Source: Fibrobacter sp. (GTDB lineage: Bacteria > Fibrobacterota > Fibrobacteria > Fibrobacterales > Fibrobacteraceae). Taken from it: a stretch of DNA of 64,000 nt. The DNA lies in NCBI GenBank assembly GCA_024399015.1, contig JAKSIC010000010.1, positions 1 through 64,000 of the forward strand. Reading direction: 5' to 3'. A program made the translations under genes and the position numbers. This document shows positions 1 through 64,000 of this stretch, in pieces. Each line of letters begins with the position of its first letter. Positions within the stretch are counted from its first letter, which is position 1. The notes beneath the pieces were generated by a model, which saw only the letters and a list, made by a program, of their open reading frames with translations, did not search any database and was not told the DNA's origin.

Positions 1-112
1 AAATTCCGTCACTAAACGGATAAACATACTTGTACTGCTTACGGTATTCCGCAAGCTTCTGCGGATTATCCTTCAAATCCAGAGCCATGGCCCTAAACTG
101 AATTTTGTTCAT
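1..112 (-). CDS. Unknown protein, N-terminal fragment (runs off the left edge)
   Basis: The gene starts at an ATG at 112 and leaves the window at base 1, so only 37 codons are visible (beginning MNKIQFRAMALDLKDNPQ). A strong ribosome binding site, AGGAGG, lies four bases upstream of the ATG. The visible part is hydrophilic and rich in Lys, Gln and Tyr, with no signal peptide. It is the third gene of a minus-strand series after a secreted protein and a 51-residue peptide, and a hairpin separates it from the peptide gene. I do not recognise the family. It could be a modification or partner protein for the peptide, but nothing visible proves that. Confidence 0.6.
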   Translation of the reverse strand, partial: MNKIQFRAMALDLKDNPQKLAEYRKQYKYVYPFSDGI

Positions 113-136
113 TTTACCTCCTATCGGTTACAGAGA

Positions 137-161
137 AAGGCGGGCTTTTTAAGCCCGCCTT
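137..161 (-). terminator. Hairpin between the peptide gene and the next gene
   Basis: A perfect 11-bp stem (AAGGCGGGCTT and its complement) with a three-base loop lies between the 51-residue peptide gene and the gene starting at 112. The run of T after the stem on the minus strand is short, so it may be a weak terminator or an attenuator that lowers expression of the downstream gene. Confidence 0.55.
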
Positions 162-226
162 CTATTAACACGCTTTTTTGAGGTAAAATGCGCCCTGATT
201 TTATGTAAAATTTTTATGACTAGCGA

Positions 227-382
227 TTAAGCCTTGCGATCCATTTCGGGATTGTAGAGGCAGCCGAATTCGTCATCGTATTCGGTAACGCCTTCGGGAC
301 CGTCAGAAGCGCCAAGCAGGGGGGCTTCCATCTTCAAATCAACAATATCCATCTTCGGAGCTTCATATTCTTTCTTAAACAT
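227..382 (-). CDS. Small 51-residue acidic peptide of unknown function
   Basis: This is a 51-codon gene starting at ATG 382. Another ATG two codons earlier (388) is possible, but AAGGAG lies seven bases from the 382 start and only one base from 388. The peptide begins KKEYEAPKMDIVDL, followed by LLGAS and an acidic tail containing TEYDDEFGC and one Cys. The pattern 'KK-Y-x-x-P ... V-x-L ... LLxxS' resembles the short peptides common in Bacteroidetes and Fibrobacteres genomes, some of which are suspected leader-core precursors. There are no membrane segments. The gene begins 11 bases after the stop of the secreted protein upstream, so the two are probably co-transcribed. Function is unknown, and a modified-peptide role is only a guess. 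Confidence 0.6.
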   Translation of the reverse strand: MFKKEYEAPKMDIVDLKMEAPLLGASDGPEGVTEYDDEFGCLYNPEMDRKA

Positions 383-393
383 TTTCATACTCC

Positions 394-1572
394 TTACTTG
401 ATGATGACCTTCTGGCCGTTGTTGTAATAGGTACCCTTGACGGTGGGTTTCTTGTTCAGCTTGCGGCCCTTGAGGTCGAACCACAGATTTTCATCCACAG
501 AGATTTCACCAGTACGAGTATTCAACTGACCAATTGCCATGATCTTATCACCATCTTCGAAAACAAGTTCAATAGAGGTGGGAAGATCTTCTTCGGGAAG
601 AGCAGACACAGCACCAAAGGCAGCCTTTTGAAGGCTTATGGAAGGAACATACTTCAAATAAGCACGCATTGCAGGAACACTTGCACCTGCACTAGCCTTT
701 ACAAACTGGCCGGCAGAAACAGATCCCTTGGAATTAGCAGCAAAACCATAAACCTTACCCAATTCAGAATTGTCCTCTCCCCACTGAACCATATCATAGG
801 TACCAACAAAATTCCAAGAACCAGAATAGGATTCACCAACTGAAGAATGATAATCTAAATTAACGGTATAATTCTTAGCAGACCCCGGTTCAAATGTATA
901 GTTACAAGAAGGACTGAACGTCAAAGAACTGCCTGTTGCCTTTACAATGTAGGGGGTATGCGCTTCAATAGTACTCTCCCCCATTTTTACATGAGCACGC
1001 CAGATATTGTCGCCATTCTTGTTGTAAGCAATCGTTTCAAGCTTAGAAAACGTTGCGCCACTAACACAGTTTGATGCGAAACTAAAAGGAAAAACTACCG
1101 TAGAAGCAACAGTATTGTCGCTCGAATTGCGAACAAAAGTTCTCTTGAAGTCAATATTTGAAACGGTAACGTTCTCAGTGATATTCAAGTTCTTGTAACA
1201 ATCAGCATTATCTTCAGGGCAAGCAGACTTTTCACCATAAATGGAGGCAACAATGTCACCTTCTACATTAGAAGTACTTGTGGTATCAATCTTAGTAACA
1301 GTCCATTGGTCAAGGAAATTTTCTTTATTGGATTCGATGCTATTGCACTTTGCTTTAGTGACTAATGAGCCCGAAGTATAGTTATCACAACGAATGTTCA
1401 CACTAAGAGTATGCACCTTAAAATTTTCATTTCCAACAACAACAGCACCAAAATCGTACTTCACTGCTATTGTTTTTACAGTATCTAACCTTGTGTATAT
1501 AGAGTCTTTTGCAGCAGCACCGGCTGTTCCAGCCATCAGCCCGATGAGGGCCAAACCAAACAATTTTTTCAT
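394..1572 (-). CDS. Secreted protein with a sorting-type C-terminal domain
   Basis: This 392-residue protein has a clear signal peptide (MKKLFGLALIGLMAGTAGA, cleaved near 19-21). The body has no family I can name. It is rich in Thr, Ser, Asn and aromatic residues, as expected of an extracellular beta-rich protein. The last 30 residues (containing DLKGRKLNKKP and ending GQKVIIK) match the style of C-terminal sorting domains found in type IX secreted proteins of Prevotella and Fibrobacter. RBS AAGGAT precedes the ATG at 1572. Paired palindromes lie just upstream at 1592-1625. It heads a short transcription unit with the 51-residue peptide downstream. Export is well supported; the function is unknown. 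Confidence 0.8.
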   Translation of the reverse strand: MKKLFGLALIGLMAGTAGAAAKDSIYTRLDTVKTIAVKYDFGAVVVGNENFKVHTLSVNIRCDNYTSGSLVTKAKCNSIESNKENFLDQWTVTKIDTTSTSNVEGDIVASIYGEKSACPEDNADCYKNLNITENVTVSNIDFKRTFVRNSSDNTVASTVVFPFSFASNCVSGATFSKLETIAYNKNGDNIWRAHVKMGESTIEAHTPYIVKATGSSLTFSPSCNYTFEPGSAKNYTVNLDYHSSVGESYSGSWNFVGTYDMVQWGEDNSELGKVYGFAANSKGSVSAGQFVKASAGASVPAMRAYLKYVPSISLQKAAFGAVSALPEEDLPTSIELVFEDGDKIMAIGQLNTRTGEISVDENLWFDLKGRKLNKKPTVKGTYYNNGQKVIIK

Positions 1573-1591
1573 TTTTTATCCTTAAAGAAAT

Positions 1592-1625
1592 ACTTTGCAC
1601 ACAAAGTTAAAAAGTTTTGTACAAA
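1592..1625 (-). promoter_or_regulatory. Paired palindromes upstream of the secreted protein gene
   Basis: Two palindromic sequences sharing the core ACTTTGT lie 20-53 bases upstream of the start at 1572. One is ACTTTG-CACA-CAAAGT at 1592-1607. The other is centred on TTTGTACAAA at about 1616-1625. The arrangement suggests an operator or an mRNA hairpin close to the ribosome binding site. No regulator can be assigned. Confidence 0.3.
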
Positions 1626-1714
1626 GTTTAAAGGGATTGCGTAACTTTTTTATAAGTTCTTTAATTTATTCGTTTTTTTTGAATAAATCACACATTTTGT
1701 AACGATTTTTAACG

Positions 1715-2746
1715 TTACTTCTTCTCGCGGATGCGCTTGTAGAGGCTTTCGGCCTTTTCGGTCTCCCCCGCGTTGGAGAAGACGTGGCCTACGTTTTCGG
1801 CACCGATGCGGCCTTGGGAATTGCCGGCCAGCCAGGCCTTCATGTAGCATTCAAAGGCTTCGTCGTAACGCTTCTGGGTAAAGTAGATCTGTCCCAGGTC
1901 AAGGTTCAGGTCGGCCTTGCCCTTGCTGTGGCGGAGGCCTTCTTCCAGGGTGAAGATCGCCATCCAGGGGGATTCGGCCTTCACGTACATCTGGGCCAGG
2001 TAGCGGCGGGCGGAAACGTTCTCGGGATCCATGAGGAGTCCGTTCTCCATTTCGTTCAGGGACTTCTTGGTGGAGTCCATGCTGCGGTAGTAATAGGCCA
2101 TGGTAAAGTGGACGTCGGCGCCGGCGGTGGCGGTCATCTGCAGGGCATTCTGCAGGGTCTTGATGGCGTATTCGTAGTCGCCCAGCTTTTCGTAGACTTC
2201 GGCAAGGCCGTACCAGGCGTCCATACGGTCGGGGTTCAGCTGGAGGGCCCGTTCAAAGTTCTTCTGGGCAAGGGTCCAGTCGCGGCCCTTCATGTAGCAT
2301 TCCGCCAGGGCGAAATGAACGTGGTCCGATTCTACTCCCAGCTCCACAGCGCGCTTGTAGGCGGCAATGGCCTCACCCGCGTCACCAGCGAGATAATAGA
2401 TGTCACCCATGAGCATCCAGGCTTTCTCGAAATTGGGCAACAGTTCCACGGTTCGCTTGTAGGCAACGAGGGCCACTTCCTTACGGCCCAGCTGCACGAG
2501 AGCATTGCCCAAGTTGAACCAGGCGAAAGGTTCGTAACGACCTTCGTCGATGGCGGCACGATACAGAGGGACAGATTCCTTATAACGCCCCTGGTCGTAA
2601 AGCTCGTTAGCCTTGAAGAAATAATCCTCCGCCGCCGACGCGAACGAAGCTAGGAAAAGGAGCAGGGCAAAGACTGCTTCGATTGCCACGCCTCTTCGAG
2701 GCTCGCAATGACAAACAAGGCTTGCGCGATTTAGACTACTTGACAA
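1715..2746 (-). CDS. Exported TPR protein of the TonB cluster
   Basis: This 343-residue protein has an N-terminal hydrophobic export signal (about 22-39, ending near ASFASA) followed by tandem tetratricopeptide repeats from about residue 40 to 335. It is the last gene of a six-gene TonB cluster and overlaps the tonB stop by 11 bases. A TPR protein at this place is known from TtpC-type TonB systems of marine gamma-proteobacteria, where it is thought to act in the periplasm. Residues 11-22 (reading CHCEPRRGVAI) are encoded by a dispersed palindromic repeat at 2681-2714, so the n-region of the signal is repeat-derived. A GTG within the repeat (the V of RRGVAI) could be an alternative start. Confidence 0.8.
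   Translation of the reverse strand: MSSSLNRASLVCHCEPRRGVAIEAVFALLLFLASFASAAEDYFFKANELYDQGRYKESVPLYRAAIDEGRYEPFAWFNLGNALVQLGRKEVALVAYKRTVELLPNFEKAWMLMGDIYYLAGDAGEAIAAYKRAVELGVESDHVHFALAECYMKGRDWTLAQKNFERALQLNPDRMDAWYGLAEVYEKLGDYEYAIKTLQNALQMTATAGADVHFTMAYYYRSMDSTKKSLNEMENGLLMDPENVSARRYLAQMYVKAESPWMAIFTLEEGLRHSKGKADLNLDLGQIYFTQKRYDEAFECYMKAWLAGNSQGRIGAENVGHVFSNAGETEKAESLYKRIREKK
2681..2714. repeat. Dispersed imperfect palindrome (ATTGC...GCAAT type), copy A
   Basis: A 34-bp sequence beginning GATTGCCACG and ending TCGCAATGAC, with ATTGC/GCAAT arms and an inner CCTC-GAA-GAGG stem. It is almost identical to 5985-6018 and related to 39644-39678. Read on the minus strand it is open and encodes HCEPRRGVAI inside the signal-peptide region of the TPR gene. 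Confidence 0.85.
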
Positions 2747-3392
2747 AGCGGAACTCCTTTGTAGCCTTTTGTGCTACGGGGTATCCGCCTAGCTGAGCGG
2801 GGCTAAACTTCCATTGACGAACGGCATTCAAAGCTTCGGTTTCAAAGCCGTATCCCGGCGGGTCCAAAGTCAAAACCTGAGTCTGGGCCACATCGCCATA
2901 AACGTCGATCACCAGCAAAACCTTCACGTAGCCGGAAATTCCCAGACGCTTTGCACGTTCCGGGAACTTGGGCTGGATTTCACGCAAGACCTGAGCCTGT
3001 TCATCCACTTCACCGGCTTCGTAAACCACGTTCTCCATGCCACCAGTTCCCACGGCAACACCATCGCCAGCGGCACCGCGGGCAAGGGACAAGTCCATGG
3101 AGAAATTCTGGCTGCGACTGGTACCCATGTTGGAAGAAATCTTGAAGGGGTTGGGGTTCACCACGGTGCGCAAAACCTTCTGCTTCACCTCGGGCTTCTT
3201 TTCGCTAACGAGAACTTCAACTTCGGTGACGGCTTCCAGTTCCTTTTCGGTCTTGACGCCCTTATCGAAGAGCAAAGCATTCAACACAGGAACCGCAAGG
3301 AAGAACACCGCGCTAACCACGAAGGAAAGCACAAATGCAACCGGAAACCGGAAGTACTTTGCGATGAAATCTGTGAAAGAAAAATGCTTCAC
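2736..3392 (-). CDS. tonB: TonB-like energy-transduction protein
   Basis: This 218-residue protein has a short cytoplasmic start, one transmembrane helix (about 16-40), a short periplasmic spacer and a C-terminal TonB domain (about 135-218). Family hallmarks are FPERAKRLGISGYVKV and the late AVRQWKFSPA. The spacer lacks the long Pro-Lys stretch of classical TonB, as in TonB2-type proteins, which need TtpC to span the periplasm. It lies directly downstream of exbD (7-base gap) and upstream of the TPR gene. It is expected to carry proton-motive-force energy from ExbB/ExbD to outer-membrane receptors. No receptor gene is in the window, so the substrate is unknown. Confidence 0.88.
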   Translation of the reverse strand: MKHFSFTDFIAKYFRFPVAFVLSFVVSAVFFLAVPVLNALLFDKGVKTEKELEAVTEVEVLVSEKKPEVKQKVLRTVVNPNPFKISSNMGTSRSQNFSMDLSLARGAAGDGVAVGTGGMENVVYEAGEVDEQAQVLREIQPKFPERAKRLGISGYVKVLLVIDVYGDVAQTQVLTLDPPGYGFETEALNAVRQWKFSPAQLGGYPVAQKATKEFRFVK

Positions 3393-3398
3393 TCTAAA

Positions 3399-3803
3399 CT
3401 ATTCTTCCTTGTTGGCGGAGATGGAAACTTTGCGGACCTTGGCGAGGTTACATTCGTCCAAGATGTCCACCACAACACCGTTGGGAGCGTCGCGGTCGCT
3501 TACGATAATCACGGGGCGGTCCGGAGCTTCGGCCATCATCTGGCGCAGCACCGTATTGAGGGTGGTGAGGTTCACCTGAGTTTCATTGATATGAATGGTA
3601 CCCTGGCGAGTCACGCCGATCAAAATGCTTTCCTTGGCCAGGTCCTTGGCGGAGCTTGCCTTAGGCTTGGTTACGTCCACACCGGTTTCGCGGGTGAAGG
3701 TGGAAGTAACAATAAAGAAGATGAGCAAGATGAACACCATGTCCAGCATCGGAGAAACATCGATGCCGCCGGCGTCACGAGTGCGTTTACGGATAAAACT
3801 CAT
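3399..3803 (-). CDS. exbD: ExbD/TolR-family proton channel subunit
   Basis: This 134-residue protein has the ExbD layout: a basic cytoplasmic start, one transmembrane helix (about 18-40) with the conserved membrane Asp in the motif SPMLDMVFILLIFF, and a periplasmic domain of about 90 residues. The Asp is the residue needed for proton flow in the family. Its ATG overlaps the stop of the upstream exbB in an ATGA arrangement, indicating translational coupling, and GGAGG precedes it. It works with ExbB and the TtpC-like protein to energise TonB. TolR is an alternative name, but the adjacent tonB and absence of tolA, tolB and pal favour ExbD. Confidence 0.9.
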   Translation of the reverse strand: MSFIRKRTRDAGGIDVSPMLDMVFILLIFFIVTSTFTRETGVDVTKPKASSAKDLAKESILIGVTRQGTIHINETQVNLTTLNTVLRQMMAEAPDRPVIIVSDRDAPNGVVVDILDECNLAKVRKVSISANKEE

Positions 3804-4477
3804 TTATTTACCTCCGTGCTAGATCCTTCGCTACGCTCAGGATGACACGACAGCGCATAAGATTCAAATTTCAGGGCTTCGCTCCAGGCGAGGTCTTCCA
3901 CCTTTTCCACACAGCTGGCCAGGTAGTTGTATGCAAGCATCAAGGGGAAAGCCACCAAAAGGCCGGCCTGGGTAGTGAGCAAGGCTTCAGAAATACCGTC
4001 GGCCAAAAGCACCGGGTTACCGAAACCGAAAAGCTGAATTGTCTCGAAAGTATGGACCATGCCGGAAACGGTACCCAGCAAGCCAAGCATGGGAGCAATG
4101 GCGGCACAGGTGGAAATGGTCTTCAGGGACTTCGCAAGATTCAGGGAAATACGGTGGCGGGTAGCCTCCATGGCGTTGCGCACAGCGATGGGACCTTCGT
4201 CGCGATGATCGCGGATGTCCTTCACCAAGGCGTAGAAGTAACCGTAAGGACGGCGGCTCAGCTTGTCGAAGGCCACGTCCTCCCCCTTCTTTTTCAGGGT
4301 GTGCCAGAATGCAGCGGAGGATTTGCCACGAAGCATAAAGTAGTAACCGTAGCGTTCCAGCATCAAAAACCATCCAAACCACCCCAATGCAAAGATCGGG
4401 GCGAGCACCCAGCCACCTCTAAAGAGGATGCCAAAGGCCGCTTCTAGAACGGAATTTTGATCAACGCCAAGGACCAT
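3800..4477 (-). CDS. exbB: ExbB/TolQ-family proton channel subunit
   Basis: This 225-residue membrane protein of the MotA/TolQ/ExbB family has three helices: near 20-45, near 110-138 (APMLGLLGTVSGM) and near 155-185 (TTQAGLLVAFPLML). The last two carry the conserved Thr and small residues that line the proton path. The length is normal for ExbB. Residues 209-219 read CHPERSEGS and come from a dispersed repeat at 3821-3852, giving an extra tail just before the ATGA overlap with exbD. The tail lies after the conserved core and is unlikely to be functional. It is the third gene of the TonB cluster. Confidence 0.88.
   Translation of the reverse strand: MVLGVDQNSVLEAAFGILFRGGWVLAPIFALGWFGWFLMLERYGYYFMLRGKSSAAFWHTLKKKGEDVAFDKLSRRPYGYFYALVKDIRDHRDEGPIAVRNAMEATRHRISLNLAKSLKTISTCAAIAPMLGLLGTVSGMVHTFETIQLFGFGNPVLLADGISEALLTTQAGLLVAFPLMLAYNYLASCVEKVEDLAWSEALKFESYALSCHPERSEGSSTEVNK
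3821..3852. repeat. Dispersed palindrome (ATCCT...AGGAT type)
   Basis: A 32-bp element with arms GATCCTTCG and the matching AGGATGAC side. Read on the minus strand it gives the peptide CHPERSEGS at the C-terminus of ExbB. Peptides of this sequence recur in many annotated bacterial genomes (general knowledge), which marks it as a mobile or repeated element rather than conserved protein. Only one copy of this type was found in the window. Confidence 0.75.
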
Positions 4478-4514
4478 TTTGTCGCATTACCTTTTGCGAA
4501 ATACCATCGCGATT

Positions 4515-6068
4515 TTACTTCTCGCGAATCCAAAGGGCGTTAAGAACAGCGAGGCCAGCCTTTTCCATGCGGCCGCGGAGAGCGTCGGCACGGTTAGCCA
4601 GGAAGGTGTGCAGGAGCTGCAGCGGGATAGCCACAATAAGGCCAGCTTCCGTAGTCACGAGGGCGATGGAAATACCGCCAGCCAAAAGCTTGGGGTCGGA
4701 AGTTCCGTGCATGGTAATCACGTCGAAGAGTTCAATCATACCCATGACGGTACCAAGCAAGCCCAGGAGCGGAGCGGTTGCAGCAAATACGGAAACCCAA
4801 GTGAGGCCGGATTCAATTTTCGGGACCTGGGCAGAGAACTGCTCTTCCAAAGCCTTTTCTGCTGCGGCGCGGCCACCGTATTCCTTGAGGAGAACGGTCT
4901 TCAAAACCTTGCCCACCAAACCGTGAGCCTTCTTCACCTGTTCGCGAGCCTTAGCCACATCGCCAGCTTCAAGAGCCTTGAGGGTGCGACGTACGCCCAA
5001 GCCGCCAAAGCCGCGGATCATAATCCAGAGGAACTTCCAGAGGACGATCAAGAGGCCGAGGCCGAAGATGGTGACGATGGGATACATCAAGATGCCACCG
5101 TTCTTGAAGAAGGTCTGGAGTTCATCCTTCCAAGTGGTTTCCTGATGGTTTGCAAGTTCGGAGGAAAGTTCGGTGCTGAGGAGAACGTCCACAGGAACCT
5201 TGACGAAGGCGGAGTCCTTGGCCTCGGCGAAAACCTTGGACACGTCGGTCTTGGTTTCGGGAGTGAGGTTTTCCTGCCAGCTAAAGGCACGCTTCTTTTC
5301 GCCAGCAACCGGCAGCATGAGGGCGCTGGGGCGGTTGCCTGCGGAATCCATGACGGCGTTTGCCATCTGCATGGCGTAGAGACCGCCGAGGCGTAGGCGG
5401 GAACCTTCGGCGACAGCGGTACCGAATACCAGCTCCGCCTGTTCCATCTGGATTTCGCGAGTAAATTCAAGTTCGTTCTTTGCCACATTCAGGATGGACT
5501 TTGCGATACGCAGCGGGTCGTCGCGGTACAGGCCCATTTCCTTCTTGACCTTGTTCTGCACTTCCACACGTTCTGCAATCTTGAAAGGGATACCCTGTTC
5601 CTGGAACTTTGCCAGAGTTTCCAAGCGTTCCGGACCGGCAGCCAAGGACAAGTATTCGGCGCGAGCCTTTTCGGCCTGGAGCTTGACCTGAGCCAAGTCT
5701 TCACGGGCCACACGGACGTCTTCGAAAAGGCGAGCGCGTTCAGACATCAAAGCGTCTACCTTTTCCTTGTTTTCCTGATACTTTTCGTTGAAGAGTTCAC
5801 GTTCCTGGTTTGCAGTTTCACGATCCTTCCAGCGGGCAGCCACAGCCATGTCACGCTTCTTGCGGGCTTCTTCCAAGTCAGCCTTGGCGCTGTTCAGTTC
5901 GGCGCGCTTCTTGACGGCGTCGATGGATTCACCACCCTGCTGGGCAAGGGCGGGAACAGAGCAAAGTGCGAAGAGTAATGCTACGATTGCCACGCCTCTT
6001 CGAGGCTCGCAATGACATTTCGTACCTCGAGCCTGGAGCCTCGTACCTCGTACCTCAAACCTATTCAT
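4515..6068 (-). CDS. TtpC-like long ExbB protein with periplasmic coiled coil
   Basis: This 517-residue protein fuses a signal sequence, a long periplasmic coiled-coil region (about 45-165) and a further periplasmic stretch to a MotA/TolQ/ExbB domain. It has a helix at about 326-352, then APLLGLLGTVMGM near 432 and TTEAGLIVAIPLQLL near 472. This layout defines TtpC, the extra component of TonB2 systems in Vibrio and relatives. Its ATG overlaps the stop of the upstream DUF3450 gene (TAATG). Residues 3-28 are encoded by two repeat families in succession: six 7-bp units (6021-6062), then an ATTGC palindrome (5985-6018). The hydrophobic core of the signal follows and ends at PALA near residue 42. 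Confidence 0.88.
   Translation of the reverse strand: MNRFEVRGTRLQARGTKCHCEPRRGVAIVALLFALCSVPALAQQGGESIDAVKKRAELNSAKADLEEARKKRDMAVAARWKDRETANQERELFNEKYQENKEKVDALMSERARLFEDVRVAREDLAQVKLQAEKARAEYLSLAAGPERLETLAKFQEQGIPFKIAERVEVQNKVKKEMGLYRDDPLRIAKSILNVAKNELEFTREIQMEQAELVFGTAVAEGSRLRLGGLYAMQMANAVMDSAGNRPSALMLPVAGEKKRAFSWQENLTPETKTDVSKVFAEAKDSAFVKVPVDVLLSTELSSELANHQETTWKDELQTFFKNGGILMYPIVTIFGLGLLIVLWKFLWIMIRGFGGLGVRRTLKALEAGDVAKAREQVKKAHGLVGKVLKTVLLKEYGGRAAAEKALEEQFSAQVPKIESGLTWVSVFAATAPLLGLLGTVMGMIELFDVITMHGTSDPKLLAGGISIALVTTEAGLIVAIPLQLLHTFLANRADALRGRMEKAGLAVLNALWIREK
5985..6018. repeat. Dispersed imperfect palindrome (ATTGC...GCAAT type), copy B
   Basis: Nearly identical to the copy at 2681-2714. 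It encodes HCEPRRGVAI just before the hydrophobic core of the TtpC-like signal peptide. It directly abuts a six-unit 7-bp tandem array. Confidence 0.85.
6021..6062. repeat. Six-copy tandem array of a 7-bp unit
   Basis: Exactly 42 bp made of six consecutive units close to CGTACCT (variants CGAGCCT, GGAGCCT, CAAACCT). The complement, AGGTACG, matches the unit of the array at 20896-20937. It encodes residues 3-16 of the TtpC-like protein in frame. Confidence 0.85.
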
Positions 6069-6862
6069 TACTTGGCCTCCTTAGGAAGTGCCACCGGGAT
6101 GGTGACGAGCTTGGGGGCAGTCTTTCCTTCGGCAACCTTCATCACGTCCTTGAGGGCGGTACGCATGGCCAGGTCGTCGGAAACGTTCTTCCAAACGTAG
6201 CCACCGTTTTCGGTGCGGTTCAGCCAAAGTACGTCGTTACCGTCGTTGCTAACAAAGATGGCGGCAACAGCGCCGTAACGCATAAAGGTACCTGCGACGC
6301 TGCGGGCATCCACCTGCAAGAAGCCTTTCCAAACTTCGGTGGTGTAACCCAGGCGAATACGGTCGTAGAAAATTTCAAGAGTGCGGTTCAAACCGTCGTC
6401 GGCTTCGATCAATCCCTTGGAAAGCTGATTTGCAATTTCCTTCACGCTGTTCACCACTTCCTCGTTGCGGTACGGGAAATCAGCCTCGAACACAGGAGCC
6501 AAGGAATCGATAACCTTTGCCAAGGAAGTGCCGTACTTTGCCTTACGGTTTTCAAAGTACTTGATAGTGCCGGTAGTCTTCTGACGTGCGTCGGCAAGAT
6601 TCTTGACTTCCACCTTCAGGGAGTCAATTTCTGCCTTCAGAGTCTTGTTCTGCTGAGCCAAAGCCTGGACCTTCTTGCGGCCCACTTCCACGAATTCCGC
6701 GTGGCGCTTCTTTTCGGCATCATGTAAGGATTTTTCTCGAGCGGTTTCAGCTTCGACCGCCTTGATCTGGCGACGAATGCTTTCCACCGTTTCTTGTGCA
6801 CCCGCATAAACGCAGGTAAGGCACAAGCATAGACACAGCTTGGAAAGGAAAGAAAACTTCAT
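6068..6862 (-). CDS. DUF3450 periplasmic coiled-coil protein
   Basis: This 264-residue protein has a signal peptide (cleaved near 21, before QETVES), a long coiled coil (about 25-110) rich in Lys, Glu and Ala, and a compact C-terminal domain. This is the layout of DUF3450 proteins, which are known as the first gene of TtpC-type TonB clusters. Its position here agrees: it is the first gene of the six and overlaps the TtpC-like gene in TAATG. It probably acts in the periplasm with the coiled-coil part of the TtpC-like protein. Its biochemical role is not established in the family. Confidence 0.82.
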   Translation of the reverse strand: MKFSFLSKLCLCLCLTCVYAGAQETVESIRRQIKAVEAETAREKSLHDAEKKRHAEFVEVGRKKVQALAQQNKTLKAEIDSLKVEVKNLADARQKTTGTIKYFENRKAKYGTSLAKVIDSLAPVFEADFPYRNEEVVNSVKEIANQLSKGLIEADDGLNRTLEIFYDRIRLGYTTEVWKGFLQVDARSVAGTFMRYGAVAAIFVSNDGNDVLWLNRTENGGYVWKNVSDDLAMRTALKDVMKVAEGKTAPKLVTIPVALPKEAK

Positions 6863-6948
6863 AACCTAAAAATACAAAGAACCCCCGCACAAAATGCAGG
6901 GATTCTTTAAAATTTCCGCAAATTTACGGGGTGAACCCCCTTGCGTCC

Positions 6949-7689
6949 TTATTTACCCTTGGAGTCCTTGAAGTACTGCGGGGTATTCTTAGCACCGGCC
7001 TTCTTCAAAGCCTTGATCAAACGGGTGTAACCTTCGTTGGTTGCCCAGTCGAGAACAGAGTAGCCCTGACCGCACTTAGCGTTGACATCCACACCCTTAC
7101 CGATGAGGAACATCATAGCATCGTAGTTACCGTTCTTAACGGTCCAGTGGATCGGGAGGTAACCGTCTGCGCTACGGGTTTCGAGAGAAGCACCTGCGTT
7201 AGCGAGGATTTCGAGCATGTCGACCTTGCCAGCCTTAGCAGCCAAGAGAACTGCGGTACCGAGAGACTGGGATTCTACGCCTTCCTTCTTGAGCTGTTCG
7301 AGGAGGCGAACAACAACTTCCTTATTGCCCATCATGACAGCGTTGTCGATGACAGCTTCGCCGTTACCGTTGCGGACGTCAGCCTTTGCACCGTGGTCGA
7401 AGAGGTAGTTGAGAACCATGAGGTTGCCCTTGTTTGCAGCAATTGCAACTGCATTGTTGCCATTGTCAGCCGGCTGGTCAATTTCGAAGGATGCCTGGAG
7501 GAACAAAGTCATCTTGGCGGTATCGCTATTGACAGCGAAGGAAACAAACTGGTTCGGGGTGAAAGCGATCTGCTGCTTGGTGAGATACTTACGCACGGAA
7601 GACGGATCGTTGGGATCCATGGTGTCGTTACATGCGGTCATGGAAGCCATCATACCGGCTGCGCAGAGAGCCAAAAGCATTTTCTTCAT
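6949..7689 (-). CDS. Ankyrin-repeat lipoprotein
   Basis: This 246-residue protein has a lipoprotein signal ending at Cys20 (ASMTAC), followed by about five ankyrin repeats between residues 45 and 235. Typical repeat features are NNAVAIAANKGNLMVLNYLF and DGYLPIHWTVKNGN. It is expected to be anchored in the membrane and to act by protein-protein contact, partner unknown. GGAG lies upstream of the ATG at 7689. It is separated from the TonB cluster by about 85 bases and is divergent from the outer-membrane protein gene at 7803, so the two probably have back-to-back promoters in 7690-7802. Confidence 0.85.
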   Translation of the reverse strand: MKKMLLALCAAGMMASMTACNDTMDPNDPSSVRKYLTKQQIAFTPNQFVSFAVNSDTAKMTLFLQASFEIDQPADNGNNAVAIAANKGNLMVLNYLFDHGAKADVRNGNGEAVIDNAVMMGNKEVVVRLLEQLKKEGVESQSLGTAVLLAAKAGKVDMLEILANAGASLETRSADGYLPIHWTVKNGNYDAMMFLIGKGVDVNAKCGQGYSVLDWATNEGYTRLIKALKKAGAKNTPQYFKDSKGK

Positions 7690-7802
7690 GGTAAAAACTC
7701 CAATTTCAAACTTTATGGTGTAAAATTACACAATTTTTTGAAATTTTTCACTTTTTTTCACGAAAAAAAACAATTTACACAAAATTATTTAAATTTATTC
7801 AC

Positions 7803-8588
7803 ATGAAAAAACAGATTTTTGTAACATTCTGCCTCGCCGCAGTAGCCATGGCCTCCGCCGCCAAGATGAAAGTCGTAACCGACAACTCCATGTCTGCTGA
7901 AGACCGTACCGACATCGAATATACAGACCGAGGCTCCTTCGGCCCCTATATCGAGTTCAACTCCGTCAATATGGACAACGTGAACTACGTCTACAAGGTT
8001 CACGAAATGCCCCAGAACATTTCCGTGACCAACACCTATATCTATGGTGCTACCGGATCTCTTCCCATCAAGGAATGGTTCGATATCTTCCTGATGGTTG
8101 GTTACCAGCACATCGGTGTAAGCCACAGCCCCCGCAACCCTACAGCAGCCTATGCTGACCTGGCAGAAATCACCGACCTGTACGGAGAAGGCGACGCCCC
8201 TATCGATTCCGCAACCATCAAGGGTCATCACAACATCCACACAGCTTTGTTCCAGTTCGGCGCTGACTTCGCCATCCCCCTCTACACCAACTACCAGTAC
8301 CAGCTCATGGTCAAGCCCTATATTTTCGGCGGTGTTATCGTGGGTAAGACCTTCTTCTCCGACAAGACGAAGTTCCTTTCTCCGGTGGCTTACGGTTATG
8401 CCTACGGCGCAGGCGTCCGTTGCGCATTCCACGGATTGTTCGCCTCTGCAGGTGTCCGCAGTTCTCATGAATACTTCCACACCTACTTTGAACGTAGACT
8501 TTCTTCCAAGAAGGACGGTGACGAATTCATGCTTGACTTCGACACTTACTTCCAGCCCTTCCTTACGGTGGGTATTACGCTGTTCTAA
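7803..8588 (+). CDS. Putative outer-membrane beta-barrel protein
   Basis: This 261-residue protein has a signal peptide (MKKQIFVTFCLAAVAMASA). The body alternates hydrophobic and polar residues and is rich in Tyr, Phe and Gly, ending FLTVGITLF with a terminal Phe typical of outer-membrane barrels. I do not recognise a named family. It lies alone on the plus strand and ends two bases before the stop of the convergent lytic transglycosylase gene, with no visible terminator between them. Barrel fold is inferred from composition and the C-terminus. Confidence 0.75.
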   Translation: MKKQIFVTFCLAAVAMASAAKMKVVTDNSMSAEDRTDIEYTDRGSFGPYIEFNSVNMDNVNYVYKVHEMPQNISVTNTYIYGATGSLPIKEWFDIFLMVGYQHIGVSHSPRNPTAAYADLAEITDLYGEGDAPIDSATIKGHHNIHTALFQFGADFAIPLYTNYQYQLMVKPYIFGGVIVGKTFFSDKTKFLSPVAYGYAYGAGVRCAFHGLFASAGVRSSHEYFHTYFERRLSSKKDGDEFMLDFDTYFQPFLTVGITLF

Positions 8589-8590
8589 TT

Positions 8591-10960
8591 TTACTTGTTG
8601 ATCTTCAGCTTATCGCCTTGTTTAATCTTCGTATCGTTAAGGTTGTTCCATTTAACGATTTCTTCAATGGTAACCTTGTATTGGCGAGAGATGTCCCACA
8701 GACTCTCGCCTTTTTGTACGGTATGAACTCGGCCTTCGCCGGATTTTGCAGAAGCAGATGCCGGGGCTGAGGTTGCGGAAGATGTTGCCGGGGATGTTGC
8801 GGAAACTTCGCCGGAAACCTTCAGCTTTTGGCCGATATCAATATTGGTGTTGGAACCCATGTTATTCAAGGCCTGGATCTTGGCCACGGTGGTGCCGTAC
8901 TTGCGGGCAATGGCGCTCAAGTTGTCGCCAGCCTTGACGGTATAGATAGAAGTCTTTTCGACGTTTGCCTTGGCCTGCTTGGCAGTTTTTTCCTGTTTCT
9001 TTTCAGCAGCAGCAGTTTTTGCAGGAGCCTTGGGAGCGGGCTTACGAACAAACTGCGGAATCACCAAGGAGTCGCCCACAGTGAGGCGGTTCTTGTACCC
9101 CTGGTTCGCCTGCATCAGGAGCAGAACCGGCACATCATAAGCCTTTGCAATTTCGCTATAGGAATCCCCGGCCTTTACAATATAACGTTCACCCTTGGCA
9201 AGCTTCGGACGTTCCACGGGAGCCTTGGCTGCAGGTTCCGGACTGGGCTTCAGTTCCGGCTTGGAAACATAGAGGGTATCGCCTTCATTCACAAAGGATG
9301 TGACATCCATAGAGTTCCAGATGCGGAGGCTTTCCTGGGAAACACCAAACCTACGGGCGATGGAAGCCATGTTGTCGCCGTTCCTTACAATGTAGGTGCG
9401 AACCTTTTCTGGCTTGCGAGGTGCGGAGTTCTTGGACTTGGGCTTGGGAGTTACCTTGATAGGAATGAGCAAGGTCTGTCCGGCACGAATGCGGGAGGTC
9501 TTCATGTCGTTGGCCTGTTGAAGTTCAGACACGCGAATGTCGTACTGCTTTGCGATAACGCCAAGGTTCTCGCCCTTGCGGACCTTGTGATGGTGCCAGC
9601 TGGAGAAGGTGTTCTTTTCCATCTTGTCGTAACCATCGACGAACTTTTCGCGGGTGCCCACCGGCAGGCGGAGCAGGTAGGAATCCCTGTTAGGCGGAGT
9701 ACACCACTTCACCAGTTCCATGTTCAAGGCGCGCAAGGTATCTTCCTTGACGCGGAGGAGTTTTGCCACTTCTTCCAGCGGGAAGGAATCAAACACTGTC
9801 ACAGTATCGAATTCCGGACGGTACTGCTTTCCTACGGTCATTTCGTACTGTTCAGGATAATGGCCGATGACCATGGCTGCAAGAATGCGGGGCACGTAGC
9901 GCATGGTTTCCTTGGGAAGTTCCAAGTCCCAGTAGGTCACAGCCAAACTGGAATCGCGAGTGGAGTCTTCCTTCATTTCGCGGACGAGGCGGCGGACGCG
10001 GCCTTCACCGCAGTTGTAGGCGGCCATTGCCAAAAGCCAGTCGTTGAATTCATCGTGGAGGCGGCTCAGGTACTTGACTGCAGCATCGGTAGCAAGTTCC
10101 GGATTACGGCGCATGTCTACCCAGTAGTCTACGTCGACACCATAGCGTTTTCCTGTTTCAGGAATGAACTGCCACATGCCGGAAGCCTTGGCACGGCTAT
10201 AAGCCTTCAGCTTGAAACCAGATTCCACCAAAGCCAGGTAGATCAAGTCACGAGGCATCTTGGCTTCTTCAAGCTTGGCGTAAACCATGGAGTCGTAGGC
10301 GGTCTTGCGGTTCAGGGATCCTTCCATGAACTTGCGTGCAGAGCCGGTCATGTAGAAAATTTCCTGCATGACGCGTTCGTTGAACTCCACAGGCAGGGAG
10401 AACTGGGAAACGTCCAAGGTATCCAGGAAACTTTCAATGACTTGCAAAGAAGCGCTGTCGGCAGCATTTTCGTCCAGGTTTTCCACACCTTCGTTGGAAA
10501 CTTCGTTACGAACGAAATTCTCGATACTGTCTTCTTCAACAGTTTTCAGGTTGGGATAAACCTCATCCAGGGCGTTAACAATACGTTCGGGCATCTGCTT
10601 GCGGTACACGGAATCTTCGGCAGCAGAATAACCAGTTGCAGTGGTATCGTACCTTTCGGCCACAAGCTGCTTCAAGGATTCATCAAGATACTTTTTCGCA
10701 AGCTGCCATTCCTGATTGTCCATGGCCTGCAGGGCGTACTGATAGTAAGTCCAGGACGGGCGCACAGCCAAGGAATCAGAAATCGTTTCCTGAAGGGCGA
10801 CTTCGGAATAGGAAGACGTATCGGAAACTTGAACGGGAATGGAGGTTGCTTCGGTGGGAACCGCGGTAGTCTGGGTAGCCGGTTTGTTGGATGCACAGCC
10901 GACGAAAACCATCGAGGCGGCAAAGAACACCACGCATTTCAACTTATCCGCAAAATTCAT
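8591..10960 (-). CDS. MltD-like lytic transglycosylase lipoprotein with five LysM domains
   Basis: A 789-residue protein from the ATG at 10960. This start gives a clear lipoprotein signal with lipobox VFVGC, whereas an upstream ATG at 11002 would bury it. The middle part (about 215-345) is an SLT transglycosylase domain with catalytic Glu in [10 protein letters not shown], then [14 protein letters not shown] and AAYNCGEG. The C-terminal half carries five LysM modules joined by Ala/Pro/Lys linkers; MltD usually has two to four. It is expected to cleave peptidoglycan glycan strands in the periplasm. Its start lies two bases after the stop of a 50-residue membrane protein gene, suggesting coupling. 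Confidence 0.88.
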
Positions 10961-10962
10961 CA

Positions 10963-11115
10963 CTAAGCCAATTTCATCATGCCGTACAAAAGGACGCCAC
11001 ACATCACCAACGACGCCACCATTTGCAAAATGATAACGACTCGGTTTACCTTGTAGCCCTTCTGGGACTTTCTATGCCAGCTAGGCAGTTCTTGATTTGA
11101 ATAACTCTTTTTCAC
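10963..11115 (-). CDS. Small single-pass membrane protein (50 residues, GTG start)
   Basis: A GTG at 11115 opens a 50-codon frame ending at TAG 10963-10965, two bases before the lytic transglycosylase ATG. The peptide has a hydrophilic, basic N-terminus ([15 protein letters not shown]) and one clear transmembrane helix (about 24-47, containing [14 protein letters not shown]). A weak GGG lies six bases before the GTG. The layout (basic start, single helix, tight spacing to the next gene) is what a real small membrane protein looks like, and translation coupling to the murein hydrolase is likely. No family is recognised. It might anchor or regulate the enzyme downstream, which is only inference. 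Confidence 0.5.
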
Positions 11116-11151
11116 TGGTGCCCAAATATACTAAATTTCTTCTGTCATTAA

Positions 11152-13251
11152 ATGAAGAAGTCTCTTATCATACTCACAAGCCTTGCATCCGCAGCCTTTG
11201 CCCAGGTCGGCATCGGTCGTTCGGCATCGGGTGTCCATGTACCATCTGCAGCAACAATGGAGCAGGGCACCTTGTTTATTTCAGGTAGCTTCGAAATGGT
11301 TACCGACAGCAAGTCCATGAGTATGGAAGGCTACTACATCAATGGTGATGGCGACAAGATTGAAATCGATGAAAATACATCTTCCAACGATGAATCCGTC
11401 TTCTTCAGTTTCAGCGTGTTGGACAACCTCGAACTGAATATCCGCCTCCCCTTCCATTACGACAGCAAGGTCCAAGGATCTACATCAAATAGTTTCGGGT
11501 TTGGCGATCTGCAGCTAGGCGCCAAGGGTTCCATTCCCATCAACGACTCCTGGATTTTCGGAGCCAGCACCGAGTTGTACATTCCTACAGGCACACCTGT
11601 GGCAGGTTTCCGCCCCAGACATCGTTGGTTCCGCCATTCCAGTGGAGACGCCTACGCCTACACGGCTAAAAATTTCGGCATCGCAGGCTACGCTCACGCC
11701 ACCGTCAACTTCGGCACCTCGGAACTTAGCTCCTACGTAGGTATCTTGAAAGTCATCAGCAATACCGAAAGCGATATTTTGTGGGGTGTGGGTCTCACCA
11801 TCCTTCCCGAAAAGATTTTGTCCGTCATCCTTGAAATTTCCGGCGAAACTCCGATGCACAGTAGCTACATCGCCCAGAATGTCCTGTCCAGCCCCTTCAG
11901 GTTTACTCCGGCGCTACGCATGCACTTGCCCAAGGACTTCACCATCACCATTTCTGGCGATGTGGGCCTCAACTATTTCAGAGGTCAAAATCCCGACGAC
12001 GGCCTTTCCATCAACTTGTTGTCCAGCAAAAACACAGTCAAGTATAACGCCCTTGGTTCCCCGAACCTTGGAATCGGCGTAACCTTGAGCAAGAGCATCA
12101 ATATGAGTTGGGTGGATTCCGACGGCGACGGAGTCATCAACAGAGAAGACATGTGCCCCAACACCAACCACGGTATGACCGTAAACTCCCGTGGCTGCCC
12201 TGTGGACGAAGATGAAGACGGCGTGTTGAACATCGTGGACCTTTGCCCGGGAACCCTCCTCGGACTTGAAGTGGATTTCAACGGATGCCCCATCGACGCG
12301 GATAAGGACGGCGTTTTCGACTACCAGGATAAGTGCCTTGGAACACCGGAAGGCTTTGCCGTTGATGCCAAGGGTTGTACTTTGGACACCGACGGAGACG
12401 GCATTGACGACAACAACGACAAGTGCCCTGGTACTCCCGAAGGCGAGCCTGTAGATGAAACCGGCTGCCCTCTAGATGAAGACCACGACGGCATTAAAAA
12501 CGATCTGGACAAGTGCCCCAATACTCCCGAAGGTATTTCCATTGATTCCGATGGCTGTCCGCTGGACTTTGACAAGGACGGAATTCCTGACGACTTGGAT
12601 AAATGTCCCAACAGCACAGAAGGCGAAACCGTGGACAGCACGGGTTGCCCGCTGGACACTGATAACGACGGTGTTCCCGACGTAAGGGACCAGTGTCCGG
12701 AAACCATTCCCGGAGTCATGGTAGACGAAAACGGTTGCCGCGTAGACAAAGACAACGACGGCATTTTCGATGACGAAGACAAATGTCCTAACACTCCAGC
12801 AGGCGCACCTATCGACAGCCTCGGCTGCCCCATCGATTCTGACGGCGACGGCATTGCAGACTGGTACGACCAGTGTCCTGGCTCCTTCAAGAATGTCGTT
12901 GTCGACAGCAAGGGCTGCCCCATGAACGACCGTCTGAATTTCAACGCCATTGCAAGGCGCATCAAGTTCAAGAAGGACACCACCTTCCTGAATTCCAGCT
13001 ACACCGCATTGAACGACATCGTGGCAAACATGCGTCAGTACCCCATCGCGTTGGAAATTCAGTGCGCAGCTCCTCAAAAGTCTCTTGCAGATAACCGCGC
13101 CAAGGCCATTTACGACTACCTGGAATACAAGGGAATCAGCGAAGAACGTTTGAAGTACGAAGGCTTCGAAAAGAAACTTCCCAAGGCAGTTTCCAACAGG
13201 AACGATGAATCAAACGGCGTAAGACTGACTCCGTTCACCTTGCAGGAATAG
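11152..13251 (+). CDS. OmpA-like outer-membrane protein with nine calcium-type repeats
   Basis: This 699-residue protein has a signal peptide (cleaved near AFA-Q, residue 17), a predicted beta-barrel (about 20-320) and nine 30-residue thrombospondin type-3 repeats (about 321-590, each with DxDxDG and ending GCP or a variant). The C-terminus is OmpA-like (about 595-699). The repeats bind calcium in the family and form a stiff stalk. In the OmpA part the Arg of the usual LSxxRA motif is kept (LADNRAKAIYDYL), but the Asp expected before it is not seen, so peptidoglycan binding is uncertain. It is divergent from the small membrane protein gene at 11115. Confidence 0.85.
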   Translation: MKKSLIILTSLASAAFAQVGIGRSASGVHVPSAATMEQGTLFISGSFEMVTDSKSMSMEGYYINGDGDKIEIDENTSSNDESVFFSFSVLDNLELNIRLPFHYDSKVQGSTSNSFGFGDLQLGAKGSIPINDSWIFGASTELYIPTGTPVAGFRPRHRWFRHSSGDAYAYTAKNFGIAGYAHATVNFGTSELSSYVGILKVISNTESDILWGVGLTILPEKILSVILEISGETPMHSSYIAQNVLSSPFRFTPALRMHLPKDFTITISGDVGLNYFRGQNPDDGLSINLLSSKNTVKYNALGSPNLGIGVTLSKSINMSWVDSDGDGVINREDMCPNTNHGMTVNSRGCPVDEDEDGVLNIVDLCPGTLLGLEVDFNGCPIDADKDGVFDYQDKCLGTPEGFAVDAKGCTLDTDGDGIDDNNDKCPGTPEGEPVDETGCPLDEDHDGIKNDLDKCPNTPEGISIDSDGCPLDFDKDGIPDDLDKCPNSTEGETVDSTGCPLDTDNDGVPDVRDQCPETIPGVMVDENGCRVDKDNDGIFDDEDKCPNTPAGAPIDSLGCPIDSDGDGIADWYDQCPGSFKNVVVDSKGCPMNDRLNFNAIARRIKFKKDTTFLNSSYTALNDIVANMRQYPIALEIQCAAPQKSLADNRAKAIYDYLEYKGISEERLKYEGFEKKLPKAVSNRNDESNGVRLTPFTLQE

Positions 13252-13317
13252 AAGTTTTTCTAAATTGCACAATCAAAAGTTGAACAATACAGTTCACACA
13301 AACTAAAAGGATTTTTT

Positions 13318-13896
13318 ATGAAGATTGCAGACAAAACCGTAGTCCTCATGCACTACACCCTCACCTCCGACGAAGGCCAGGTCATCGACTCTTCTGCAGG
13401 CCGCGACCCGCTCCAGTACATCCAGGGTATGCACATGATCGTTCCGGGTCTCGAAAAGGCCATGGTAGACCACGAAGTCGGCGACAAGTTCGACGTGAAG
13501 GTTATCCCGTCCGAAGGCTACGGCGAATACGACGAACGCATGACTCAGGAAGTTCCCCTCACCGTTTTCCAGGGTGTGGACAAGGTGGAAGCAGGCATGC
13601 AGTTCTACGCACAGACTCCGGCAGGCCCGATGCCCATCCGCATCAAGTCCGTTTCCGGCGACAAGGCTGTGATTGACGCTAACCACGAATTGGCTGGCAA
13701 GAACCTTAACTTCGCTATTGAAGTTGTTGAAGTTCGCGAAGCTACTGCTGAAGACCTGGCTCCGTTCCAGCAGCATCAGTGCAAGTGCGGCAAGGGCGAA
13801 GGCGAATGCTGCGGCGGTGAAGGCGAATGCGAATGTGGCGGCGAAGGTGAATGCAAGTGCGGAGGCGAAGGCCAGTGCGAATGCAAGGATAAGTAA
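13318..13896 (+). CDS. SlyD-like FKBP prolyl isomerase with cysteine-rich tail
   Basis: This 192-residue cytoplasmic protein begins with an FKBP domain of the SlyD type (about 1-70, with an inserted flap at 70-125; motifs DSSAGRDPLQYIQG and IVPGLEKAM). It should catalyse cis-trans isomerisation of prolyl bonds and act as a chaperone. The last 38 residues hold ten Cys in a Gly-Glu-rich repeat pattern (GGEGECEC, GGEGECKC, GGEGQCEC). Classical SlyD has a His-rich nickel-binding tail, while here Cys dominates, pointing to a soft-metal or iron-sulphur-donor role that is not proven. A terminator at 13948-13973 follows. Confidence 0.88.
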   Translation: MKIADKTVVLMHYTLTSDEGQVIDSSAGRDPLQYIQGMHMIVPGLEKAMVDHEVGDKFDVKVIPSEGYGEYDERMTQEVPLTVFQGVDKVEAGMQFYAQTPAGPMPIRIKSVSGDKAVIDANHELAGKNLNFAIEVVEVREATAEDLAPFQQHQCKCGKGEGECCGGEGECECGGEGECKCGGEGQCECKDK

Positions 13897-13947
13897 TCGC
13901 AAACTGAAAATCGCAACAGTTTCCTAAACTCTGTTACAAACAAAAAG

Positions 13948-13973
13948 CGTCGGCAAAAACCGACGTTTTTTTT
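13948..13973 (+). terminator. Terminator after the FKBP gene
   Basis: Stem CGTCGG/CCGACG with a six-base loop, followed by eight T on the plus strand. An A-run on the left side lets it also serve the convergent FISUMP gene on the minus strand. Confidence 0.85.
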
Positions 13974-13994
13974 CGAAAAAAAATCCAGAACAAA

Positions 13995-14930
13995 TCAATC
14001 CTTGAGACAGCGAACTGACGAATGGTTCGTCTTATACGTACTATACCAGTAAAAATCATCTGCATAATCAGCATCACACATTGACAACACTGTTGCAAAA
14101 GCGCCACTTGTGATAGAAGCAGACCAAAAATCAGTTACAATACCTTGCTGAACATTAATATTGCCACAAGATCCACCAGAATCGTTTGGCTTCGCAGAAA
14201 ATCCAAACAAATCATCACCATTGTATTTCCACTCCATTTTCGCCTTAAGACTTGTTCCTGCACCAACACCACCATTATGAGCAGAAACAAATGCTTTTAA
14301 AACTCTCCAATCTTCATTATCCGGAAGATGCCAACCAGCAGGGCAAGCTTCCTGAGCTGCAGCCCACGTATATCGCCTACCATAATCTTCACTATATTCA
14401 GAACCTAATGTTTCATAATCCAAATTTTCAGCCATCCAGGTTTGAGTTCCTATAACCACAGTCGCGTAAGTGCGTATTTTTCCATCTCTGGAATCAACTA
14501 AATCCGCGCCCCTTTTAGATCCTGGATGTTCATTTGTATTTTCTACCATAAAATTATAATTGCCACATTTGACTAAAGACTTGTGGTAATCCGAATCATA
14601 CAAGCTAGCAGAACAATCCTTTAATATATTCTGATTACTTTCTGAATTTTCTCCTTGTGAATCTTTAATAATTGTATCCTTGCTTGAAAGCGTAACGGTA
14701 TCTTTTGTATAAATATACAGCGTATCTACTGCAATTTCTTTAACAACAACAGTATCCTTGCTTGAAAGTGTAATGGTATCTTTTGTAAAAATATACAGCG
14801 TATCTACCACACTCACACCATCTTTGCCTTCCACACCCTCCACTCCATTCTCGCTAGAACAGGCGCTAAAAAAAGTCAAAGCAACAACAAGCGTTCCTAA
14901 CACCAAATTAATTAAAAAGTTTTTTTTCAT
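13995..14930 (-). CDS. FISUMP-domain lipoprotein
   Basis: A 311-residue protein from ATG 14930 with a lipoprotein signal (lipobox FFSAC, Cys24). The linker carries a near-perfect tandem repeat of the kind DTLYI(F/Y)TKDT(I/V)TLSSKDT. The C-terminal half (about 120-311) is the Fib_succ_major (FISUMP) domain, with IGTQTWMAENL, CPAGWHLPDNEDWRVL and a final SVRCLKD. FISUMP proteins are abundant in Fibrobacter and function is not established; a surface adhesion or sugar-contact role is often supposed. The gene is richer in A+T than its neighbours. An upstream ATG at 14969 is rejected because it would hide the lipobox. Confidence 0.85.
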   Translation of the reverse strand: MKKNFLINLVLGTLVVALTFFSACSSENGVEGVEGKDGVSVVDTLYIFTKDTITLSSKDTVVVKEIAVDTLYIYTKDTVTLSSKDTIIKDSQGENSESNQNILKDCSASLYDSDYHKSLVKCGNYNFMVENTNEHPGSKRGADLVDSRDGKIRTYATVVIGTQTWMAENLDYETLGSEYSEDYGRRYTWAAAQEACPAGWHLPDNEDWRVLKAFVSAHNGGVGAGTSLKAKMEWKYNGDDLFGFSAKPNDSGGSCGNINVQQGIVTDFWSASITSGAFATVLSMCDADYADDFYWYSTYKTNHSSVRCLKD

Positions 14931-15028
14931 TTTTTGATTTCCACAAAAAATACATGCCATGACAAACATAGGTATAATTCTATGTTGCCTATCGATATCA
15001 CAAATGTGGGCTTTTAACTCCGGTTTGT

Positions 15029-16333
15029 TTACTCGTACTGCGGAAGAGTCCAGACTGTTGGCATGGCGGGCTCATCCGGATCAGAATGCTTGTATTCGAA
15101 GCCGACCTTCGGATCAACGCCGCTAACGGTGCCCCTGACGGTCTGAGTGCAGGAACTTGCATTCATGCAACCGCTTGCCTGCAAGAACATCATGTCGCCA
15201 TAGACGGACCAAACGCCCTTCTTAATCTGCTTGGTATCACCGCTCTTCACAGCAGTAATGAAATATTCACCACTGTTTCGAAGTTCGAAAACCCATTCGT
15301 AGCCGTTTTCCACAGCTTCCCATTCGTTGACCAAATCCTTGGCGGCAACGTCGGAGTATTCAACAGCGGACTTTTCGCATTCGTTCTTAAGACCACCGTA
15401 GAAGGAAAGGGTGTAAGTGTCCGGTTCAACAAAGAGAGTGGTCATAGAAGATGTGGGACCTTCAAAGAACTTCGGAACCATCATCAAATAGCTACGCTGA
15501 ATATCGTAGTAACCAGCAGACCAGGCTTCAACCTTGTCGCTAGCCTTGGTTTCAACATAGTAGCGGCCTTCGAAGAAGGTGTAGACGTTCTTCTTGTCGC
15601 CATTAGCGCAAGTCAGGCGGAGACCCTTCAGGTCATCACCCTTGGACATCTTGGTGGAAGTGGTCTTGACCGATGCGGAACCAACCTTTTGGAAGTTCTT
15701 GCCACCATCGGTAGAGAACTTCAATTCTTCATTATCCACGACGAAGTTGATCTTGAGACCTTTTTCGTACAACGCCTTCATGGAATCAGAGACGGCCGGG
15801 CCAGAAATGCTGGAGAATGCGCCAGTCTTCTTGCTGATATCCAAGACGCCATTGTTAAAGTCGGAGGTAACGGCAATCCATGCAGTGTCAGGAACCCAAA
15901 GAGAGAACAGACCATGCTTTGCACCAGTTGCCAAATAGACCGTGGTACCGAACATTTCACCCAGGGACATGTTCTTTTCCAAGTCTTCCAAAGTAGCGGC
16001 ACGGGCTCCTTCAGGAACTTCAACCTTTTCGGAAGAGGAAGAGGCTGGCTGGTCCCCCTTTACAGAAGAAGAGGAGGACGGCTTATCGCCACTGTCGGAA
16101 GACTGATCCTTGCTATCGGAAGAATTCTTGCTGTCCGAGGAACCCTTGCTGTCGGAAGAATTTTCACCATTGTCCTTGGAAATGCTGCTGGAGCTTACGT
16201 CCTTGTCTCCGTGTTCAATATTTTCGCTCTTTGTGGGACCGTCGTCACCACAAGCGGTAAGAGCCAGGGAGACCATGGCTGCTGCGGCAATATACTTTAC
16301 ACCATTAAACGCATTATGAAAGCTAATCTTCAT
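15029..16333 (-). CDS. Lipoprotein with a serine-rich linker, unknown function
   Basis: This 434-residue protein has a lipoprotein signal (SLALTAC, Cys28), a Ser/Asp/Lys-rich low-complexity linker (about 45-105) and a globular domain of about 325 residues. Such poly-Ser linkers are a hallmark of Fibrobacter surface lipoproteins. The globular part has several Cys, Trp and Tyr residues and resembles no family I can name; a C-terminal section (about 340-400, GEYFITAVKSGDTKQIKKGVW) looks like a beta-rich lipocalin or copper-resistance-type fold. It follows a small gap after the epimerase gene and precedes the FISUMP gene on the same strand. Confidence 0.78.
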   Translation of the reverse strand: MKISFHNAFNGVKYIAAAAMVSLALTACGDDGPTKSENIEHGDKDVSSSSISKDNGENSSDSKGSSDSKNSSDSKDQSSDSGDKPSSSSSVKGDQPASSSSEKVEVPEGARAATLEDLEKNMSLGEMFGTTVYLATGAKHGLFSLWVPDTAWIAVTSDFNNGVLDISKKTGAFSSISGPAVSDSMKALYEKGLKINFVVDNEELKFSTDGGKNFQKVGSASVKTTSTKMSKGDDLKGLRLTCANGDKKNVYTFFEGRYYVETKASDKVEAWSAGYYDIQRSYLMMVPKFFEGPTSSMTTLFVEPDTYTLSFYGGLKNECEKSAVEYSDVAAKDLVNEWEAVENGYEWVFELRNSGEYFITAVKSGDTKQIKKGVWSVYGDMMFLQASGCMNASSCTQTVRGTVSGVDPKVGFEYKHSDPDEPAMPTVWTLPQYE

Positions 16334-16389
16334 AAAACACCTCTTTATTTATCCCCAATATACAAGTTTTTCGATATAAAGCAACCTCG

Positions 16390-17271
16390 TTATTCCAAAG
16401 GAGCGCCCGGTTGGTAGCCTAAATCACGGAAAGCTGCATCTATGGACGGGTTTGCATCGTAAAGGAACCCTGCCAAGGCCTGTTCCGCCGTTACAGGCTT
16501 GCCTCCGATCCAACTTTTCAAGACCGCAAGTTTGCGGGAAATCCACCAGGGAACGGGAACCATCACATGGTGCATCTTGTTTTCGCGAAGGACCGCCTGG
16601 GCCATTTCTGCCATGGTCATGGATTTTGAACCAGCCAGAGCGTAGGTTTTGCCCACGGCGTGTTCGGAGAGGCCTGCGACAGCAATTCCCTGCACCAAGT
16701 CCACGCTGCGGACGGGGCGCTTGAGGCACTTTCCGCCACCGGGCATGAAATAAACCGGGAAGCGTTTGACATAGCTTGCGAACATCTTGAATTCGATGCC
16801 GCCGCCATCGCCGATTACAAGGGTGGGACGAACGATGGTCCACTGGAGGCCATGCTTCTCCCCCGCTTCCTTCACGATGGATTCGCTCTTCAGTTTACTC
16901 TGACCGTACTCCGTAAGCACCGGGTAGGTCACGGAAATGCTGGAAACATAAAGCAGGCGCTTTACGCCTGCAGCGATGGCGGCATCAACCACATTACGGG
17001 TACCGCCAGCATTGATTCTGTCAAAAGAACCTTTCTTAGTAGAAAGAAGAATTGCAGCCAGATGATAGACCAGATCTACGCCACGAAAAGCCTCTACCAA
17101 AGTTTCGGGCTTTGTAACGTCGCCGTAGAAGACCTGGACTTCCTTCGGCAAAGCATTCACCAGAGTATCGCCCGGAAGCGTAAGAACGCGCACACACACA
17201 CCGCGTTGCAGAAGCTCCCGGCACAGCGCCTTCCCTACGACGCCGGCACCTCCAGTCACCAAAGCAAGCAT
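16390..17271 (-). CDS. NAD(P)-dependent epimerase/dehydratase family protein
   Basis: This 293-residue protein is an extended short-chain dehydrogenase/reductase. The Rossmann nucleotide-binding motif TGGAGVVG lies at residues 6-13, and the catalytic YxxxK appears as YGQSK near residue 125, with the preceding Ser in LLYVSSIS. VYHLAA is the usual strand-4 motif. Likely substrates are a nucleotide sugar, a sterol-like alcohol or a quinone-linked compound; this cannot be decided here. It starts two bases after the dnaA-like stop at 17274, so it is probably co-transcribed with that gene, an unusual pairing without an obvious functional link. Confidence 0.82.
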   Translation of the reverse strand: MLALVTGGAGVVGKALCRELLQRGVCVRVLTLPGDTLVNALPKEVQVFYGDVTKPETLVEAFRGVDLVYHLAAILLSTKKGSFDRINAGGTRNVVDAAIAAGVKRLLYVSSISVTYPVLTEYGQSKLKSESIVKEAGEKHGLQWTIVRPTLVIGDGGGIEFKMFASYVKRFPVYFMPGGGKCLKRPVRSVDLVQGIAVAGLSEHAVGKTYALAGSKSMTMAEMAQAVLRENKMHHVMVPVPWWISRKLAVLKSWIGGKPVTAEQALAGFLYDANPSIDAAFRDLGYQPGAPLE

Positions 17272-17273
17272 TG

Positions 17274-18752
17274 CTAGGCTTCCAGCAAATACTGGATATC
17301 TTGGACCTTTTGCAAAAGGCTTTCGTCCTCATCCATTTGCTTTTTGATAGACCGAATGGCGGCGATAACTGTGGCGTAATCGCGATTGAACATTGCTCCA
17401 ACGTTCTGCAGGGATTCAGTTGTCATTTCACGGCAGAGGTACATGGCGACCTTACGAGGCAGAGATGCCTTTGCATCCTGACGCTTGCTAGCGAGAACAA
17501 CCATGTCCACACCGAATTCTGCAGCAACAACTTCGGAAATGCTCTTAGGAGTAATTTCACCGACGCTAGAAGTCTCGTTTGTGCTCAGCAAACGCTTAAC
17601 AGTCTGCAAGTCAAGATTCTGCTGACAGAGATCGTTCATTGCACCGAGAGTCACCAAAAGGCCTTCAAGAACACGGAAGTTCTGGCGGGGCGGAATGGAG
17701 AGGAATCGGCAGATTTCTTCACGATCGCGGTCCACGAAAGGAATCTTTTCGGACTTCTGCTGAATCAAGCGCATTCTGGTGTTGAGGTCCGGTTCATCCA
17801 AGCCCACAGCCACGCAGGAATCCAGCGGAGCCAGCAACTTGGAAGAAATGCAGGGAACGCCTGCGCTCACCTTGGACTTGAAATCAGCTTCGTCTACAGC
17901 GCGGGTAAACTTGGACGGATGACGGTCGCAGGAAATCACCACCTGCTTACCGTGATCACGGAGATGACGGATAAGGATGGCCAAACGTTCCTGAGTGGTA
18001 ATACCGCGTTCAATAAGCTGAACGTCGTCCAACAAAAGAATATCGCAGTTTTCGTACTTGTCCTGGAAAGCCTGGGCAAGTTCGCGAACATTACCGGTCT
18101 TGAACTTGAGAGCCTTAGCCATGGCGGTAGCGTCGCGCAAGAAATCGTAGGCGTGGCAATAAACCACGTTGGTCTGGGGCTTGCTCTTCTGCATACGAGC
18201 GGCAATAGCCTGCAGCAAATGGGTCTTGCCCAAGCCGGAATTGCCATACACGAACAGCGGATTCAAAGACGGATCGCCCGGATTCTCGGCAACGGACTTG
18301 CAGGCCCTAAGGGCTGTGGAATTGCAGTCACCTTCGATGAACTTTTCGAAGGTATAGCCAGCGTACAATTTGAGTCTAGGCTTTGCAGCAACACGAGCCT
18401 TGGGCTTTACGCGGGCAATGGGCGGAAGCGCAGGGGCAACAGGCGCAGAAAGCTTCATTTCAGGAACATCGGACTGCGCCGTCTGGCGAATCTTGTAATC
18501 CTTGAAATCAGAACCAAAGACAGAAGCAAAGGATTTGCGCAAAATGGCGCCATAATGAGCATTAACCCAGTTCTGACGCAATTCATCAGGAACAGTAAGC
18601 AAGGCGTAGCCGTCGCAAAAACCTTCGAACCCTACCGCATCAAGAATGGTAAGGCCAAAATAGTCGTTACATTCGGCACGTACGAGTGACAACACCGACT
18701 CCCACGGTGAAGTTACTACATCTAATATAGAAACCGTATTCGACACGAACAC
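17274..18752 (-). CDS. Divergent DnaA-like replication initiator ATPase
   Basis: This 492-residue protein has the DnaA layout: domain I (about 12-85), a linker, the AAA+ domain (about 118-340, Walker A GNSGLGKTH, Walker B LLLDDVQ, sensor I VISCDR, sensor II NFRVLEG) and C-terminal domain IV (about 385-480). Two features depart from canonical DnaA. In box VII the arginine-finger segment EDRLxSRF is replaced by SSKLLAPL. The DnaA-box recognition motif GGRDHTTV is one residue shorter and reads NRDYATV. No dnaN, recF or gyrB is nearby, so it may be a paralogue rather than the main initiator. The start is GTG without a clear RBS, so it could shift slightly. Confidence 0.82.
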   Translation of the reverse strand: MFVSNTVSILDVVTSPWESVLSLVRAECNDYFGLTILDAVGFEGFCDGYALLTVPDELRQNWVNAHYGAILRKSFASVFGSDFKDYKIRQTAQSDVPEMKLSAPVAPALPPIARVKPKARVAAKPRLKLYAGYTFEKFIEGDCNSTALRACKSVAENPGDPSLNPLFVYGNSGLGKTHLLQAIAARMQKSKPQTNVVYCHAYDFLRDATAMAKALKFKTGNVRELAQAFQDKYENCDILLLDDVQLIERGITTQERLAILIRHLRDHGKQVVISCDRHPSKFTRAVDEADFKSKVSAGVPCISSKLLAPLDSCVAVGLDEPDLNTRMRLIQQKSEKIPFVDRDREEICRFLSIPPRQNFRVLEGLLVTLGAMNDLCQQNLDLQTVKRLLSTNETSSVGEITPKSISEVVAAEFGVDMVVLASKRQDAKASLPRKVAMYLCREMTTESLQNVGAMFNRDYATVIAAIRSIKKQMDEDESLLQKVQDIQYLLEA

Positions 18753-19113
18753 CCAGATAGTAGAAATGAGAAAAAAGACAATGCAAAAGTTAAGTAAAGC
18801 CTCCCGAAAGAGGCCCTTTTTTTTGAAAAAACTTTTTAATCGTGGTTTTTAGGCTAAAAACGGCAAATATTTTTTATTCCCATTTTGTGTCCCCAACTAT
18901 ACAGTTACTCACGCATTTAGTAACTATGGAACCAAACAAGCATCCCTATGAATTCCACAACTTATCAACGGAAAAATTTTGAACCATGGGTTGACAAAAA
19001 AACGGGTAATTTTTTGACGTCGGAAAACTTGCGAAATTCTTATAAACAAAAAAAATCGCCCTTTTTAGACGAATTTAAGCACTTTTTTATATAAGTCGTT
19101 GAAAATCAATTAG
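18753..19113. other. A+T-rich 361-bp intergenic region upstream of the dnaA-like gene
   Basis: No gene is supported here. The region is A+T-rich, with many A and T runs. I searched both strands by eye for the DnaA box TTATNCACA and found only weak matches (for example TTATCAACG near 18963). A hairpin with a plus-strand T-run lies at 18799-18824. It probably holds the dnaA-like promoter; an origin is not supported. Confidence 0.5.
18799..18824 (+). terminator. Hairpin with T-run on the plus strand upstream of the dnaA-like gene
   Basis: Stem GCCTC/GAGGC with a six-base loop, followed by two C and eight T on the plus strand. No plus-strand gene ends here, so it may stop a transcript antisense to the dnaA-like 5' region. 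On the minus strand the tail is poor in T, making it a weak end for the gene at 19114. Confidence 0.5.
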
Positions 19114-19557
19114 TTACAACTTAGTCTGTTTTTCCTGGAGTTCATTCAGTTTTTGGTCCAGTTTCTGGTCCAGCATTTTCTCGATTTCGGGAAGGAGGCG
19201 TTCCTTGATACGATCGAGATAAAGGCACTGGAGCTGGATCATACGGCTGCGGTGACGGCTGGCGTTTTCCTGGATCCAACGGCTCACCGCCATCTGACGG
19301 TCCTGCATCTTTTCCTGGAGGGTCTGACGGATATAGGTTGTCTGAACCGCCATGTAGCGCTGCATGTTGAAAGGCAGGCGATAGGTGCGGATGAACTGCT
19401 TCAGGACCTCCAGCAAAGAGAGGTGATGAGACTGGCGATCCTGAATGAACTTTCTAAGATCTTCGAGGTGATTCTCGAAGAACGGAATGATAGCTTCATC
19501 ATCAATCTGATAAAGTTCCAGTTCACTCTGTTTCTTTGTAGCTTCGTCGGCTGCCAT
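19114..19557 (-). CDS. Hypothetical cytoplasmic coiled-coil protein
   Basis: This 147-residue protein has no signal peptide or membrane segment and is mostly helical. The N-terminal part is acidic (EATKKQSELELYQIDDE) and the C-terminus is a likely coiled coil with a small internal repeat (MLDQKLDQKLNELQEKQ). I do not recognise the family. It starts 20 bases after the stop of the U32-family gene and ends at the A+T-rich region before the dnaA-like gene. Codon use looks like that of its neighbours, which supports a real gene. Confidence 0.65.
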   Translation of the reverse strand: MAADEATKKQSELELYQIDDEAIIPFFENHLEDLRKFIQDRQSHHLSLLEVLKQFIRTYRLPFNMQRYMAVQTTYIRQTLQEKMQDRQMAVSRWIQENASRHRSRMIQLQCLYLDRIKERLLPEIEKMLDQKLDQKLNELQEKQTKL

Positions 19558-19577
19558 AGTTCAAAATTAAGTAAAAA

Positions 19578-20891
19578 CTACGGATTTTGGGCGTTTTTCC
19601 TTACAAAAAAGCCAAATTCAGCACTTTGTGTGTTTATTGTAATATTTTTGGATAAGAAAACACGGCCTTCGGTACCCGGATTCAGTCTATCCACTGCACT
19701 ACCGCGGAAATCATTCATAGAAACAACGTCACACGGTGTCATACCTTCAGGAAGCATCAATTCCAGGGAATCGTCCATGGTGAAGGGATTCTTCACGTTT
19801 ACGCGGAAGGAATGAGTGGCTTCGTCGTAGTCTAGAATCTGGGCAGCAACGCAACCGCCTTCGGCAGCGGTGTGGGTGGATTCGTAGTTCTGCGGGAGCG
19901 GACCCTTCATGAAGCCGGACATAAAGCCACGACCATCCAGGAAGGAAAGGGAACGGCGGCTCTCCTCGGGAATGGACATTTCCTCCCCTGCTGCAGCCTG
20001 CGCCATGCAGGCGTCAATAGCCATGCGGTAGGTATGGACCACCTGACTCAGATAGTAGACGGACTTGGTACGGCCTTCAATCTTGAAGGATTCAAGCTTT
20101 GCCTTCAGCAATTCCGGAATAACTTCCAAAGCGCAAAGGTCGCGGCTGCTCATGAAGTAGGTTCCCCAAGTGTCTTCGTCAAGAGCGATGGGATCCAGTT
20201 CCGGACGGTCGGTACGCTGCAAGGTGAAGTTACCCTCGTGTTCCTTATAGTCTTCCACCTGCGGGCCTTCGTTGGCGTACAGGCGGTACGGCATACGGCA
20301 GGAATTGTCGCAGGCGCCCTGGTTTGCATCGCGGTGGGTCACCCAGTTGGAAAGCATGCAGCGGCCGGACATGGACATGCAGACTGCACCATGAACAAAC
20401 ACTTCCAGTTCCAAGCCCGGGTTACGTTCCTTGATTTCAAGAACTTCGGGCAGGCGCAGTTCGCGGCTCAAAATAACGCGGGTGCAGCCCAGGTCGTGCC
20501 AGAACTTTGCTGTCAAAAAGTTTGTGGTGTTAGCTTGTACAGAAACGTGGACTTCAACGTTGGGCCGCACCTGACGGAGCCAGCCAATGACGCCGGCGTC
20601 GGCAACAATCAACGCATCTGGGCCCAAGTCGATAGCTTCAAGCAAAGCCTTCTGGAAAGCTTCCACCTTAGTGTTACGGGCAATCACGTTACTGGTGAGG
20701 TAGAATTTCTTACCAAGCTTGTGGGCGTAGGCAATACCTTCGGCAAGATCGTTCAGGTTCTTAAAACCGTTTTCACGAGCGCGAAGAGAGAATGCCGGCT
20801 GGCCTGCATAAACAGCATCGGCGCCGTATGCAAAGGCATACTTCATTCGGGTAAGATCACCAGCGGGAGCAAGAAGTTCTGGTTTGTACAT
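19578..20891 (-). CDS. Peptidase U32 family protein, TrhP/YegQ-like
   Basis: A 437-residue protein from ATG 20891. It begins MYKPELLAPAGDLTRMKYAF, the typical start of U32 proteins, and has the Cys signature HGAVCMSMSGRCMLSN followed by RDANQGACDNSCRMPY. The Cys residues bind an iron-sulphur cluster in the family. The YegQ/TrhP branch makes 5-hydroxyuridine at position 34 of tRNAs, a better guess than proteolysis. A longer reading from 20948 would add residues coded by a six-unit 7-bp repeat (20896-20937) and is rejected. That repeat occupies the space where a ribosome binding site should be, and no Shine-Dalgarno sequence is visible. Confidence 0.82.
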   Translation of the reverse strand: MYKPELLAPAGDLTRMKYAFAYGADAVYAGQPAFSLRARENGFKNLNDLAEGIAYAHKLGKKFYLTSNVIARNTKVEAFQKALLEAIDLGPDALIVADAGVIGWLRQVRPNVEVHVSVQANTTNFLTAKFWHDLGCTRVILSRELRLPEVLEIKERNPGLELEVFVHGAVCMSMSGRCMLSNWVTHRDANQGACDNSCRMPYRLYANEGPQVEDYKEHEGNFTLQRTDRPELDPIALDEDTWGTYFMSSRDLCALEVIPELLKAKLESFKIEGRTKSVYYLSQVVHTYRMAIDACMAQAAAGEEMSIPEESRRSLSFLDGRGFMSGFMKGPLPQNYESTHTAAEGGCVAAQILDYDEATHSFRVNVKNPFTMDDSLELMLPEGMTPCDVVSMNDFRGSAVDRLNPGTEGRVFLSKNITINTQSAEFGFFVRKNAQNP

Positions 20892-20895
20892 AATT

Positions 20896-20937
20896 AGGCT
20901 CGAGGTTCGAGGTTTGAGGTTCGAGGAACAAGGTTTC
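20896..20937. repeat. Six-copy tandem array of a 7-bp unit
   Basis: Exactly 42 bp of six units near AGGTTCG (variants AGGCTCG, AGGTTTG, AGGAACA, AGGTTTC). It is the reverse-complement family of the array at 6021-6062 and has the same copy number. It fills the gap between the Wzi-like gene stop and the U32-family start. Confidence 0.85.
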
Positions 20938-20941
20938 CTAG

Positions 20942-22480
20942 TTACCACTTAAATCCAGCGCGGACATAAACCTTCTTGTCGTCAAAGAAGGTGAACTCGC
21001 CCATATAGCTGACATACTGACCTTCATAACTGATAGAAGGCGTCAAGGAATACTGCATCTTGGCATCCTTGATAAATTCCTTGGGAAGATTCATATGGTT
21101 TGTTGTCGGCGTAGTATCGTTTACAGCACTGCCATAATCCGAGCCCTTCCAGAACCAAGTGTTGCGAACCGCAGCAAAAATATGCTTGTCAAGGCGAGCA
21201 TAAACAGTCCAATCAATAGTCTGGCTGTTGGGACCGTTCTGGTTTCCGATAGGGCGGCCCAAGTGTGCCAACTGAGCGGTGTACTGATGAAAATGGCCGT
21301 AGACATAGGGTTCGATTCTCGCGTATTCTGCAATGGTACCTGTTTCCAAAAGGTGGCCCTTGATATCAAAGTTATGGGCAGCCTGCAAGCCAGCCATCCA
21401 AGCCCACTTAGCCTCGATGTTATCATTCTTGATCAAGCTGACAGGGCTTTCCATATCATCCAAAAAGAATTCCGTGTACACACGCACGCTATTGAAGAGA
21501 CGATAGTTGAAATCCAAGGAAAGAGAACCATTGTTGGCATTCTCGGAATAGTTACCCTTTTCCATAAACAGCGGAGCCGTGGGAACAAAGAGCCAAGGCT
21601 TCATTTCATCGTAGAGGACCTGAAGTTCGCTGATGCCGAAAGTCGCATTGCCAACAGCAAGTTCATAACGGTGTCCAAAAAGATTTCTTTCCTTCAAGTT
21701 CATGTCGCTCATGCTATGGGACGCAATGCGGAGATCTCCGTAAAAACTCATGACATGGAGGGGACCAAAATACATGTCCAAGGAAAGCATGTTATAAGGC
21801 AAGGCGAACTGGTTCAAGGTCAGGTTGTTGTAGTAACCCGGGCCCCAGTGCATCACGTCACGGCCAAAGTCCAGGCGAAGCCAATTGTAGTTGATTCCGA
21901 AGTGAGTTCTGTAGCGGGCGAAGCTGGTGTATTCAACACCAGAGTTGTTTTCTGCCCTCTGGATTTCAAGGAACTCGCCATCGAAACTCTTGGGATATTT
22001 TGCAGAATGGCCTTCGTCATAAATGCGGGCATCCAAAACGAAGTCCACAGAATCAGCAAAGCCACGAATATAGATACCGCCATCGATGCTGGGCCAAATG
22101 GTATCCTTCAAGGTTTCTCCCCCACGGTAATCCATGCCGCCAACAAGAGAAACTGCAAGCGCGACCTTGGGCATCTTGGTCAAGGTATCGGCAACACGGC
22201 CATTGACGTAACTGCCGTACACGTTGTCATAACCAAGCAGGGCATTGTTTTCGGTCTTGAGGAAATTCTTGCGGAACGTCGTATCGCGGCGAGGATAGGC
22301 AAAGAACTGGCGTTCGTTCCCCGTGGTTACACGATGCATTTCAAAAAGCATCGGAGATGTTTCAAGAAGGCGTAGGTTACGGACGTTTTCCGGACCCAGA
22401 ACAGGGGAAGCGGCAAAAGCCACAGTCGTAAAAAGGGCGACAAAAAGGCCCACTACGGGCTTTAAAATCTGTGTTTTCAT
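20942..22480 (-). CDS. Wzi-like capsule-assembly outer-membrane protein
   Basis: This 512-residue protein has a signal peptide (cleaved near VAFAAS, residue 23) and a barrel-like body rich in Tyr, Phe, Asn and Gly. The segment FGRDVMHWGPGYYNNLTLNQ followed by PYNMLSLD resembles the conserved 'GR...WGPG...NL.LS' motif of the capsule-assembly Wzi family (PF14052). Wzi is an 18-strand barrel that binds capsular polysaccharide at the surface. The protein ends VRAGFKW, an aromatic C-terminus usual in barrels. No capsule synthesis genes are adjacent. It could be another carbohydrate-related porin; the family call is moderate, the barrel strong. Confidence 0.75.
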   Translation of the reverse strand: MKTQILKPVVGLFVALFTTVAFAASPVLGPENVRNLRLLETSPMLFEMHRVTTGNERQFFAYPRRDTTFRKNFLKTENNALLGYDNVYGSYVNGRVADTLTKMPKVALAVSLVGGMDYRGGETLKDTIWPSIDGGIYIRGFADSVDFVLDARIYDEGHSAKYPKSFDGEFLEIQRAENNSGVEYTSFARYRTHFGINYNWLRLDFGRDVMHWGPGYYNNLTLNQFALPYNMLSLDMYFGPLHVMSFYGDLRIASHSMSDMNLKERNLFGHRYELAVGNATFGISELQVLYDEMKPWLFVPTAPLFMEKGNYSENANNGSLSLDFNYRLFNSVRVYTEFFLDDMESPVSLIKNDNIEAKWAWMAGLQAAHNFDIKGHLLETGTIAEYARIEPYVYGHFHQYTAQLAHLGRPIGNQNGPNSQTIDWTVYARLDKHIFAAVRNTWFWKGSDYGSAVNDTTPTTNHMNLPKEFIKDAKMQYSLTPSISYEGQYVSYMGEFTFFDDKKVYVRAGFKW

Positions 22481-22724
22481 AATGTTTGATTTTTCAAGAA
22501 TCGTTTTTTTCCAAAAATAGTTTTTTTCAAGGAGAGTTTCAATGTTGTTTCTAGGAACTGCGCAAGAGCTATGTTTTTTGGGGAGAAACGTTCCATTTCA
22601 GAGAATAACACAATTTTTACACGACAGTCCACCAAAAAAAACGTGGACAGACACTTTTTTTTCAATAATAGCCAAGCTAATTTGAAAAACAAGAGTGTTT
22701 TACAGGTGTAAAAAAGGGAAAAAA

Positions 22725-24653
22725 ATGAACTTTAAGAATATCAAGTTTACACGCACAAGTGTAACAGCTTTAGTATCCTTGTCCTTCGGGCTTTTGGCAG
22801 CATGTTCCGACGAAGGCAATCCTTCCACCCCCGAAATTTCTGAAATTGAAAATCAAAATCCTGCAATTGGTCCTGGCGATCCGAACATAGGAAATCCAGG
22901 TCTGGACATCAGTTCCAGCAGCGTAGCAGGAATTTCCGGCCCAGGTATTCTCGGCCCCGGTGCTGCTTCCTCTAGTTCTACAGGCATTTTGACTCCCGAG
23001 TCTAGCAGCGCAGGCATTGTCCCGCCCAACGGAGGCAACAGTGTCGGCACAATTACCCCGGAAGATGAAGAACACGTTTCCAACGGAAACAATCCTGTCA
23101 TTACCTATTCTACCGCAGGCGCTAGCGTTGCAAGTGACAACGGTTGCGTTACCGTAAACGGCGGCGAAGTGGTCATTACCTGTGCCGGCGAATACGATTT
23201 CAGCGGAAGCTACAAGGGCGCCGACGCACAAATCCGCGTTTACTCCCCCAAGGCTGATTCTGGCGTTTATCTGAACCTCCGCGGTCTCACGTTGGAAAAT
23301 ACCGCCGACGCCCCCATCTACGTTCAGATGGCAAGCAAGACTTTCGTGGTTGCAAAAAGTGAAACCGTCAACACCCTAAGCGACGGAAGCACCCGCACTA
23401 AGGCACACACTTACGTCAATAACAGCGGCGTTACCAAGACAGACACCACAAACGCAGCCATCTACTCCAAGGACGACATGACCTTCAAGGGAACCGGCAC
23501 CTTGAACGTCACCGGCAACTACAATAACGGAATCCAGAGCTCCAACGATCTCCGTTTCCGTGGCGAAACCACCATCAATGTCACCGCCAAGAACAACGGC
23601 ATCAAGGGCAAGGGCCTCGTAGATATTGAAAAAGGCAACATCACCATCACAGCCACTTCCGGCGACGGCATCAAGAGCGATGAATGCACCGTAAACGAAA
23701 ACGATACCACTATTACCGAAGGCAAGGGCATCGTAAGCATCAAGGGCGGAACAATCAACATCACCAAGGCTGGTGAGGACGGCATTCAGGCCTTCAACTA
23801 TGTGATGATTTCCGACAGCGTAAGCGTCCCTTCCATCAAGGTGAATTCCACAGGAAAAGGCATCGTTTCCGAGAACCGCGTCTACATCAACGGCGGTGAA
23901 AACACGGTAACTTCCGGCGACGACGGTGTCCACAGCAATTTGAATATCGACTTCAACGGCGGATTTACAACGATTACTGCAAAGAAAAATGACGGTGTCC
24001 ATGCAGACTCCACCCTACGCATCACAAACGGTACCGTCTATGTGAAGGACTCCTACGAAGGCCTTGAAGCCTGGTACATCACCATCAGCGGTGGCGTAAC
24101 AGACGTCTACGGCTCTGACGACGGGTGGAATGCAGCAGGAGGAAACGACGGTTCCGGAAACAGCACCCAGACCGGCGGCAACAACTGGGGCAATCGTCCC
24201 GGTGGATTCGGCGGAGGCATGGGAGGCATGGGAGGCATGGGCAGTTCCAGCGGACATCTTACTGTAACCGGTGGCGTACACTACGTAAAGACAGGTTCCG
24301 GTGATACCGACGGCATCGACTCCAACGGCGAACTGACCATTTCCGGCGGCGTCGTTGTGGTGGAATGCCAGATCAGCGGCGGCATGGGCGGTTCCTTCGA
24401 CTCTGACGGCACAGCAACACTCACCACAAAGACACTTCTCGGCTTCAGCAAAAGCAAGTCCGAGGCAGGCACCAGCTACAACGTAAGCTTCAACACCAAC
24501 GGTTACTACGGTAATGCCAACATCGCATTCAAGCCCACCACTTCCGGCAGTTATGTGCAGGCAACCAGCCAGCCATCAGCCGTAAGCAACATCAATAGCT
24601 ACGCCAAGAGCACCACATTCCCCAATGGTCTCATAGTGTACTACAACAACTAG
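22725..24653 (+). CDS. Cthe_2159-like beta-helix lipoprotein (carbohydrate-binding)
   Basis: A 642-residue protein from ATG 22725 with RBS AGGGA. The lipobox is LLAACSDE, followed by a Ser/Pro/Gly linker with SSSS blocks (about 55-120). Residues 130-642 are a repetitive beta-helix with many G-K-G-I/D-G-I/V-x-S turns (GIKGKGLVDI, DGIKSDE, DGVHSN, DGVHADS). This matches the Cthe_2159 family (PF14262), whose founding member binds acidic plant polysaccharides, especially polygalacturonic acid. A Gly-Met-rich loop (GGGMGGMGGMGGMG) interrupts the helix. It is likely on the cell surface, a companion to the pectate lyase at 47.7-49.5 kb. Terminator at 24701 follows. Confidence 0.82.
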   Translation: MNFKNIKFTRTSVTALVSLSFGLLAACSDEGNPSTPEISEIENQNPAIGPGDPNIGNPGLDISSSSVAGISGPGILGPGAASSSSTGILTPESSSAGIVPPNGGNSVGTITPEDEEHVSNGNNPVITYSTAGASVASDNGCVTVNGGEVVITCAGEYDFSGSYKGADAQIRVYSPKADSGVYLNLRGLTLENTADAPIYVQMASKTFVVAKSETVNTLSDGSTRTKAHTYVNNSGVTKTDTTNAAIYSKDDMTFKGTGTLNVTGNYNNGIQSSNDLRFRGETTINVTAKNNGIKGKGLVDIEKGNITITATSGDGIKSDECTVNENDTTITEGKGIVSIKGGTINITKAGEDGIQAFNYVMISDSVSVPSIKVNSTGKGIVSENRVYINGGENTVTSGDDGVHSNLNIDFNGGFTTITAKKNDGVHADSTLRITNGTVYVKDSYEGLEAWYITISGGVTDVYGSDDGWNAAGGNDGSGNSTQTGGNNWGNRPGGFGGGMGGMGGMGSSSGHLTVTGGVHYVKTGSGDTDGIDSNGELTISGGVVVVECQISGGMGGSFDSDGTATLTTKTLLGFSKSKSEAGTSYNVSFNTNGYYGNANIAFKPTTSGSYVQATSQPSAVSNINSYAKSTTFPNGLIVYYNN

Positions 24654-24700
24654 GCTGAAAAAAAAATCTTTCATCGATCCTCCTAACCCCAACAAAAAAA

Positions 24701-24729
24701 GGTTCCCCGATTCGTCGGGGAGCCTTTTT
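24701..24729. terminator. Bidirectional terminator between convergent genes
   Basis: A 10-bp stem (GGTTCCCCGA with TCGGGGAGCC, one wobble pair) and TTCG tetraloop, an A-run on the left and five T on the right. It separates the beta-helix lipoprotein gene from the convergent pilT. Confidence 0.9.
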
Positions 24730-24796
24730 CAATGCTTTGAAATTTTCAAGTCGACGCAGGCAAAGGTTTAACACCAACCCGCCAGCGAAAAGAAAA

Positions 24797-25915
24797 TTAC
24801 ATCCAGCTACGTTCAGAGGTGCCGGAAATACCGCGGACCTTAAGGTCGAAGTCATCCGGGTTGGTTGCTGCATTCATGGCTGTTTCCAAGGTAATCTGAT
24901 CGGTCTGGTAAAGTTCCAGCAGAGCCTGGTCGAAGGTCTGTGAACCATACTGCATGTGGCCTTCAGCAACAGCCTGTTCCACCATGTCGATCTTGTCCTT
25001 GTCCTGGATGTATTCCTTGATTGCACCAGTATTCACCAGGATTTCTGCGGCAGGAACACGACCTGCGCCATCCTTGGTAGGAAGCAAGCGGAGGGAAATA
25101 ATGCCAGCCAGAACTTCGGCCAACAGCAGACGAATTTCTTCGTGCTGGTGCGGCGGGTACATGGAAAGCACACGGTGAATAGTTTCGGTAGCGTTGGTGG
25201 TATGGATGGTTGCAAACACCATATGGCCGGTATCGGCAGCAGTCATGGCGATCTGCATGGTTTCCAAGTCACGAATTTCACCCACCAGCAAAACGTCCGG
25301 ATCCTGACGGAGAGCGGCACGCAATGCGTTTGCATAGGACAAGGTATCCACGCCAATTTCACGCTGGGAAATAATGGCCTTGTTATCCTTGTACAAATAT
25401 TCGATCGGGTCTTCAACGGTAATGATGTTCACCGATTCCTGCTGGTTGATGTAATCCAGCATAGAAGCCAAAGTGGTGGACTTACCAGAACCAGTTGTAC
25501 CAGTAACGAGAACGAGACCGCGGCGAGTCAAGGCCAGCTTGCGGATAACATCCGGCAAATGCAATTCTTCGAAAGCGGGAATCCTAGCCTTGATATGACG
25601 GATAACGATAGCGATGGTACCGCGCTGACGGAAAACGTTCACACGGAAACGACCCATATCACGGGCACCCACTGCAAAGTCGCATTCCTTATTTTGTTCA
25701 AAACGCAGTTTCTGGTCGCGGTTCATGATATCGTCCAGGAAGGAGTCCATCATGGAAGCGTCAATACGAACAGGAATCGGACGTTCCAAGGAACCGTTGA
25801 TACGGTAAACCGGCGGAACACCGATACGAAGATGCAAGTCGGAAGCCTTGCGATTCACCATTTCGCGAAGGAGCTGTTCGATGCGGAGAGTCTGCGGAGC
25901 CTGCTGTTCAGCCAT
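24797..25915 (-). CDS. pilT: PilT-type twitching-motility ATPase
   Basis: This 372-residue cytoplasmic ATPase has all PilT signatures: an N-terminal PAS-like part (ASDLHLRIGVPP), Walker A GTTGSGKST, the Asp box VEDPIEY, Walker B VGEIRD and His box GHMVFATIHT, plus the C-terminal AEILVNT region. PilT powers retraction of type IV pili. No other pilus gene is in the window. The upstream gene is a giant acidic TPR protein, and the two overlap by one base in TAATG, so they are translationally coupled and may act together. Length and motifs are normal for PilT. Confidence 0.93.
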   Translation of the reverse strand: MAEQQAPQTLRIEQLLREMVNRKASDLHLRIGVPPVYRINGSLERPIPVRIDASMMDSFLDDIMNRDQKLRFEQNKECDFAVGARDMGRFRVNVFRQRGTIAIVIRHIKARIPAFEELHLPDVIRKLALTRRGLVLVTGTTGSGKSTTLASMLDYINQQESVNIITVEDPIEYLYKDNKAIISQREIGVDTLSYANALRAALRQDPDVLLVGEIRDLETMQIAMTAADTGHMVFATIHTTNATETIHRVLSMYPPHQHEEIRLLLAEVLAGIISLRLLPTKDGAGRVPAAEILVNTGAIKEYIQDKDKIDMVEQAVAEGHMQYGSQTFDQALLELYQTDQITLETAMNAATNPDDFDLKVRGISGTSERSWM

Positions 25916-28900
25916 TAAGCGTTACCTCCAAACTTGGTGCGGTAAATCTTTTCGATTTCATCGAGACGTGCTGCAATTTCAGCGTTGTCCGGTTCCTTCT
26001 GGGCAAGGTCTGCATAAATGTCGAGAGCCTTTCCATAGAGACCCTGGTCAAAATAGATTTCAGCCAAGGTACGGGTGTTCAGGCTGTCGTCCAATTCGTG
26101 TGCGCCACGGTCAAGAGGTGCATCCGGATTGTTGATGAGGCTTGCGGAAACTTCGTCGTCGGAATCACCGGACATGAGGAAATCAACACCCTTGTTGGAG
26201 GGCATGGATTCTTCAAGAGAATCATCTTCCATATCGAAGAGACCCTTGAATGCGCCGGAGACTTCAGTTTCCAAGGAGTTCAATTCGCTGGGAGCGGCCT
26301 TAGCAGCGGCCGGCTTTTCAGAGCCGAAGTCCAGACTATCGTCACCACCGAAGAGGGAATCAAAGGACTTGTCCAAATCGGACTTTGCTTCGTCGCTACC
26401 AACGGTTGCTGCAATTTCTTCAACAGCGGCACCGGTAGATTCAGAATCCTTTACTGCAGAGGCCTTGCTATCCGGCAAGTCAAGATCATCATCATTGCCG
26501 AACATGGAAGCGAATGCACCACCCATTTCCTGGGCAAGGTCTTCAGTTGCAGGCTGAGCTTCAGCAGAAGGCATTTCCAATTCAGATTCTGCGGAGTCCA
26601 CCTTTTCAGCCAAGGTTCTATCGTCAACTGGTTCAGCGGCAGGTTCTGCAGCGTCTTCAACAGGAAGATCATCATCGTCACCGAAGATGGAAGAGAATGC
26701 GCTATCCACTTCAAGCTTTTCTTCTGCAGGAGCTTCTTCAGAAGCGGTTTCTTCTGCGGAAGGTTCTGCCACGGCAGGTTCGTCGTCCAGAACGAAATCC
26801 ATGGGAGAAGCGATCATCGGTTCAGCAGGAGTTTCTACTTCAGCCACAGGTTCTGCGGGCTTTTCTTCGGGAAGGTCATCATCATCACCGAAGATGCTAC
26901 CGAAGGCGTCGGCAACTTCAGACTTTTCTTCTGCAGGTGCGGCAACGTCATCAAGAGTTGCGGTCATTTCTTCAGAAGCCTTGTCATCGCCAAAGCTCAA
27001 GGTACCGAAGGTATCTGCAGGATCAGAGGAAGCTTCTTCTGCGGCAAGTTCTTCAGCAGGCTTTTCTTCAGGAAGATCATCATCATCACCGAAGATGCTA
27101 CCGAAGGCATCAGCGACTTCAGACTTTTCTTCTTCGGGAGCGAGTTCTGCAGCAAGAGCTGCGTCAACGGACCATTCTGCGGCAGGTTCTGCAGCAGGAG
27201 CTGCAACGTCTTCAACAGCCAAGTCTTCTGCCGGCTTGTCTTCATCAAGATTCAATGCGCCGAAAGAGTTCAGGAAATCATCCGCAGAAATTGCGGACTC
27301 TTCTGCGGAAACAGTAGATTCTTCTGCAGGAGCTGCAGTTTCTTCGGTTGCAACTTCAGCGGTTTCAGCTGCGGGGTCGTCCAATACGAAATCGTCCGTC
27401 GGCAATTCAAGAGTTTCTTCTGCAGCAGGTTCTTCGGCAGGTTCAGTCAAGCCGAGAGCTTCAGATGCAGCGGCGAAAGACTTTTCAAAGATGTCTGCGC
27501 CAGCGGACTTTTCAAACAAGCCGCTACCAAACACTGCCTCGGCAGAGGACTTTTCTGCAGGCAGTTCTTCAGGAAGTTCATCTTCACCAAAGATGCTATC
27601 AAAAGCGTTATCAACAGTCGTGGGCTTGTCTTCTGCGGACTTTTCGAACAGACCACCACCGAAGGCGTCTTCTTCAACTTCTTCCGCGGCAGGTTCAGCA
27701 GATTCTTCAACAGTTTCAGCAGCGGGTTCCGGAGACCATTCGCCAGCAGCAGGCTGAGGCTTTTCTTCGGGAAGTTCGTCTTCACCAAAGATGTCATTGA
27801 AAGCATTGTCCACTGTAGTGGGCTTGTCTTCATCCAAAGCGGAAGCTGCGGATGCAATTTCTTCAGCGGGTTCTTCCACTGCCGGTTCAGGCTTTGCGGT
27901 ATTCTGCGGCAGTTCTTCCGGGAGTTCGTCTTCACCGAAGATGCTGTTGAATGCATTGTCCACGCTCATGGGCTTGTCTTCTGCGGCAGGCTTACCGAAG
28001 ATGCTGGATGCGTTTGCTTCAGCCTCTTCATCAAGGACAACCTGCTGAGCAGGAGCTGCGGGAGCTTCTTCAACTTCAAGATCATCATCCAAGCCGAACA
28101 TGTCAGCCAGGGCGGAATTCACATCGTTACCGGAGATGTTTTCATCCACCGGGAATTCTTCAGCGTTAGCAGGTTCACCAGATTCGATGGACTGCATCAC
28201 GGATTCCAGGGAAGCGGAAAGGTCTTCCACAGCGGAATCGTCAGAAGCATCGCCATTGGGAAGCATTGCGGCCAGAGCTGCAAACGGATCATCTTCTGCA
28301 GGAGCTTCATCTTCTTCATTAAGATTGAAGCCACCAAAGGGAGATGCTGCGGGAGCCGGTTCATCAAGGGAAACGTCAGCGTCGGCAGTAGCACCAAGGG
28401 ATTCTTCGGGACTATCGTCCAGGGACAGGTCAAAAGAATCGTTGGACTTTTCAAAGACAGAGCCCATACCACCTGCGGATTCTTCAGCAGGTGCGGCCAC
28501 ATCGGCCGGAGCAGTTTCGGCGCTCTTGTCGAACATGCCGTCGGATTCACCCAGGTTGAAGTCCAGGGACTCATCATCGCCACCCGGCATATTGAAGGCG
28601 TCTTCGGCAAGACCACCCATGGCGGCACTGAGAGCAGCATCCGGAATAACATCGTATTCGTCCTTCCAGAAGTTGTTCAGCGGGTCCATGTCGTGGTAGC
28701 GACGGTAGCAGAGGTTACGTTCTGCAACATTGCCCAACTTGTCGTAGGCGTCGCCCATAATCTTCTGGGCTGCCAGATTGAAGGGATCCTTCACGAGAAT
28801 CTTGTCGCACTGCTGCACGCAGCCTTCAAAGTCTTCCTTCTGGAAGAGGATCTTGGCGCGGACAATCATTGCTGCCACGTCGTTCGAATAAAGGGTCAAT

Positions 28901-29031
28901 CCCCCATCGATACGATTAAGTGCGGTATCCAGATCACCGGCGGCACGTTCCAAATCAGCAAGCCAAGCAAAAATCTTGGAATTGCTGTTTTTCTTGCCTA
29001 CGGACTTCTTAAGAGTTTCCAATGTGACCAT
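25915..29031 (-). CDS. Giant acidic TPR protein with repeated FxSIFG-acidic motifs
   Basis: This 1038-residue protein has no signal or membrane segment. TPR-like repeats lie at residues 1-125 and at about 975-1030 (LYGKALDIYADLAQKEPDNAE). Between them is an 800-residue low-complexity region dominated by Ala and Glu. It holds about ten spaced copies of a motif like AFxSIFG(D/E)(D/E)(D/E)LPEE: a short hydrophobic helix followed by acidic residues and Pro. The layout, acidic disordered region plus TPR, recalls FimV-type polar scaffolds, and the gene is coupled to pilT. A multivalent scaffold for pilus or polar proteins is my inference. The repeated motif is seen directly. Confidence 0.8.
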   Translation of the reverse strand: MVTLETLKKSVGKKNSNSKIFAWLADLERAAGDLDTALNRIDGGLTLYSNDVAAMIVRAKILFQKEDFEGCVQQCDKILVKDPFNLAAQKIMGDAYDKLGNVAERNLCYRRYHDMDPLNNFWKDEYDVIPDAALSAAMGGLAEDAFNMPGGDDESLDFNLGESDGMFDKSAETAPADVAAPAEESAGGMGSVFEKSNDSFDLSLDDSPEESLGATADADVSLDEPAPAASPFGGFNLNEEDEAPAEDDPFAALAAMLPNGDASDDSAVEDLSASLESVMQSIESGEPANAEEFPVDENISGNDVNSALADMFGLDDDLEVEEAPAAPAQQVVLDEEAEANASSIFGKPAAEDKPMSVDNAFNSIFGEDELPEELPQNTAKPEPAVEEPAEEIASAASALDEDKPTTVDNAFNDIFGEDELPEEKPQPAAGEWSPEPAAETVEESAEPAAEEVEEDAFGGGLFEKSAEDKPTTVDNAFDSIFGEDELPEELPAEKSSAEAVFGSGLFEKSAGADIFEKSFAAASEALGLTEPAEEPAAEETLELPTDDFVLDDPAAETAEVATEETAAPAEESTVSAEESAISADDFLNSFGALNLDEDKPAEDLAVEDVAAPAAEPAAEWSVDAALAAELAPEEEKSEVADAFGSIFGDDDDLPEEKPAEELAAEEASSDPADTFGTLSFGDDKASEEMTATLDDVAAPAEEKSEVADAFGSIFGDDDDLPEEKPAEPVAEVETPAEPMIASPMDFVLDDEPAVAEPSAEETASEEAPAEEKLEVDSAFSSIFGDDDDLPVEDAAEPAAEPVDDRTLAEKVDSAESELEMPSAEAQPATEDLAQEMGGAFASMFGNDDDLDLPDSKASAVKDSESTGAAVEEIAATVGSDEAKSDLDKSFDSLFGGDDSLDFGSEKPAAAKAAPSELNSLETEVSGAFKGLFDMEDDSLEESMPSNKGVDFLMSGDSDDEVSASLINNPDAPLDRGAHELDDSLNTRTLAEIYFDQGLYGKALDIYADLAQKEPDNAEIAARLDEIEKIYRTKFGGNA

Positions 29032-29046
29032 AACAAATCACCTCTA

Positions 29047-29292
29047 TTAGAGCAGAATAGCTTCGTCAGCCAAAAGGACAGGAATTCCTTCGCGAACAGG
29101 ATAGACTCTAGAACCATCGACCGTTTCCAAAGCTTCGGTCAAGGTTTCAGAAATAGATTCACCAGCAACATTTTTAAGAGAACCTGCAGCAATAGCACTG
29201 TTCAGTGCAGCCAAACGTTCTGCAGAAGCCACCTTAAGAGCACCCCTGGTTTCGGGGCAGCAAAGAATATCCAAAAGTTTAGAGTCTAACAT
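29047..29292 (-). CDS. Trm112 family protein (UPF0434/YcaR-like)
   Basis: This 81-residue protein begins MLDSKLLDILCCPETRGAL and ends with YPVREGIPVLLADEA, the two ends that define the Trm112/UPF0434 family. Usual members have a zinc-binding pair of Cys at each end; here only CC is seen at the N-terminus and no second pair is visible, so metal binding is doubtful. In eukaryotes and archaea Trm112 activates methyltransferases, while the bacterial role is unclear. It lies between the glycosyltransferase block and the acidic TPR gene, with a 15-base gap to the latter. Confidence 0.85.
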   Translation of the reverse strand: MLDSKLLDILCCPETRGALKVASAERLAALNSAIAAGSLKNVAGESISETLTEALETVDGSRVYPVREGIPVLLADEAILL

Positions 29293-29353
29293 AAGTCCCT
29301 TTATAGCATATACTTATGTAAAAGATAACTCTATTTTTGAAAGAAAATTGTAA

Positions 29354-31060
29354 TTAACGCAAGTATTTCAGGTTTACAAGGGCATAATCGCCATTTGAGC
29401 CGTTTCCTATGAGCAGGAACACACGTAAACCCAGGTTTTCAAGCCATTTAATGTCGTAATTTTCGCGGAATCCGGAGGAATTGGACACCACCAGAAGTTC
29501 GCGGCAGCCGGTACGATTACAAATGGATTCCATTTCAGACAGGGATCCAAGAACATGCTGACGATTTTTGTCAGTAATTTTAGTCTTGTCGTTAGAGACG
29601 CAGCCGAGAATTTCGATACCCGGAATCACATTGTAACGGTCAAACCAGCTGTCCAGAGAATCTTCGGAACCGCCCAGCAAAATGGAGCGATGACGTTTTT
29701 TGGCAAAAATTCTGTAGAAATAGTTTATCCAAAATGCCACACGTCGCCAGGCCTTGAGAGCCAAGGGGATGAACAGAATGGAAACACCAACGATAATCGC
29801 CCAGGGTTCGTCATAAGCCATCATGGGATCCTGAAAACCAGCAAATGTCTGAGGCAGCTGCGTAACAAGGCGGTATCCAATATAACAACCCACGGAAAGC
29901 AAGTTCAACGGCAAAAGGTGACGGATAAAACGATCCCCCTTAAGACTGCCACTAGCATATTCCCCACGGAAAGTCAGGAAAACAATATTGACTATGGCCA
30001 CTATAGCTACAAGCCACCAGTTTTCAAACAACCTGCCATCAAATATGGAATGCTGTAAAAGCGCAGAGACAGGTTCCGGACAGCTATGGGTCCCATCGTC
30101 AAAACACGCATAATCCAGCACAACTTCATGTTCTGAACAAAAAGCAATCAGAGCCCACAGGGCCACCACGCCCAAGTCCAGGAAAATCTTCCAGAACTTT
30201 GGAATCAGGCGGGTAAACATTCCCACGAACGCAGCAAACAGAATACCCAGAGTCACCAAGAACGAGGGAACAAAGTAAAGGTCCTTATGCTTCTTCACGA
30301 AAATAATCATGGCCTTGTAGAAATCCACATAGGACTTCCAGCGGCGGGTCTTGCAGCTCTGACCCTTGAAATGGAGGATGTTTGTAGACGGAGTGTAGTA
30401 GTTCTTAAATCCAGCCACCTTTGCACGGAAGCAAAGATCCAGGTCTTCACCGTACATGAAGAAGTCTTCATCAAAGCCATTCAATTCGCGGTACAGTTCG
30501 CTACGCATGCAGAAGAAGGAACCACTGATGGCATCCACTTCCGTAACCTCCTCGGGGTCGGCGTAGGTCATGTTGTAGGAGGCAAACAGCTTGCTCTTGG
30601 GGAACAAGGCTGCCAACCCCACCGTCTTGGAAATTGCAGAGAACGTGGTGGGGAAAGAACGGCGGCAAGCCAACTGCAGGGAGCCATCTTCATTCAGGAT
30701 GCGGCAGCCTGCCAAACCCGTTTCCGGACGTTCCTGAACAAATTCAAGAACCTTGCGCAGGGAATCCCTGGATACCAAGGTATCGGGATTCACAAAGAAC
30801 AGGTAGGGCTTGGTAGCTGATTTTACGGCAAGGTTGCAACCCTTGCCAAAGCCCAGATTTTCCTTGGAGTCAATCCAGACCACTTCCGGGAAGTAAGCCT
30901 TGATCTCGGGAGTAATAGGTTCTGCAGAACCGTTATCCAGAACAATAACCTGAGTGTCAATTCCCTCGCTGGCGTCTCGAATAGACTTTAGGCATGCGGG
31001 AATAAAGTCGCAGGAATTATATGCGACAATAATGACGGAACAGGAATAATCTACTGCCAT
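29354..31060 (-). CDS. GT2 glycosyltransferase fused to a membrane and nucleotide-binding-like domain
   Basis: This 568-residue protein has a family-2 glycosyltransferase domain (about 5-240; VIIVAYNS, LDNGS, FFVNPDT as the DxD-type site, MYGEDLDLCFR) related to rhamnosyltransferases. A membrane part with several helices follows (about 260-445). The last 120 residues (RSILLGGSEDSLDSW ... RELLVVSNSSG) look like the CoA-binding-type Rossmann domain found at the N-terminus of polyprenyl-phosphate sugar transferases, here without their catalytic part. That combination is unusual. It begins 19 bases after the DPM1-like gene and probably works on the same lipid-linked or surface glycan. Confidence 0.78.
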   Translation of the reverse strand: MAVDYSCSVIIVAYNSCDFIPACLKSIRDASEGIDTQVIVLDNGSAEPITPEIKAYFPEVVWIDSKENLGFGKGCNLAVKSATKPYLFFVNPDTLVSRDSLRKVLEFVQERPETGLAGCRILNEDGSLQLACRRSFPTTFSAISKTVGLAALFPKSKLFASYNMTYADPEEVTEVDAISGSFFCMRSELYRELNGFDEDFFMYGEDLDLCFRAKVAGFKNYYTPSTNILHFKGQSCKTRRWKSYVDFYKAMIIFVKKHKDLYFVPSFLVTLGILFAAFVGMFTRLIPKFWKIFLDLGVVALWALIAFCSEHEVVLDYACFDDGTHSCPEPVSALLQHSIFDGRLFENWWLVAIVAIVNIVFLTFRGEYASGSLKGDRFIRHLLPLNLLSVGCYIGYRLVTQLPQTFAGFQDPMMAYDEPWAIIVGVSILFIPLALKAWRRVAFWINYFYRIFAKKRHRSILLGGSEDSLDSWFDRYNVIPGIEILGCVSNDKTKITDKNRQHVLGSLSEMESICNRTGCRELLVVSNSSGFRENYDIKWLENLGLRVFLLIGNGSNGDYALVNLKYLR

Positions 31061-31079
31061 GACAACGGTCCCTTAAAGA

Positions 31080-31796
31080 CTATGCCAAACCCAGGCGGAG
31101 TTTAAGAACCAGGAAGAATGCCTCGGAAATAATGCCACCGCTCATCTTGGAGGTACCGCGGGTACGGTCCGTAAAGATAATAGGAATTTCCTTCACGGTA
31201 AGGCCCTTCTTCCAAACCTTGAATGTGGTTTCAATCTGGAAGCAGTAGCCATCGCTCTTCATCTTGTCAAGATCCAACGCTTCCAATGCACTGCGGCAGT
31301 AACACTTAAAGCCGCCCGTTGCATCACTTACGGGAAGGCGGGTCACCATACGGGTGTAAACGTTGGCGCCGTAGCTCAAGATCAAACGCTTCAGGTCCCA
31401 GTTCACCACGCTAATGCGGTTGTGCTTGTAACGGCTACCCAGAACAAGATCTGCACCGTTTTCTGCAGCTTCCAGGAAGCGGTTCAAGTCTGAGGGAGAG
31501 TGGCTGAAGTCGGCGTCCATTTCGAACACGCGTTCATAGTCACGTTCCAGGGCCCACTTAAAACCGGTAACATATGCAGTACCGAGGCCCATCTTGCCCT
31601 TGCGGCGGATCAAATGGATTCGAGGATTCTTCTGGGCTTCTGCCTCCACCAAGTCGCCGGTTCCATCCGGAGAACCGTCGTCCACAACCAAAACTTCCAG
31701 ACAGTCGTTCTGTTCCAGAATAGCAGACATAATGAGCAGGATATTTTCCTTCTCATTATAGGTCGGTACGATAACTAAGCTCTTAGGGTATGCCAT
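31080..31796 (-). CDS. Polyprenol-phosphate mannose synthase-like GT2
   Basis: This 238-residue protein is a soluble family-2 glycosyltransferase of the DPM1 type: VIVPTYNEKENI at the start, VVDDGSPDGTGD, the acceptor-side motif MDADFSHSP (DAD), and GSRYKHN. No C-terminal transmembrane helix is present, as in bacterial Ppm1-type catalytic domains. It should transfer mannose (or another hexose) from a nucleotide sugar to polyprenyl phosphate on the inner face of the membrane. It lies in a row with a second GT2 enzyme and the DUF2723 GT-C gene, which need exactly such a donor. Confidence 0.87.
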   Translation of the reverse strand: MAYPKSLVIVPTYNEKENILLIMSAILEQNDCLEVLVVDDGSPDGTGDLVEAEAQKNPRIHLIRRKGKMGLGTAYVTGFKWALERDYERVFEMDADFSHSPSDLNRFLEAAENGADLVLGSRYKHNRISVVNWDLKRLILSYGANVYTRMVTRLPVSDATGGFKCYCRSALEALDLDKMKSDGYCFQIETTFKVWKKGLTVKEIPIIFTDRTRGTSKMSGGIISEAFFLVLKLRLGLA

Positions 31797-31877
31797 ATAA
31801 AATCCTTAATCCTAACTTCCAAATTACAAAGACAATTTACAAAACAACGATTTAGAAAGCGAATCTTCTTTACGATT

Positions 31878-32798
31878 TTAGTCCCTTATGGTTTCCGCAA
31901 CCGGATAAGTCTGGGTCTTGTTGCCGTTCATCATTTCCCCAAGCAGGCCCAGGGAGAAGAACTGCACGCCCATCACCAGGGAGAATCCACCGGCAAGGAG
32001 CAGCGGACGCACGTGGAGAGCGCCAGTCTGAATCCATTCATAACCGAAGTAGCCACTAACGCCCAGGCCTACCATCACAAAGATGAGACCCAGCAAGCCG
32101 AAGAAATGCAGGGGCTTTGCGGCAAAGCTACGAAGGAACAAAAGGGAGAGCAAGTCCAGGAAGCCGGAAACCAGGCGGGAAACTCCGTACTTGGAAACGC
32201 CATGGACGCGGGCGCGGTGGGCCACCGGCATTTCGGTAATGCGGAAGCCCTGCCACTTGGCCATCACCGGGATAAAGCGATGGAAATCGCCATAAAGGTG
32301 AATGAAGCGGACCACGGAACTGCGGTAAGCCTTGATACCGCAGTTGAAGTCGTGAAGACGCTGGCCACACACTGCAGAAACAGTGAGGTTGAACAACTTG
32401 GAGGGCCAAGTCTTGTGCCAGGGATCTAAGCGGCGGATCTTCCAGCCGGAAACCAGGTCGTAACCGTCTTCAAGAATCTTGATCATCTTGGGAATTTCCA
32501 GAGGATCATCCTGCAGGTCGCCATCCAGAGTAGCAACGTACTTGCCGGAAGCCTTGGAGAAACCGAAAGCGAGGCCGGCAGCCTTACCGCAGTTGAACTG
32601 GAAGCGGTAAGCCTTGAGGAAAGCGTATTCCTTGGAAAGGTTTTCAATTACTTCCCAAGTGTTGTCGCGGCTTCCGTCATCGATAATGATGACTTCGTAC
32701 TCATATCCCGTAGGATCAATCGCGTTGGCGATTTCTTTCAGAAGGTCAGGAAGATTTTCGCTTTCTTCCTTGACCGGAATGACCATACTTAAATCCAT
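31878..32798 (-). CDS. Membrane-anchored polyprenyl-phosphate hexose synthase (GT2)
   Basis: This 306-residue protein is a GtrB/DPM-like family-2 glycosyltransferase (residues 1-225; VIPVKEESENLPDLL, IIDDGSRDNT, LDGDLQDDP as the DxD motif, FRFNCGKAAG-like QFNCGKAAGLAFG). Two transmembrane helices follow (about 232-258 and 268-292). Members make polyprenyl-phosphate glucose, mannose or aminoarabinose precursors. It begins 13 bases after the stop of the DUF2723 gene and is almost certainly in the same operon. The sugar cannot be decided from the sequence. Confidence 0.86.
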   Translation of the reverse strand: MDLSMVIPVKEESENLPDLLKEIANAIDPTGYEYEVIIIDDGSRDNTWEVIENLSKEYAFLKAYRFQFNCGKAAGLAFGFSKASGKYVATLDGDLQDDPLEIPKMIKILEDGYDLVSGWKIRRLDPWHKTWPSKLFNLTVSAVCGQRLHDFNCGIKAYRSSVVRFIHLYGDFHRFIPVMAKWQGFRITEMPVAHRARVHGVSKYGVSRLVSGFLDLLSLLFLRSFAAKPLHFFGLLGLIFVMVGLGVSGYFGYEWIQTGALHVRPLLLAGGFSLVMGVQFFSLGLLGEMMNGNKTQTYPVAETIRD

Positions 32799-32811
32799 TC
32801 GAAACCTCGAA

Positions 32812-35800
32812 TTAGTTTACAGCGTCAAAAACGGGTTCTTCCACAGCAGGTTCATCAGCCTTGGCGGAATCTTCTGCCTTGGCTTCTACTGCGGGAGCGG
32901 GTTCTTCGACCTTCAGCGGTTCATCAGACATCATTTCGATCTGACGGACAGCCATATTCAAACGTGCAATGCCACCTTCTTCGAAGGCAGGAACATTCTG
33001 GAGGCCGCGAGTTGCAGCATCCATTGCTTCCTTCTTCATACCGGCAGCCTGGTAGACGAATGCGGCAGCCCAGTAGTTACGCCATTCCTTCGGGAACTGC
33101 TTCATACCCATTTCCAGGTACTTGCCAGCGGACTGGCCCAAGCTATCCACCTTAGCCTTGAGTTCTGCGGTGAACGGATGAGTGCTGCGGAGGCTTTCGA
33201 TCTGGTCGCGAGCGTTGAAGGAAATCTGCAGGTACAGAGAAATGTAGCTGGAAAGCAAACGTTCGGTTTCGTCGTTGATGTATGCGGTGCCATCGCCAAG
33301 GCCACGGAACTTGTAGACGGAGTCAATCAAGTTTGCGGTGTAGGCTGCATCGAAGTCGTTACGACGAGGAGTGAGGTCACCCTTCACGAAGTTGTACACC
33401 ATACCTTCCTGGACCATGTACTTTTCAAGACCCATGAAGTTGGAAGTACCGACGGTGGTGGAAATTTCAATGGGACGATCCATGTTCTGGAGAGCGAGGT
33501 CAATGACCAGCTTATGCTGGGTGAGCATCATGGAGCTGCGGGTACGCTGAGCCCATTCGGTGAATGCATCCCAAACCTGGTAATGAACCTTGAACTGGAG
33601 AAGCTTTGCAGAATCTGCAGCGGAGAGTTGCTGCCCCTCCATGGCGTCGATGCGCTGCTTGAGCTGCGGCATCAAACGGTTTGCGTTCTTCACCCAGGTA
33701 GAAACCTGATGGTTGGGATTGTTTGCGGAGCTGTTGTCCAGAACCATGTCACGGTCGATGGCAGCCTTGTCGTAAGAGAGCTTGAGAACAGGTTCGTTTT
33801 CAAGCATCTGCTTGATGTACCAGTCGGTGTTACCCAAGGAGAGGTTCACCACGCGAACGTCCTTACGGATGCCGGCAACTTCCTGTGCAAACCACAGCGG
33901 GAAGGTATCGTTATCGCCGTTGGTAAAGAGGATTGCGTTGGGGCGGCAGCTGTTCAAAAGGTTGTAAGCATAATCCCAAGGAACCCAGAGGCCGGAACGG
34001 TCATGTTCCTTGTAGTTGGAAATGCAGGGAACCATAAAGGATACGAGCACCAGAGCTGCAGCCAACGGAGTTGCGAGAGTAGCCATGGTTCCGGTTGCAG
34101 TAAGGAACACAAGAATACCTGCGCCAACACCGAAGATAAGGCTCATGACAATGAAAGCCGGAGTGTAGAAGTAGTCACGTTCGCGGACTTCCAAATGAAC
34201 AGGTTCCGGGAACGGGGCACGCTGACCAACCTGAGCAAAGCCAGCTTCAATCTTACGCCAGTTCTGCCAAACGGTGGTATTTTCGTAGCCTTCGATTTCC
34301 TTCTGGATAGAAGCGAGAGCGCTAGCATCTGCACCACGGACCTTCAACATTTCCTGACGGATCTTGGCATGTTCAATATTCTGACGCATGTCAATAAGAT
34401 CGTTAGGATCCGGAAGAGCAGAAATGCCCGCACCGCGGCCGTTCAAATCCTGAACGTTACGGCTCATGACACTTACCCAGTAGTCGTGGTCACGCTGTTC
34501 CATGCGGGTACCGTCGGCGAAGTTGATGTAGAACAACAAGCCGAGAGAGCAGAGGGCATAGAGAACAGACATGAAGAGGCCAACCTTGGAGTTGCGCTTC
34601 CAGCAGAACACGCAAACCAGAATCAGGAGGCCGTTAAAGATGAAGAACACCAGGAACTGCTTGACAGTATTGTCACCCATCATGCTCATCTGTGTGGGGA
34701 ACTTGATGCCAAGACGTTCTACCGGCTGGTTGTCGCCGGCATCGAAAGTATAGACGCCGTTAGCGTAGTTCACCTCGCCCACCTTATACGGCAGGTACTG
34801 AGCCATCTGGTAGCCACCGAAGCCCATATGCGGGAAGCTGAGGAACTGGTGAGCGGTACGGGAACGACGGTAGAAAGCTCGGCTAATCATGCTTTCGGAA
34901 CCATACTGCTTACGTTCGATAAATGCGTTGAAGGCATCCCAGTTTTCAGCCTTGAAGAGGTTACCCAACTGCAAGTTGCCCTGGTCGTCACGGATGTTGA
35001 TTTCCGGGTTGTTTTCGTCGATAGTCGGGTTCAGTTCAGAGCGGATAGGAATGTAAAGATGGGTGCTGTAGCCGATGAGGGCAAAGAATGCGAAGGCCAG
35101 GGAAAGGCGAACGCTACGGTTCATGCCAGCCTTGAACGGCTTAGCAACAGCGAGGATCGCAAGAACAACTACGCAAGCCAAGGAGATTTCGATAAAGGCG
35201 GAAACCATGTAGATCACGGAGCAGAGGAGTGTACCGGTGATCCAGATAGGAAGGCGTTCCACGATTTTCTTCGGCTGAGCCACCAGGAGCAACACGAATA
35301 CTGCAGGAACAGTAAGCATGGTGTAAAGGTGGGCGCCAACACCGAGGAATGCGATGTAGCAAATGAAAATCAAGATGCGGTCGCTGGAATCTTCGTCGTC
35401 CTTCTGCTTGTACCACACGAGGCCGAGGTAAGAGACCAACATCAAGATGAACATGGCAATGCCGTACACTTCAGCTTCAACAGCGTTGAACCAGAAGGTA
35501 TCGGAGAAAGTCAGGAGGAAGCCAGCAACGAGAGCTGCGGTACCGAGAACGACGGTGCGGGTCTTGCCGGAAATCTTGTCGGCGAGACGTTCCACAATGC
35601 CTTCGCCCTTTTCCTTGGCGGAGTCCAGCACGATAGCCAGAATTTCCCATGCGAAAAGTGCGGTCACATAAACGGTAGCTGCGGAGCTAATCACGGAAAT
35701 GTAGTTCACGCGCTTTGCGATTTCTTCAACAAAAGGAAGAAGAACAATCACCGCACGAGCCAGGAACACGAAGAACGGAGTTCCAGGAGGATGAGGAATA

Positions 35801-35940
35801 CCGAGGGTGTTTGCGCAAGCAACGAATTCACCGCAGTCCCAGAAGCTCACGGTAGGAGCCATGGTGAGGCAGTAGATAATAAGAGCGATAAAGCAGGAGA
35901 TACCTGCAAAGACATGCTTCATCCACTTTTCTTTCAACAC
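32812..35940 (-). CDS. DUF2723/TMEM260-like GT-C membrane protein, candidate protein O-mannosyltransferase
   Basis: This 1042-residue protein has an N-terminal block of about ten or more transmembrane helices (1-430). The first loop motif SFWDCGEFVA ... HPPGTPFF is the signature of DUF2723. Further helices lie near 430-470 and 590-640. A C-terminal soluble part of about 350 residues follows, with TPR-like helices near 960 and an acidic Glu/Ala tail. The human member TMEM260 is a protein O-mannosyltransferase; bacterial members are mostly uncharacterised. It begins two bases after nusB and is followed by two GT2 enzymes that could make the lipid-linked sugar donor. Confidence 0.82.
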   Translation of the reverse strand: MLKEKWMKHVFAGISCFIALIIYCLTMAPTVSFWDCGEFVACANTLGIPHPPGTPFFVFLARAVIVLLPFVEEIAKRVNYISVISSAATVYVTALFAWEILAIVLDSAKEKGEGIVERLADKISGKTRTVVLGTAALVAGFLLTFSDTFWFNAVEAEVYGIAMFILMLVSYLGLVWYKQKDDEDSSDRILIFICYIAFLGVGAHLYTMLTVPAVFVLLLVAQPKKIVERLPIWITGTLLCSVIYMVSAFIEISLACVVVLAILAVAKPFKAGMNRSVRLSLAFAFFALIGYSTHLYIPIRSELNPTIDENNPEINIRDDQGNLQLGNLFKAENWDAFNAFIERKQYGSESMISRAFYRRSRTAHQFLSFPHMGFGGYQMAQYLPYKVGEVNYANGVYTFDAGDNQPVERLGIKFPTQMSMMGDNTVKQFLVFFIFNGLLILVCVFCWKRNSKVGLFMSVLYALCSLGLLFYINFADGTRMEQRDHDYWVSVMSRNVQDLNGRGAGISALPDPNDLIDMRQNIEHAKIRQEMLKVRGADASALASIQKEIEGYENTTVWQNWRKIEAGFAQVGQRAPFPEPVHLEVRERDYFYTPAFIVMSLIFGVGAGILVFLTATGTMATLATPLAAALVLVSFMVPCISNYKEHDRSGLWVPWDYAYNLLNSCRPNAILFTNGDNDTFPLWFAQEVAGIRKDVRVVNLSLGNTDWYIKQMLENEPVLKLSYDKAAIDRDMVLDNSSANNPNHQVSTWVKNANRLMPQLKQRIDAMEGQQLSAADSAKLLQFKVHYQVWDAFTEWAQRTRSSMMLTQHKLVIDLALQNMDRPIEISTTVGTSNFMGLEKYMVQEGMVYNFVKGDLTPRRNDFDAAYTANLIDSVYKFRGLGDGTAYINDETERLLSSYISLYLQISFNARDQIESLRSTHPFTAELKAKVDSLGQSAGKYLEMGMKQFPKEWRNYWAAAFVYQAAGMKKEAMDAATRGLQNVPAFEEGGIARLNMAVRQIEMMSDEPLKVEEPAPAVEAKAEDSAKADEPAVEEPVFDAVN

Positions 35941-35942
35941 GA

Positions 35943-36380
35943 TTACTTCTCCTTAGATTCGGGGGCAGTCATGCCGCGGCTCTGCATAAAGCCTGCCAGG
36001 ATACCATTAACAAAACCATCAGAACCATCGGTGCTGAACTTGGAAGCAATCTGCACGGCTTCAGTAATAGCCACCTTCATGGGAATTTCCGGGATGTAGC
36101 TCAATTCCACCATTGCGATGAAAAGGACAAGGCGGTCAATACGAGCAATGCGGTCCAGTTCCCAGTGAACAGAATTTGCCTTCAGGGATTCTTCCAGTTC
36201 GGCCTTGTGTTCCTGAACCAGGTCCACCAGCTTCATGCCGTACTTCTTCTGGTTGTCCTGAAGAGGCTGAGCTTCCAGAACGCCCGGCAGAGCCTGACCA
36301 ACGGTCTGTCCTGTAATTTCCATAGCGTAGAGCAACTGCATTGCAAATACGCGTGCGGGTCTATAACTGATTTGTGCCAT
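35943..36380 (-). CDS. nusB: Transcription antitermination protein NusB
   Basis: This 145-residue protein is a short all-helical NusB: RPARVFAMQLLYAME at the N-terminus, then LVDLVQEHKAELEESL, and ELDRIARIDRLVLFIAMVEL, a classical NusB motif, followed by IPMKVAITEAVQIASKF. NusB binds boxA RNA with S10 (NusE) and helps transcribe rRNA operons. It sits after ribH, as in many genomes where ribH-nusB is conserved, with an 82-base gap. The DUF2723 gene starts two bases after it, an unusual downstream partner. Confidence 0.92.
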   Translation of the reverse strand: MAQISYRPARVFAMQLLYAMEITGQTVGQALPGVLEAQPLQDNQKKYGMKLVDLVQEHKAELEESLKANSVHWELDRIARIDRLVLFIAMVELSYIPEIPMKVAITEAVQIASKFSTDGSDGFVNGILAGFMQSRGMTAPESKEK

Positions 36381-36462
36381 AAAACGATTTTTCCAGTTAT
36401 TGCGTTTTTCTTTACTTAAAATCTTATAAAGCGTCGCGAGCTATTATACGAGACTGAGCGAA

Positions 36463-36930
36463 CTACTTCTTGATCTGCTTGTAGAGGTTTGCCATTTCCA
36501 CAGCGGTGGAAGCCCAGCTGCAACCCAGGTTGCCAGCCTTGAGGCCTGCACGGTTCATAGCCTGGTCCACAGTGTCAGTGGTCAGGATGCCGAGGATCAT
36601 AGGAACCTTGCCTTCAGCGGCAATATTTGCGATACCACCGGTGGAGTTGTTTACAACAACGTCATAATGGCTGGTTTCGCCACGGATCACAGCACCAAGA
36701 GCCATCACGGCGTCATACTTGCCGGAATCTACGAAGCGGCGGCAGATGCCCGGAAGTTCGAAAGCGCCCGGAACATGAGCCACGGTGATGTCCTTGTCGG
36801 CAACACCGAGAGTGGTCAACTGACGGACAGCACCTTCCAAGAGCTTGTCCGTAACGATTTCATTGAAACGAGCGACGGCGATAGCCACCTTCATTCCGTT
36901 ACCATTCAGAGAATTCTTCAGTTCGTTCAT
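36463..36930 (-). CDS. ribH: 6,7-dimethyl-8-ribityllumazine synthase
   Basis: This 155-residue protein condenses 5-amino-6-ribitylamino-uracil with 3,4-dihydroxy-2-butanone 4-phosphate. Family marks are VARFNEIVTDKLLEGA, the VPGAFELPG loop, and GAVIRGETSHYD with the catalytic His. Length is normal; it forms a capsid-like or pentameric assembly in the family. It starts 10 bases after ribBA and belongs to the riboflavin run ribD-ribE-ribBA-ribH. GGAAGGAATT lies before the ATG. Confidence 0.94.
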   Translation of the reverse strand: MNELKNSLNGNGMKVAIAVARFNEIVTDKLLEGAVRQLTTLGVADKDITVAHVPGAFELPGICRRFVDSGKYDAVMALGAVIRGETSHYDVVVNNSTGGIANIAAEGKVPMILGILTTDTVDQAMNRAGLKAGNLGCSWASTAVEMANLYKQIKK

Positions 36931-36940
36931 AATTCCTTCC

Positions 36941-38152
36941 TTAAGCCTCGTCCAACTTCAGGTCGTGGCCCATCTTGTCTTTCTTGGTCTGCAAGTAATA
37001 GCGGTTGATCTTGTTGGGTTTGATTTCGATAGGAACGCGTTCCACAATTTCCAAGCCGTAGGCGGAAATGCCGCTAATCTTGCTGGGATTGTTGGTCAAA
37101 AGACGCATCTGCTTTACACCCAGGTCTGCAAGGATCTGTGCGCCGGTACCATACTGGCGAAGATCAGGCTTGAACCCAAGGTGGAGGTTTGCATCGACGG
37201 TATCCATACCCTTTTCCTGAAGTTCGTAGGCGCGGAGCTTGTTGCAAAGACCGATACCGCGACCTTCCTGGCCACGGAGGTACAGAAGCACGCCACCGTT
37301 TTCACCGATGAACTTCATGGAGGCAGCCAGCTGTTCGCCGCAATCGCAACGCATGCTGCCAAAAATATCGCCAGTCAAGCATTCACTATGAACGCGGACA
37401 TAGACCGGCTTTGAAAAGTCGGGGTTACCAGCCACCCATGCCACATGTTCCACACCATCGGTGGTGCTGCGGTAGGCGTAGGCCTTGAAGTCGCCGTACT
37501 TGGTAGGAACGTTGGGAGCAGCCACACGCTGCACCAGCTTTTCCGTCTTCAGGCGGTAGGCGATCAAGTCGTGGATAGAGATAATCTTCAGGTCGAACTT
37601 CTTGGCCACTTCCTGCAACTGGGGCATACGGGCCATGGTGCCGTCTTCATTCATGATTTCAATGAGGGCGGCAGCGGGGCGAAGTCCTGCAAGCTTTGCC
37701 AAGTCCACAGCAGCTTCGGTATGGCCAGCACGGCGGAGCACGCCTTCTTCCTGGGCATACAGCGGGGAAATATGGCCGGGGCGGCCAAAATCACTGGGCT
37801 TGGAAGCAGGATCAGAGAGCGCAAGAATTGTTGCCGCACGGTCATGGGCGGAAACACCGGTGGTGCAGCCTTCAATCTTATCCACCATGATGGTGAACGG
37901 GGTGCCGAGAATAGAAGTGTTTTCGGCAGTCTGGCGGGTCAAATTCAGTTCATGACAACGGTTGATGGGCAGCGGGCAGCAAAGGACGCCGCGGCCTTCG
38001 TGGAGCATGAAGTTCACCTTTTCCGGTGTAATCTTTTCTGCAGCAATGATAAAGTCTCCTTCGTTTTCGCGGTCTTCATCATCCACCACAATCAAAAACT
38101 TGCCAGCCTTGAAATCCTCAAGGGCTTCTTCAATCGTATTAAGCAAGGTCAC
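36941..38152 (-). CDS. ribBA: Bifunctional RibBA: DHBP synthase and GTP cyclohydrolase II
   Basis: This 403-residue protein carries DHBP synthase (1-200; [24 protein letters not shown]-like GHTEAAVDL) and GTP cyclohydrolase II (205-403; [20 protein letters not shown] with the zinc Cys residues, and [10 protein letters not shown]). It performs both entry steps of riboflavin synthesis. All active-site motifs are present in both halves. The start overlaps the end of ribE by 14 bases, so the genes are translationally coupled. Confidence 0.94.
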
Positions 38153-38738
38153 GCTCCTTCAAATAGTTCTCGATGTACTTACCAAGCATGTCTACTTCCA
38201 CATTCACGATAGTACCGGGAACCCAGTTACGCAAATTGGTACGGGCCAAAGTTTCTGGAATAATGCAGACGCGGATGGAATCCTCAAACTTTTCAGCCAC
38301 CGTAAGGCTAATACCGTTCAAGGACACAGAACCGCGGCGAATCACGTAGCGGCGCAGGTCCTTGGGGAGTTCCAAATCCACTTCAACACCAGTTTCGCGG
38401 TTTGCGACAGCAATGACCTTCACCGAGGTATCCACATGGCCCATGACAAAATGTCCGCCCATAAAAGAATCCGCACGGCAAGCCTTTTCCAAATTCACCA
38501 ATTTACCCGGCTCAGCCTGCTTAAAGGAGGTGTTTTCCACCGTCTGGTGCATCAGGCAGAATGTAGCTTCATCGTCGGTGCAACTTTCAATAGAAAGGCA
38601 CACGCCGTCGTTTGCGACACTATCGCCCAAATTGCAGCCCTTAAAGAAACCGGGTGCAGAAAGTTTCATGGTAAGCGCATCCCCACGGCTTTCAAGCGAG
38701 AGGATGGTACCAGTACTTTGAATAATACCTGTAAACAT
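38139..38738 (-). CDS. ribE: Riboflavin synthase alpha chain
   Basis: A 199-residue protein from ATG 38738 (starting [10 protein letters not shown], the family start). It is a duplicated lumazine-binding protein: the first half has [12 protein letters not shown] and the second [14 protein letters not shown], with NFExA-type regions at [24 protein letters not shown]. It dismutates two lumazines into riboflavin. A longer frame to 38798 lacks a family match and is rejected. The 5' leader holds a multi-stem structure with a terminator at 38799-38868. No FMN riboswitch consensus was seen. Confidence 0.93.
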
Positions 38739-38798
38739 ACGCGCCAAATTTAGTAAAAGGCGAATGTGCGCGTTGGGGCCAAAGTGGCGAAAATGCAC

Positions 38799-38868
38799 AA
38801 AAAAGGCCCGATTTTAGGTCGGACCAGCATTCAAAGTTAGATTCATCTAACTCACCTAAATAGGGCCC
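38799..38868 (-). promoter_or_regulatory. Multi-stem RNA element with terminator tail between ribD and ribE
   Basis: On the minus strand, right after the ribD stop, an outer stem GGCCC/GGGCC encloses a second stem (TTTAGGT with ACCTAAA) and a perfect hairpin (AGTTAGA-TGAA-TCTAACT), followed by six T. A small alternative hairpin GGTC-C-GACC competes with the second stem. It may be only a complex terminator, but the alternative pairing and its place in front of ribE make an attenuator or riboswitch possible. It does not match the FMN riboswitch consensus. Confidence 0.5.
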
Positions 38869-40145
38869 TATGCAGGATAATAAACGGTCAGTACATCGGG
38901 GCCGGCCATAAAGGATTCCTTGGCCACCAACTTTTCAGGAATAGAAGGGAAATCAAGACTTTTTGAAACCATGCCTTCGTCAATGAAAGACGCAAGGGCA
39001 TCATCAATGGTATTATCGGTGGAACGCCAAAGATCCAAGCGGTTCCAGCCACCATTTTCAAACAGCTGCTTGGCAAGGCCTACGCCGGGTTCCACCATGA
39101 GGCGATGCATACCCAAGGCAGAAAGATGGTCCAGCATTTCGTTCCAGCAATCTGCAAAATTGGACTTGGTCAGCACAACTGCATTGGGGATAGCCGGCTG
39201 AGGAACACAGGAGAAAACCAACGCTTGAATCACACCGGATTCTGCAGAACCGTCTCCGGTAAACACGCGATAGGAGGAAACCTCCCCTGCCGTAAATTCA
39301 TGATGGCCTGCCCACACGATCTTGACGGGATTATTGCCACGCACCAGACGAACATCCAAACCAGGATTATCTGCGAGGACGGTGCCTGCGCCAACAAGGA
39401 TGGCATCGCTCATGGCACGAAGTTCGTGATTCCAGTAGTTGGCGCCATCCCCGGTGATTTTCATGGGCTTGTTGGAGCCATTGGGCAGAACGTAACCCAT
39501 GGAGCCTTCGTCAGTAACGGCGCTCTTGACTTCTACAAAAGTTCGCTTGTTACGGACAAAGTAGTCGTAGGCTTCAAAGTAGTGTTCAATGTCGTGGAAA
39601 ACGGCACTGCCTTCGGCGACAGATTCTTTTGAAAAGTCTGCTTGGATTGCCACGTCGCTCCGCTCCTCGCAATGACTTTGTGCTGCATATCCCAAAACAG
39701 TACATTCCGAGCCACCGCATTCATCGTCCCAGCTTTCAGGAATTTCTGCGCGGATGCAAGCATCTACGCCTTCATAGACTTTGATTCCTGCTTCTTCCAA
39801 AATTTTTCTGCTGTTTCCGCGGACAACGGGATTGGGGTCGCCGTGAGCATAGTAGACTTCAGCGATTCCAGCGTCAATGATAGCCTTAGTGCAGGGGGGC
39901 GTGCGGCCATAATGGCAGCAGGGTTCCAGAGTCACGTAAATGGCCGCGCCGCGGGCAAGTTCGCCCGCGTCACGCAGCGCCATGACTTCGGCATGGGCAC
40001 TTCCGGGGCGCTGCGTACGCCCCTTCCCCACGACGATTCCATAACGAACAACAACGGCACCCACCGCCGGATTAGGGCGGCTAACACCAATAGAGAGCAC
40101 AGCCTCTTCCAAGGCCATTCTCATGTAGTTCGAAACTTCAGACAC
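38868..40145 (-). CDS. ribD: RibD: diaminohydroxyphosphoribosylaminopyrimidine deaminase/reductase
   Basis: This 425-residue protein joins a zinc deaminase domain (1-150; HAEVMAL and LEPCCHYGRTPPC as the zinc ligands) to a reductase domain (about 185-425; SDAILVGAGTVLADNP-type motif). It carries out the second and third steps of riboflavin synthesis. Residues 156-168, between the domains, read SHCEERSDVAI and are encoded by a dispersed palindrome (39644-39678); RibD is normally about 360-380 residues, so the linker is enlarged. Both active sites appear intact, so the enzyme is likely functional. It starts 22 bases after the rhodanese stop. Confidence 0.9.
   Translation of the reverse strand: MSEVSNYMRMALEEAVLSIGVSRPNPAVGAVVVRYGIVVGKGRTQRPGSAHAEVMALRDAGELARGAAIYVTLEPCCHYGRTPPCTKAIIDAGIAEVYYAHGDPNPVVRGNSRKILEEAGIKVYEGVDACIRAEIPESWDDECGGSECTVLGYAAQSHCEERSDVAIQADFSKESVAEGSAVFHDIEHYFEAYDYFVRNKRTFVEVKSAVTDEGSMGYVLPNGSNKPMKITGDGANYWNHELRAMSDAILVGAGTVLADNPGLDVRLVRGNNPVKIVWAGHHEFTAGEVSSYRVFTGDGSAESGVIQALVFSCVPQPAIPNAVVLTKSNFADCWNEMLDHLSALGMHRLMVEPGVGLAKQLFENGGWNRLDLWRSTDNTIDDALASFIDEGMVSKSLDFPSIPEKLVAKESFMAGPDVLTVYYPA
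39644..39678. repeat. Dispersed imperfect palindrome (ATTGC...GCAAT type), copy C
   Basis: A 35-bp sequence with ends GGATTGCCACG and CTCGCAATGACT and a different middle (TCGCTCCGCTC) from copies A and B. It encodes HCEERSDVAI in the interdomain linker of RibD, in frame. Confidence 0.85.
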
Positions 40146-40167
40146 CTTACCGCCCTACAAACGTTTC

Positions 40168-40626
40168 TTACTTCTTGGGGAAAGCTAGGTAGCCGCCCAT
40201 CACATTGTGGACATGTTCATAGCCCTGCTGCATCAGGAACTTAGTAGCAACTTCGCTACGACGGCCGGAACGGCAGTAAATCAGCAATTCCTTATCCTTG
40301 GGAAGTTCAGCAAAGCGCTGCTGGAATTCCGGAAGAGGAATATTGACGGAACCTTCCACAAAACCATCGTTCAATTCCGGAGGATTACGTACGTCAACAA
40401 ACATTGCACCGTTCTTATTCATTTCCAGAGCCTTGGCCCAGTCAATCTGGGATACCTGAGCTACAGGAGCTGGTGCCGGAGCCGGAGCGGGGGCCGGGGC
40501 TGCAGAAACAACGGCAGCAGCTTTTGCAGTTTCATTCTTTACAACAGCGACTTCCGTCTTCTGTTCGTTACAGCCAGCAAGCATCATCATAAAACCTGCA
40601 GCAAAGCAAATCATTTTGCAGTTCAT
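40168..40626 (-). CDS. Rhodanese-like lipoprotein
   Basis: This 152-residue protein has a lipoprotein signal (MMLAGC, Cys19), an Ala-Pro linker (about 43-56) and a rhodanese domain (about 60-152) with the active-site Cys loop CRSGRRS and DVRNPPE. Periplasmic rhodaneses transfer sulphane sulphur or act as sulphur carriers; the role here is open. It overlaps the PAS-domain gene by four bases and precedes ribD by 22 bases, so it may be in the riboflavin operon. Confidence 0.87.
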   Translation of the reverse strand: MNCKMICFAAGFMMMLAGCNEQKTEVAVVKNETAKAAAVVSAAPAPAPAPAPAPVAQVSQIDWAKALEMNKNGAMFVDVRNPPELNDGFVEGSVNIPLPEFQQRFAELPKDKELLIYCRSGRRSEVATKFLMQQGYEHVHNVMGGYLAFPKK

Positions 40627-41879
40627 ATCAACTCCTTAAAATTCTTATTGTCTCTAAATTCAGATTCATCCATCTGGATATACACACCCAGAACTCGATA
40701 AACAAAGCCGTCCGCCCTGGTCAAGGGAATAGCGTTAAACCACAGCAGGCGGTTTTCCTTATTGAACGGACCCTTCCAGGATTTGGCTCGGCCACTTTCA
40801 AACACCTCGGACAAGGTACCTTGAATAAAGGCGTAATACTTAGGACGAACCACTTCCAACAAACGTTTTCCAAAAGTCTTTTCGGGATTTGCAAACTTGA
40901 AATCCAACGCAAAGGACTGGTTACAGCTAACGATACGATTTTCACGGTCCACGCAGAAAAGACGGATATCCGGGAAGGACAACATGGTACCAATGGCGGC
41001 ATCCAGATTTACCACTTCATCGTAAATCGGGTTATCGAAAAGCAAGTCCATTCTTCTTGCGGAACCCTTGATTGCAAGCTTGGAATTTTCTTCAAGATAA
41101 ACCTTGCAACGGAAACTATACCAAATCAATTTCTTGCCAGGACCGATCACACGCAATCTGATACTTGCGTTTTCCTCGGAGTTCTGGTTGGTTGAACGGA
41201 ATTCCATAATTCGGGCATTGATTCGCCTTTCGAACATGGAATATTCTTCATCCAGAAATAGAGAATGAACATCCTGAACACCAACGGATCTCGGTATGAC
41301 GCGGCCATCTTCATCGGTAATGGGCGTAAGCAAGGTCATCTGGCGAGTGTCCACATCGAAACTCCACAGGAAGTCGCCCGTGTTCTGCAAAAGCATGTCC
41401 ACATTATCCTGAAGGCGGTCTCTCTGATTTCGAGAATCCACATCCAAAGTCACATTCTTGATCAGAAGTTCCCAGTAGGTGTTGCCGAAGGTCTTCCTGA
41501 GAACAGCTCTCATTTCATACCAACGGACATCCGACTCGCCCTTGAACGAAAAGATGAAAGGAATATCCGGATAAGATTCTGCACCTTTCAAGTACTCGTT
41601 CAATCGGACATACTCTTCCGCAGTCAAAATCTCTTCAAAAGACTTCTTTTGGCAAATCTGTTCGTACAAAGGATCGCGAATAAACTTTGGGGTTGCGTCC
41701 TGCAGGAACCCTTCCCTATTCATAAACAGCAGGAACTCATTCACGTGTCCGGCAAAACTTACATAGGCATTCTGTTTTTCCTTCAAGCCTCGCATCAACA
41801 TATGCGTAATGGCCAATGCCACAATAAGGACAAAGCCAACAAAAAGAATAACAGCAAGTGCACTAGGCGTAAGGAACAT
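40623..41879 (-). CDS. Membrane-anchored PAS-domain protein without output domain
   Basis: This 418-residue protein has one N-terminal transmembrane helix (about 7-29) and two or three PAS-like sensor domains. One lies near 175-290 (FLWSFDVDTRQMTLLTP) and one near 305-405 (LFCVDRENRIVSCNQSFA ... ALPLTRADG-type end). No kinase, GGDEF or other output domain follows. It could be a sensory adaptor or lack a partner. It overlaps the rhodanese gene by four bases and starts shortly after the next gene's stop at 41887, all on one strand. Confidence 0.72.
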   Translation of the reverse strand: MFLTPSALAVILFVGFVLIVALAITHMLMRGLKEKQNAYVSFAGHVNEFLLFMNREGFLQDATPKFIRDPLYEQICQKKSFEEILTAEEYVRLNEYLKGAESYPDIPFIFSFKGESDVRWYEMRAVLRKTFGNTYWELLIKNVTLDVDSRNQRDRLQDNVDMLLQNTGDFLWSFDVDTRQMTLLTPITDEDGRVIPRSVGVQDVHSLFLDEEYSMFERRINARIMEFRSTNQNSEENASIRLRVIGPGKKLIWYSFRCKVYLEENSKLAIKGSARRMDLLFDNPIYDEVVNLDAAIGTMLSFPDIRLFCVDRENRIVSCNQSFALDFKFANPEKTFGKRLLEVVRPKYYAFIQGTLSEVFESGRAKSWKGPFNKENRLLWFNAIPLTRADGFVYRVLGVYIQMDESEFRDNKNFKELI

Positions 41880-41886
41880 AATTCAA

Positions 41887-42618
41887 CTACAAGATAGTCT
41901 TTTTCTTCAATTTTTTGAAAACTCCTATTTTAAATCTGTCAAAACTTTCATTAGAGAAACCATAGGACCCTCCAAAAAGCCACGAATCCACGGAAAAACT
42001 TATGGAAAAGGCTGCGCCAAAACCGGGAAAACGGTACGCAGAAGTCAACTCCACGCTTTTTATTATCACATTCGCCCCAACAGCAAAGAAGCACCCATCC
42101 CACTCCCCATAAAATTTGAACTGTTCTCCCACATTTAAGGCTCCTCCCAGTAAGAACTCCGAATTTCTCACATCATCAAACCATCCGGACAACATTCCGC
42201 CCAAATACAGTTGTCTCCAAGTGAGGGATACGCCTAATTTATACCGATGGCGGATCCAAAGTTCCCCTGCCGGAATCCACTCCATGGAAAAGCCATAACC
42301 AGCCCCCAACGAAAACTGCGGAAAGGAATACCCCAGATTAACTTCCGAATAAGATTGCCTGTAAATGGAATCCAACAGGCGATACTCCTCCAAGAAACCA
42401 ACCCGGAGCTTCTCTCGACCAAATTCTCCCCCAGCTCCAAAATCCATTTTCGGAACATCGCCCATGGATTCAAACCAAAACCCGAAAGACGGAATCAGTT
42501 CTCGAGTTGGGGTTATGTCATACCTTGGAACCCCCGTCAAGAAAAGGGTGTTCTCAACAGCCAACGAGAATCCACAGGAAAACAAAACCAGGAGAACCCA
42601 TTTTTTCAAATAAATCAT
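41887..42618 (-). CDS. Hypothetical outer-membrane protein
   Basis: This 243-residue protein has a signal peptide (about 1-20, CGFSLA). The mature part is rich in Gly, Phe, Tyr and Trp in a beta-barrel alternation (YSFPQFSLGAGYGFSMEW, FAVGANVIIKSVEL). I do not recognise the family. The C-terminus is basic (KKLKKKTIL) rather than aromatic, which is unusual for a barrel. It lies eight bases after the lamin-tail gene and eight before the PAS gene, so the genes are probably co-transcribed. Confidence 0.68.
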   Translation of the reverse strand: MIYLKKWVLLVLFSCGFSLAVENTLFLTGVPRYDITPTRELIPSFGFWFESMGDVPKMDFGAGGEFGREKLRVGFLEEYRLLDSIYRQSYSEVNLGYSFPQFSLGAGYGFSMEWIPAGELWIRHRYKLGVSLTWRQLYLGGMLSGWFDDVRNSEFLLGGALNVGEQFKFYGEWDGCFFAVGANVIIKSVELTSAYRFPGFGAAFSISFSVDSWLFGGSYGFSNESFDRFKIGVFKKLKKKTIL

Positions 42619-42626
42619 GGCCTCCC

Positions 42627-44111
42627 CTACGGTCGCAAAATAAAGCCTACCAGATTTTCAAACTTGCCCGACCTTAGGGATACAAACGCAACCCCTGTTC
42701 TAGGCAAATCATTCAACGGGACATTCCACCAGGCATTGGACCTAGCCGGGGCAACCTGAGTCCATTGGACGCGTCCCGCGGAATCCAGCAGTTTTAACTC
42801 TACAGGATTCTCGCTTTCCACATACACCCTCAAGGATCCATTCCGGCGAACCATCCTGGACGATAGTTTGTACATAAAAGGTATTTCGTTTTGACGTGCC
42901 GATAAGCTCTGCGCAGACCGCTGGAACCCCGGAGTATATTCCGCCTTCCCAGTAATGGGGCTAAACCCCAAGGGACAGGAAACAGTAGACTTGTCCCAAG
43001 AAACAGAATCAAGAACAACATCTCCATAACAAAGGTCGAGTTTTCCCGAAGAGTTGTTCAGATAACCCAGCGAAAGCTGTACCAGCCGAGCATCCCTATA
43101 CCCAAGAATTTCCCGAAGACCAGCCGTGTCTTTTGTAAAAATGATCGATTGGAAGGGAGCGATGGAGTCTGCAGCAGATTTTTCCCACAAGCCTCCCCTG
43201 TCGCAAAAACGAAATTTTTTGAGCGACAAGGAGCGTCCCGTCCGATTGAAGACCTCCACCCATTCGGGTTCCGGTTCCTGGGGACAATGGTGAACCTCGG
43301 AAATGACAATTGGCGACGAGCCCGGCAAAACCAGCAAGGTGTCCAGAGAATCATTGTAAGAAGATTCATCCCTCGGAAGAAACGCTGTCACCTGCAAAGC
43401 CTTGCCACTCACTCCGTCGATTTCCAAGGAGGGACCAATCCGAGAAGAATCCTTCCAGGCCTTTCCGCGGAACAAGTCCTCCACCCTATAATGAATCCGG
43501 GACGAGTCACAACCCGACATGGAAAAACGCAAATTCCATTCAACCACTTCAGTTACATTCAACGCCCCCTCGTTTAACAAGGTCGCCGTAAGAGGCTCCA
43601 GCCCGCAGTCATTCACCCCAAATTCGTACAGAGGATTCGCTTCCCCTAAAGTGGGTTCCGTAACTTCCCAGCGGTCCGTTTCCTTTACCCGCTGAAATGA
43701 CGCCCCGGCCTTGGGGCTAGGCACCGAAACTGAGTCATGACAAATTAACGCCCCGTCCCGACGCCCCACCCAGGTCCGCCAATAGGTTTCCCTGGAATTC
43801 GGAAGATTCACCGCCCCCAAAAGACCGCAGTCCACCCCATCTACCTGCGGGCAAAGAACCGAATCGTGGACCAGGACAAACCTTCTCCCCTCCGGAAAGG
43901 GGAATCTCAGGGCAGCCTTTTCCTCAAACTGCACGAACAAGGAATCAAAAGCAGCGCTGCCAAAACCGCTTTTCGCGCCTCCCGAACCTCCAACAGCCTC
44001 GTCGGGCAACCGGATTTCAACAAATTCACCTTGGGAATCGCTTACGTCCACCGGGTCCGCAAGCACTTCAACCAGCATGGGGCAAGCCAACGCCGCAATA
44101 ATTTCAAGCAA
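42627..44111 (-). CDS. Secreted lamin-tail-domain protein with sorting-type C-terminus
   Basis: This gene encodes 494 residues if translation begins at TTG 44111, which has AGGGAGG five bases upstream; the ATG at 44132 lacks such a site. A short hydrophobic start (LEIIAALACPMLVEV) is not a good signal peptide, so export is uncertain. Two lamin-tail-like segments are seen: near 10-45 (DSQGEFVEIRL) and near 275-335 (SEVHHCPQEPEPEWVEVFN). The C-terminal 80 residues (ELKLLDSAGRVQW ... VSLRSGKFENLV) resemble a type IX sorting domain. The protein is probably extracellular and of unknown function. Confidence 0.72.
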   Translation of the reverse strand: MLEIIAALACPMLVEVLADPVDVSDSQGEFVEIRLPDEAVGGSGGAKSGFGSAAFDSLFVQFEEKAALRFPFPEGRRFVLVHDSVLCPQVDGVDCGLLGAVNLPNSRETYWRTWVGRRDGALICHDSVSVPSPKAGASFQRVKETDRWEVTEPTLGEANPLYEFGVNDCGLEPLTATLLNEGALNVTEVVEWNLRFSMSGCDSSRIHYRVEDLFRGKAWKDSSRIGPSLEIDGVSGKALQVTAFLPRDESSYNDSLDTLLVLPGSSPIVISEVHHCPQEPEPEWVEVFNRTGRSLSLKKFRFCDRGGLWEKSAADSIAPFQSIIFTKDTAGLREILGYRDARLVQLSLGYLNNSSGKLDLCYGDVVLDSVSWDKSTVSCPLGFSPITGKAEYTPGFQRSAQSLSARQNEIPFMYKLSSRMVRRNGSLRVYVESENPVELKLLDSAGRVQWTQVAPARSNAWWNVPLNDLPRTGVAFVSLRSGKFENLVGFILRP

Positions 44112-44241
44112 AACACCCTCCCTAGGGTGCATCCACTCTTAGCCAGTCGCGCCGGCGCTATGTTCTCGAGTAGAAAAGCCTCTAACGACTCTTCGCTAGC
44201 AGGGCTAGTCGATGGAATGGTCAGACCACAAGCTCCAAAGC
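44112..44241. repeat. Intergenic region with duplicated 3' end of the M23 gene
   Basis: An 18-bp sequence, CTAGTCGATGGAATGGTC at 44205-44222, repeats the last codons and stop of the M23 gene (44242-44259) with one mismatch. A GC-rich palindrome (GCGCCGGCGC) lies near 44150. It may reflect slippage or a decayed gene end. Confidence 0.45.
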
Positions 44242-45162
44242 CTAGTCGATGGAGTGGTCGTTAGGAAGCATATAAGCAAGCGGGTTCACAGGGTTGTTTC
44301 CCATCCAGACCTCGTAATGAAGGTGCGGACCGACGGAAAGACCGGTGTTTCCCATATAGCCAATAATCTGGTAACGGGTAACGAATTCGCCGGGATGAAC
44401 CACAAACATCTGCATGTGGCCATAGCGGGTCTTGAGACCGTTACCATGATTCAAAGTAACGAAGTTTCCGAAGGAAGAGCTGAACTGAGCGATTTCAACC
44501 ACGCCGTCGGCAGGGGCGAAAATCGGGGTCCAGCGTTCGTTGGAAATATCTACGCCCTGGTGCATCTTACCCACCTGACCGGTAATCGGGTGAATGCGGG
44601 GGCCAAAAGAAGAAGCATATCGGCCCTGGGTCGGGGCGATGGACGGAATGAAGCGCCACATGGAGAGCTTCTGTTCCATATACTTGTTCAAGTTTCTGAA
44701 GGAAGCGTCGTTGTTGGCAATCATGCTGCTAAGTCTGGTTGCAGTTTCGCCAAGGACGGACATACGTTCAAAAACCGGAGAGGACTTGCGGAGCAACAGG
44801 GAGTCGGGGCTGATGTTGCCGCCGGTACCCAGACAGCGGGAGGCTTCGTCCTGAGTGGGCAGTCCAAAACGTGCATAAAGGCGATTTTCATCCCTGAGGA
44901 AGTCCGAGGAGGTATTCTTCAGGTAATCCATGGTTTCCTGGATCTGGGACATTTCCCTATCCAATTCCAGTCGGTTATTGATCTGGTGGTTCAGGATTCC
45001 ATCATATATAGTAGTGGAAGCCACCTGGATAACAAACAGGATCACGCCGAAAACCATGAACACACGAAGAATGGGCCAAGCCTTGAACAAGAACGCCGGC
45101 ACGTGCAGCGTCATAGACTTAGTCGAATTCTGGAAGTGTATTGTGGTTTTCACGAATTCCAT
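44242..45162 (-). CDS. M23-family peptidoglycan endopeptidase, membrane anchored
   Basis: This 306-residue protein has a short cytoplasmic N-terminus, one transmembrane helix (about 30-52), a coiled-coil stretch (60-110) and a C-terminal LytM/M23 domain (about 190-300). The zinc ligands are seen in HQGVDIS (HxxxD) and HLHYEV (HxH). It should cut peptide cross-links in the periplasm or regulate amidases. A terminator at 45179-45219 lies upstream, so it probably has its own promoter. A shadow of its 3' end is duplicated in the intergenic region. Confidence 0.88.
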   Translation of the reverse strand: MEFVKTTIHFQNSTKSMTLHVPAFLFKAWPILRVFMVFGVILFVIQVASTTIYDGILNHQINNRLELDREMSQIQETMDYLKNTSSDFLRDENRLYARFGLPTQDEASRCLGTGGNISPDSLLLRKSSPVFERMSVLGETATRLSSMIANNDASFRNLNKYMEQKLSMWRFIPSIAPTQGRYASSFGPRIHPITGQVGKMHQGVDISNERWTPIFAPADGVVEIAQFSSSFGNFVTLNHGNGLKTRYGHMQMFVVHPGEFVTRYQIIGYMGNTGLSVGPHLHYEVWMGNNPVNPLAYMLPNDHSID

Positions 45163-45178
45163 GGGGCTCTAAAGATAT

Positions 45179-45219
45179 AAAAAGGCCCCCGAAAAGTCAA
45201 ACCGACCTCTTCCGGGGGC
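45179..45219 (-). terminator. Terminator between the Nif3-like and M23 genes
   Basis: Stem GCCCCCG/CGGGGGC of seven GC pairs with a 21-base loop, followed on the minus strand by five T. It ends the transcript of the Nif3-like gene. Confidence 0.7.
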
Positions 45220-45285
45220 GTAAAAACCGCAATTTAGTAAACAGATTTTTACAAACTAGACGAATTTTGCGACTCTTACCTTAGA

Positions 45286-45358
45286 TAGGATGGCACCTAC
45301 GGTGCTCCCCATAGCGGCTCAGCCATAAAATATGCAAGCATATTTTGCGGCGTTCGCC
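45286..45358. other. Palindrome-rich sequence downstream of the Nif3-like gene
   Basis: It contains the palindrome AAAATATGC-AA-GCATATTTT (45327-45346), a GCACC-TAC-GGTGC hairpin and a near-duplicate of the gene end (TAGATAGGAT near 45285 against TAAATAGGAT near 45360). No gene is supported. It may be an extra RNA stem region or the remains of a repeat. Confidence 0.4.
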
Positions 45359-46120
45359 TTAAATAGGATTATCCACGTCAATGAATTTGGCGGGGATGCG
45401 CAGTTCTTCATTGATTTTCTGGGCCAAGGCACGTACACCGAAGACCTCGGAACGATGATGACCGGCAGAAATCAAATTGAAGCCAGCCTCTTCCACCAGG
45501 ATAGGAACGGATTCCTTGATTTCACCAGTAACGAAAGCATCACAGCCCAGATTCATAGCTTCTTCAATGCCGCTAGCCCCGGATCCACTACAGATCGCCA
45601 CCTTCTTAATAGAATCGCTTCCAAAGAGGAACTGGTTCTGGACGCCCATGGGGAACGCAATGTTTGCACTTTCCAGGAATTCAACCTGGGTAGCCGGAGA
45701 TTCCCACTCGCCGATAATACCAACGGAAGCATCGCCTTCCTGCATAAAACCTTGGATATTGCTCAAGCCCATAGCCTTGGCGATAAGGGCGTTGTTGCCG
45801 ATGCCGCGGTGACCATCCAAAGGCAGATGATAGCCATACAGGGAAATACCCAGTTTCATAAGGCGGCGCATACGTTCACCGAACTTCCCCGTAAGAACAC
45901 GGTCCTCATTCTTCCAGAAGCCATTGGGATGGTGGACAATAATACAGTCTGCACCTTCTTCCACAGCCGCTTCAATCAGACGGTCACGGAAGCTGACGCC
46001 GGTAATCACCTTGGTCACTTCGTCAGAAGCCTCGACACAGAGGCCATTATTGCAATAATCATGGAACAACTGCGGAGAAAGCAGTTCATTCAACCAAGCA
46101 GAAAATTCATTAAGTTTCAT
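45359..46120 (-). CDS. Nif3-like dinuclear metal-centre protein
   Basis: A 253-residue protein from ATG 46120 (MKLNEFSAWLNELL), within the family's usual 250 to 370. Family marks are the metal-binding HHPNGFW near residue 66-72, GYHLPLDGH near 97-105, and the C-terminal SAGHHRSEVFGV. Nif3/YbgI proteins form hexameric rings with two metals per subunit, and one branch may act as a GTP cyclohydrolase-like enzyme, but the role is open. It stands alone between the M23 gene and the divergent metK. Confidence 0.88.
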   Translation of the reverse strand: MKLNEFSAWLNELLSPQLFHDYCNNGLCVEASDEVTKVITGVSFRDRLIEAAVEEGADCIIVHHPNGFWKNEDRVLTGKFGERMRRLMKLGISLYGYHLPLDGHRGIGNNALIAKAMGLSNIQGFMQEGDASVGIIGEWESPATQVEFLESANIAFPMGVQNQFLFGSDSIKKVAICSGSGASGIEEAMNLGCDAFVTGEIKESVPILVEEAGFNLISAGHHRSEVFGVRALAQKINEELRIPAKFIDVDNPI

Positions 46121-46404
46121 AAAAAACAAAACCTTGTTCGTATTTTAAACATGGATAATATACTGAAATAATTTCGTTTTTGTGGCAAGCTGCTGATATT
46201 TGTGCAAAAAATCACTTTTTCTTTTCTTGACACGTTTCCCAATTTTCTGACATTTTCCGAATAAATAATGATAAACCCGTTGTCAGGTTTTATGCGAATT
46301 TGTAAATTTATGCATAGAAAAACACAAACCGTTTTTTCAGCGCTTGGGCTGGTCAAAAATGCGACCATCTTTTCGGTGCTGTTAACACAAAAAGGAGCCA
46401 ATTA
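46121..46404. other. Divergent intergenic region upstream of metK
   Basis: A 284-bp A+T-rich region between the Nif3-like and metK starts. TTGACA lies at 46227-46232 (plus strand) without a convincing -10 at the right distance. AAAGGAG precedes metK. I looked for known SAM riboswitch patterns and saw none. Confidence 0.5.
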
Positions 46405-47598
46405 ATGGCACATTATCTCTTTACTTCCGAATCCGTCTCCAAGGGTCATCCGGACAAGGTCTGCGACCAGATCTCCGATGCCATCTTGGACGCCTGCCTT
46501 GCTCAGGACCCCTCCAGCCGCGTTGCTTGCGAAACTCTCGTGAACACCGGTCTCGTGGTCATCTCCGGTGAAATCACCACCAAGGCAGACATCGACTACC
46601 AGTCCATCGCTCGCGAAACCATCAAGGGCATCGGTTACACCGATTCCGAAATCGGCTTCGACTACAAGAGCTGCGCAGTTCTCGTTGCAGTTGACAAGCA
46701 GTCCCCGGACATCGCCCAGGGTGTTGACGCCAAGGCTGCCGACGGTAAGGAAGACGACAAGCAGGGCGCTGGCGACCAGGGCATGATGTTCGGCTTTGCT
46801 TGCGACGACACCAAGGAATTGATGCCGCTCCCCATCAGCCTCGCCCACAAGCTCATGGAAGAAATCCAGAACCTCCGCGAAAAGGGCAAGATCAAGTGGC
46901 TCCGTCCGGACGCAAAGTCCCAGGTTACTGTTGAATATGACGAAAACGACAAGCCGGTCCGCGTGGACACCGTCGTTATCTCTACCCAGCACGAAGAAAA
47001 GGTGAACGGCAAGGAACTGAAGCACAGCCAGATCGAAAAGGAAATCATCGAAAAGCTCATCAAGAAAGTGATTCCGGCAAAGCTCCTAGACAAGAAGACC
47101 CGTTACCTCATCAACCCCACCGGCAAGTTCGTCGTTGGCGGTCCTCATGGCGACTGCGGCCTTACCGGTCGTAAGATCATCGTTGACACCTACGGTGGCA
47201 TGGGCCGTCATGGTGGTGGCGCTTTCAGCGGTAAGGACCCGTCCAAGGTTGACCGTTCCGGCGCATATGCTGCACGTTACGTTGCAAAGAACATCGTGGC
47301 TGCAGGCCTCGCCCGCCGTTGCGAAGTCCAGGTTGCTTACGCCATCGGTTACTCCAAGCCGGTTTCTGTTCTCGTGAACACCTTCGGCACCGGCAAAATC
47401 GGTGACCGCGAAATCGAAGCCCTCGTAGCAAAGTTCTTCGACCTCTCTCCGGCAGGCCTCAACAAGATGCTTGACCTGAAGAAGCCGGGTTACCAGGCTA
47501 CCGCCGCTCTCGGCCACTTCGGTCGCGAAGGCAAGCGCTTCACTTGGGAAAAGACCGACAAGGCTGCCGCACTTAAGAAAGCTGCCGGCATCAAGTAA
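46405..47598 (+). CDS. metK: S-adenosylmethionine synthetase
   Basis: This 397-residue cytoplasmic enzyme makes S-adenosylmethionine from methionine and ATP. Family signatures are [16 protein letters not shown] at the start, [12 protein letters not shown] and [16 protein letters not shown], the potassium and phosphate-binding loops. Length is normal. AAAGGAG lies eight bases before the ATG. It is highly codon-biased, with strong use of GGC, AAG and TCC, as expected for a highly expressed gene. A terminator at 47651-47685 follows. Confidence 0.96.
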
Positions 47599-47650
47599 TC
47601 GCTTTTCCAAGCAAATGCCGCGGAGTTTTTACCCCGCGCAAAGGCATTAA

Positions 47651-47685
47651 AAAATCCTCGGTTTAACGCCGAGGATTTTTCTTTT
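47651..47685. terminator. Terminator between metK and the pectate lyase gene
   Basis: Stem AAAATCCTCGG/CCGAGGATTTT with a seven-base loop and T-rich flanks on both strands. It serves both convergent genes. A second nested hairpin (GCGG/CCGC) lies just upstream. Confidence 0.88.
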
Positions 47686-47721
47686 TACGTTCAAAGATTT
47701 CCGAGAAACAATTGCGGAACT

Positions 47722-49470
47722 TTACTTGTGCACAGAAATCAAGTTGCTGTAGCTAAAGCCTCGGGCACGAACTTGAATCATGTAGACGCCAGTGGGCAAA
47801 GCTTCCAGACTTACCACAGACTGGCCACGAGACTTGAGAACCGCACGACCATCAAGGTTCATAATTCGCATTTCGATGGAAGAGGCGGATGCACCAAAGC
47901 CTTCAAAGGAAACGGTTCTGGAGCCAACTACAACCCTAGCACTTACCGGAGCGACCATACCGATTGCTTCCGGTGTTGTATCCTTGACCGTCGTATCCGG
48001 GTTTTCAACAACAGCTTCCTTCACCAAGGTCAGGTCGAACTGATCCAGATTGGGGCCGTCCTTCCCAGCCGCAGTAGCAAAGACAATGTTGTTTTCGCCT
48101 GCAACAAGTTCAATATTGAATGTTTTAGTCTTCCATGTGGTCCAGGAAGAAGTCTTCTCAAAAGTCTGTTCTGTAGAGAAGGCGCCGGCGCTAATGGTCA
48201 GCGGGCGTGCCTCGGAAGATCCGTTGGTAAAATCCAGATCCATCTGGTATTCGCCAGCCTTTTCTACCGTCACCGGCATAGACAAACTTCCACCTACGTT
48301 AAAATTCACGTATCCCTTTCCGTGGTAGCCGCCATTGCTGCTTTCAAGAACGCCTTCGGTAATCGCGCCATCCTCAGCCTGATAAGCCTTATCGGGTGCA
48401 GGAGGTTCCGGTTCCTGGTAGTTGGCGTCGCATACAGTCGGGTTAGCCAGCGTGGCACCAGCACCAGCCTTCACCGCAGCTTCCACGTCATTGACGTTCA
48501 GCATAAAGCCCGTGTAATCGTATGGCGGAGTAAAGGAAGTTCCGTTGCCCTTCGTATTACCAGAGCAGTTGGTGTACTTATTATCAATAGGTTCTGCGAC
48601 GCCGATAGTTCCAGAAAGCCCCAGGTAAATCGGCTCGCGTTCGTTGATGAAATGGTTACGTTCGGAACGGATGCGGCACTGGTAGCCGGGAGCCATGCCC
48701 AGGACGTCAGTACCTGCAGAAATATTGGCGTCGGCAGTAATCAGGTTATTTACCACATGGATGTTTCCATAACGGCAGCGGGGCTTGCGCTGGGCTGCGG
48801 CCACCCACCAGTTAAAGGCGTAAGTCACATTCAGCTTGCCCACACTTTCCGGTTCATCATCGCTACTGCCGATAAGGTTTGATAGATTATGGGTGCTGCG
48901 CTTCTTGTAGCCGAACTTGCACCAGGTAAAGGTTACATTGTCTGCGCCCTTCACCACGTCGGCGTTGCCATCCTGGCCATCCCAGAATTCGCAATGGTCC
49001 ACCCAGATGTTGGTAGGATACTTGCCGGAGCTACCTTCAATGACGATGTTATCCCAGGCCTGGTCCGCATTGGAACCCGGACCTTCAATAACAATGTTAC
49101 GGAGAATGATGTTCTTGGCAGAGCCCGCAATACGGACGCAGGCGTTCAGCTTGGTTCCGGCCTTAAGGCCCACGATGGTCTTGTTCTGGCCATCGATGAC
49201 AAGGCGACTTCCGGAACGGTTAAGCCAACCATCGCCCAATGTGCCATCGATGTAGATGACCTTAGGGGTCGTTCCCTTTACCAGACTTTGGAGCTGGCTA
49301 AAACTGCGAACGGTATCGGCAGCAACGTTACCACCGCCGGTGACTTCAAAAGCGGTAGCGGTTCGACCGCTACGGGTTGCCCAGCCAATGGGCTTACACT
49401 GATCAGCCGCAGCAAAGGACATTACTGTAGAAAAAGCCACTGCCGCGGAAAATGAAAAAAGTTTATTCAT
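47722..49470 (-). CDS. Secreted pectate lyase (PL1) with CBM and sorting-type C-terminus
   Basis: This 582-residue protein has a signal peptide (about 1-22), a PL1 parallel beta-helix (about 30-345; NIWVDHCEFWDGQDGNADV, the Arg-Pro segment RKPRCRYGN), a carbohydrate-binding module of CBM35/CBM6 type (about 360-485) and a C-terminal sorting-type domain (about 505-582; IMNLDGRAVLKSRGQ ... LPTGVYMIQVR). It cleaves polygalacturonate by beta-elimination with calcium. Together with the polygalacturonate-binding-type lipoprotein at 22.7 kb it points to pectin contact or removal. The gene faces metK convergently. Confidence 0.9.
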   Translation of the reverse strand: MNKLFSFSAAVAFSTVMSFAAADQCKPIGWATRSGRTATAFEVTGGGNVAADTVRSFSQLQSLVKGTTPKVIYIDGTLGDGWLNRSGSRLVIDGQNKTIVGLKAGTKLNACVRIAGSAKNIILRNIVIEGPGSNADQAWDNIVIEGSSGKYPTNIWVDHCEFWDGQDGNADVVKGADNVTFTWCKFGYKKRSTHNLSNLIGSSDDEPESVGKLNVTYAFNWWVAAAQRKPRCRYGNIHVVNNLITADANISAGTDVLGMAPGYQCRIRSERNHFINEREPIYLGLSGTIGVAEPIDNKYTNCSGNTKGNGTSFTPPYDYTGFMLNVNDVEAAVKAGAGATLANPTVCDANYQEPEPPAPDKAYQAEDGAITEGVLESSNGGYHGKGYVNFNVGGSLSMPVTVEKAGEYQMDLDFTNGSSEARPLTISAGAFSTEQTFEKTSSWTTWKTKTFNIELVAGENNIVFATAAGKDGPNLDQFDLTLVKEAVVENPDTTVKDTTPEAIGMVAPVSARVVVGSRTVSFEGFGASASSIEMRIMNLDGRAVLKSRGQSVVSLEALPTGVYMIQVRARGFSYSNLISVHK

Positions 49471-49512
49471 ACAAGCACTCCCTACAACAACAAAAAATAC
49501 TCTTTACAAACT

Positions 49513-49539
49513 AAAAAAGGATACCCCTAAGGCATCCTT
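49513..49539 (-). terminator. Terminator downstream of the MBOAT gene
   Basis: Stem AAGGAT/ATCCTT with an 11-base loop and a T-run (A-run on the plus strand) after the stem on the minus strand. It lies between the algI-like stop and the pectate lyase start. Confidence 0.65.
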
Positions 49540-49566
49540 CCATTGAATATTTATCCAAACCCCTTC

Positions 49567-50985
49567 CTAGAACTGGAAATAAAGGAATGGATTGTAGCTC
49601 TGGGTAAACAAGGCCAAAATCGCCAACACAAAGATTCCCAGGGAAATTGCCACCCGGTAGGGCTTCAAGGAAATGCACCAGTTGTAGGAGCGGAAACCCC
49701 AGAAAGAGCAAACGGCAGCGAGAACCATGAACAAAATGCAACCCGGCGTAAAGATTTCAGCGGCAAGAACGCTATCAAACACGCTGACCTGGGTAAGGCC
49801 CAGCATGGTCTTCCACATACGCCAGGCTTCGCCAATATTGTCGGCACGGAACAGCACCCAGCCGAAAAGCACAATCACCTGTGTAATGATCAGCTGCACA
49901 ATCTTCGGGGCAGAAGCATACAGAGCACGACGATTGTTAGCACGTTCCAGAATCATAAAGAAGGCATGGTATAGGCCCCAGCAAACAAAAGTCCAGTTGG
50001 CTCCGTGCCAAACACCGCTGACAAACATCACCATGAACAAGTTGAAGTAAAGTCTGGGCTTGCTGACTCGGTTACCGCCCAAGGCGATATAAAGGTAATC
50101 GCGGAACCAGCTGGTCAAGGAGATATGCCAGCGCTTCCAGAAAATAGTGATACTGCGGGAGCGGTACGGGCCCTTGAAGTTTCTCGGGAAATGGAAGCCA
50201 AGCATCAAGCCGAGGCCGATAGCCATGTTGGAGTAAGCCGAGAAATCAAAATAGATCTGGAACATGTAGGCCAGGGCACCCCACCAACTGTTCAAAACGC
50301 CTGGAGCATCAGCCGCAAAGACGCGATCCGCAATGGAACCCACCTGGTTGGCCAGGAAAATCTTTTCAGCGAAACCGAAGCAGAAGAAAGTAATACCGCG
50401 AACAAAATTCTTGATGGAATGCTTTCTACTTTCAAGTTCCTTAGCCACCGTATTGTAACGGACAATAGGACCGGCCACCAACTGAGGGAACAGAGCCACA
50501 TAGCAAGCAAAAGTTGCAAAGTTCTTTACCGGAGGAGCGGTTCCGCGCCAAACATCGATGGCATAGCTCATGGACTGGAAGGTATAGAAGGAAATACCCA
50601 CCGGCAAAAGCACGGTCATAATGGTAAAAGGTTCACAACCAAGTTTTACGAGAACCGAGTTGATTGCCCCCATGCCAAACATGTAGTACTTGAAAAATCC
50701 CAGGGCACCCAGGTTGGTCACCACGGCGAGAGCCAAACCCAAATTGCGCTGACGTTTGCTAGCACCTTCCGCAGAAATCAGCTTGCCAGCAACGTACACC
50801 ACCAAGGTGGAGCCGAACATCAAGAAGACAAGCCATGGTTCCAGCCAGCCATAAAAGATATAGCTGAAAACCGTGATAAAGAAATTCAGGTAGGAATGCC
50901 TGGCACCTAACTTGCACAGTACAAAATACCCGACGAGGAACGTGGGTAGAAAATAGAACAAAAAAAGCTGGGAAGAAAAAACCAT
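49567..50985 (-). CDS. MBOAT acyltransferase, AlgI-like
   Basis: This 472-residue protein with about 11 membrane helices belongs to the MBOAT family, AlgI branch: MVFSSQLFLFYFLP at the start, LPVGISFYTFQSMSYAIDV, FDFSAYSNMAIGLG and the catalytic His in SGVWHGANW. AlgI moves acetyl groups across the membrane for O-acetylation of surface polysaccharide. No AlgJ/AlgX-type acceptor esterase is next to it; a small secreted protein gene precedes it by 12 bases. The modified polymer cannot be named. Confidence 0.9.
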   Translation of the reverse strand: MVFSSQLFLFYFLPTFLVGYFVLCKLGARHSYLNFFITVFSYIFYGWLEPWLVFLMFGSTLVVYVAGKLISAEGASKRQRNLGLALAVVTNLGALGFFKYYMFGMGAINSVLVKLGCEPFTIMTVLLPVGISFYTFQSMSYAIDVWRGTAPPVKNFATFACYVALFPQLVAGPIVRYNTVAKELESRKHSIKNFVRGITFFCFGFAEKIFLANQVGSIADRVFAADAPGVLNSWWGALAYMFQIYFDFSAYSNMAIGLGLMLGFHFPRNFKGPYRSRSITIFWKRWHISLTSWFRDYLYIALGGNRVSKPRLYFNLFMVMFVSGVWHGANWTFVCWGLYHAFFMILERANNRRALYASAPKIVQLIITQVIVLFGWVLFRADNIGEAWRMWKTMLGLTQVSVFDSVLAAEIFTPGCILFMVLAAVCSFWGFRSYNWCISLKPYRVAISLGIFVLAILALFTQSYNPFLYFQF

Positions 50986-50997
50986 AGAAGGGCGAGA

Positions 50998-51381
50998 TTA
51001 TTCATTCACTTCTATCGCAAGGTAACGGGGGCTTTCGTCATCGAAGTATTCATCTTCGACAGCACCATCCCAGTTGCCTTCCAGCGGAACGAGGGTCAGC
51101 TTATGCTTGGCCTTAGCCTTGAATTCGCCCACATTGCCCTTGGACTTGTCAGCCATCTTGTCCTTAACCTTGCCACGGGCGATCAGCGGATTGTAGACGC
51201 CCACAAGAATTTCCTTGGCATCAATGCCGGAAATAACCTTGTACTTGAAAACATAGACATAGCTATACAAGTCGTTACTGGGCATCTTTCCCGGAATTTC
51301 GGTAAGACGACCTTCCACGGGAATAGGATCAGCAAAGGCAAACATGGCCAGAGCGAGAAGAGCAAATACGAGTTTTTTCAT
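50998..51381 (-). CDS. Small secreted protein, unknown function
   Basis: A 127-residue protein from ATG 51381 with a signal peptide (MKKLVFALLALAMFAFA). The mature part of about 110 residues is hydrophilic, rich in Lys and Asp/Glu, and has two hydrophobic stretches (YSYVYVFKYKVISG, EILVGVYNPLIARG) that suggest a small beta-fold. No family is recognised. It lies 12 bases before the MBOAT gene, so it is likely a partner in polysaccharide acylation, which is inference only. Confidence 0.7.
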   Translation of the reverse strand: MKKLVFALLALAMFAFADPIPVEGRLTEIPGKMPSNDLYSYVYVFKYKVISGIDAKEILVGVYNPLIARGKVKDKMADKSKGNVGEFKAKAKHKLTLVPLEGNWDGAVEDEYFDDESPRYLAIEVNE

Positions 51382-51602
51382 AATAATCACCTTTCACCCC
51401 AAAATATAAAAATCTTCCCCTTTGAACTTATGATTTTAGCCCAAAATGCGAGGAATTTGCCATTTATCACTTTTCTCAGTTTTTCAGGAAACAAACTTGC
51501 GGAAACTTTAAATTTTACTACCTTTTTGTTACCAAAATATTTAAAACACAAAATCGAGGTGCAATTTTCTGCACCGAAGTTTTTTGAAGGAGTGTTTTTA
51601 GA

Positions 51603-52958
51603 ATGAAAAAGAGCAAGTTGTTTGCTGCCGCAGCTATTCTGGCAGGCGCATTCGGCACCGCACAGGCTGCAGACCTCTACGTTTCCCTCAATACCGGCGC
51701 CAATGGAAACGACGGTTCCAAGGCCGCCCCCTACAAGAATCTTTGGAAGGCTCTCAAGGTAGCCCAGGCCGGCGACGTCATCCATGTGGCACAGGGCGTT
51801 TACCAGGGTCAGACCAAGCGCGGCTGGTTCGACATTACCGAACCGGTCAGCATCATTGGCGGCTACTCCGACGACTTCAGCTCCCGCGACCCTCTCAAGA
51901 ATGTCACTATGCTCCAGCCCAAGAACGAAAACAACAAGGACCAGGGCACCGGCCTCGGCATCCTCAACATCGGTTTTGAAGGCAAGCAGAACGTGAACAT
52001 GGTCATCGACGGTCTCGTCATCGACGAAGCCTACTCCAACACTTACCACCCGGTGAAAGGCAAGCCGGAAGGCTTCGCCTTGGGCATGCTGGTTCCTCAG
52101 GGTCCGGCAAAGGGCAACACCTTGGATAACCCCACTGTCGAAGCATCCAACCCGTCCCGCGTAGCAGCAATGATCTACATCCGCGGCGTGTACGACACCG
52201 GCAACATCACCATTCAGAACTGCGTTTTCGCCAACGGCGACAACTACGGCATTATGGGCGGCTGGCCCGAAGGTAAGGTTAGCGTTCTGAACAACGTGTT
52301 CGTGAACAACCGCATGATCGGCGTGGAACTTACCGGCGCAAAGCCCGACCAGTACGGCAAGCCCACACCCAACATCGCAAACCTCGAAGTTGCAAACAAC
52401 ACCATTCTCTTCACCTGGTCCCGTACCAACGAAATGGTGGACATGGGTTACGGCCTCCGTTGCAACGCCAAGTTCAACTGCGATTTCCATAACAACATCA
52501 TTGGCCTTAGCGTATTCTCCGGCATCGACATGACCAAGGGCGAAGACAAGACCAAGAACATCAAGATCGACAACAACGTGTTCTTCTTGAACAAGAAGGG
52601 CGACCTTTCCTTCACCATCAGCCCCAACATGAAGTTCATCGGCGTTGACGAATTCGAAGACATCGAAGGCGAACCGGGCTACAAGTCCATGCAGGGCAAC
52701 ATTGCCTTGAAGGATCCTAAGGCATTCGGCGCCAAGATCAACCAGAACTACCTTGAAAACTTCCTGATCGTAAGCTACAAGGAAAAGACCGACTACAACC
52801 CGAATTCTCCTGCAAACCTGTTCCGTGCAGCTCTCGGCATGAACCAGGTCGGCACCATCCAGAGCAGCGTCTCCATGTACGCCAACCACTACCCGGTTGA
52901 AGAAATGTACCAGCTCTTCGGTGCTATGGAAAAGTACGGTGCACAGCCCATTAAATAA
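51603..52958 (+). CDS. Secreted right-handed beta-helix protein
   Basis: This 451-residue protein has a signal peptide (cleaved at AQA-AD, residue 22). The start of the mature chain (LYVSLNTGANGNDGSKAAPY) and the many NNxF turns (ITIQNCVFANGD, VSVLNNVFVNNR, IKIDNNVFFLN) mark a parallel beta-helix with a DUF1565-type N-terminal cap, as in PL9-type and other polysaccharide-active proteins. No catalytic residues can be assigned. RBS GAAGGAG is present. The gene lies divergently from the small secreted protein and MBOAT genes. Confidence 0.8.
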   Translation: MKKSKLFAAAAILAGAFGTAQAADLYVSLNTGANGNDGSKAAPYKNLWKALKVAQAGDVIHVAQGVYQGQTKRGWFDITEPVSIIGGYSDDFSSRDPLKNVTMLQPKNENNKDQGTGLGILNIGFEGKQNVNMVIDGLVIDEAYSNTYHPVKGKPEGFALGMLVPQGPAKGNTLDNPTVEASNPSRVAAMIYIRGVYDTGNITIQNCVFANGDNYGIMGGWPEGKVSVLNNVFVNNRMIGVELTGAKPDQYGKPTPNIANLEVANNTILFTWSRTNEMVDMGYGLRCNAKFNCDFHNNIIGLSVFSGIDMTKGEDKTKNIKIDNNVFFLNKKGDLSFTISPNMKFIGVDEFEDIEGEPGYKSMQGNIALKDPKAFGAKINQNYLENFLIVSYKEKTDYNPNSPANLFRAALGMNQVGTIQSSVSMYANHYPVEEMYQLFGAMEKYGAQPIK

Positions 52959-53003
52959 GAAGGACTGAAGGTCGCGATAAAAGCATGCGTCCAAAATCCA
53001 AAG

Positions 53004-53036
53004 AAAAAGGTCCCGAGAAATCGGGGCTTTTTCTTT
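53004..53036 (+). terminator. Terminator after the beta-helix gene
   Basis: Stem GGTCCCGA/TCGGGGCT with flanking A5/T5 runs and a GAAA tetraloop. It borders the stop of the convergent gene at 53037. Confidence 0.8.
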
Positions 53037-53471
53037 TTATAAAGCCACTTCATGAGAACCACACAATATACTGTCGTATTTGTCAATTTCATCTTTTAGT
53101 TTTTCTATCATAAGATATAGTTCTTCATTTTTCTTTAGTATTATGTACTCTTGCTTAGTCGGCAAAACAATTTCCAAATCAGAAGCACCACAATAATGAA
53201 ACCCCCAAGTCAAATCACGGTTATGATTTGACGGGAATTCATACTTTTCGTCACAGTCACAAGCACAATAAAATAGAAGATTTCTAATGAATTCCCCCCT
53301 ACTCCATCTAGTGTAAAGAGAATCATCAACGGACTTGCTTAAAGATTGTACCGCAGCATCTGAAATTACTTTTGAGTTTTTTGAAAATGTTGCGCACTCT
53401 AAATTACGATCTTTACCAAAACCGTTCGTACTGACAATAAGCAAAAAAAGAACAACTACAATATTTTTCAT
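53037..53471 (-). CDS. Small secreted protein, A+T-rich, unknown function
   Basis: This 144-residue protein has a signal peptide (MKNIVVVLFLLIVSTNGFG) and a mature part with six Cys (CACDC block near 69-73 and a late ILCGSH). No family is recognised. Codon use is far richer in A and T than in all neighbours, a sign of later acquisition or weak expression. It lies between a convergent beta-helix gene and tRNA-Asn, a place where horizontally gained genes often settle. No integrase is seen. Confidence 0.6.
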   Translation of the reverse strand: MKNIVVVLFLLIVSTNGFGKDRNLECATFSKNSKVISDAAVQSLSKSVDDSLYTRWSRGEFIRNLLFYCACDCDEKYEFPSNHNRDLTWGFHYCGASDLEIVLPTKQEYIILKKNEELYLMIEKLKDEIDKYDSILCGSHEVAL

Positions 53472-53612
53472 TTCGCTTCCTGTTTTGTTTCAGGGACAAC
53501 ATCCTTAGCACTACCGACAAGAATATAGCATACACCGCAATAACGTCGTGAAAAACTTGTGAAACATGTCAACAGTGCAAGCAACATAGCATTCGCGCAA
53601 ATCCTATAAACT

Positions 53613-53642
53613 AAAAGCCCCGCTCTTTCGAACGGGGCTTTT
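53613..53642 (-). terminator. Terminator downstream of tRNA-Asn
   Basis: Stem AAAAGCCCCG/CGGGGCTTTT with a 10-base loop, directly after the tRNA on the minus strand, followed by TTTT. Confidence 0.8.
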
Positions 53643-53645
53643 AAG

Positions 53646-53718
53646 CTGCTTCACTTGGACTCGAACCAAGGACAACGCGATTAACAGTCGCGGGCTCTAC
53701 CAACTGAGCTATGAAGCA
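53646..53718 (-). tRNA. tRNA-Asn (anticodon GTT)
   Basis: A 73-base cloverleaf: acceptor stem TGCTTCA/TGAAGCA (7 bp), D-arm GCTC-AGTTGGTA-GAGC, anticodon arm CGCGA-CTGTTAA-TCGCG with anticodon GTT, T-arm CTTGG-TTCGAGT-CCAAG, discriminator G. CCA is not encoded. A promoter with TTGACA and TATATT lies upstream at 53768-53795 and a strong terminator follows. Confidence 0.95.
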
Positions 53719-53767
53719 ATCAGGTCTTTGAGCTTCAGCCTTGCGGCGTTTCTCATTGACGAGTCCA

Positions 53768-53795
53768 AATATAGATATTCAGAAATATTTGTCAA
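53768..53795 (-). promoter_or_regulatory. Sigma-70-type promoter of tRNA-Asn
   Basis: On the minus strand, TTGACA (53790-53795) and TATATT (53768-53773) are spaced 16 bases apart. Transcription would begin near 53761, about 43 bases before the tRNA. Confidence 0.7.
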
Positions 53796-53848
53796 GGGAT
53801 ACGGGCAAAAAATTTGATTTTTTTTGAAAAAACTTTAAGATTTTTCAA

Positions 53849-54904
53849 TCAAACCAGCTTTGCCATATCTTCCGGGAAATTTCCGCAGGAAAATTCCTTG
53901 GATTCACGCCAATAAGGTAGCTGAATTTCAGCCTTGTAGGCATAAAGCATGTGGCTACGACCGCCAAGAACTGCATAATCTTCTTCAGTCAATGCATCTT
54001 CCTGGCTAAGTTCACCGCGGGCACGGGCTTCGGCCACCTTGTCCGTCATCTTCTCGTAGTACTTTCCGCCAAAGCTGTACAGGCGATCTCCCAGAATCGG
54101 GAAGCCCAGTTCAGACAGATGGGCTCGAATCTGGTGCTTGCGACCTGTGAGAAGTTCAGCCTCCACTACGGAGTATTTTTCACCGTTAGGTAGTTCGCCG
54201 GTCTTTAAAACACGGAAACGGGTATGGCATTCCTTGCCATCGGCAAAGTAATGCATACGCAAGCGGATGTTGTCATTCGGGTCTTCGCGCAGGGGCATCT
54301 TGCAATCCATAAAGGAGCCGCGGTCATCGTCACCGAGGGACACGCACTGTGCCACGGCGCTATCGGCAAGTTCCGGCACCACCATCTGGAAATTGCCACG
54401 GACAACCGCCATATAGAACTTGCGCAACAAGATGCGGTCAAGGTTCTTCTGGAATCTTGCGGCGGATTCAGCATACTTCGCAAACAGCATCAAGCCGCCG
54501 GTATCACGGTCCAGGCGGTGCATAGGCGTCGCCGTTTCGTAATCTGTTCCGCGGCGAACGATGGATGTAAATGTATTGTAGAAGATGCGCCCTGTATGAT
54601 GCACAGGAACACCCGCAGGCTTTGCCACCAGCATGAATTCATCGTCTTCGAAAACGATGTCGTAATTGGTGGGGACTTCAGGCTCCGTGTAGTTTTCTAC
54701 ATGGTAGACAACCTTGTCGTTCTTGTGGGCGATTGTAGAAGCATTGGCCACTTCCCCATTGATGGTCACAAGACCGCGGGCAAGCTTATCCGCCCAATCC
54801 ATTTCGCTATGGTAAGTAAATCGGGCACACAGAGATTTAAGCAACAGCCAGCCTTCATGTTCAGGCTGCACCACGCTTTCAAAGTACATATCAGAAGGAA
54901 CCAT
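53849..54904 (-). CDS. RluA-family pseudouridine synthase
   Basis: This 351-residue protein has an S4-like N-terminal part (about 20-75; DKLARGLVTINGEV) and an RluA-type catalytic domain (about 80-330) with the signature HRLDRDTGGLMLFAK (catalytic Asp) and the later LTGRKHQIRAHL. It isomerises uridines in 23S rRNA or tRNA; the exact target site cannot be deduced. The region upstream to nadD holds an array of 7-bp repeats with inverted ends (54913-55024), just before the ATG at 54904, where no Shine-Dalgarno is visible. Confidence 0.9.
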   Translation of the reverse strand: MVPSDMYFESVVQPEHEGWLLLKSLCARFTYHSEMDWADKLARGLVTINGEVANASTIAHKNDKVVYHVENYTEPEVPTNYDIVFEDDEFMLVAKPAGVPVHHTGRIFYNTFTSIVRRGTDYETATPMHRLDRDTGGLMLFAKYAESAARFQKNLDRILLRKFYMAVVRGNFQMVVPELADSAVAQCVSLGDDDRGSFMDCKMPLREDPNDNIRLRMHYFADGKECHTRFRVLKTGELPNGEKYSVVEAELLTGRKHQIRAHLSELGFPILGDRLYSFGGKYYEKMTDKVAEARARGELSQEDALTEEDYAVLGGRSHMLYAYKAEIQLPYWRESKEFSCGNFPEDMAKLV

Positions 54905-54912
54905 AGATTCTC

Positions 54913-55024
54913 AATTATGAATTATGATTTATGAATTATGAGATTACGCGAGGAACAAGATTCTTTTTTTGCGGCGGAGCCGCCATTATTATTCTCGTAC
55001 TTTGTAATTCGTAATTCATAATCA
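54913..55024. repeat. Repeat element with 7-bp units in opposite orientation at both ends
   Basis: Four tandem units near AATTATG (54913-54940) face two GTAATTC units plus a partial unit (55004-55024), which read the other way. A GC-rich hairpin (GGCGG-AG-CCGCC) and a T8 run lie between them. It fills the space between nadD and the RluA gene and includes the nadD stop. Confidence 0.75.
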
Positions 55025-55657
55025 CTCTCTATACAGGTCGTGTTCCTTGATGTATTCAAACACCTTGGGATCCAATCCCTCGGGGCACTCGTTATAATCG
55101 CAGAGCAAAGCCTTACGAATCGCCGTACTGGAATAAGTACCTTCAAAACCTTCTTCCGGACCAAGCCACAGAAGAGGTGCATAGCCCTTGGCATTATGGG
55201 CCGCAATATTCGGTTTTTCGTAGCCTTGGCGAGCGAACACAATCAGTTCGATATCGCGAAGCAGAAGATGTCCATTATAGTTGGTGCCAAAGAAATTCAT
55301 GGGATCGCGCCAATGAGGAATATTCTCATAGCTGTCGGCGCCCACCAACAAGCGGAAGTTGATGTCAGGAAACATTTCCTTCACACCCATCAGGAACACG
55401 TAGGAGCCACGATAATCACCCTGCTGAATTTCCAAGTCAGAAAGCACCAATCGCGTATCGCCAGAGAACGCAAGTTCCAGCATGGCGAATCGATCTTCCG
55501 GGCTTGCGTTCAAAGTCTTGTCCCAACGGTCGGGACTAGGCATGAACCAAACTTCATCGCAGAAGCCTCGGTCAAGGCAAGTCTTCGCAACAGTTACATG
55601 ATCCTTATGGACTGGATCAAAAGCACCCCCAAGAATGGCAACATTCTTAGTAGACAT
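55022..55657 (-). CDS. nadD: Nicotinate-nucleotide adenylyltransferase
   Basis: A 211-residue protein from ATG 55657 (MSTKNVAILGGAFDPVHKDH). The GGAFDPVHxxH motif binds ATP, and the C-terminal YSSTAIRKAL is the ISSTxIR motif of the family. It makes nicotinate adenine dinucleotide in NAD synthesis. A TTG start five codons upstream is possible but less likely. Its start lies inside the end of the upstream outer-membrane protein gene (overlap of 11 bases). Its stop falls within a 7-bp repeat element. Confidence 0.92.
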   Translation of the reverse strand: MSTKNVAILGGAFDPVHKDHVTVAKTCLDRGFCDEVWFMPSPDRWDKTLNASPEDRFAMLELAFSGDTRLVLSDLEIQQGDYRGSYVFLMGVKEMFPDINFRLLVGADSYENIPHWRDPMNFFGTNYNGHLLLRDIELIVFARQGYEKPNIAAHNAKGYAPLLWLGPEEGFEGTYSSTAIRKALLCDYNECPEGLDPKVFEYIKEHDLYRE

Positions 55658-56234
55658 AAACGGCAAATCCAAGGTTAAACTGCATTCTAGTTCCGCTCAC
55701 CTTCTTATCCAGGAACGGATCATAGTGATCCAGAACCCAACGGTACTGGACTTCAGCAAAGAACAATGTCTTAGAGACAACGTTAACAATGGAACCAAAG
55801 CCAAGGCCCCATTCATTCCAGGCAACGTCGCCAAGATCACTCAGATCCTTAGCCCTGGAGTAGGAACCAGTAACGTAAAGGTCGCCGTAAGCGTGCACAC
55901 CAAGTTCTACGCCAAAATTGGAATAGTCAACTGTGTAATCCTTACCTTCGTCATCTTCTTCGACAAAGCTGGAAACTCCATAACCGATACGGAGGAAACC
56001 GATATGGGGATACCAGTAGCCAACCATAGGTTCAATCTGCTGCAGGCCAATACCACGGCCAGAGCCTACACCGGTACCAGAACCAAAGCCCAAGGCTCCG
56101 CCTGCAAAGAAGGGTGCTTGAATTCCGCCAGATGCTGCGCTAGATTCGTCTGCAGCTGAAGGAGTATTCTGGCCAAAGCTCAGAGAAGCACAGGCCAAGA
56201 GGAGCATCAAAAAAACAATTACGCTCTTTTTCAT
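55647..56234 (-). CDS. Putative outer-membrane beta-barrel protein
   Basis: A 195-residue protein from ATG 56234 with a signal peptide (MKKSVIVFLMLLLACASLSFG). The mature part begins with a Ser/Ala-rich stretch and continues with Gly, Tyr and Val-rich alternating strands (LRIGYGVSSFVEE, LGVHAYGDLYVTGSY) and ends FNLGFAVYVY, an aromatic C-terminus usual in outer-membrane barrels. No family is recognised. It overlaps the nadD start by 11 bases. Confidence 0.75.
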   Translation of the reverse strand: MKKSVIVFLMLLLACASLSFGQNTPSAADESSAASGGIQAPFFAGGALGFGSGTGVGSGRGIGLQQIEPMVGYWYPHIGFLRIGYGVSSFVEEDDEGKDYTVDYSNFGVELGVHAYGDLYVTGSYSRAKDLSDLGDVAWNEWGLGFGSIVNVVSKTLFFAEVQYRWVLDHYDPFLDKKVSGTRMQFNLGFAVYVY

Positions 56235-56249
56235 TTTAAACTCCATAAA

Positions 56250-56657
56250 CTAAGCCACCAGAATCAAGGCTATACCGGCCCCGATCAGGATATTGACAAA
56301 AGCGTCTATCTTGGTGATCTTGAAAAACTTCTCGTCCACCACATTTGTTTCAAGAATGCGATTGATTTCCATATTCGATAAGTAACAGGTGATTACCATC
56401 TTAGCAGCAACAACAGCCACAGCCCATAAGGCCAATCCAGAAAGATATGTAAGGGAAACAAAAATCACCGACAGCAATCCAGTCAAAACAATATTGGATC
56501 GTTTAAGTTCATCATCCCTAGAGTCGGTTTCCACAGCAAGAGCCTTGAACTTTTTCACCTTCTCACAAATGCCCTCGTAGGAAGTCAACATCTGAGAAAG
56601 GTTATACCCAATCAGAATTACTGACGCTACCAAAGTTATCTTAATCGCAATACCCAT
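56250..56657 (-). CDS. Small integral membrane protein, unknown
   Basis: A 135-residue protein if translation starts at the Met at 56657 (MGIAIKITLVA); a Met two codons earlier is equally possible. Four hydrophobic helices are seen: near 3-22, 58-75, 77-95 and 115-134. A charged loop separates the first helix from the rest (KKFKALAVETDSRDDELKR). No family is recognised. It lies between rsgA and the outer-membrane protein gene, 15 bases before the latter's start. Confidence 0.7.
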   Translation of the reverse strand: MGIAIKITLVASVILIGYNLSQMLTSYEGICEKVKKFKALAVETDSRDDELKRSNIVLTGLLSVIFVSLTYLSGLALWAVAVVAAKMVITCYLSNMEINRILETNVVDEKFFKITKIDAFVNILIGAGIALILVA

Positions 56658-56672
56658 AAACAACCAAACACA

Positions 56673-57938
56673 TTAAGTTTTCGAATTCAAAATTCGCAAA
56701 TAACTTGCATAGCGAGCAGGAGTCAGCCTACCGCTTTCTACAGCAGCACGCACTGCACAGCCAGGTTCCTTAAGGTGCAGGCAGTTGCTGTACTTGCAGG
56801 TGAACAAGTCATCCTCAAAGAATCCCGGGAAAATCTTTGCCAAGGTCTCCCCTTCCATATCCATAAGTCCGATGGAGCGAATCCCCGGAGTATCAATGAC
56901 GATACCGCCATCCGGGAAATCTTCCAGAGGCAGGTCAAACAAACTAGAGGATGTAGTAGTATGACGGCCCTTGCCATCTCGTTCGCGAACTTCACCAGTC
57001 TGAAGCTCCGCCTCGGGAACAAGAGCGTTTACTAGCGTCGATTTGCCGACACCACTCTGACCACTAAAGACAGAGGACTTTCCATTGAGTTCGGCCTTCA
57101 AAGTTTCCAGGCCTTCCCCAGTTCGCACACTTACGGGAATCACCTTGTCGGCAATGGACATAAAGTCCCGGATATCGTCGGAAAGGTCCGCTTCGCCACC
57201 AGGCAGCAAATCCATCTTTGTAAGGACTAGCACAAAAGGCAGGTCGTTCAAGTTGGCGGCCAGCAAGAAACGGTCCATGAAGCCGTAGTTGAATTCCGGC
57301 TGAGTCACGCTTGCAACAATAACCACCTGGTCAATGTTTGCCGCAAGAGTCTGCTGCTTGTAAAAACTGTCGCGAGGGCCAGGGCGTTTCAATTCGCTTT
57401 TTCGAGGAAGAACGCGTACCACGCAGTACTTCTGGGAGCCAACGCCATCGCCTTCGTCTTCGGCATCATTCACCTGTCCAAGTAGCACGCGGTCACCTAC
57501 GGCGGGGAATTCACCCAAGGTCTTGGAGGTTGTGGCGCGGTACATGGCGGTTACGATATTAGACGAGAGAACGTTCGCAAGCGAGCTACAGACGAAAGAC
57601 GAAAGAGATCCTGAATTTCTCCCATCTCTCGTCTCTCGTCTCTCGTCTCTCGTCTCTAATCGCACTTCGCAGGTACGGCGATGGACTTCCATCACCAGGC
57701 CTTCCACGCAGTTCTCCTCACCGATATTCTCGATGGGATCCTTCACCTTCTTGATTTTGGCCTTCTTGAACTCGCGGCTGTAACGTTCCTTGATGGGGCG
57801 TTCATCTACCACGCCGCTTTCCAGTTCCTTCATCACGTCGATACGGCGACTGCGATGATCGCGACGGGTAGGACGTACAGAGCGAAGCGGTGCTTCTTCC
57901 TCTTCAAAGTCGTTGTCGGCTTCGAAATTACTTCGCAT
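56673..57938 (-). CDS. rsgA: Ribosome-assembly GTPase RsgA with repeat insertion
   Basis: This 421-residue protein has an N-terminal extension rich in charged residues (1-75), an OB-fold (about 78-165), a circularly permuted GTPase domain (about 185-345; TKMDLLPGG, GQSGVGKSTLVNAL, DTPGIRS) and a C-terminal zinc knuckle (CKYSNCLHLKEPGC). It matures the 30S ribosomal subunit. Residues 94-120 within the OB-fold (reading RLETRDERRETRD) come from an array of 7-bp repeats at 57580-57659 inserted in frame. Usual RsgA is about 300-350 residues, so this protein is enlarged at two places. Confidence 0.9.
   Translation of the reverse strand: MRSNFEADNDFEEEEAPLRSVRPTRRDHRSRRIDVMKELESGVVDERPIKERYSREFKKAKIKKVKDPIENIGEENCVEGLVMEVHRRTCEVRLETRDERRETRDGRNSGSLSSFVCSSLANVLSSNIVTAMYRATTSKTLGEFPAVGDRVLLGQVNDAEDEGDGVGSQKYCVVRVLPRKSELKRPGPRDSFYKQQTLAANIDQVVIVASVTQPEFNYGFMDRFLLAANLNDLPFVLVLTKMDLLPGGEADLSDDIRDFMSIADKVIPVSVRTGEGLETLKAELNGKSSVFSGQSGVGKSTLVNALVPEAELQTGEVRERDGKGRHTTTSSSLFDLPLEDFPDGGIVIDTPGIRSIGLMDMEGETLAKIFPGFFEDDLFTCKYSNCLHLKEPGCAVRAAVESGRLTPARYASYLRILNSKT
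57580..57659. repeat. Array of 7-bp units inside rsgA
   Basis: Four perfect TCTCTCG units and a fifth partial (57625-57659), preceded by two GACGAAA units in opposite sense at about 57580-57594, separated by about 30 bases. On the minus strand the frame stays open and encodes residues 94-120 of RsgA. Confidence 0.8.
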
Positions 57939-58257
57939 CGGCTTCCCCGTTCTTCAAGTTCTTCTTTTCTTCCACACGCTTCTTGGCGGCAAGACCCGCA
58001 TCGGAATCTTCACGTTCGCGAGCCTCGTCCAGTTCCGCTTCCGTCACCGGGCGGCCCCTGCGAATGGATTCCATAATGAAGTGTATTGCCTTGAGGCGGC
58101 CATTGCATTTTTCGATGCAGTTATCATAGAAGCCACGGGTCTTGTAGTCCCATTCCGGCACAATGTCGGACGCGTACAGAAAATGTTCTATACAAATGGA
58201 AAGCTGGTCCGCTTCCCTGCGAAGGTCTTCTATCTTACTCTTTGTGAAAAATGCCAT
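57928..58257 (-). CDS. Hypothetical small cytoplasmic protein
   Basis: A 109-residue protein from ATG 58257 (MAFFTKSKIEDLRREADQL). It is predicted to be helical and very rich in Arg, Glu and Lys at the end (EKKNLKNGEADAK). Two Cys lie in CNGRLK and LSICIEH. No family is recognised. It overlaps the rsgA start by 11 bases, so it is translated together with rsgA and could have a ribosome-related role, which is only inference. A longer frame to 58359 has no RBS and is rejected. Confidence 0.62.
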   Translation of the reverse strand: MAFFTKSKIEDLRREADQLSICIEHFLYASDIVPEWDYKTRGFYDNCIEKCNGRLKAIHFIMESIRRGRPVTEAELDEAREREDSDAGLAAKKRVEEKKNLKNGEADAK

Positions 58258-58360
58258 GTTTTGAAATATAGTAAACAAGAAAAAATTCATTTGAAACCAG
58301 CACAAAAAAGGAGGCTTGCAGCCTCCCCCAACAGGATTAAAACACTCTCTAAATCCCAAT

Positions 58361-58747
58361 TTAAATCAGCCGAGTTTTCCAAAGTCCGTGCAAGTTGCAA
58401 TAGGCAAAGGCGGCAACGGGCTGATCGATATCCCTTACATAAAATTCATAGCCAGGCTGTTCTCCTGGAACCAAATAATGAATCTGAAAGCCGGAACGGC
58501 TTTTCAAGGCGATCCATTCGATGTAATGGGAATCGATCATCGGGTGCGGTTCAGAGCCAACAGTGACCATAACGGAATTCTTGAAAACATCCACTACGGG
58601 CACATGCTTTTCCTTGGAAGCATCCACGGTATTGGCCACGATTTCCACCATGGGCTTTCCGCAACAAACCACGGGAACGCTGGAGTTCTTGACGTACACC
58701 ACGATGTTCCCACACATGGGGCAACGGAAAAAAGAAAGTTTATCCAT
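58361..58747 (-). CDS. Desulfoferrodoxin (superoxide reductase)
   Basis: A 128-residue protein from ATG 58747 with AAGGAG upstream. The N-terminal desulforedoxin domain has CPMCGN and VVCCGKPM (four Cys binding an iron). The catalytic neelaredoxin domain (about 38-128) shows the His ligands in EKHVPVV and HPMIDSHYIEW, and the Cys-His pair in YCNLHGLW. It reduces superoxide to peroxide without making oxygen, a typical defence of anaerobes. It stands alone between the small protein gene and the divergent prenyltransferase gene. Confidence 0.93.
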   Translation of the reverse strand: MDKLSFFRCPMCGNIVVYVKNSSVPVVCCGKPMVEIVANTVDASKEKHVPVVDVFKNSVMVTVGSEPHPMIDSHYIEWIALKSRSGFQIHYLVPGEQPGYEFYVRDIDQPVAAFAYCNLHGLWKTRLI

Positions 58748-58901
58748 AAGGCTCTCCTTTTTTGAAGTTTTTGAAGTTAAACTAAAGGCAATGTACCTAG
58801 GGCGAAAAAGATCCGGCAAGCCTTATTCCAATGAAATATTTTTTACCGAAAAAGGCCTTGTCCAAAAAATCAAACCAATGCAAGTATTCTATTTTTAGAG
58901 C

Positions 58902-59858
58902 ATGCTTGTAACTATTTTCAAAATGACCCGTCCTGTAAATATCGTCATTGCTATTGTGACCTTGTTCATCGGGTATTTCCTGCAGGGCGTTCTCGTACTT
59001 GGCGCGAACGACGTCCCGGTTTACAGCCTTGTTCTGCAAGCTCTTGGCTTTGCCTTCGCCATCGGTTTTGGAAACATCCAAAATGATGTCCTTGATTTTG
59101 AAAGCGACAAGCTGAACCGTCCTGAACGCCCGCTACCCAATGGCCGCATAAGCATTGGCACGGCAAAAACAGCATGGATCGTCATGGCAATTCTTACCGT
59201 CATGTGCGGAGTTGCCGACGGAATTTTATCCGGGGCCTACGCAACGCCTTCCCTGTTCTTTGTGGCACTTGTCCTTCTGCTTATCGCCTACAACAAAAAG
59301 CTGAAACACATTCCCCTGCTGAAGAACATGACGGTTGCATTTCTCTGCGCCACCCCTTTAATCCTGAACTTACTTTACACGGTTATTGTTATCGATAAGA
59401 CATCTATTGCATTTTCCTCGCGACTCGGAAATCTCTATCCCGCCATGCTATTCGCCTTTCTGCTCACCACCACCCGGGAAATCTACAAGGACCTTGAAGA
59501 TGAAACCGGAGATCTCAAGGCCGGCATCATGACATTCCCCCTGATTGCAGGATCAGCAACAGCACGCCGCCTTGCTGGCGCCTTAGCCATTTTCAGCTGG
59601 CTCCTCCTGCCCCTGCCTGTCGTACAGGGCTACTTTTCCAAATGGTTCTTGATCGTTGCCGCCGCCACTCTTACCCCAACCCTTGGGGCTGCCATCGTTT
59701 CCGCTCACCAGAGAAAATACCACAGAGCCCAAGGCCTGATCAAGATTGCCATGTTCCTGGGATTAATCGCTTTGGTGGTAAGCACCGTCGTAGAGCCTCA
59801 CTATACTTTCATATCAAGCATTTCCTACATTCACACGAAACCAACCTTGATGTACTAG
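58902..59858 (+). CDS. UbiA-family prenyltransferase
   Basis: This 318-residue protein has eight to nine membrane helices and the two Asp-rich motifs of UbiA enzymes: NDVLDFESDKLNRPERPLP (NDxxDxxxDxxNxPxRP) and YKDLEDETGD (DxxxD). The first is close to geranylgeranylglycerol-phosphate prenyltransferases. It transfers a prenyl chain to an aromatic or polyol acceptor, making a quinone or lipid precursor; the acceptor is unknown. It is divergent from the desulfoferrodoxin gene, without a strong RBS. Confidence 0.85.
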   Translation: MLVTIFKMTRPVNIVIAIVTLFIGYFLQGVLVLGANDVPVYSLVLQALGFAFAIGFGNIQNDVLDFESDKLNRPERPLPNGRISIGTAKTAWIVMAILTVMCGVADGILSGAYATPSLFFVALVLLLIAYNKKLKHIPLLKNMTVAFLCATPLILNLLYTVIVIDKTSIAFSSRLGNLYPAMLFAFLLTTTREIYKDLEDETGDLKAGIMTFPLIAGSATARRLAGALAIFSWLLLPLPVVQGYFSKWFLIVAAATLTPTLGAAIVSAHQRKYHRAQGLIKIAMFLGLIALVVSTVVEPHYTFISSISYIHTKPTLMY

Positions 59859-60109
59859 AATTGCGCTTTTCTACGGCAAAAATACATTTTCAATAATCGT
59901 AAAACAAAAACTTCAAAAAAGGTTATTTTTACACAAAACGTAAACAAAACGCCGTTTTTGCGCAAAAATCATCATAATTTTTCAAATTTTCGCCCTTTGC
60001 TCCTATTCAATGGGTGTTTATTTTTTTGCCGCTTGATTCTCCTGCTTGCACCGATTCTGGTGAGCTACGGCCCATGAGGCAGGGAGAATTTCATTTCCAA
60101 AGAGGCGTT
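59859..60109. other. A+T-rich intergenic region before purF
   Basis: A 251-bp A+T-rich stretch with A-runs and T-runs. I saw no gene and no riboswitch consensus. It probably holds the purF promoter. An open frame from 60014 leads into purF but has no family match. Confidence 0.4.
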
Positions 60110-61495
60110 ATGCTCGAAGAAATTCATGAAGAATGCGGCGTCATCGGCATTTTCAATGGCGAGAACGTAGTCCGCAATGTTACCATGGGTCTGTACGCTC
60201 TGCAGCACCGCGGTCAGGAATCCGCAGGCTTTGCAGTGACCGACGGCGACAAGATTCGCGTCCGTAAGTCCATGGGTCTGGTCTCCACCCTTTTGCAGGA
60301 ACACAACGTTGACGAATGTCCGGGGAACACCTGCATCGGCCACGTCCGTTACAGCACCACAGGCGCAAGCACTCTGGCAAACGCCCAGCCCATTCTGGTG
60401 AGCTGTAAGTGGGGACAGCTGGCAGTGGCCCATAACGGCAACATTACCAACGCCAACGAGCTGCGCCAGGAAATGGAAGCCGAAGGTCACATTTTCCAGA
60501 CCACATCCGACTCTGAAATTCTTCTTCACGAAATCGCCCGCACCCAGGCCGACACCTTGGGCGAAGCCATCAAGAAAGCTATCACAAAGTTTACCGGTTG
60601 CTTCTGCTTAATCTTTATCAGCAAGGACACCATGTACGTGGCCCGCGACGGCTTCGGCTTCCGCCCCCTTTCCATCGCCCGCATGGGAAAATCCTGGTGC
60701 GTCGCTTCTGAAACCTGCGCCTTTGACTTGCTGGGCGCCAACTACGTTCGCGACATCCAGCCCGGCGAATTTCTTACCATTACGACCAACGGACTTCATT
60801 CCGAACGCTTCACCCAGAAGGACCGTCTGGCCCACTGCATTTTCGAATACATCTACTTCAGCCGTCCGGACTCCAAGATCTTCGAGCAGTCCTGCGACAA
60901 GGTCCGCCGCAAGATGGGTAAGCAGCTGGCCAAGGAATGCCCTGTTGACGCAGACATCGTCATTTCCGTTCCGGATAGCGCCACTACCGCAGCCCTGGGC
61001 TACGCACAGGCCAGCGGCATCCGCTTTGAAATCGGCCTCCTCCGCAACCACTATGTGGGCCGTACCTTCATCGACCCCACCCAGAACGTCCGCGAACAGA
61101 AGGTGAAACTGAAGTTCAACCCCATCGAAGGCGTCCTCAAGAACAAGCGCGTCTGCGTGGTGGAAGACTCCATCGTCCGCGGCACAACGCTAAAGATTCT
61201 CTCCAAGATGCTCCGTGACGCAGGCGCCCTGGAAGTCCACATCCGTATCGCCTCTCCTCCGGTGGCACACCCCTGCTTCTTCGGCATGGACTTCCCCAGC
61301 CAGGGTGAACTTGCTGCAAGCTCCATGACTCCCGACGAAATCGCCAAGATGCTGGGCGTTGAAAGCCTGGGATATCTCAGCGTGGAAGGCATGAAGGAAT
61401 GCACCGGCGAAGGAGAAAACTACTGCGCCGCCTGCTTCGACAACGACTACCCTGACTACACCGGCAGCAATACCGACAAGACAAGATACGGCTAA
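60110..61495 (+). CDS. purF: Amidophosphoribosyltransferase
   Basis: A 461-residue protein from ATG 60110 (MLEEIHEECGVIGIF). The Cys of ECGVIG is the N-terminal nucleophile after cleavage of a nine-residue propeptide, as in clostridial-type PurF. The glutaminase part (10-245) shows LQHRGQESAG. The phosphoribosyl part (250-461) has the PRPP loop VVEDSIVRGTT. Late Cys residues (CTGEGENYCAACF) fit the iron-sulphur cluster of this PurF subtype. It makes 5-phosphoribosylamine in purine synthesis. AGAGG lies upstream, and an upstream ATG at 60014 is rejected. Confidence 0.94.
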   Translation: MLEEIHEECGVIGIFNGENVVRNVTMGLYALQHRGQESAGFAVTDGDKIRVRKSMGLVSTLLQEHNVDECPGNTCIGHVRYSTTGASTLANAQPILVSCKWGQLAVAHNGNITNANELRQEMEAEGHIFQTTSDSEILLHEIARTQADTLGEAIKKAITKFTGCFCLIFISKDTMYVARDGFGFRPLSIARMGKSWCVASETCAFDLLGANYVRDIQPGEFLTITTNGLHSERFTQKDRLAHCIFEYIYFSRPDSKIFEQSCDKVRRKMGKQLAKECPVDADIVISVPDSATTAALGYAQASGIRFEIGLLRNHYVGRTFIDPTQNVREQKVKLKFNPIEGVLKNKRVCVVEDSIVRGTTLKILSKMLRDAGALEVHIRIASPPVAHPCFFGMDFPSQGELAASSMTPDEIAKMLGVESLGYLSVEGMKECTGEGENYCAACFDNDYPDYTGSNTDKTRYG

Positions 61496-61524
61496 TTTTA
61501 TAATTGGTCATCCCACTCAAAAAA

Positions 61525-61554
61525 AAAGATGTCGAAAAAAAACGACGTCTTTTT
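61525..61554 (+). terminator. Terminator after purF
   Basis: Stem GATGTCG/CGACGTC (one G-U pair) flanked by A-rich and T-rich runs, with an eight-base A loop and five T after the stem. Confidence 0.8.
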
Positions 61555-61566
61555 CTTTATATAAAC

Positions 61567-61595
61567 TTGTCAAAAAACTTATAAAATACTATCAT
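61567..61595 (+). promoter_or_regulatory. Promoter of the hybrid histidine kinase gene
   Basis: TTGTCA (61567-61572) and TATCAT (61590-61595) spaced 17 bases apart, about 45 bases before the kinase ATG at 61639. A good sigma-70-type match. Confidence 0.6.
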
Positions 61596-61638
61596 TCAAA
61601 GTAGGAGTAGGTTTGTTTTTTGGTGATATGAATTTGGA

Positions 61639-63927
61639 ATGCAGCTAATTTACTATTCAGTTATAGATATTATCGCACTAACTGTTCACGTGATTATCAA
61701 TCACGATCTTTTCAAGCGCGACACAAAGGACAAGGTACAAAAGTACTACCACCATTTTCTGAAAGCAGTCCTTGCCTACTACATCGTCGATGCCTTGTGG
61801 GGGTACCTGGCCTACACCCAACAAACACACTTACTTTACGTAGACACGGTCGTCTACTACCTTGTGGGCGCGGTTACCGTGGTCCTTTGGAGCAAATACG
61901 TCTCAACCTACCTCAACACAAAATCCGGTTTCCAAAAGTTCCTAAAAGTTTCCAGCATTCTGTTCATTGTCTGCAGCATTCTCTTCCTGTTCATCAACTT
62001 TTTTTCACAGATATTCTTCTCGTTTGATGAAAACGGAAATTTCCAGACCCATCTTGTACGCTACGTCGCACTTGGCGGCCAGGTAATCCTTTTCGGACTG
62101 ACCATCATCAAGTCCCTTGCCGTTGCAAAAAATTCCAAGGGCACAAAGAAACAACGCCATATTACCATAGCCCTCTTCGGCATAGTCTTAGTTTTCACGG
62201 TTTTCGCACAAGTATTCCATCCGCTACTGCCTATCTATTCCATTGGTCTTCTCATTGGAACTTGCATCATCCACGCCTTTGTTCAAGAAAATGAAAAGGA
62301 AGAATTCCAGAAGACGATGGAAGAATACAACCAAGTCGTCGCCTCCTCCGGTTACGGCATCTGGAAATACACCTTCGATAGCGAAGGCAGAGTCAACGGA
62401 CTTTCCGGCAACGACAAGTGGAAGGAAATCCTTGGCATCTCCAAGAAAGATTTTTCTCCAAGGGAAGCGCTTGAATACTATCATAGCAGGCTTTCCAGAA
62501 ACACCATCGATGAAATCCAAGACGATTTCGAAATCATGCGCAATGGCGGAATCAAGACCAGGATCCTGGAATGGAATCATCCACAAAAAGGAATAATCTA
62601 CCTGAGCGCAGGCGGTACCAGACGCGAAGAACCTGATGGAACAATCTCCGTTTCCGGTTTTGTAGGTGACGTCACTGAAGAAAAGTACGCCCAGGACCGA
62701 ATGAACAATTCCCTGGAACGAGCAAGAAAACAAGCCGAAGAAGCAAACAAGGCAAAATCCGCCTTCCTTTTCAACATGAGCCACGACATTCGTACACCAA
62801 TGAATGCCATTATCGGTTTCACCAATCTTTTGCAAAGCCACCTGGACAACAAGGAATTATGCGTAGACTACATTTCCAAGATCCAGCATTCAAGCCAATT
62901 CCTGTTAAGTCTAATCAATAATGTGCTGGAAATGTCCCGCATTGAAAGCGGTAAGATTTCCTTGGAAAAGAACATCATCAACACCCAGACGTTCGAAGAC
63001 ATTACCGACGCCGTATTTACGGACCTGGCCCACGAAAGTGGGCTTACCTTCAGCAACGACTACCACCTGATTCACGAATATGTAATTGGCGACGAAACCA
63101 AGATCCGCGAACTCACGCTGAACATCATCAGCAACGCCATCAAGTACACGCCCGCAGGTGGCTACGTCAAGCTTTCCCTTATTGAAAGCGAATGCGACAG
63201 ACCAGGCTACACCATGTTCACCGCCATTTCCGAAGACTCCGGTGTTGGTATCAGCGAAGATTTCCTCCCCCACATCTTTGATGAGTTTTCCAGAGAGCAT
63301 TCCTCCACAGACAGCAAAGTCGCTGGCACCGGCCTCGGCATGCCCATCGTCAAAAAGATTATCGACTTGATGGATGGCGACATCCAGATTGAAAGCAAGT
63401 TGGGCAAGGGAACCAAGGTCACCATCAAGCTTCCGCTGGAAATTCCCACGGAGGAACAGGTGAAGATGGCCAAGCAAATTGAGCAGCAAAATGCAGGCAA
63501 GTCCAAGATCGTGGATCACATCGCACCTGAAGATCTGGCAGCATTCAAGGGCAAGAGAATCCTTCTTGCAGAAGATAACGACCTAAACGCAGAAATCGCA
63601 GTTGCCATTCTGAATGACCTAGGCTTCATTGTTGACCGCGTTGAAAACGGCAAGATGACTATTGAAGCAATCGAAAACAACGATGCCGGATTCTACGACC
63701 TAGTTATGACAGACATTCAAATGCCCAAAATGAGCGGTTACGAAGCTGCTTCCGCAATCCGCAATATGGAAGACAAGCAGAAGGCAAGCACTCCGATTAT
63801 TGCAATGACAGCAAACGCCTTTAGCGAAGACCGCCAAAAAGCTCTTGATGCCGGCATGAACGACCACATCGCCAAGCCCATCAGTATCGCCCAATTATCA
63901 ACCACCCTGGCCAAGGTGTTGAAGTAG
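61639..63927 (+). CDS. Hybrid sensor histidine kinase/response regulator
   Basis: This 762-residue protein has about six membrane helices (5-215), a PAS domain (about 225-350), a HisKA domain with phospho-accepting His382 in NMSHDIRTPMNAIIGF, an HATPase domain (about 475-605; DETKIRELTLNIISNAIKYT, TGLGMPIV) and a receiver domain (about 640-762) with Asp692 in VMTDIQMPKMSG. A signal likely enters through the membrane or PAS part and passes to the receiver, then to a partner. The next gene, 18 bases on, begins a response regulator and is the likely partner. Confidence 0.93.
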   Translation: MQLIYYSVIDIIALTVHVIINHDLFKRDTKDKVQKYYHHFLKAVLAYYIVDALWGYLAYTQQTHLLYVDTVVYYLVGAVTVVLWSKYVSTYLNTKSGFQKFLKVSSILFIVCSILFLFINFFSQIFFSFDENGNFQTHLVRYVALGGQVILFGLTIIKSLAVAKNSKGTKKQRHITIALFGIVLVFTVFAQVFHPLLPIYSIGLLIGTCIIHAFVQENEKEEFQKTMEEYNQVVASSGYGIWKYTFDSEGRVNGLSGNDKWKEILGISKKDFSPREALEYYHSRLSRNTIDEIQDDFEIMRNGGIKTRILEWNHPQKGIIYLSAGGTRREEPDGTISVSGFVGDVTEEKYAQDRMNNSLERARKQAEEANKAKSAFLFNMSHDIRTPMNAIIGFTNLLQSHLDNKELCVDYISKIQHSSQFLLSLINNVLEMSRIESGKISLEKNIINTQTFEDITDAVFTDLAHESGLTFSNDYHLIHEYVIGDETKIRELTLNIISNAIKYTPAGGYVKLSLIESECDRPGYTMFTAISEDSGVGISEDFLPHIFDEFSREHSSTDSKVAGTGLGMPIVKKIIDLMDGDIQIESKLGKGTKVTIKLPLEIPTEEQVKMAKQIEQQNAGKSKIVDHIAPEDLAAFKGKRILLAEDNDLNAEIAVAILNDLGFIVDRVENGKMTIEAIENNDAGFYDLVMTDIQMPKMSGYEAASAIRNMEDKQKASTPIIAMTANAFSEDRQKALDAGMNDHIAKPISIAQLSTTLAKVLK

Positions 63928-63945
63928 AATTGGAGGAATTGACAA

Positions 63946-64000
63946 ATGGTAAAAAAAGAAATTCTCGTTGTTGACGACTCCGAAATCAACCGCAGCATGT
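63946..64000 (+). CDS. Response regulator, N-terminal fragment
   Basis: An ATG at 63946 with GGAGG upstream opens a frame that runs off the right edge. The first residues (MVKKEILVVDDSEINRSM) are the start of a receiver domain, with the DD pair of the acidic pocket. It follows the hybrid kinase by 18 bases and is the probable partner. Only 18 residues are visible, so its output domain is unknown. Confidence 0.85.
   Translation, partial: MVKKEILVVDDSEINRSM

Follow-up and report, generated by a model that had tools for sequence, protein, structure and literature searches.

Results

The 64,000-nucleotide stretch of Fibrobacter sp. DNA analysed in this study (the window) contains a gene, here designated dnaA2, whose product has the four domains of a DnaA protein (Table 1). 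The homology covered both the ATPase domain (PF00308, 139 bits) and the helix-turn-helix domain (PF08299, 73 bits), both above the cut-off, and the protein scored below the TIGR00362 equivalog cut-off (310.2 versus 343.9 bits). A GTG codon at position 18746, which would yield a protein of 490 aa, was favoured over the annotated start of the open reading frame and is probably the true start because it is invariant in relatives. The gene was indeed found beside an epimerase, as first described, and the order U32 peptidase, small protein, dnaA2 and epimerase was kept in the genus and in part also in two sister genera. A small protein of 147 aa (window positions 19114-19557) had no family match and was present upstream of dnaA2 in most of the Fibrobacter genomes examined.

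Table 1. Features of dnaA2 and its surroundings in the window, and the predicted replication origin of the same genome
Feature	Position	Strand	Description	Basis or remark
dnaA2	17274..18752	-	492 aa, DnaA paralogue with domains I-IV	Pfam Bac_DnaA and Bac_DnaA_C; tree
Domain I (aa 18-67)	18552..18701	-	weak DnaA_N match	W kept at E. coli W50
Walker A (PLFVYGNSGLGKTHLL, aa 165-180)	18213..18260	-	GKTH invariant in 34 genus copies	alignment
Walker B (LLLDD, aa 239-243)	18024..18038	-		alignment
Sensor I (QVVISCDRHP, aa 270-279)	17916..17945	-		alignment
Genus-specific insert, sensor I to box VII (within aa 280-301)	17850..17915	-	predicted strand-helix-strand	alignment
Box VII replacement (SSKLLAPL, aa 303-310)	17823..17846	-	Pro309 at arginine-finger position	
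Sensor II (NFRVLEGLL, aa 358-366)	17655..17681	-	Arg kept	alignment
Basic loop (LASKRQ, aa 420-425)	17478..17495	-	Gln425 at E. coli R399	
Shortened recognition motif (NRDYATV, aa 456-462)	17367..17387	-		alignment
NAD-dependent epimerase	16390..17271	-	conserved neighbour	start 2 bases past dnaA2 stop
DnaA-box-like site ACTTATCAAC(GG)	18960..18969	+	upstream of dnaA2	6 genome copies; core conserved in genus
Predicted oriC	G000:C24:17258-17610 (L180:9259-9611)		353-bp intergenic region beside parAB	roughly 28-30% GC

Alignment to E. coli DnaA confirmed the original prediction that DnaA2 retains Walker A, Walker B and both sensors (I and II), and the residues of the ATP pocket (K178, D235/D236, D269 and R334 in E. 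coli numbering) were all present. The loss of the arginine finger was likewise borne out: the box VII segment reads SSKLLAPL, with Pro at the position of R285 (the arginine finger) and Lys at that of R281, and other residues of the AAA+ interface have also been lost. In the AID (AID-1/AID-2), R227 is replaced by Glu and L290 by Val, and about 17 residues are inserted between sensor I and box VII. In domain IV, the recognition motif GGRDHTTV has become NRDYATV, which is one residue shorter, as had been read from the sequence. The residues contacting the DnaA box, R399, R432, D433, H434 and T435, correspond to Q, R, D, Y and A/S in DnaA2, with only R432 and D433 kept. Moreover, the finger was absent from all 34 Fibrobacter DnaA2 copies compared, each having Pro for R285 and Lys for R281, and the motif in its place, S.KLL[AT]P[LI].SCVAVG, was conserved in 34 of 34. 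The loss is thus no sequencing error and no drift of a single strain.

DnaA is normally encoded by a single gene copy. The same genome, however, carries exactly one further DnaA (DnaA1), on another contig, which is canonical in its box VII (LSDRLVSRF) and recognition motif (GGKDHSTV); the protein of 443 aa cleared the TIGR00362 cut-off with 469 bits. The gene in the window is therefore a paralogue, as had been proposed. The search suggested at the outset, for a second dnaA next to dnaN, thus yielded the second dnaA but not the expected neighbour, as the DnaA1 gene also lies away from dnaN.

In a phylum survey, 161 of 167 Fibrobacterota genomes had a DnaA match, and at least two matches were counted from the survey table in 144 of the 167 and in 87 of the 89 near-complete genomes. 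In a midpoint-rooted tree of 63 sequences, whose rows had been assigned to the first or the second copy in advance, the DnaA2 rows were monophyletic (support 99/98) and came from eight families of the phylum, which places the duplication at the base of Fibrobacterota or close to it. Judging from these sequences, DnaA2 is ancient, vertically inherited and phylum-wide in Fibrobacterota. Most early DnaA2 branches keep the arginine finger (LLSRF, IINRF), which was lost about five times within DnaA2 and never within DnaA1, and the residues that replaced it differ among the losses (P, H, A, I and Q). The H434 position is Tyr in nearly all DnaA2 rows and Phe in one, with His kept in two (G150 and G166). 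Among the DnaA2 rows, only those of Fibrobacter and two sister genera have R399 changed to Gln, and these genera also share the order of dnaA2 and the epimerase. In addition, the DnaA genes of one genus of the family (genus g4; G051 and G055, loci L109 and L110) have diverged strongly, with altered sensor residues and with stop codons interrupting the matched frame, and the DnaA of one Fibrobacterota genome (L022, G020:C198) grouped with that of a MAG carrying the label Cytophagaceae (L070), by contamination or transfer.

The dN/dS values were 0.07-0.24 for dnaA2 and 0.01-0.10 for dnaA1, and 170 positions were invariant across the 34 genus copies of DnaA2. By these estimates, dnaA2 is faster-evolving than dnaA1 yet under clear purifying selection. 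A structure model of DnaA2 built from 35 sequences had a mean pLDDT of 86. Modelled domain III superposed on DnaA domain III with an rmsd of 1.8-1.9 A, and modelled domain IV on that of the E. coli DnaA-box complex with an rmsd of 0.8 A over 93 residues. Furthermore, the insert before box VII was modelled as an ordered strand-helix-strand.

In a complete relative (G144), the GC skew turned at about 1.42 Mb, and the only dense DnaA-box cluster among the sampled stretches was found at this turn, immediately following parB and the genes for an M23 peptidase and a bactofilin; dnaA1, dnaA2 and dnaN were all located away from it. The corresponding intergenic region of the window's genome (Table 1) was taken as the predicted oriC. 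The cumulative skew minimum of the fetched stretch falls inside this region, and the surrounding gene order recurs in 12 other Fibrobacteraceae genomes, among them G144. In several genomes other than the window's, the lowest local skew was found up to several kb from the predicted oriC. The skew and the box clusters thus point to the parAB side, and an origin beside dnaA2 or dnaA1 was rejected. Because the predicted oriC lies beside parAB, away from both dnaA genes, the distance of dnaA2 from dnaN and recF, which had been offered as a distinguishing mark, is uninformative. In another Fibrobacter genome (G101:C1, about 1.26-1.53 Mb), both dnaA genes lay about 0.2 Mb from a plus-to-minus GC-skew turn, near the likely terminus.

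The predicted oriC carries ordinary boxes (TATTCAC, TATCCAC) together with a repeated TTTTCAAC(A), both far above shuffled expectation. An exact composite oriC pattern was too strict, with 0 matches even in its own genome. Sites of the TTTTCAACA type were strongly enriched in Fibrobacter predicted oriC regions and poor in the oriC of G057 and G152, and ATGTTGAAAA occurred in 37 copies in the genome, so sites of this type are not confined to oriC. For these reasons TTTTCAACA as an oriC-specific DnaA2 site is no more than an idea.

The original prediction had seen no clear DnaA box upstream of dnaA2. This did not hold, as the site ACTTATCAAC lies there (Table 1), and three of its six copies in the 3.34 Mb genome are upstream of a dnaA gene, one at dnaA2 and two at dnaA1; two further copies are upstream of nrdD and one is elsewhere. 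The genome total is about the chance level, and the placement is the notable part. Across the genus set, the region preceding dnaA2 retains the core TTGATAA. The two sites at nrdD, which encodes the anaerobic ribonucleotide reductase, are separated by 124 bp (L223:6588-6721). E. coli DnaA regulates its own gene and nrdAB, and the paired nrdD sites suggest a DnaA regulon resembling the latter.

Discussion

Taken together, DnaA2 is probably an ATP-binding, assembly-defective DnaA that acts as an accessory protein or regulator beside the canonical DnaA1. In E. coli, the arginine finger meets the ATP of the neighbouring molecule and is required for assembly, and the bases of the box are read by Arg399 (TTA, from the minor groove) and by the recognition helix (TnCACA) (PMC5742627). 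When the finger is mutated, the DnaA proteins of E. coli, T. maritima, B. subtilis and others still bind ATP, and also a single box in the cases tested, but do not unwind DNA (PMC10316083, PMC8287927), so by analogy DnaA2 should not open oriC alone. With the finger and other DnaA-DnaA interface residues gone (R281K, R285P, L290V and R227E), DnaA2 would most likely form no ATP-DnaA filament that opens oriC. DnaA2 keeps its nucleotide pocket, its domain I and the fold of domain IV. The protein probably binds ATP, and its domain IV would bind oriC and/or the DnaA-box promoters of dnaA1, dnaA2 and nrdD. Moreover, the DnaA2 pocket may accept the arginine finger of DnaA1 and yet offer none in return, by which DnaA1 filaments could be ended or modulated. 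A new site preference arising from R399Q, H434Y and T435A/S, as originally raised, is plausible.

Several points weigh against this explanation. E. coli R399A and T435M abolish specific DNA binding (PMC5742627), and by analogy the changes at R399 and H434/T435 could do the same in DnaA2. The conserved replacement motif means that a different interface could have taken the place of the finger. In addition, the finger is still present in many DnaA2 relatives from outside the genus, so whatever role the family has in common does not depend on losing it.

The loss of the finger and interface residues, the DnaA-box-like sites at three promoters and the distance of dnaA2 from the predicted oriC would also fit a protein that is purely a transcription factor, acting at promoters and not at oriC and needing ATP only in order to fold. 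This account is possible but unlikely, since the nucleotide pocket is kept phylum-wide, domain I is kept as well, and the promoter boxes may belong to DnaA1. Quite improbable is a working co-initiator, in which the S.KLL[AT]P[LI].SCVAVG motif and the insert would form a new contact for assembly with DnaA1 at oriC. The conservation of that motif in 34 of 34 copies, the predicted order of the insert, the second repeated motif TTTTCAAC(A) beside ordinary boxes in oriC, and a domain I helix-3 aromatic kept in DnaA2 and lost in the DnaA1 of the same class are all in its favour. However, box VII has no Arg, the finger was lost repeatedly with varied replacements, which looks like relaxation, and the TTTTCAACA-type sites occur outside oriC and are poor in the oriC of G057 and G152. 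The faster evolution of dnaA2 and the loss of key residues could also be read as a decaying duplicate or pseudogene. This is highly improbable, as it is contradicted by the intact frame in the listed genus copies, by the phylum-wide presence, by the 170 invariant positions and by the kept ATP-site motifs with a dN/dS of about 0.1-0.2, well below 1. Equally remote is the possibility that DnaA2 initiates the replication of a plasmid, a prophage or a second replicon that has entered the chromosome; the presence of a second, divergent DnaA is in its favour, but the conserved chromosomal synteny and a tree that follows the phylum contradict it.

The two proteins also differ in domain I. In the class containing Fibrobacter, the helix-3 residues around E. 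coli F46/W50 have been lost from DnaA1, whereas most DnaA2 proteins retain an aromatic at W50; the basic loop of DnaA1 in this class (L003:8153-9484; GRGTKE) is longer by one residue. In E. coli, F46 contacts the helicase, a contact demonstrated for that species only (PMC5448010), and DciA has been reported in Fibrobacter (PMC5109545), which leaves a division of labour possible and speculative. It is doubtful, on present evidence, that the two proteins share initiation in this way, with DnaA1, which has the finger but not the usual domain I patch, opening the DNA, and DnaA2, which keeps domain I and forms no filament, reading the second class of oriC box (TTTTCAACA). If so, reciprocal losses since the ancient duplication would have made DnaA1 and DnaA2 mutually dependent.

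The arginine finger of DnaA has been described as invariant (PMC8287927). A phylum-wide DnaA2 that has lost it repeatedly and kept the ATP pocket therefore forms a natural separation-of-function series, which allows one to ask which DnaA tasks require filament assembly and how a bacterium with two DnaA proteins runs initiation. The predicted oriC and the boxes at dnaA1, dnaA2 and nrdD make this question testable in the cultivated F. succinogenes. Our literature search, from which subscription papers were largely absent and which is no proof of novelty, found no account of the losses in DnaA2, of the clade spanning the phylum or of the predicted oriC, and dnaA goes unmentioned in the genome paper of F. 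succinogenes. A 2011 survey had already listed two dnaA genes in Chlamydia, Desulfovibrio, Pirellula, Fibrobacter and others, by gene number only (PMC3080875). No earlier description of the DnaA2 features themselves was found.

Among known systems, DnaA2 shares with canonical DnaA (TIGR00362) the four domains, Walker A/B, the sensors and the helix-turn-helix domain, and the predicted folds superpose. In contrast, it has neither the finger nor any Arg in box VII, is altered in AID-1/AID-2 and at R399, H434 and T435, and falls below the family cut-off. E. coli R285A, T. maritima R251A and B. subtilis R264A, which are also missing the finger, serve as models for the expected defect; these are laboratory mutants of a sole initiator, whereas DnaA2 is natural, conserved and accompanied by an intact DnaA. 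The Thermotoga maritima DnaA also has a recognition motif one residue shorter (FNRSHPVV) and reads a non-standard box, ACCTACCAC, but this protein is an active initiator whose finger, R251, is in place. Hda is, like DnaA2, a DnaA-derived AAA+ protein, and it regulates DnaA; unlike Hda, DnaA2 possesses domains I and IV, and its Hda score was 63 against a cut-off of 194.8 bits.

Follow-up and report, generated by a model that had tools for sequence, protein, structure and literature searches.

A TMEM260-like GT-C protein and its GT2 neighbors in Fibrobacter: candidate initiators of sequon-directed protein O-glycosylation

Gene content and layout of the locus

The window analyzed here is a 64,000-nucleotide stretch of a Fibrobacter sp. 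contig. On its minus strand the genes run in the order ribD-E-BA-H-nusB-DUF2723-GT2a-GT2b-GT2fus (Table 1), separated, as calculated from the coordinates, by 2 bp between nusB and the DUF2723 gene, 13 bp between the latter and GT2a, 81 bp between GT2a and GT2b, and 19 bp between GT2b and GT2fus. Because the gaps from nusB onward are so short, the rib, nusB, DUF2723, and GT2 genes likely form one operon, an inference drawn from coordinates without transcription data; scans for promoters and terminators gave figures near those of shuffled sequence. The DUF2723 gene and the GT2 genes are the tail of this longer rib-nusB unit (about 29354-40145) and not a free-standing cassette, and the riboflavin genes lie outside the glycosylation function. 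We assigned ribH by Pfam and NCBIfam, and ribBA, ribE, and ribD by sequence and conserved order. An earlier note, made from the DNA letters alone, had described reading frames for a GT-C membrane protein followed by a membrane-anchored and a soluble GT2 enzyme, with a third GT2 fusion beside them. All of these reading frames exist on the minus strand at the positions claimed, GT2a is membrane anchored, and GT2b lacks an anchor.

Table 1. Features of the locus, with coordinates in the window
Feature	Position	Strand	Length and start	Basis
DUF2723/TMEM260-like GT-C glycosyltransferase	32812..35940	(-)	1042 aa, GTG start	PF11028, TMEM260 homology, GT-C fold
FWDCGEF to HPPG codons (residues 33-53 approx.), first periplasmic loop	35791..35844	(-)		TMEM260 alignment
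GT2a, ArnC/GtrB-type GT2 with C-terminal membrane helices	31878..32798	(-)	306 aa	PDB relatives
GT2b, DPM1-type GT2 without membrane anchor	31080..31796	(-)	238 aa	PDB relatives
GT2fus, GT2 domain + membrane region + C-terminal stretch	29354..31060	(-)	568 aa	PF00535
nusB, conserved upstream neighbor	35943..36380	(-)		PF01029
ribH, ribBA, ribE, ribD, conserved upstream part of the unit	36463..40145	(-)		
ribD	40145-38868	(-)		

Enzyme classes and their conservation

The DUF2723 protein matches PF11028, a family now named TMEM260-like, with an E value of 7.6e-46 and 156.6 bits against a cut-off of 24.2; this is the only Pfam family reported for it, and the gene is present as a single copy in the genome. 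Its sole sequence relative in the PDB is human TMEM260 (9rql, 9rqm, and 9rqn; E value of 4.3e-13), and the match falls in two separate regions, the first loop with its acidic and HPPG motifs (residues 12-88) and a C-terminal stretch (residues 578-718), thereby covering both the catalytic part and the lumenal part. When residues 12-88 were aligned to 9rql by phmmer, the D/E and HPPG of the human enzyme fell on the loop that carries FWDCGEF (residues 33-39) and HPPGTP (residues 50-55). We infer from this sequence alignment that D35 and E38, in the first periplasmic loop, may be the catalytic acids. Both are invariant in 64 members of the family, as are H50, G53, E155, R300, Q345, and Y346 and, further along the protein, R586, R588, D676, N677, and D678. 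FWDCGE and EVRxRDYF served as search patterns, so the invariance within them is in part built in, a bias that does not touch the other residues.

An AlphaFold2 model of the protein, built with 64 natural sequences (mean pLDDT of 84.7, pTM of 0.87), has a C-terminal soluble or TPR-like helical region, with helical pairs at residues 890-1002. Foldseek matched this model to ArnT (the top match), PglB, Pmt4, ALG12, ALG9, and Pmt1-Pmt2 in the PDB with probabilities of 0.9-1.0 but with weak E values (0.007-0.3) and low TM-scores, and for that reason we read the predicted fold as placing the protein in the GT-C superfamily and nothing finer. TMEM260 was not among the listed Foldseek matches, and 9rql, 9rqm, and 9rqn were absent from the fold library that was searched. 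We regard assignment to the class of TMEM260-type GT-C enzymes as well supported. The activity for which the protein is a candidate, periplasmic O-mannosylation of proteins, is inferred without biochemistry.

PF00535 was found in GT2a and GT2b (E values of 8.9e-31 and 1.6e-32), which like the PF11028 match is far outside what chance would give, and in GT2fus (5.7e-20). The best PDB relative of GT2b is the DPMS of P. furiosus (3.6e-27, versus 1e-8 for ArnC and 1.4e-5 for GtrB), with which its DAD motif aligns, and no second full-length close homologue of GT2b was found in the genome. GT2b is probably a polyprenyl-phosphate-mannose synthase, with its specificity for GDP-Man inferred; a match to TIGR01479 (541 bits) identifies a GDP-mannose enzyme encoded in the genome and supports GDP-Man capacity. 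GT2a is closest to ArnC (2.2e-45), followed by GtrB (sll0501; 1.1e-25) and DPMS (1.6e-21), and is possibly a second polyprenyl-phosphate-sugar synthase, a reading that reaches class level only and leaves the sugar unknown. Naming that sugar was not possible, as the NCBIfam equivalogs for the GT2 enzymes all fell far under cut-off. In GT2fus, residues 345-549 matched TIGR03025 with an E value of 3.6e-5, also far under cut-off, and the C-terminal stretch weakly resembles the noncatalytic half of polyprenyl glycosylphosphotransferases. Two RmlD proteins scored above cut-off in the genome.

The nearest relatives are Fibrobacterales and F. succinogenes MAGs at 82-83% protein identity, from which the organism is judged to be a Fibrobacter species. 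A homologue of the DUF2723 protein was present in 61 of the 61 genomes in a relatives search that reached out to the same phylum, Fibrobacterota. PF11028 was likewise found in 148/148 sampled Bacteroidota genomes, and in only 1 of 14 named control genomes, that of the Bacteroides. GT2b homologues at 49-61% identity occurred in 60/60 Bacteroidota genomes, a count that includes one genome (G110) in which GT2b is split into two adjoining pieces. Most of the examined Fibrobacterota genomes keep the rib genes-nusB-DUF2723 order, which is also seen in Zixibacteria; within the class, GT2a, GT2b, and GT2fus follow the DUF2723 gene, and GT2fus comes after GT2b both in same-class relatives and in G110. 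One family carries an extra GT4, an LPG_synthase_TM protein, and RmlD at the locus, and KSB1, Calditrichota, and related MAGs share a recurring GT4-DUF2723-LPG_synthase_TM-(other genes)-RmlD-GT2b arrangement. Where GT2b recurs close to the DUF2723 gene in KSB1, Calditrichota, and Krumholzibacteria, it is 55-62% identical to that of the window. In most Bacteroidota the DUF2723 neighborhoods lack synteny and GT2b does not adjoin, and in three Bacteroidota genomes the two genes lie ~9-11 kb apart. Outside Fibrobacter, GT2b was found in the flank (≤8 kb per side) of 11 of ~75 DUF2723 loci; a random single-copy gene would rarely fall inside such flanks.

The remaining claims of the earlier note about these genes can be judged here. 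Its identification of a GT-C-type membrane protein bearing FWDCGEF/HPPGTP and related to TMEM260 held, on the evidence of PF11028 and of the two regions aligned with 9rql, 9rqm, and 9rqn. It had proposed structure prediction against TMEM260, which gave a GT-C fold and no transporter, with no direct superposition on 9rql behind it; the identity of the protein as an unrelated transporter, which the note had named as a refutation, is ruled out by the Pfam, PDB sequence, and fold searches. The other refutation it had named, a neighborhood that is not conserved, also failed, since the gene order is conserved. Its proposal that both GT2 enzymes make a lipid-linked donor is good for the soluble GT2b and holds for GT2a only at class level.

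Sequon enrichment in exported proteins

In Bacteroidota, the O-glycosylation of exported proteins takes place at D-(S/T)-hydrophobic sites, and similar motif enrichment has been noted in Fibrobacterota (PMC12871550, a 2025 review). We counted D-[ST]-[AILVMT] in 864 kb of the genome, using our own gene calls, a simple signal-peptide rule, and shuffled sequences as the expectation. Predicted secreted proteins (n=154-163) carried the motif at 1.78-1.88-fold over shuffled (z about 12), compared with 1.04-1.06-fold in cytosolic proteins (n=283-287). Control patterns in the secreted proteins (E-[ST]-, N-[ST]-, and D-[AG]/[AGN]- followed by the same residues) stayed at 0.97-1.07. An unbiased scan of 400 X1X2-[AILVMT] pairs ranked D-S first (z of 12.4) and D-T second (z of 4.3), with a third-residue preference for L, then I, T, V, and M.

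Elsewhere, E. coli was flat (1.07), a Zixibacteria genome reached 1.54 (z of 5.1), and pooled Bacteroidota showed D-S-[LIVT] at 1.86 (z of 5.2). Two low-GC Bacteroidota genomes had little enrichment despite carrying DUF2723, and one Latescibacterota genome with DUF2723 had none. These three genomes show that motif enrichment does not strictly track the family; carrying DUF2723 is not by itself enough to predict the motif in every genome. Enrichment of the sequon in exported and not in cytosolic proteins supports a protein acceptor in this organism, an inference made without glycoproteomics. The earlier note's suggestion of a system for glycosylating exported proteins is thus supported but unproven, with mannose and the protein acceptor still inferred. 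That note had not foreseen the sequon enrichment.

We found no PF02366 (PMT) match and no STT3 in the genome, and on that ground we rejected PMT-type and STT3-type transferases. There was one weak match to PMT_2, and two proteins carry a Wzy_C domain alone, a generic kind of protein found in 9 of 14 control genomes.

A proposed initiating step and its rivals

The best explanation that we can offer is that the locus encodes the initiating step of sequon-directed protein O-glycosylation. GDP-mannose would come from the enzyme encoded elsewhere in the genome, and GT2b, working on the cytoplasmic side of the inner membrane, would attach the mannose to polyprenyl phosphate. The product would be flipped by an unknown flippase, for which the LPG_synthase_TM protein in the loci of several relatives is a candidate, and in the periplasm the DUF2723 protein would move a single mannose onto Ser/Thr of D-(S/T)-hydrophobic sites in exported proteins, with substrate choice aided by its C-terminal soluble region. 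GT2a would supply a second polyprenyl-phosphate-sugar, and GT2fus would help build the remaining glycan, which other enzymes would extend after the first mannose. Computation supports the family, the fold class, the conserved operon, the donor-synthase class, GDP-Man capacity, and the sequon enrichment; what is inferred is that the sugar is mannose and the acceptor a protein, that the enzyme is tied to the sequon, and also the flippase and the later steps and their order.

Several points stand against this explanation. No biochemistry on bacterial DUF2723 members was found, some DUF2723-bearing genomes lack clear motif enrichment, and DUF2723 does not sit beside GT2b in most Bacteroidota. The published working model, moreover, expects en bloc transfer of the core and not of a single mannose (PMC12871550), the Foldseek E values are weak (0.007 at best), and the motif and signal-peptide calls rest on simple rules. 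Weighing these, we hold the explanation as a whole to be somewhat more likely than not.

The DUF2723 protein could instead be a GT-C protein glycosyltransferase that transfers another sugar, such as Gal or Glc, or that adds a later sugar and not the first. Sugar specificity cannot be read from sequence, the adjoining GT2a is ArnC/GtrB-like, and the reducing-end sugar in Tannerella is reported as Gal. Against this, TMEM260 transfers mannose (PMC11292533), the closest PDB relative of GT2b is DPMS, and mannose is the usual first sugar in Bacteroidota (PMC12871550), so that we consider this alternative unlikely. More remote still is an ArnT-like enzyme whose acceptor is not a protein but a lipid or polysaccharide (lipid A, LPS core, or capsule), with a polyprenyl-phosphate-sugar as the donor. 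ArnT is the top fold match and GT2a is ArnC-like, but ArnT would be placed in another Pfam family and has no known role for the C-terminal region that DUF2723 and TMEM260 share, and the strong exported-protein sequon needs a protein-directed enzyme in a genome with neither PMT nor STT3. We hold as equally improbable a scheme in which a Wzy_C (PglL/WaaL-type) O-oligosaccharyltransferase moves the core en bloc and DUF2723 has its role elsewhere. That scheme agrees with the published model, and the genome does have two Wzy_C proteins; these are, however, of the generic, domain-only kind, and the model leaves a near-universal TMEM260 homologue without a role.

The single-mannose explanation meets a gap in the literature. 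The common core in Bacteroidota consists of mannose, rhamnose, and hexuronic acid, with mannose first at D-(S/T)-X; its flippase, transferase, and ligase are undiscovered, and homologues of eukaryotic O-mannosylation have been suggested as a possible source of insight (PMC12871550). Bacteroidota are described as needing general protein glycosylation to be viable (PMC12632263). The enzyme family and the sequon system were already known, and what is new is that the two are paired in a concrete, testable way and joined by a donor synthase at a conserved locus. We infer that DUF2723 is among the foremost candidates for the as yet unidentified enzyme that begins exported-protein glycosylation in Fibrobacterota and Bacteroidota. 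A bolder reading, which could as easily fail as succeed, is that DUF2723 and GT2b are the missing initiating transferase and donor synthase of Bacteroidota, Fibrobacterota, and relatives, a bacterial counterpart of TMEM260 that uses a polyprenyl-phosphate donor and a single mannose in place of en bloc transfer. We found no paper on DUF2723 and none naming the core transferase in the open-access literature searched, which leaves subscription journals and preprints uncovered, and priority cannot be claimed. Bacteroidota are a major group of the gut microbiota whose glycosylation-starting enzyme is unidentified (PMC12871550), and with two specific, near-universal genes its initiation becomes directly testable.

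Comparison with known systems sharpens the proposal. Human TMEM260 (CAZy GT117), which O-mannosylates plexins and related receptors, belongs to the same family as DUF2723; the two have in common the acidic and HPPG motif of the first loop and are homologous along a lumenal C-terminal stretch, and a human disease enzyme is in this way tied to a large uncharacterized bacterial family. The human protein has ~730 aa, is an ER resident, and has IPT domains as its targets (PMC11292533), whereas the DUF2723 protein has 1042 aa, lies in an operon with GT2 enzymes, and likely targets a D-(S/T)-hydrophobic sequon, a target that is inferred. The general O-glycosylation (LFG) system of Bacteroidota has the same sequon enriched in exported proteins and a mannose-first core that fits a polyprenyl-P-Man-dependent initiator; the genes known for it produce the outer glycan, its core transferase is undiscovered (PMC12871550), and the DUF2723 locus differs from it and is found in Fibrobacterota. 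PMT-type enzymes (GT39; yeast Pmt and actinobacterial Pmt) share the GT-C fold and the polyprenyl/dolichyl-P-Man logic but differ in family and C-terminal region, although Pmt4 and Pmt1-Pmt2 are still among the fold matches. As for the ArnC/ArnT and GtrB systems, GT2a falls in the ArnC/GtrB class and ArnT heads the fold matches, but GT2a is partnered here with a GT-C of the TMEM260 type, and nothing points to lipid A or O antigen as the acceptor.

DUF2723: insertion, paralogues and neighbour

The DUF2723 protein, a TMEM260-like candidate O-mannosyltransferase, carries a helical insertion at residues about 490-570 that is found in Fibrobacter itself only; the remaining aligned families of Fibrobacterota lack it. 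Four genomes of the same class (G039, G041, G043 and G050) encode tandem runs of short DUF2723 paralogues of about 520-800 aa in addition to a long DUF2723, with 7-13 matching stretches per genome; these short proteins possibly serve other acceptors or sugars. A YfhO-like membrane protein adjoins or sits near DUF2723 in several phyla (loci L047, L112 and L130).

Locations of the features discussed
Feature	Location	Strand
DUF2723	32812-35940	-
ribD	38868-40145	-
In-frame segment within ribD	about 39640-39680	
Repeat-bearing TPR protein, listed with its neighbour	25915-29031 and 24797-25915	-
Short tandem paralogues, genome G050	C10:1782-8190	
Short tandem paralogues, genome G039	C2:201129-206569	

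An in-frame segment of ribD

The riboflavin gene ribD contains an in-frame segment coding for SHCEERSDVAIQ, which is missing from the relative L034. It has the appearance of a palindromic repeat element that became translated; no further copies were found in the 864 kb of the genome sampled.

Repeats and secretion

A type II/IV secretion ATPase adjoins the TPR protein, whose internal repeats are long, acidic and degenerate (example, AFGSIFGDDDDLPEE). Among predicted secreted proteins of this genome, the most over-represented tripeptide is poly-serine, SSS (259 observed versus 48 expected), an excess that linkers likely explain.
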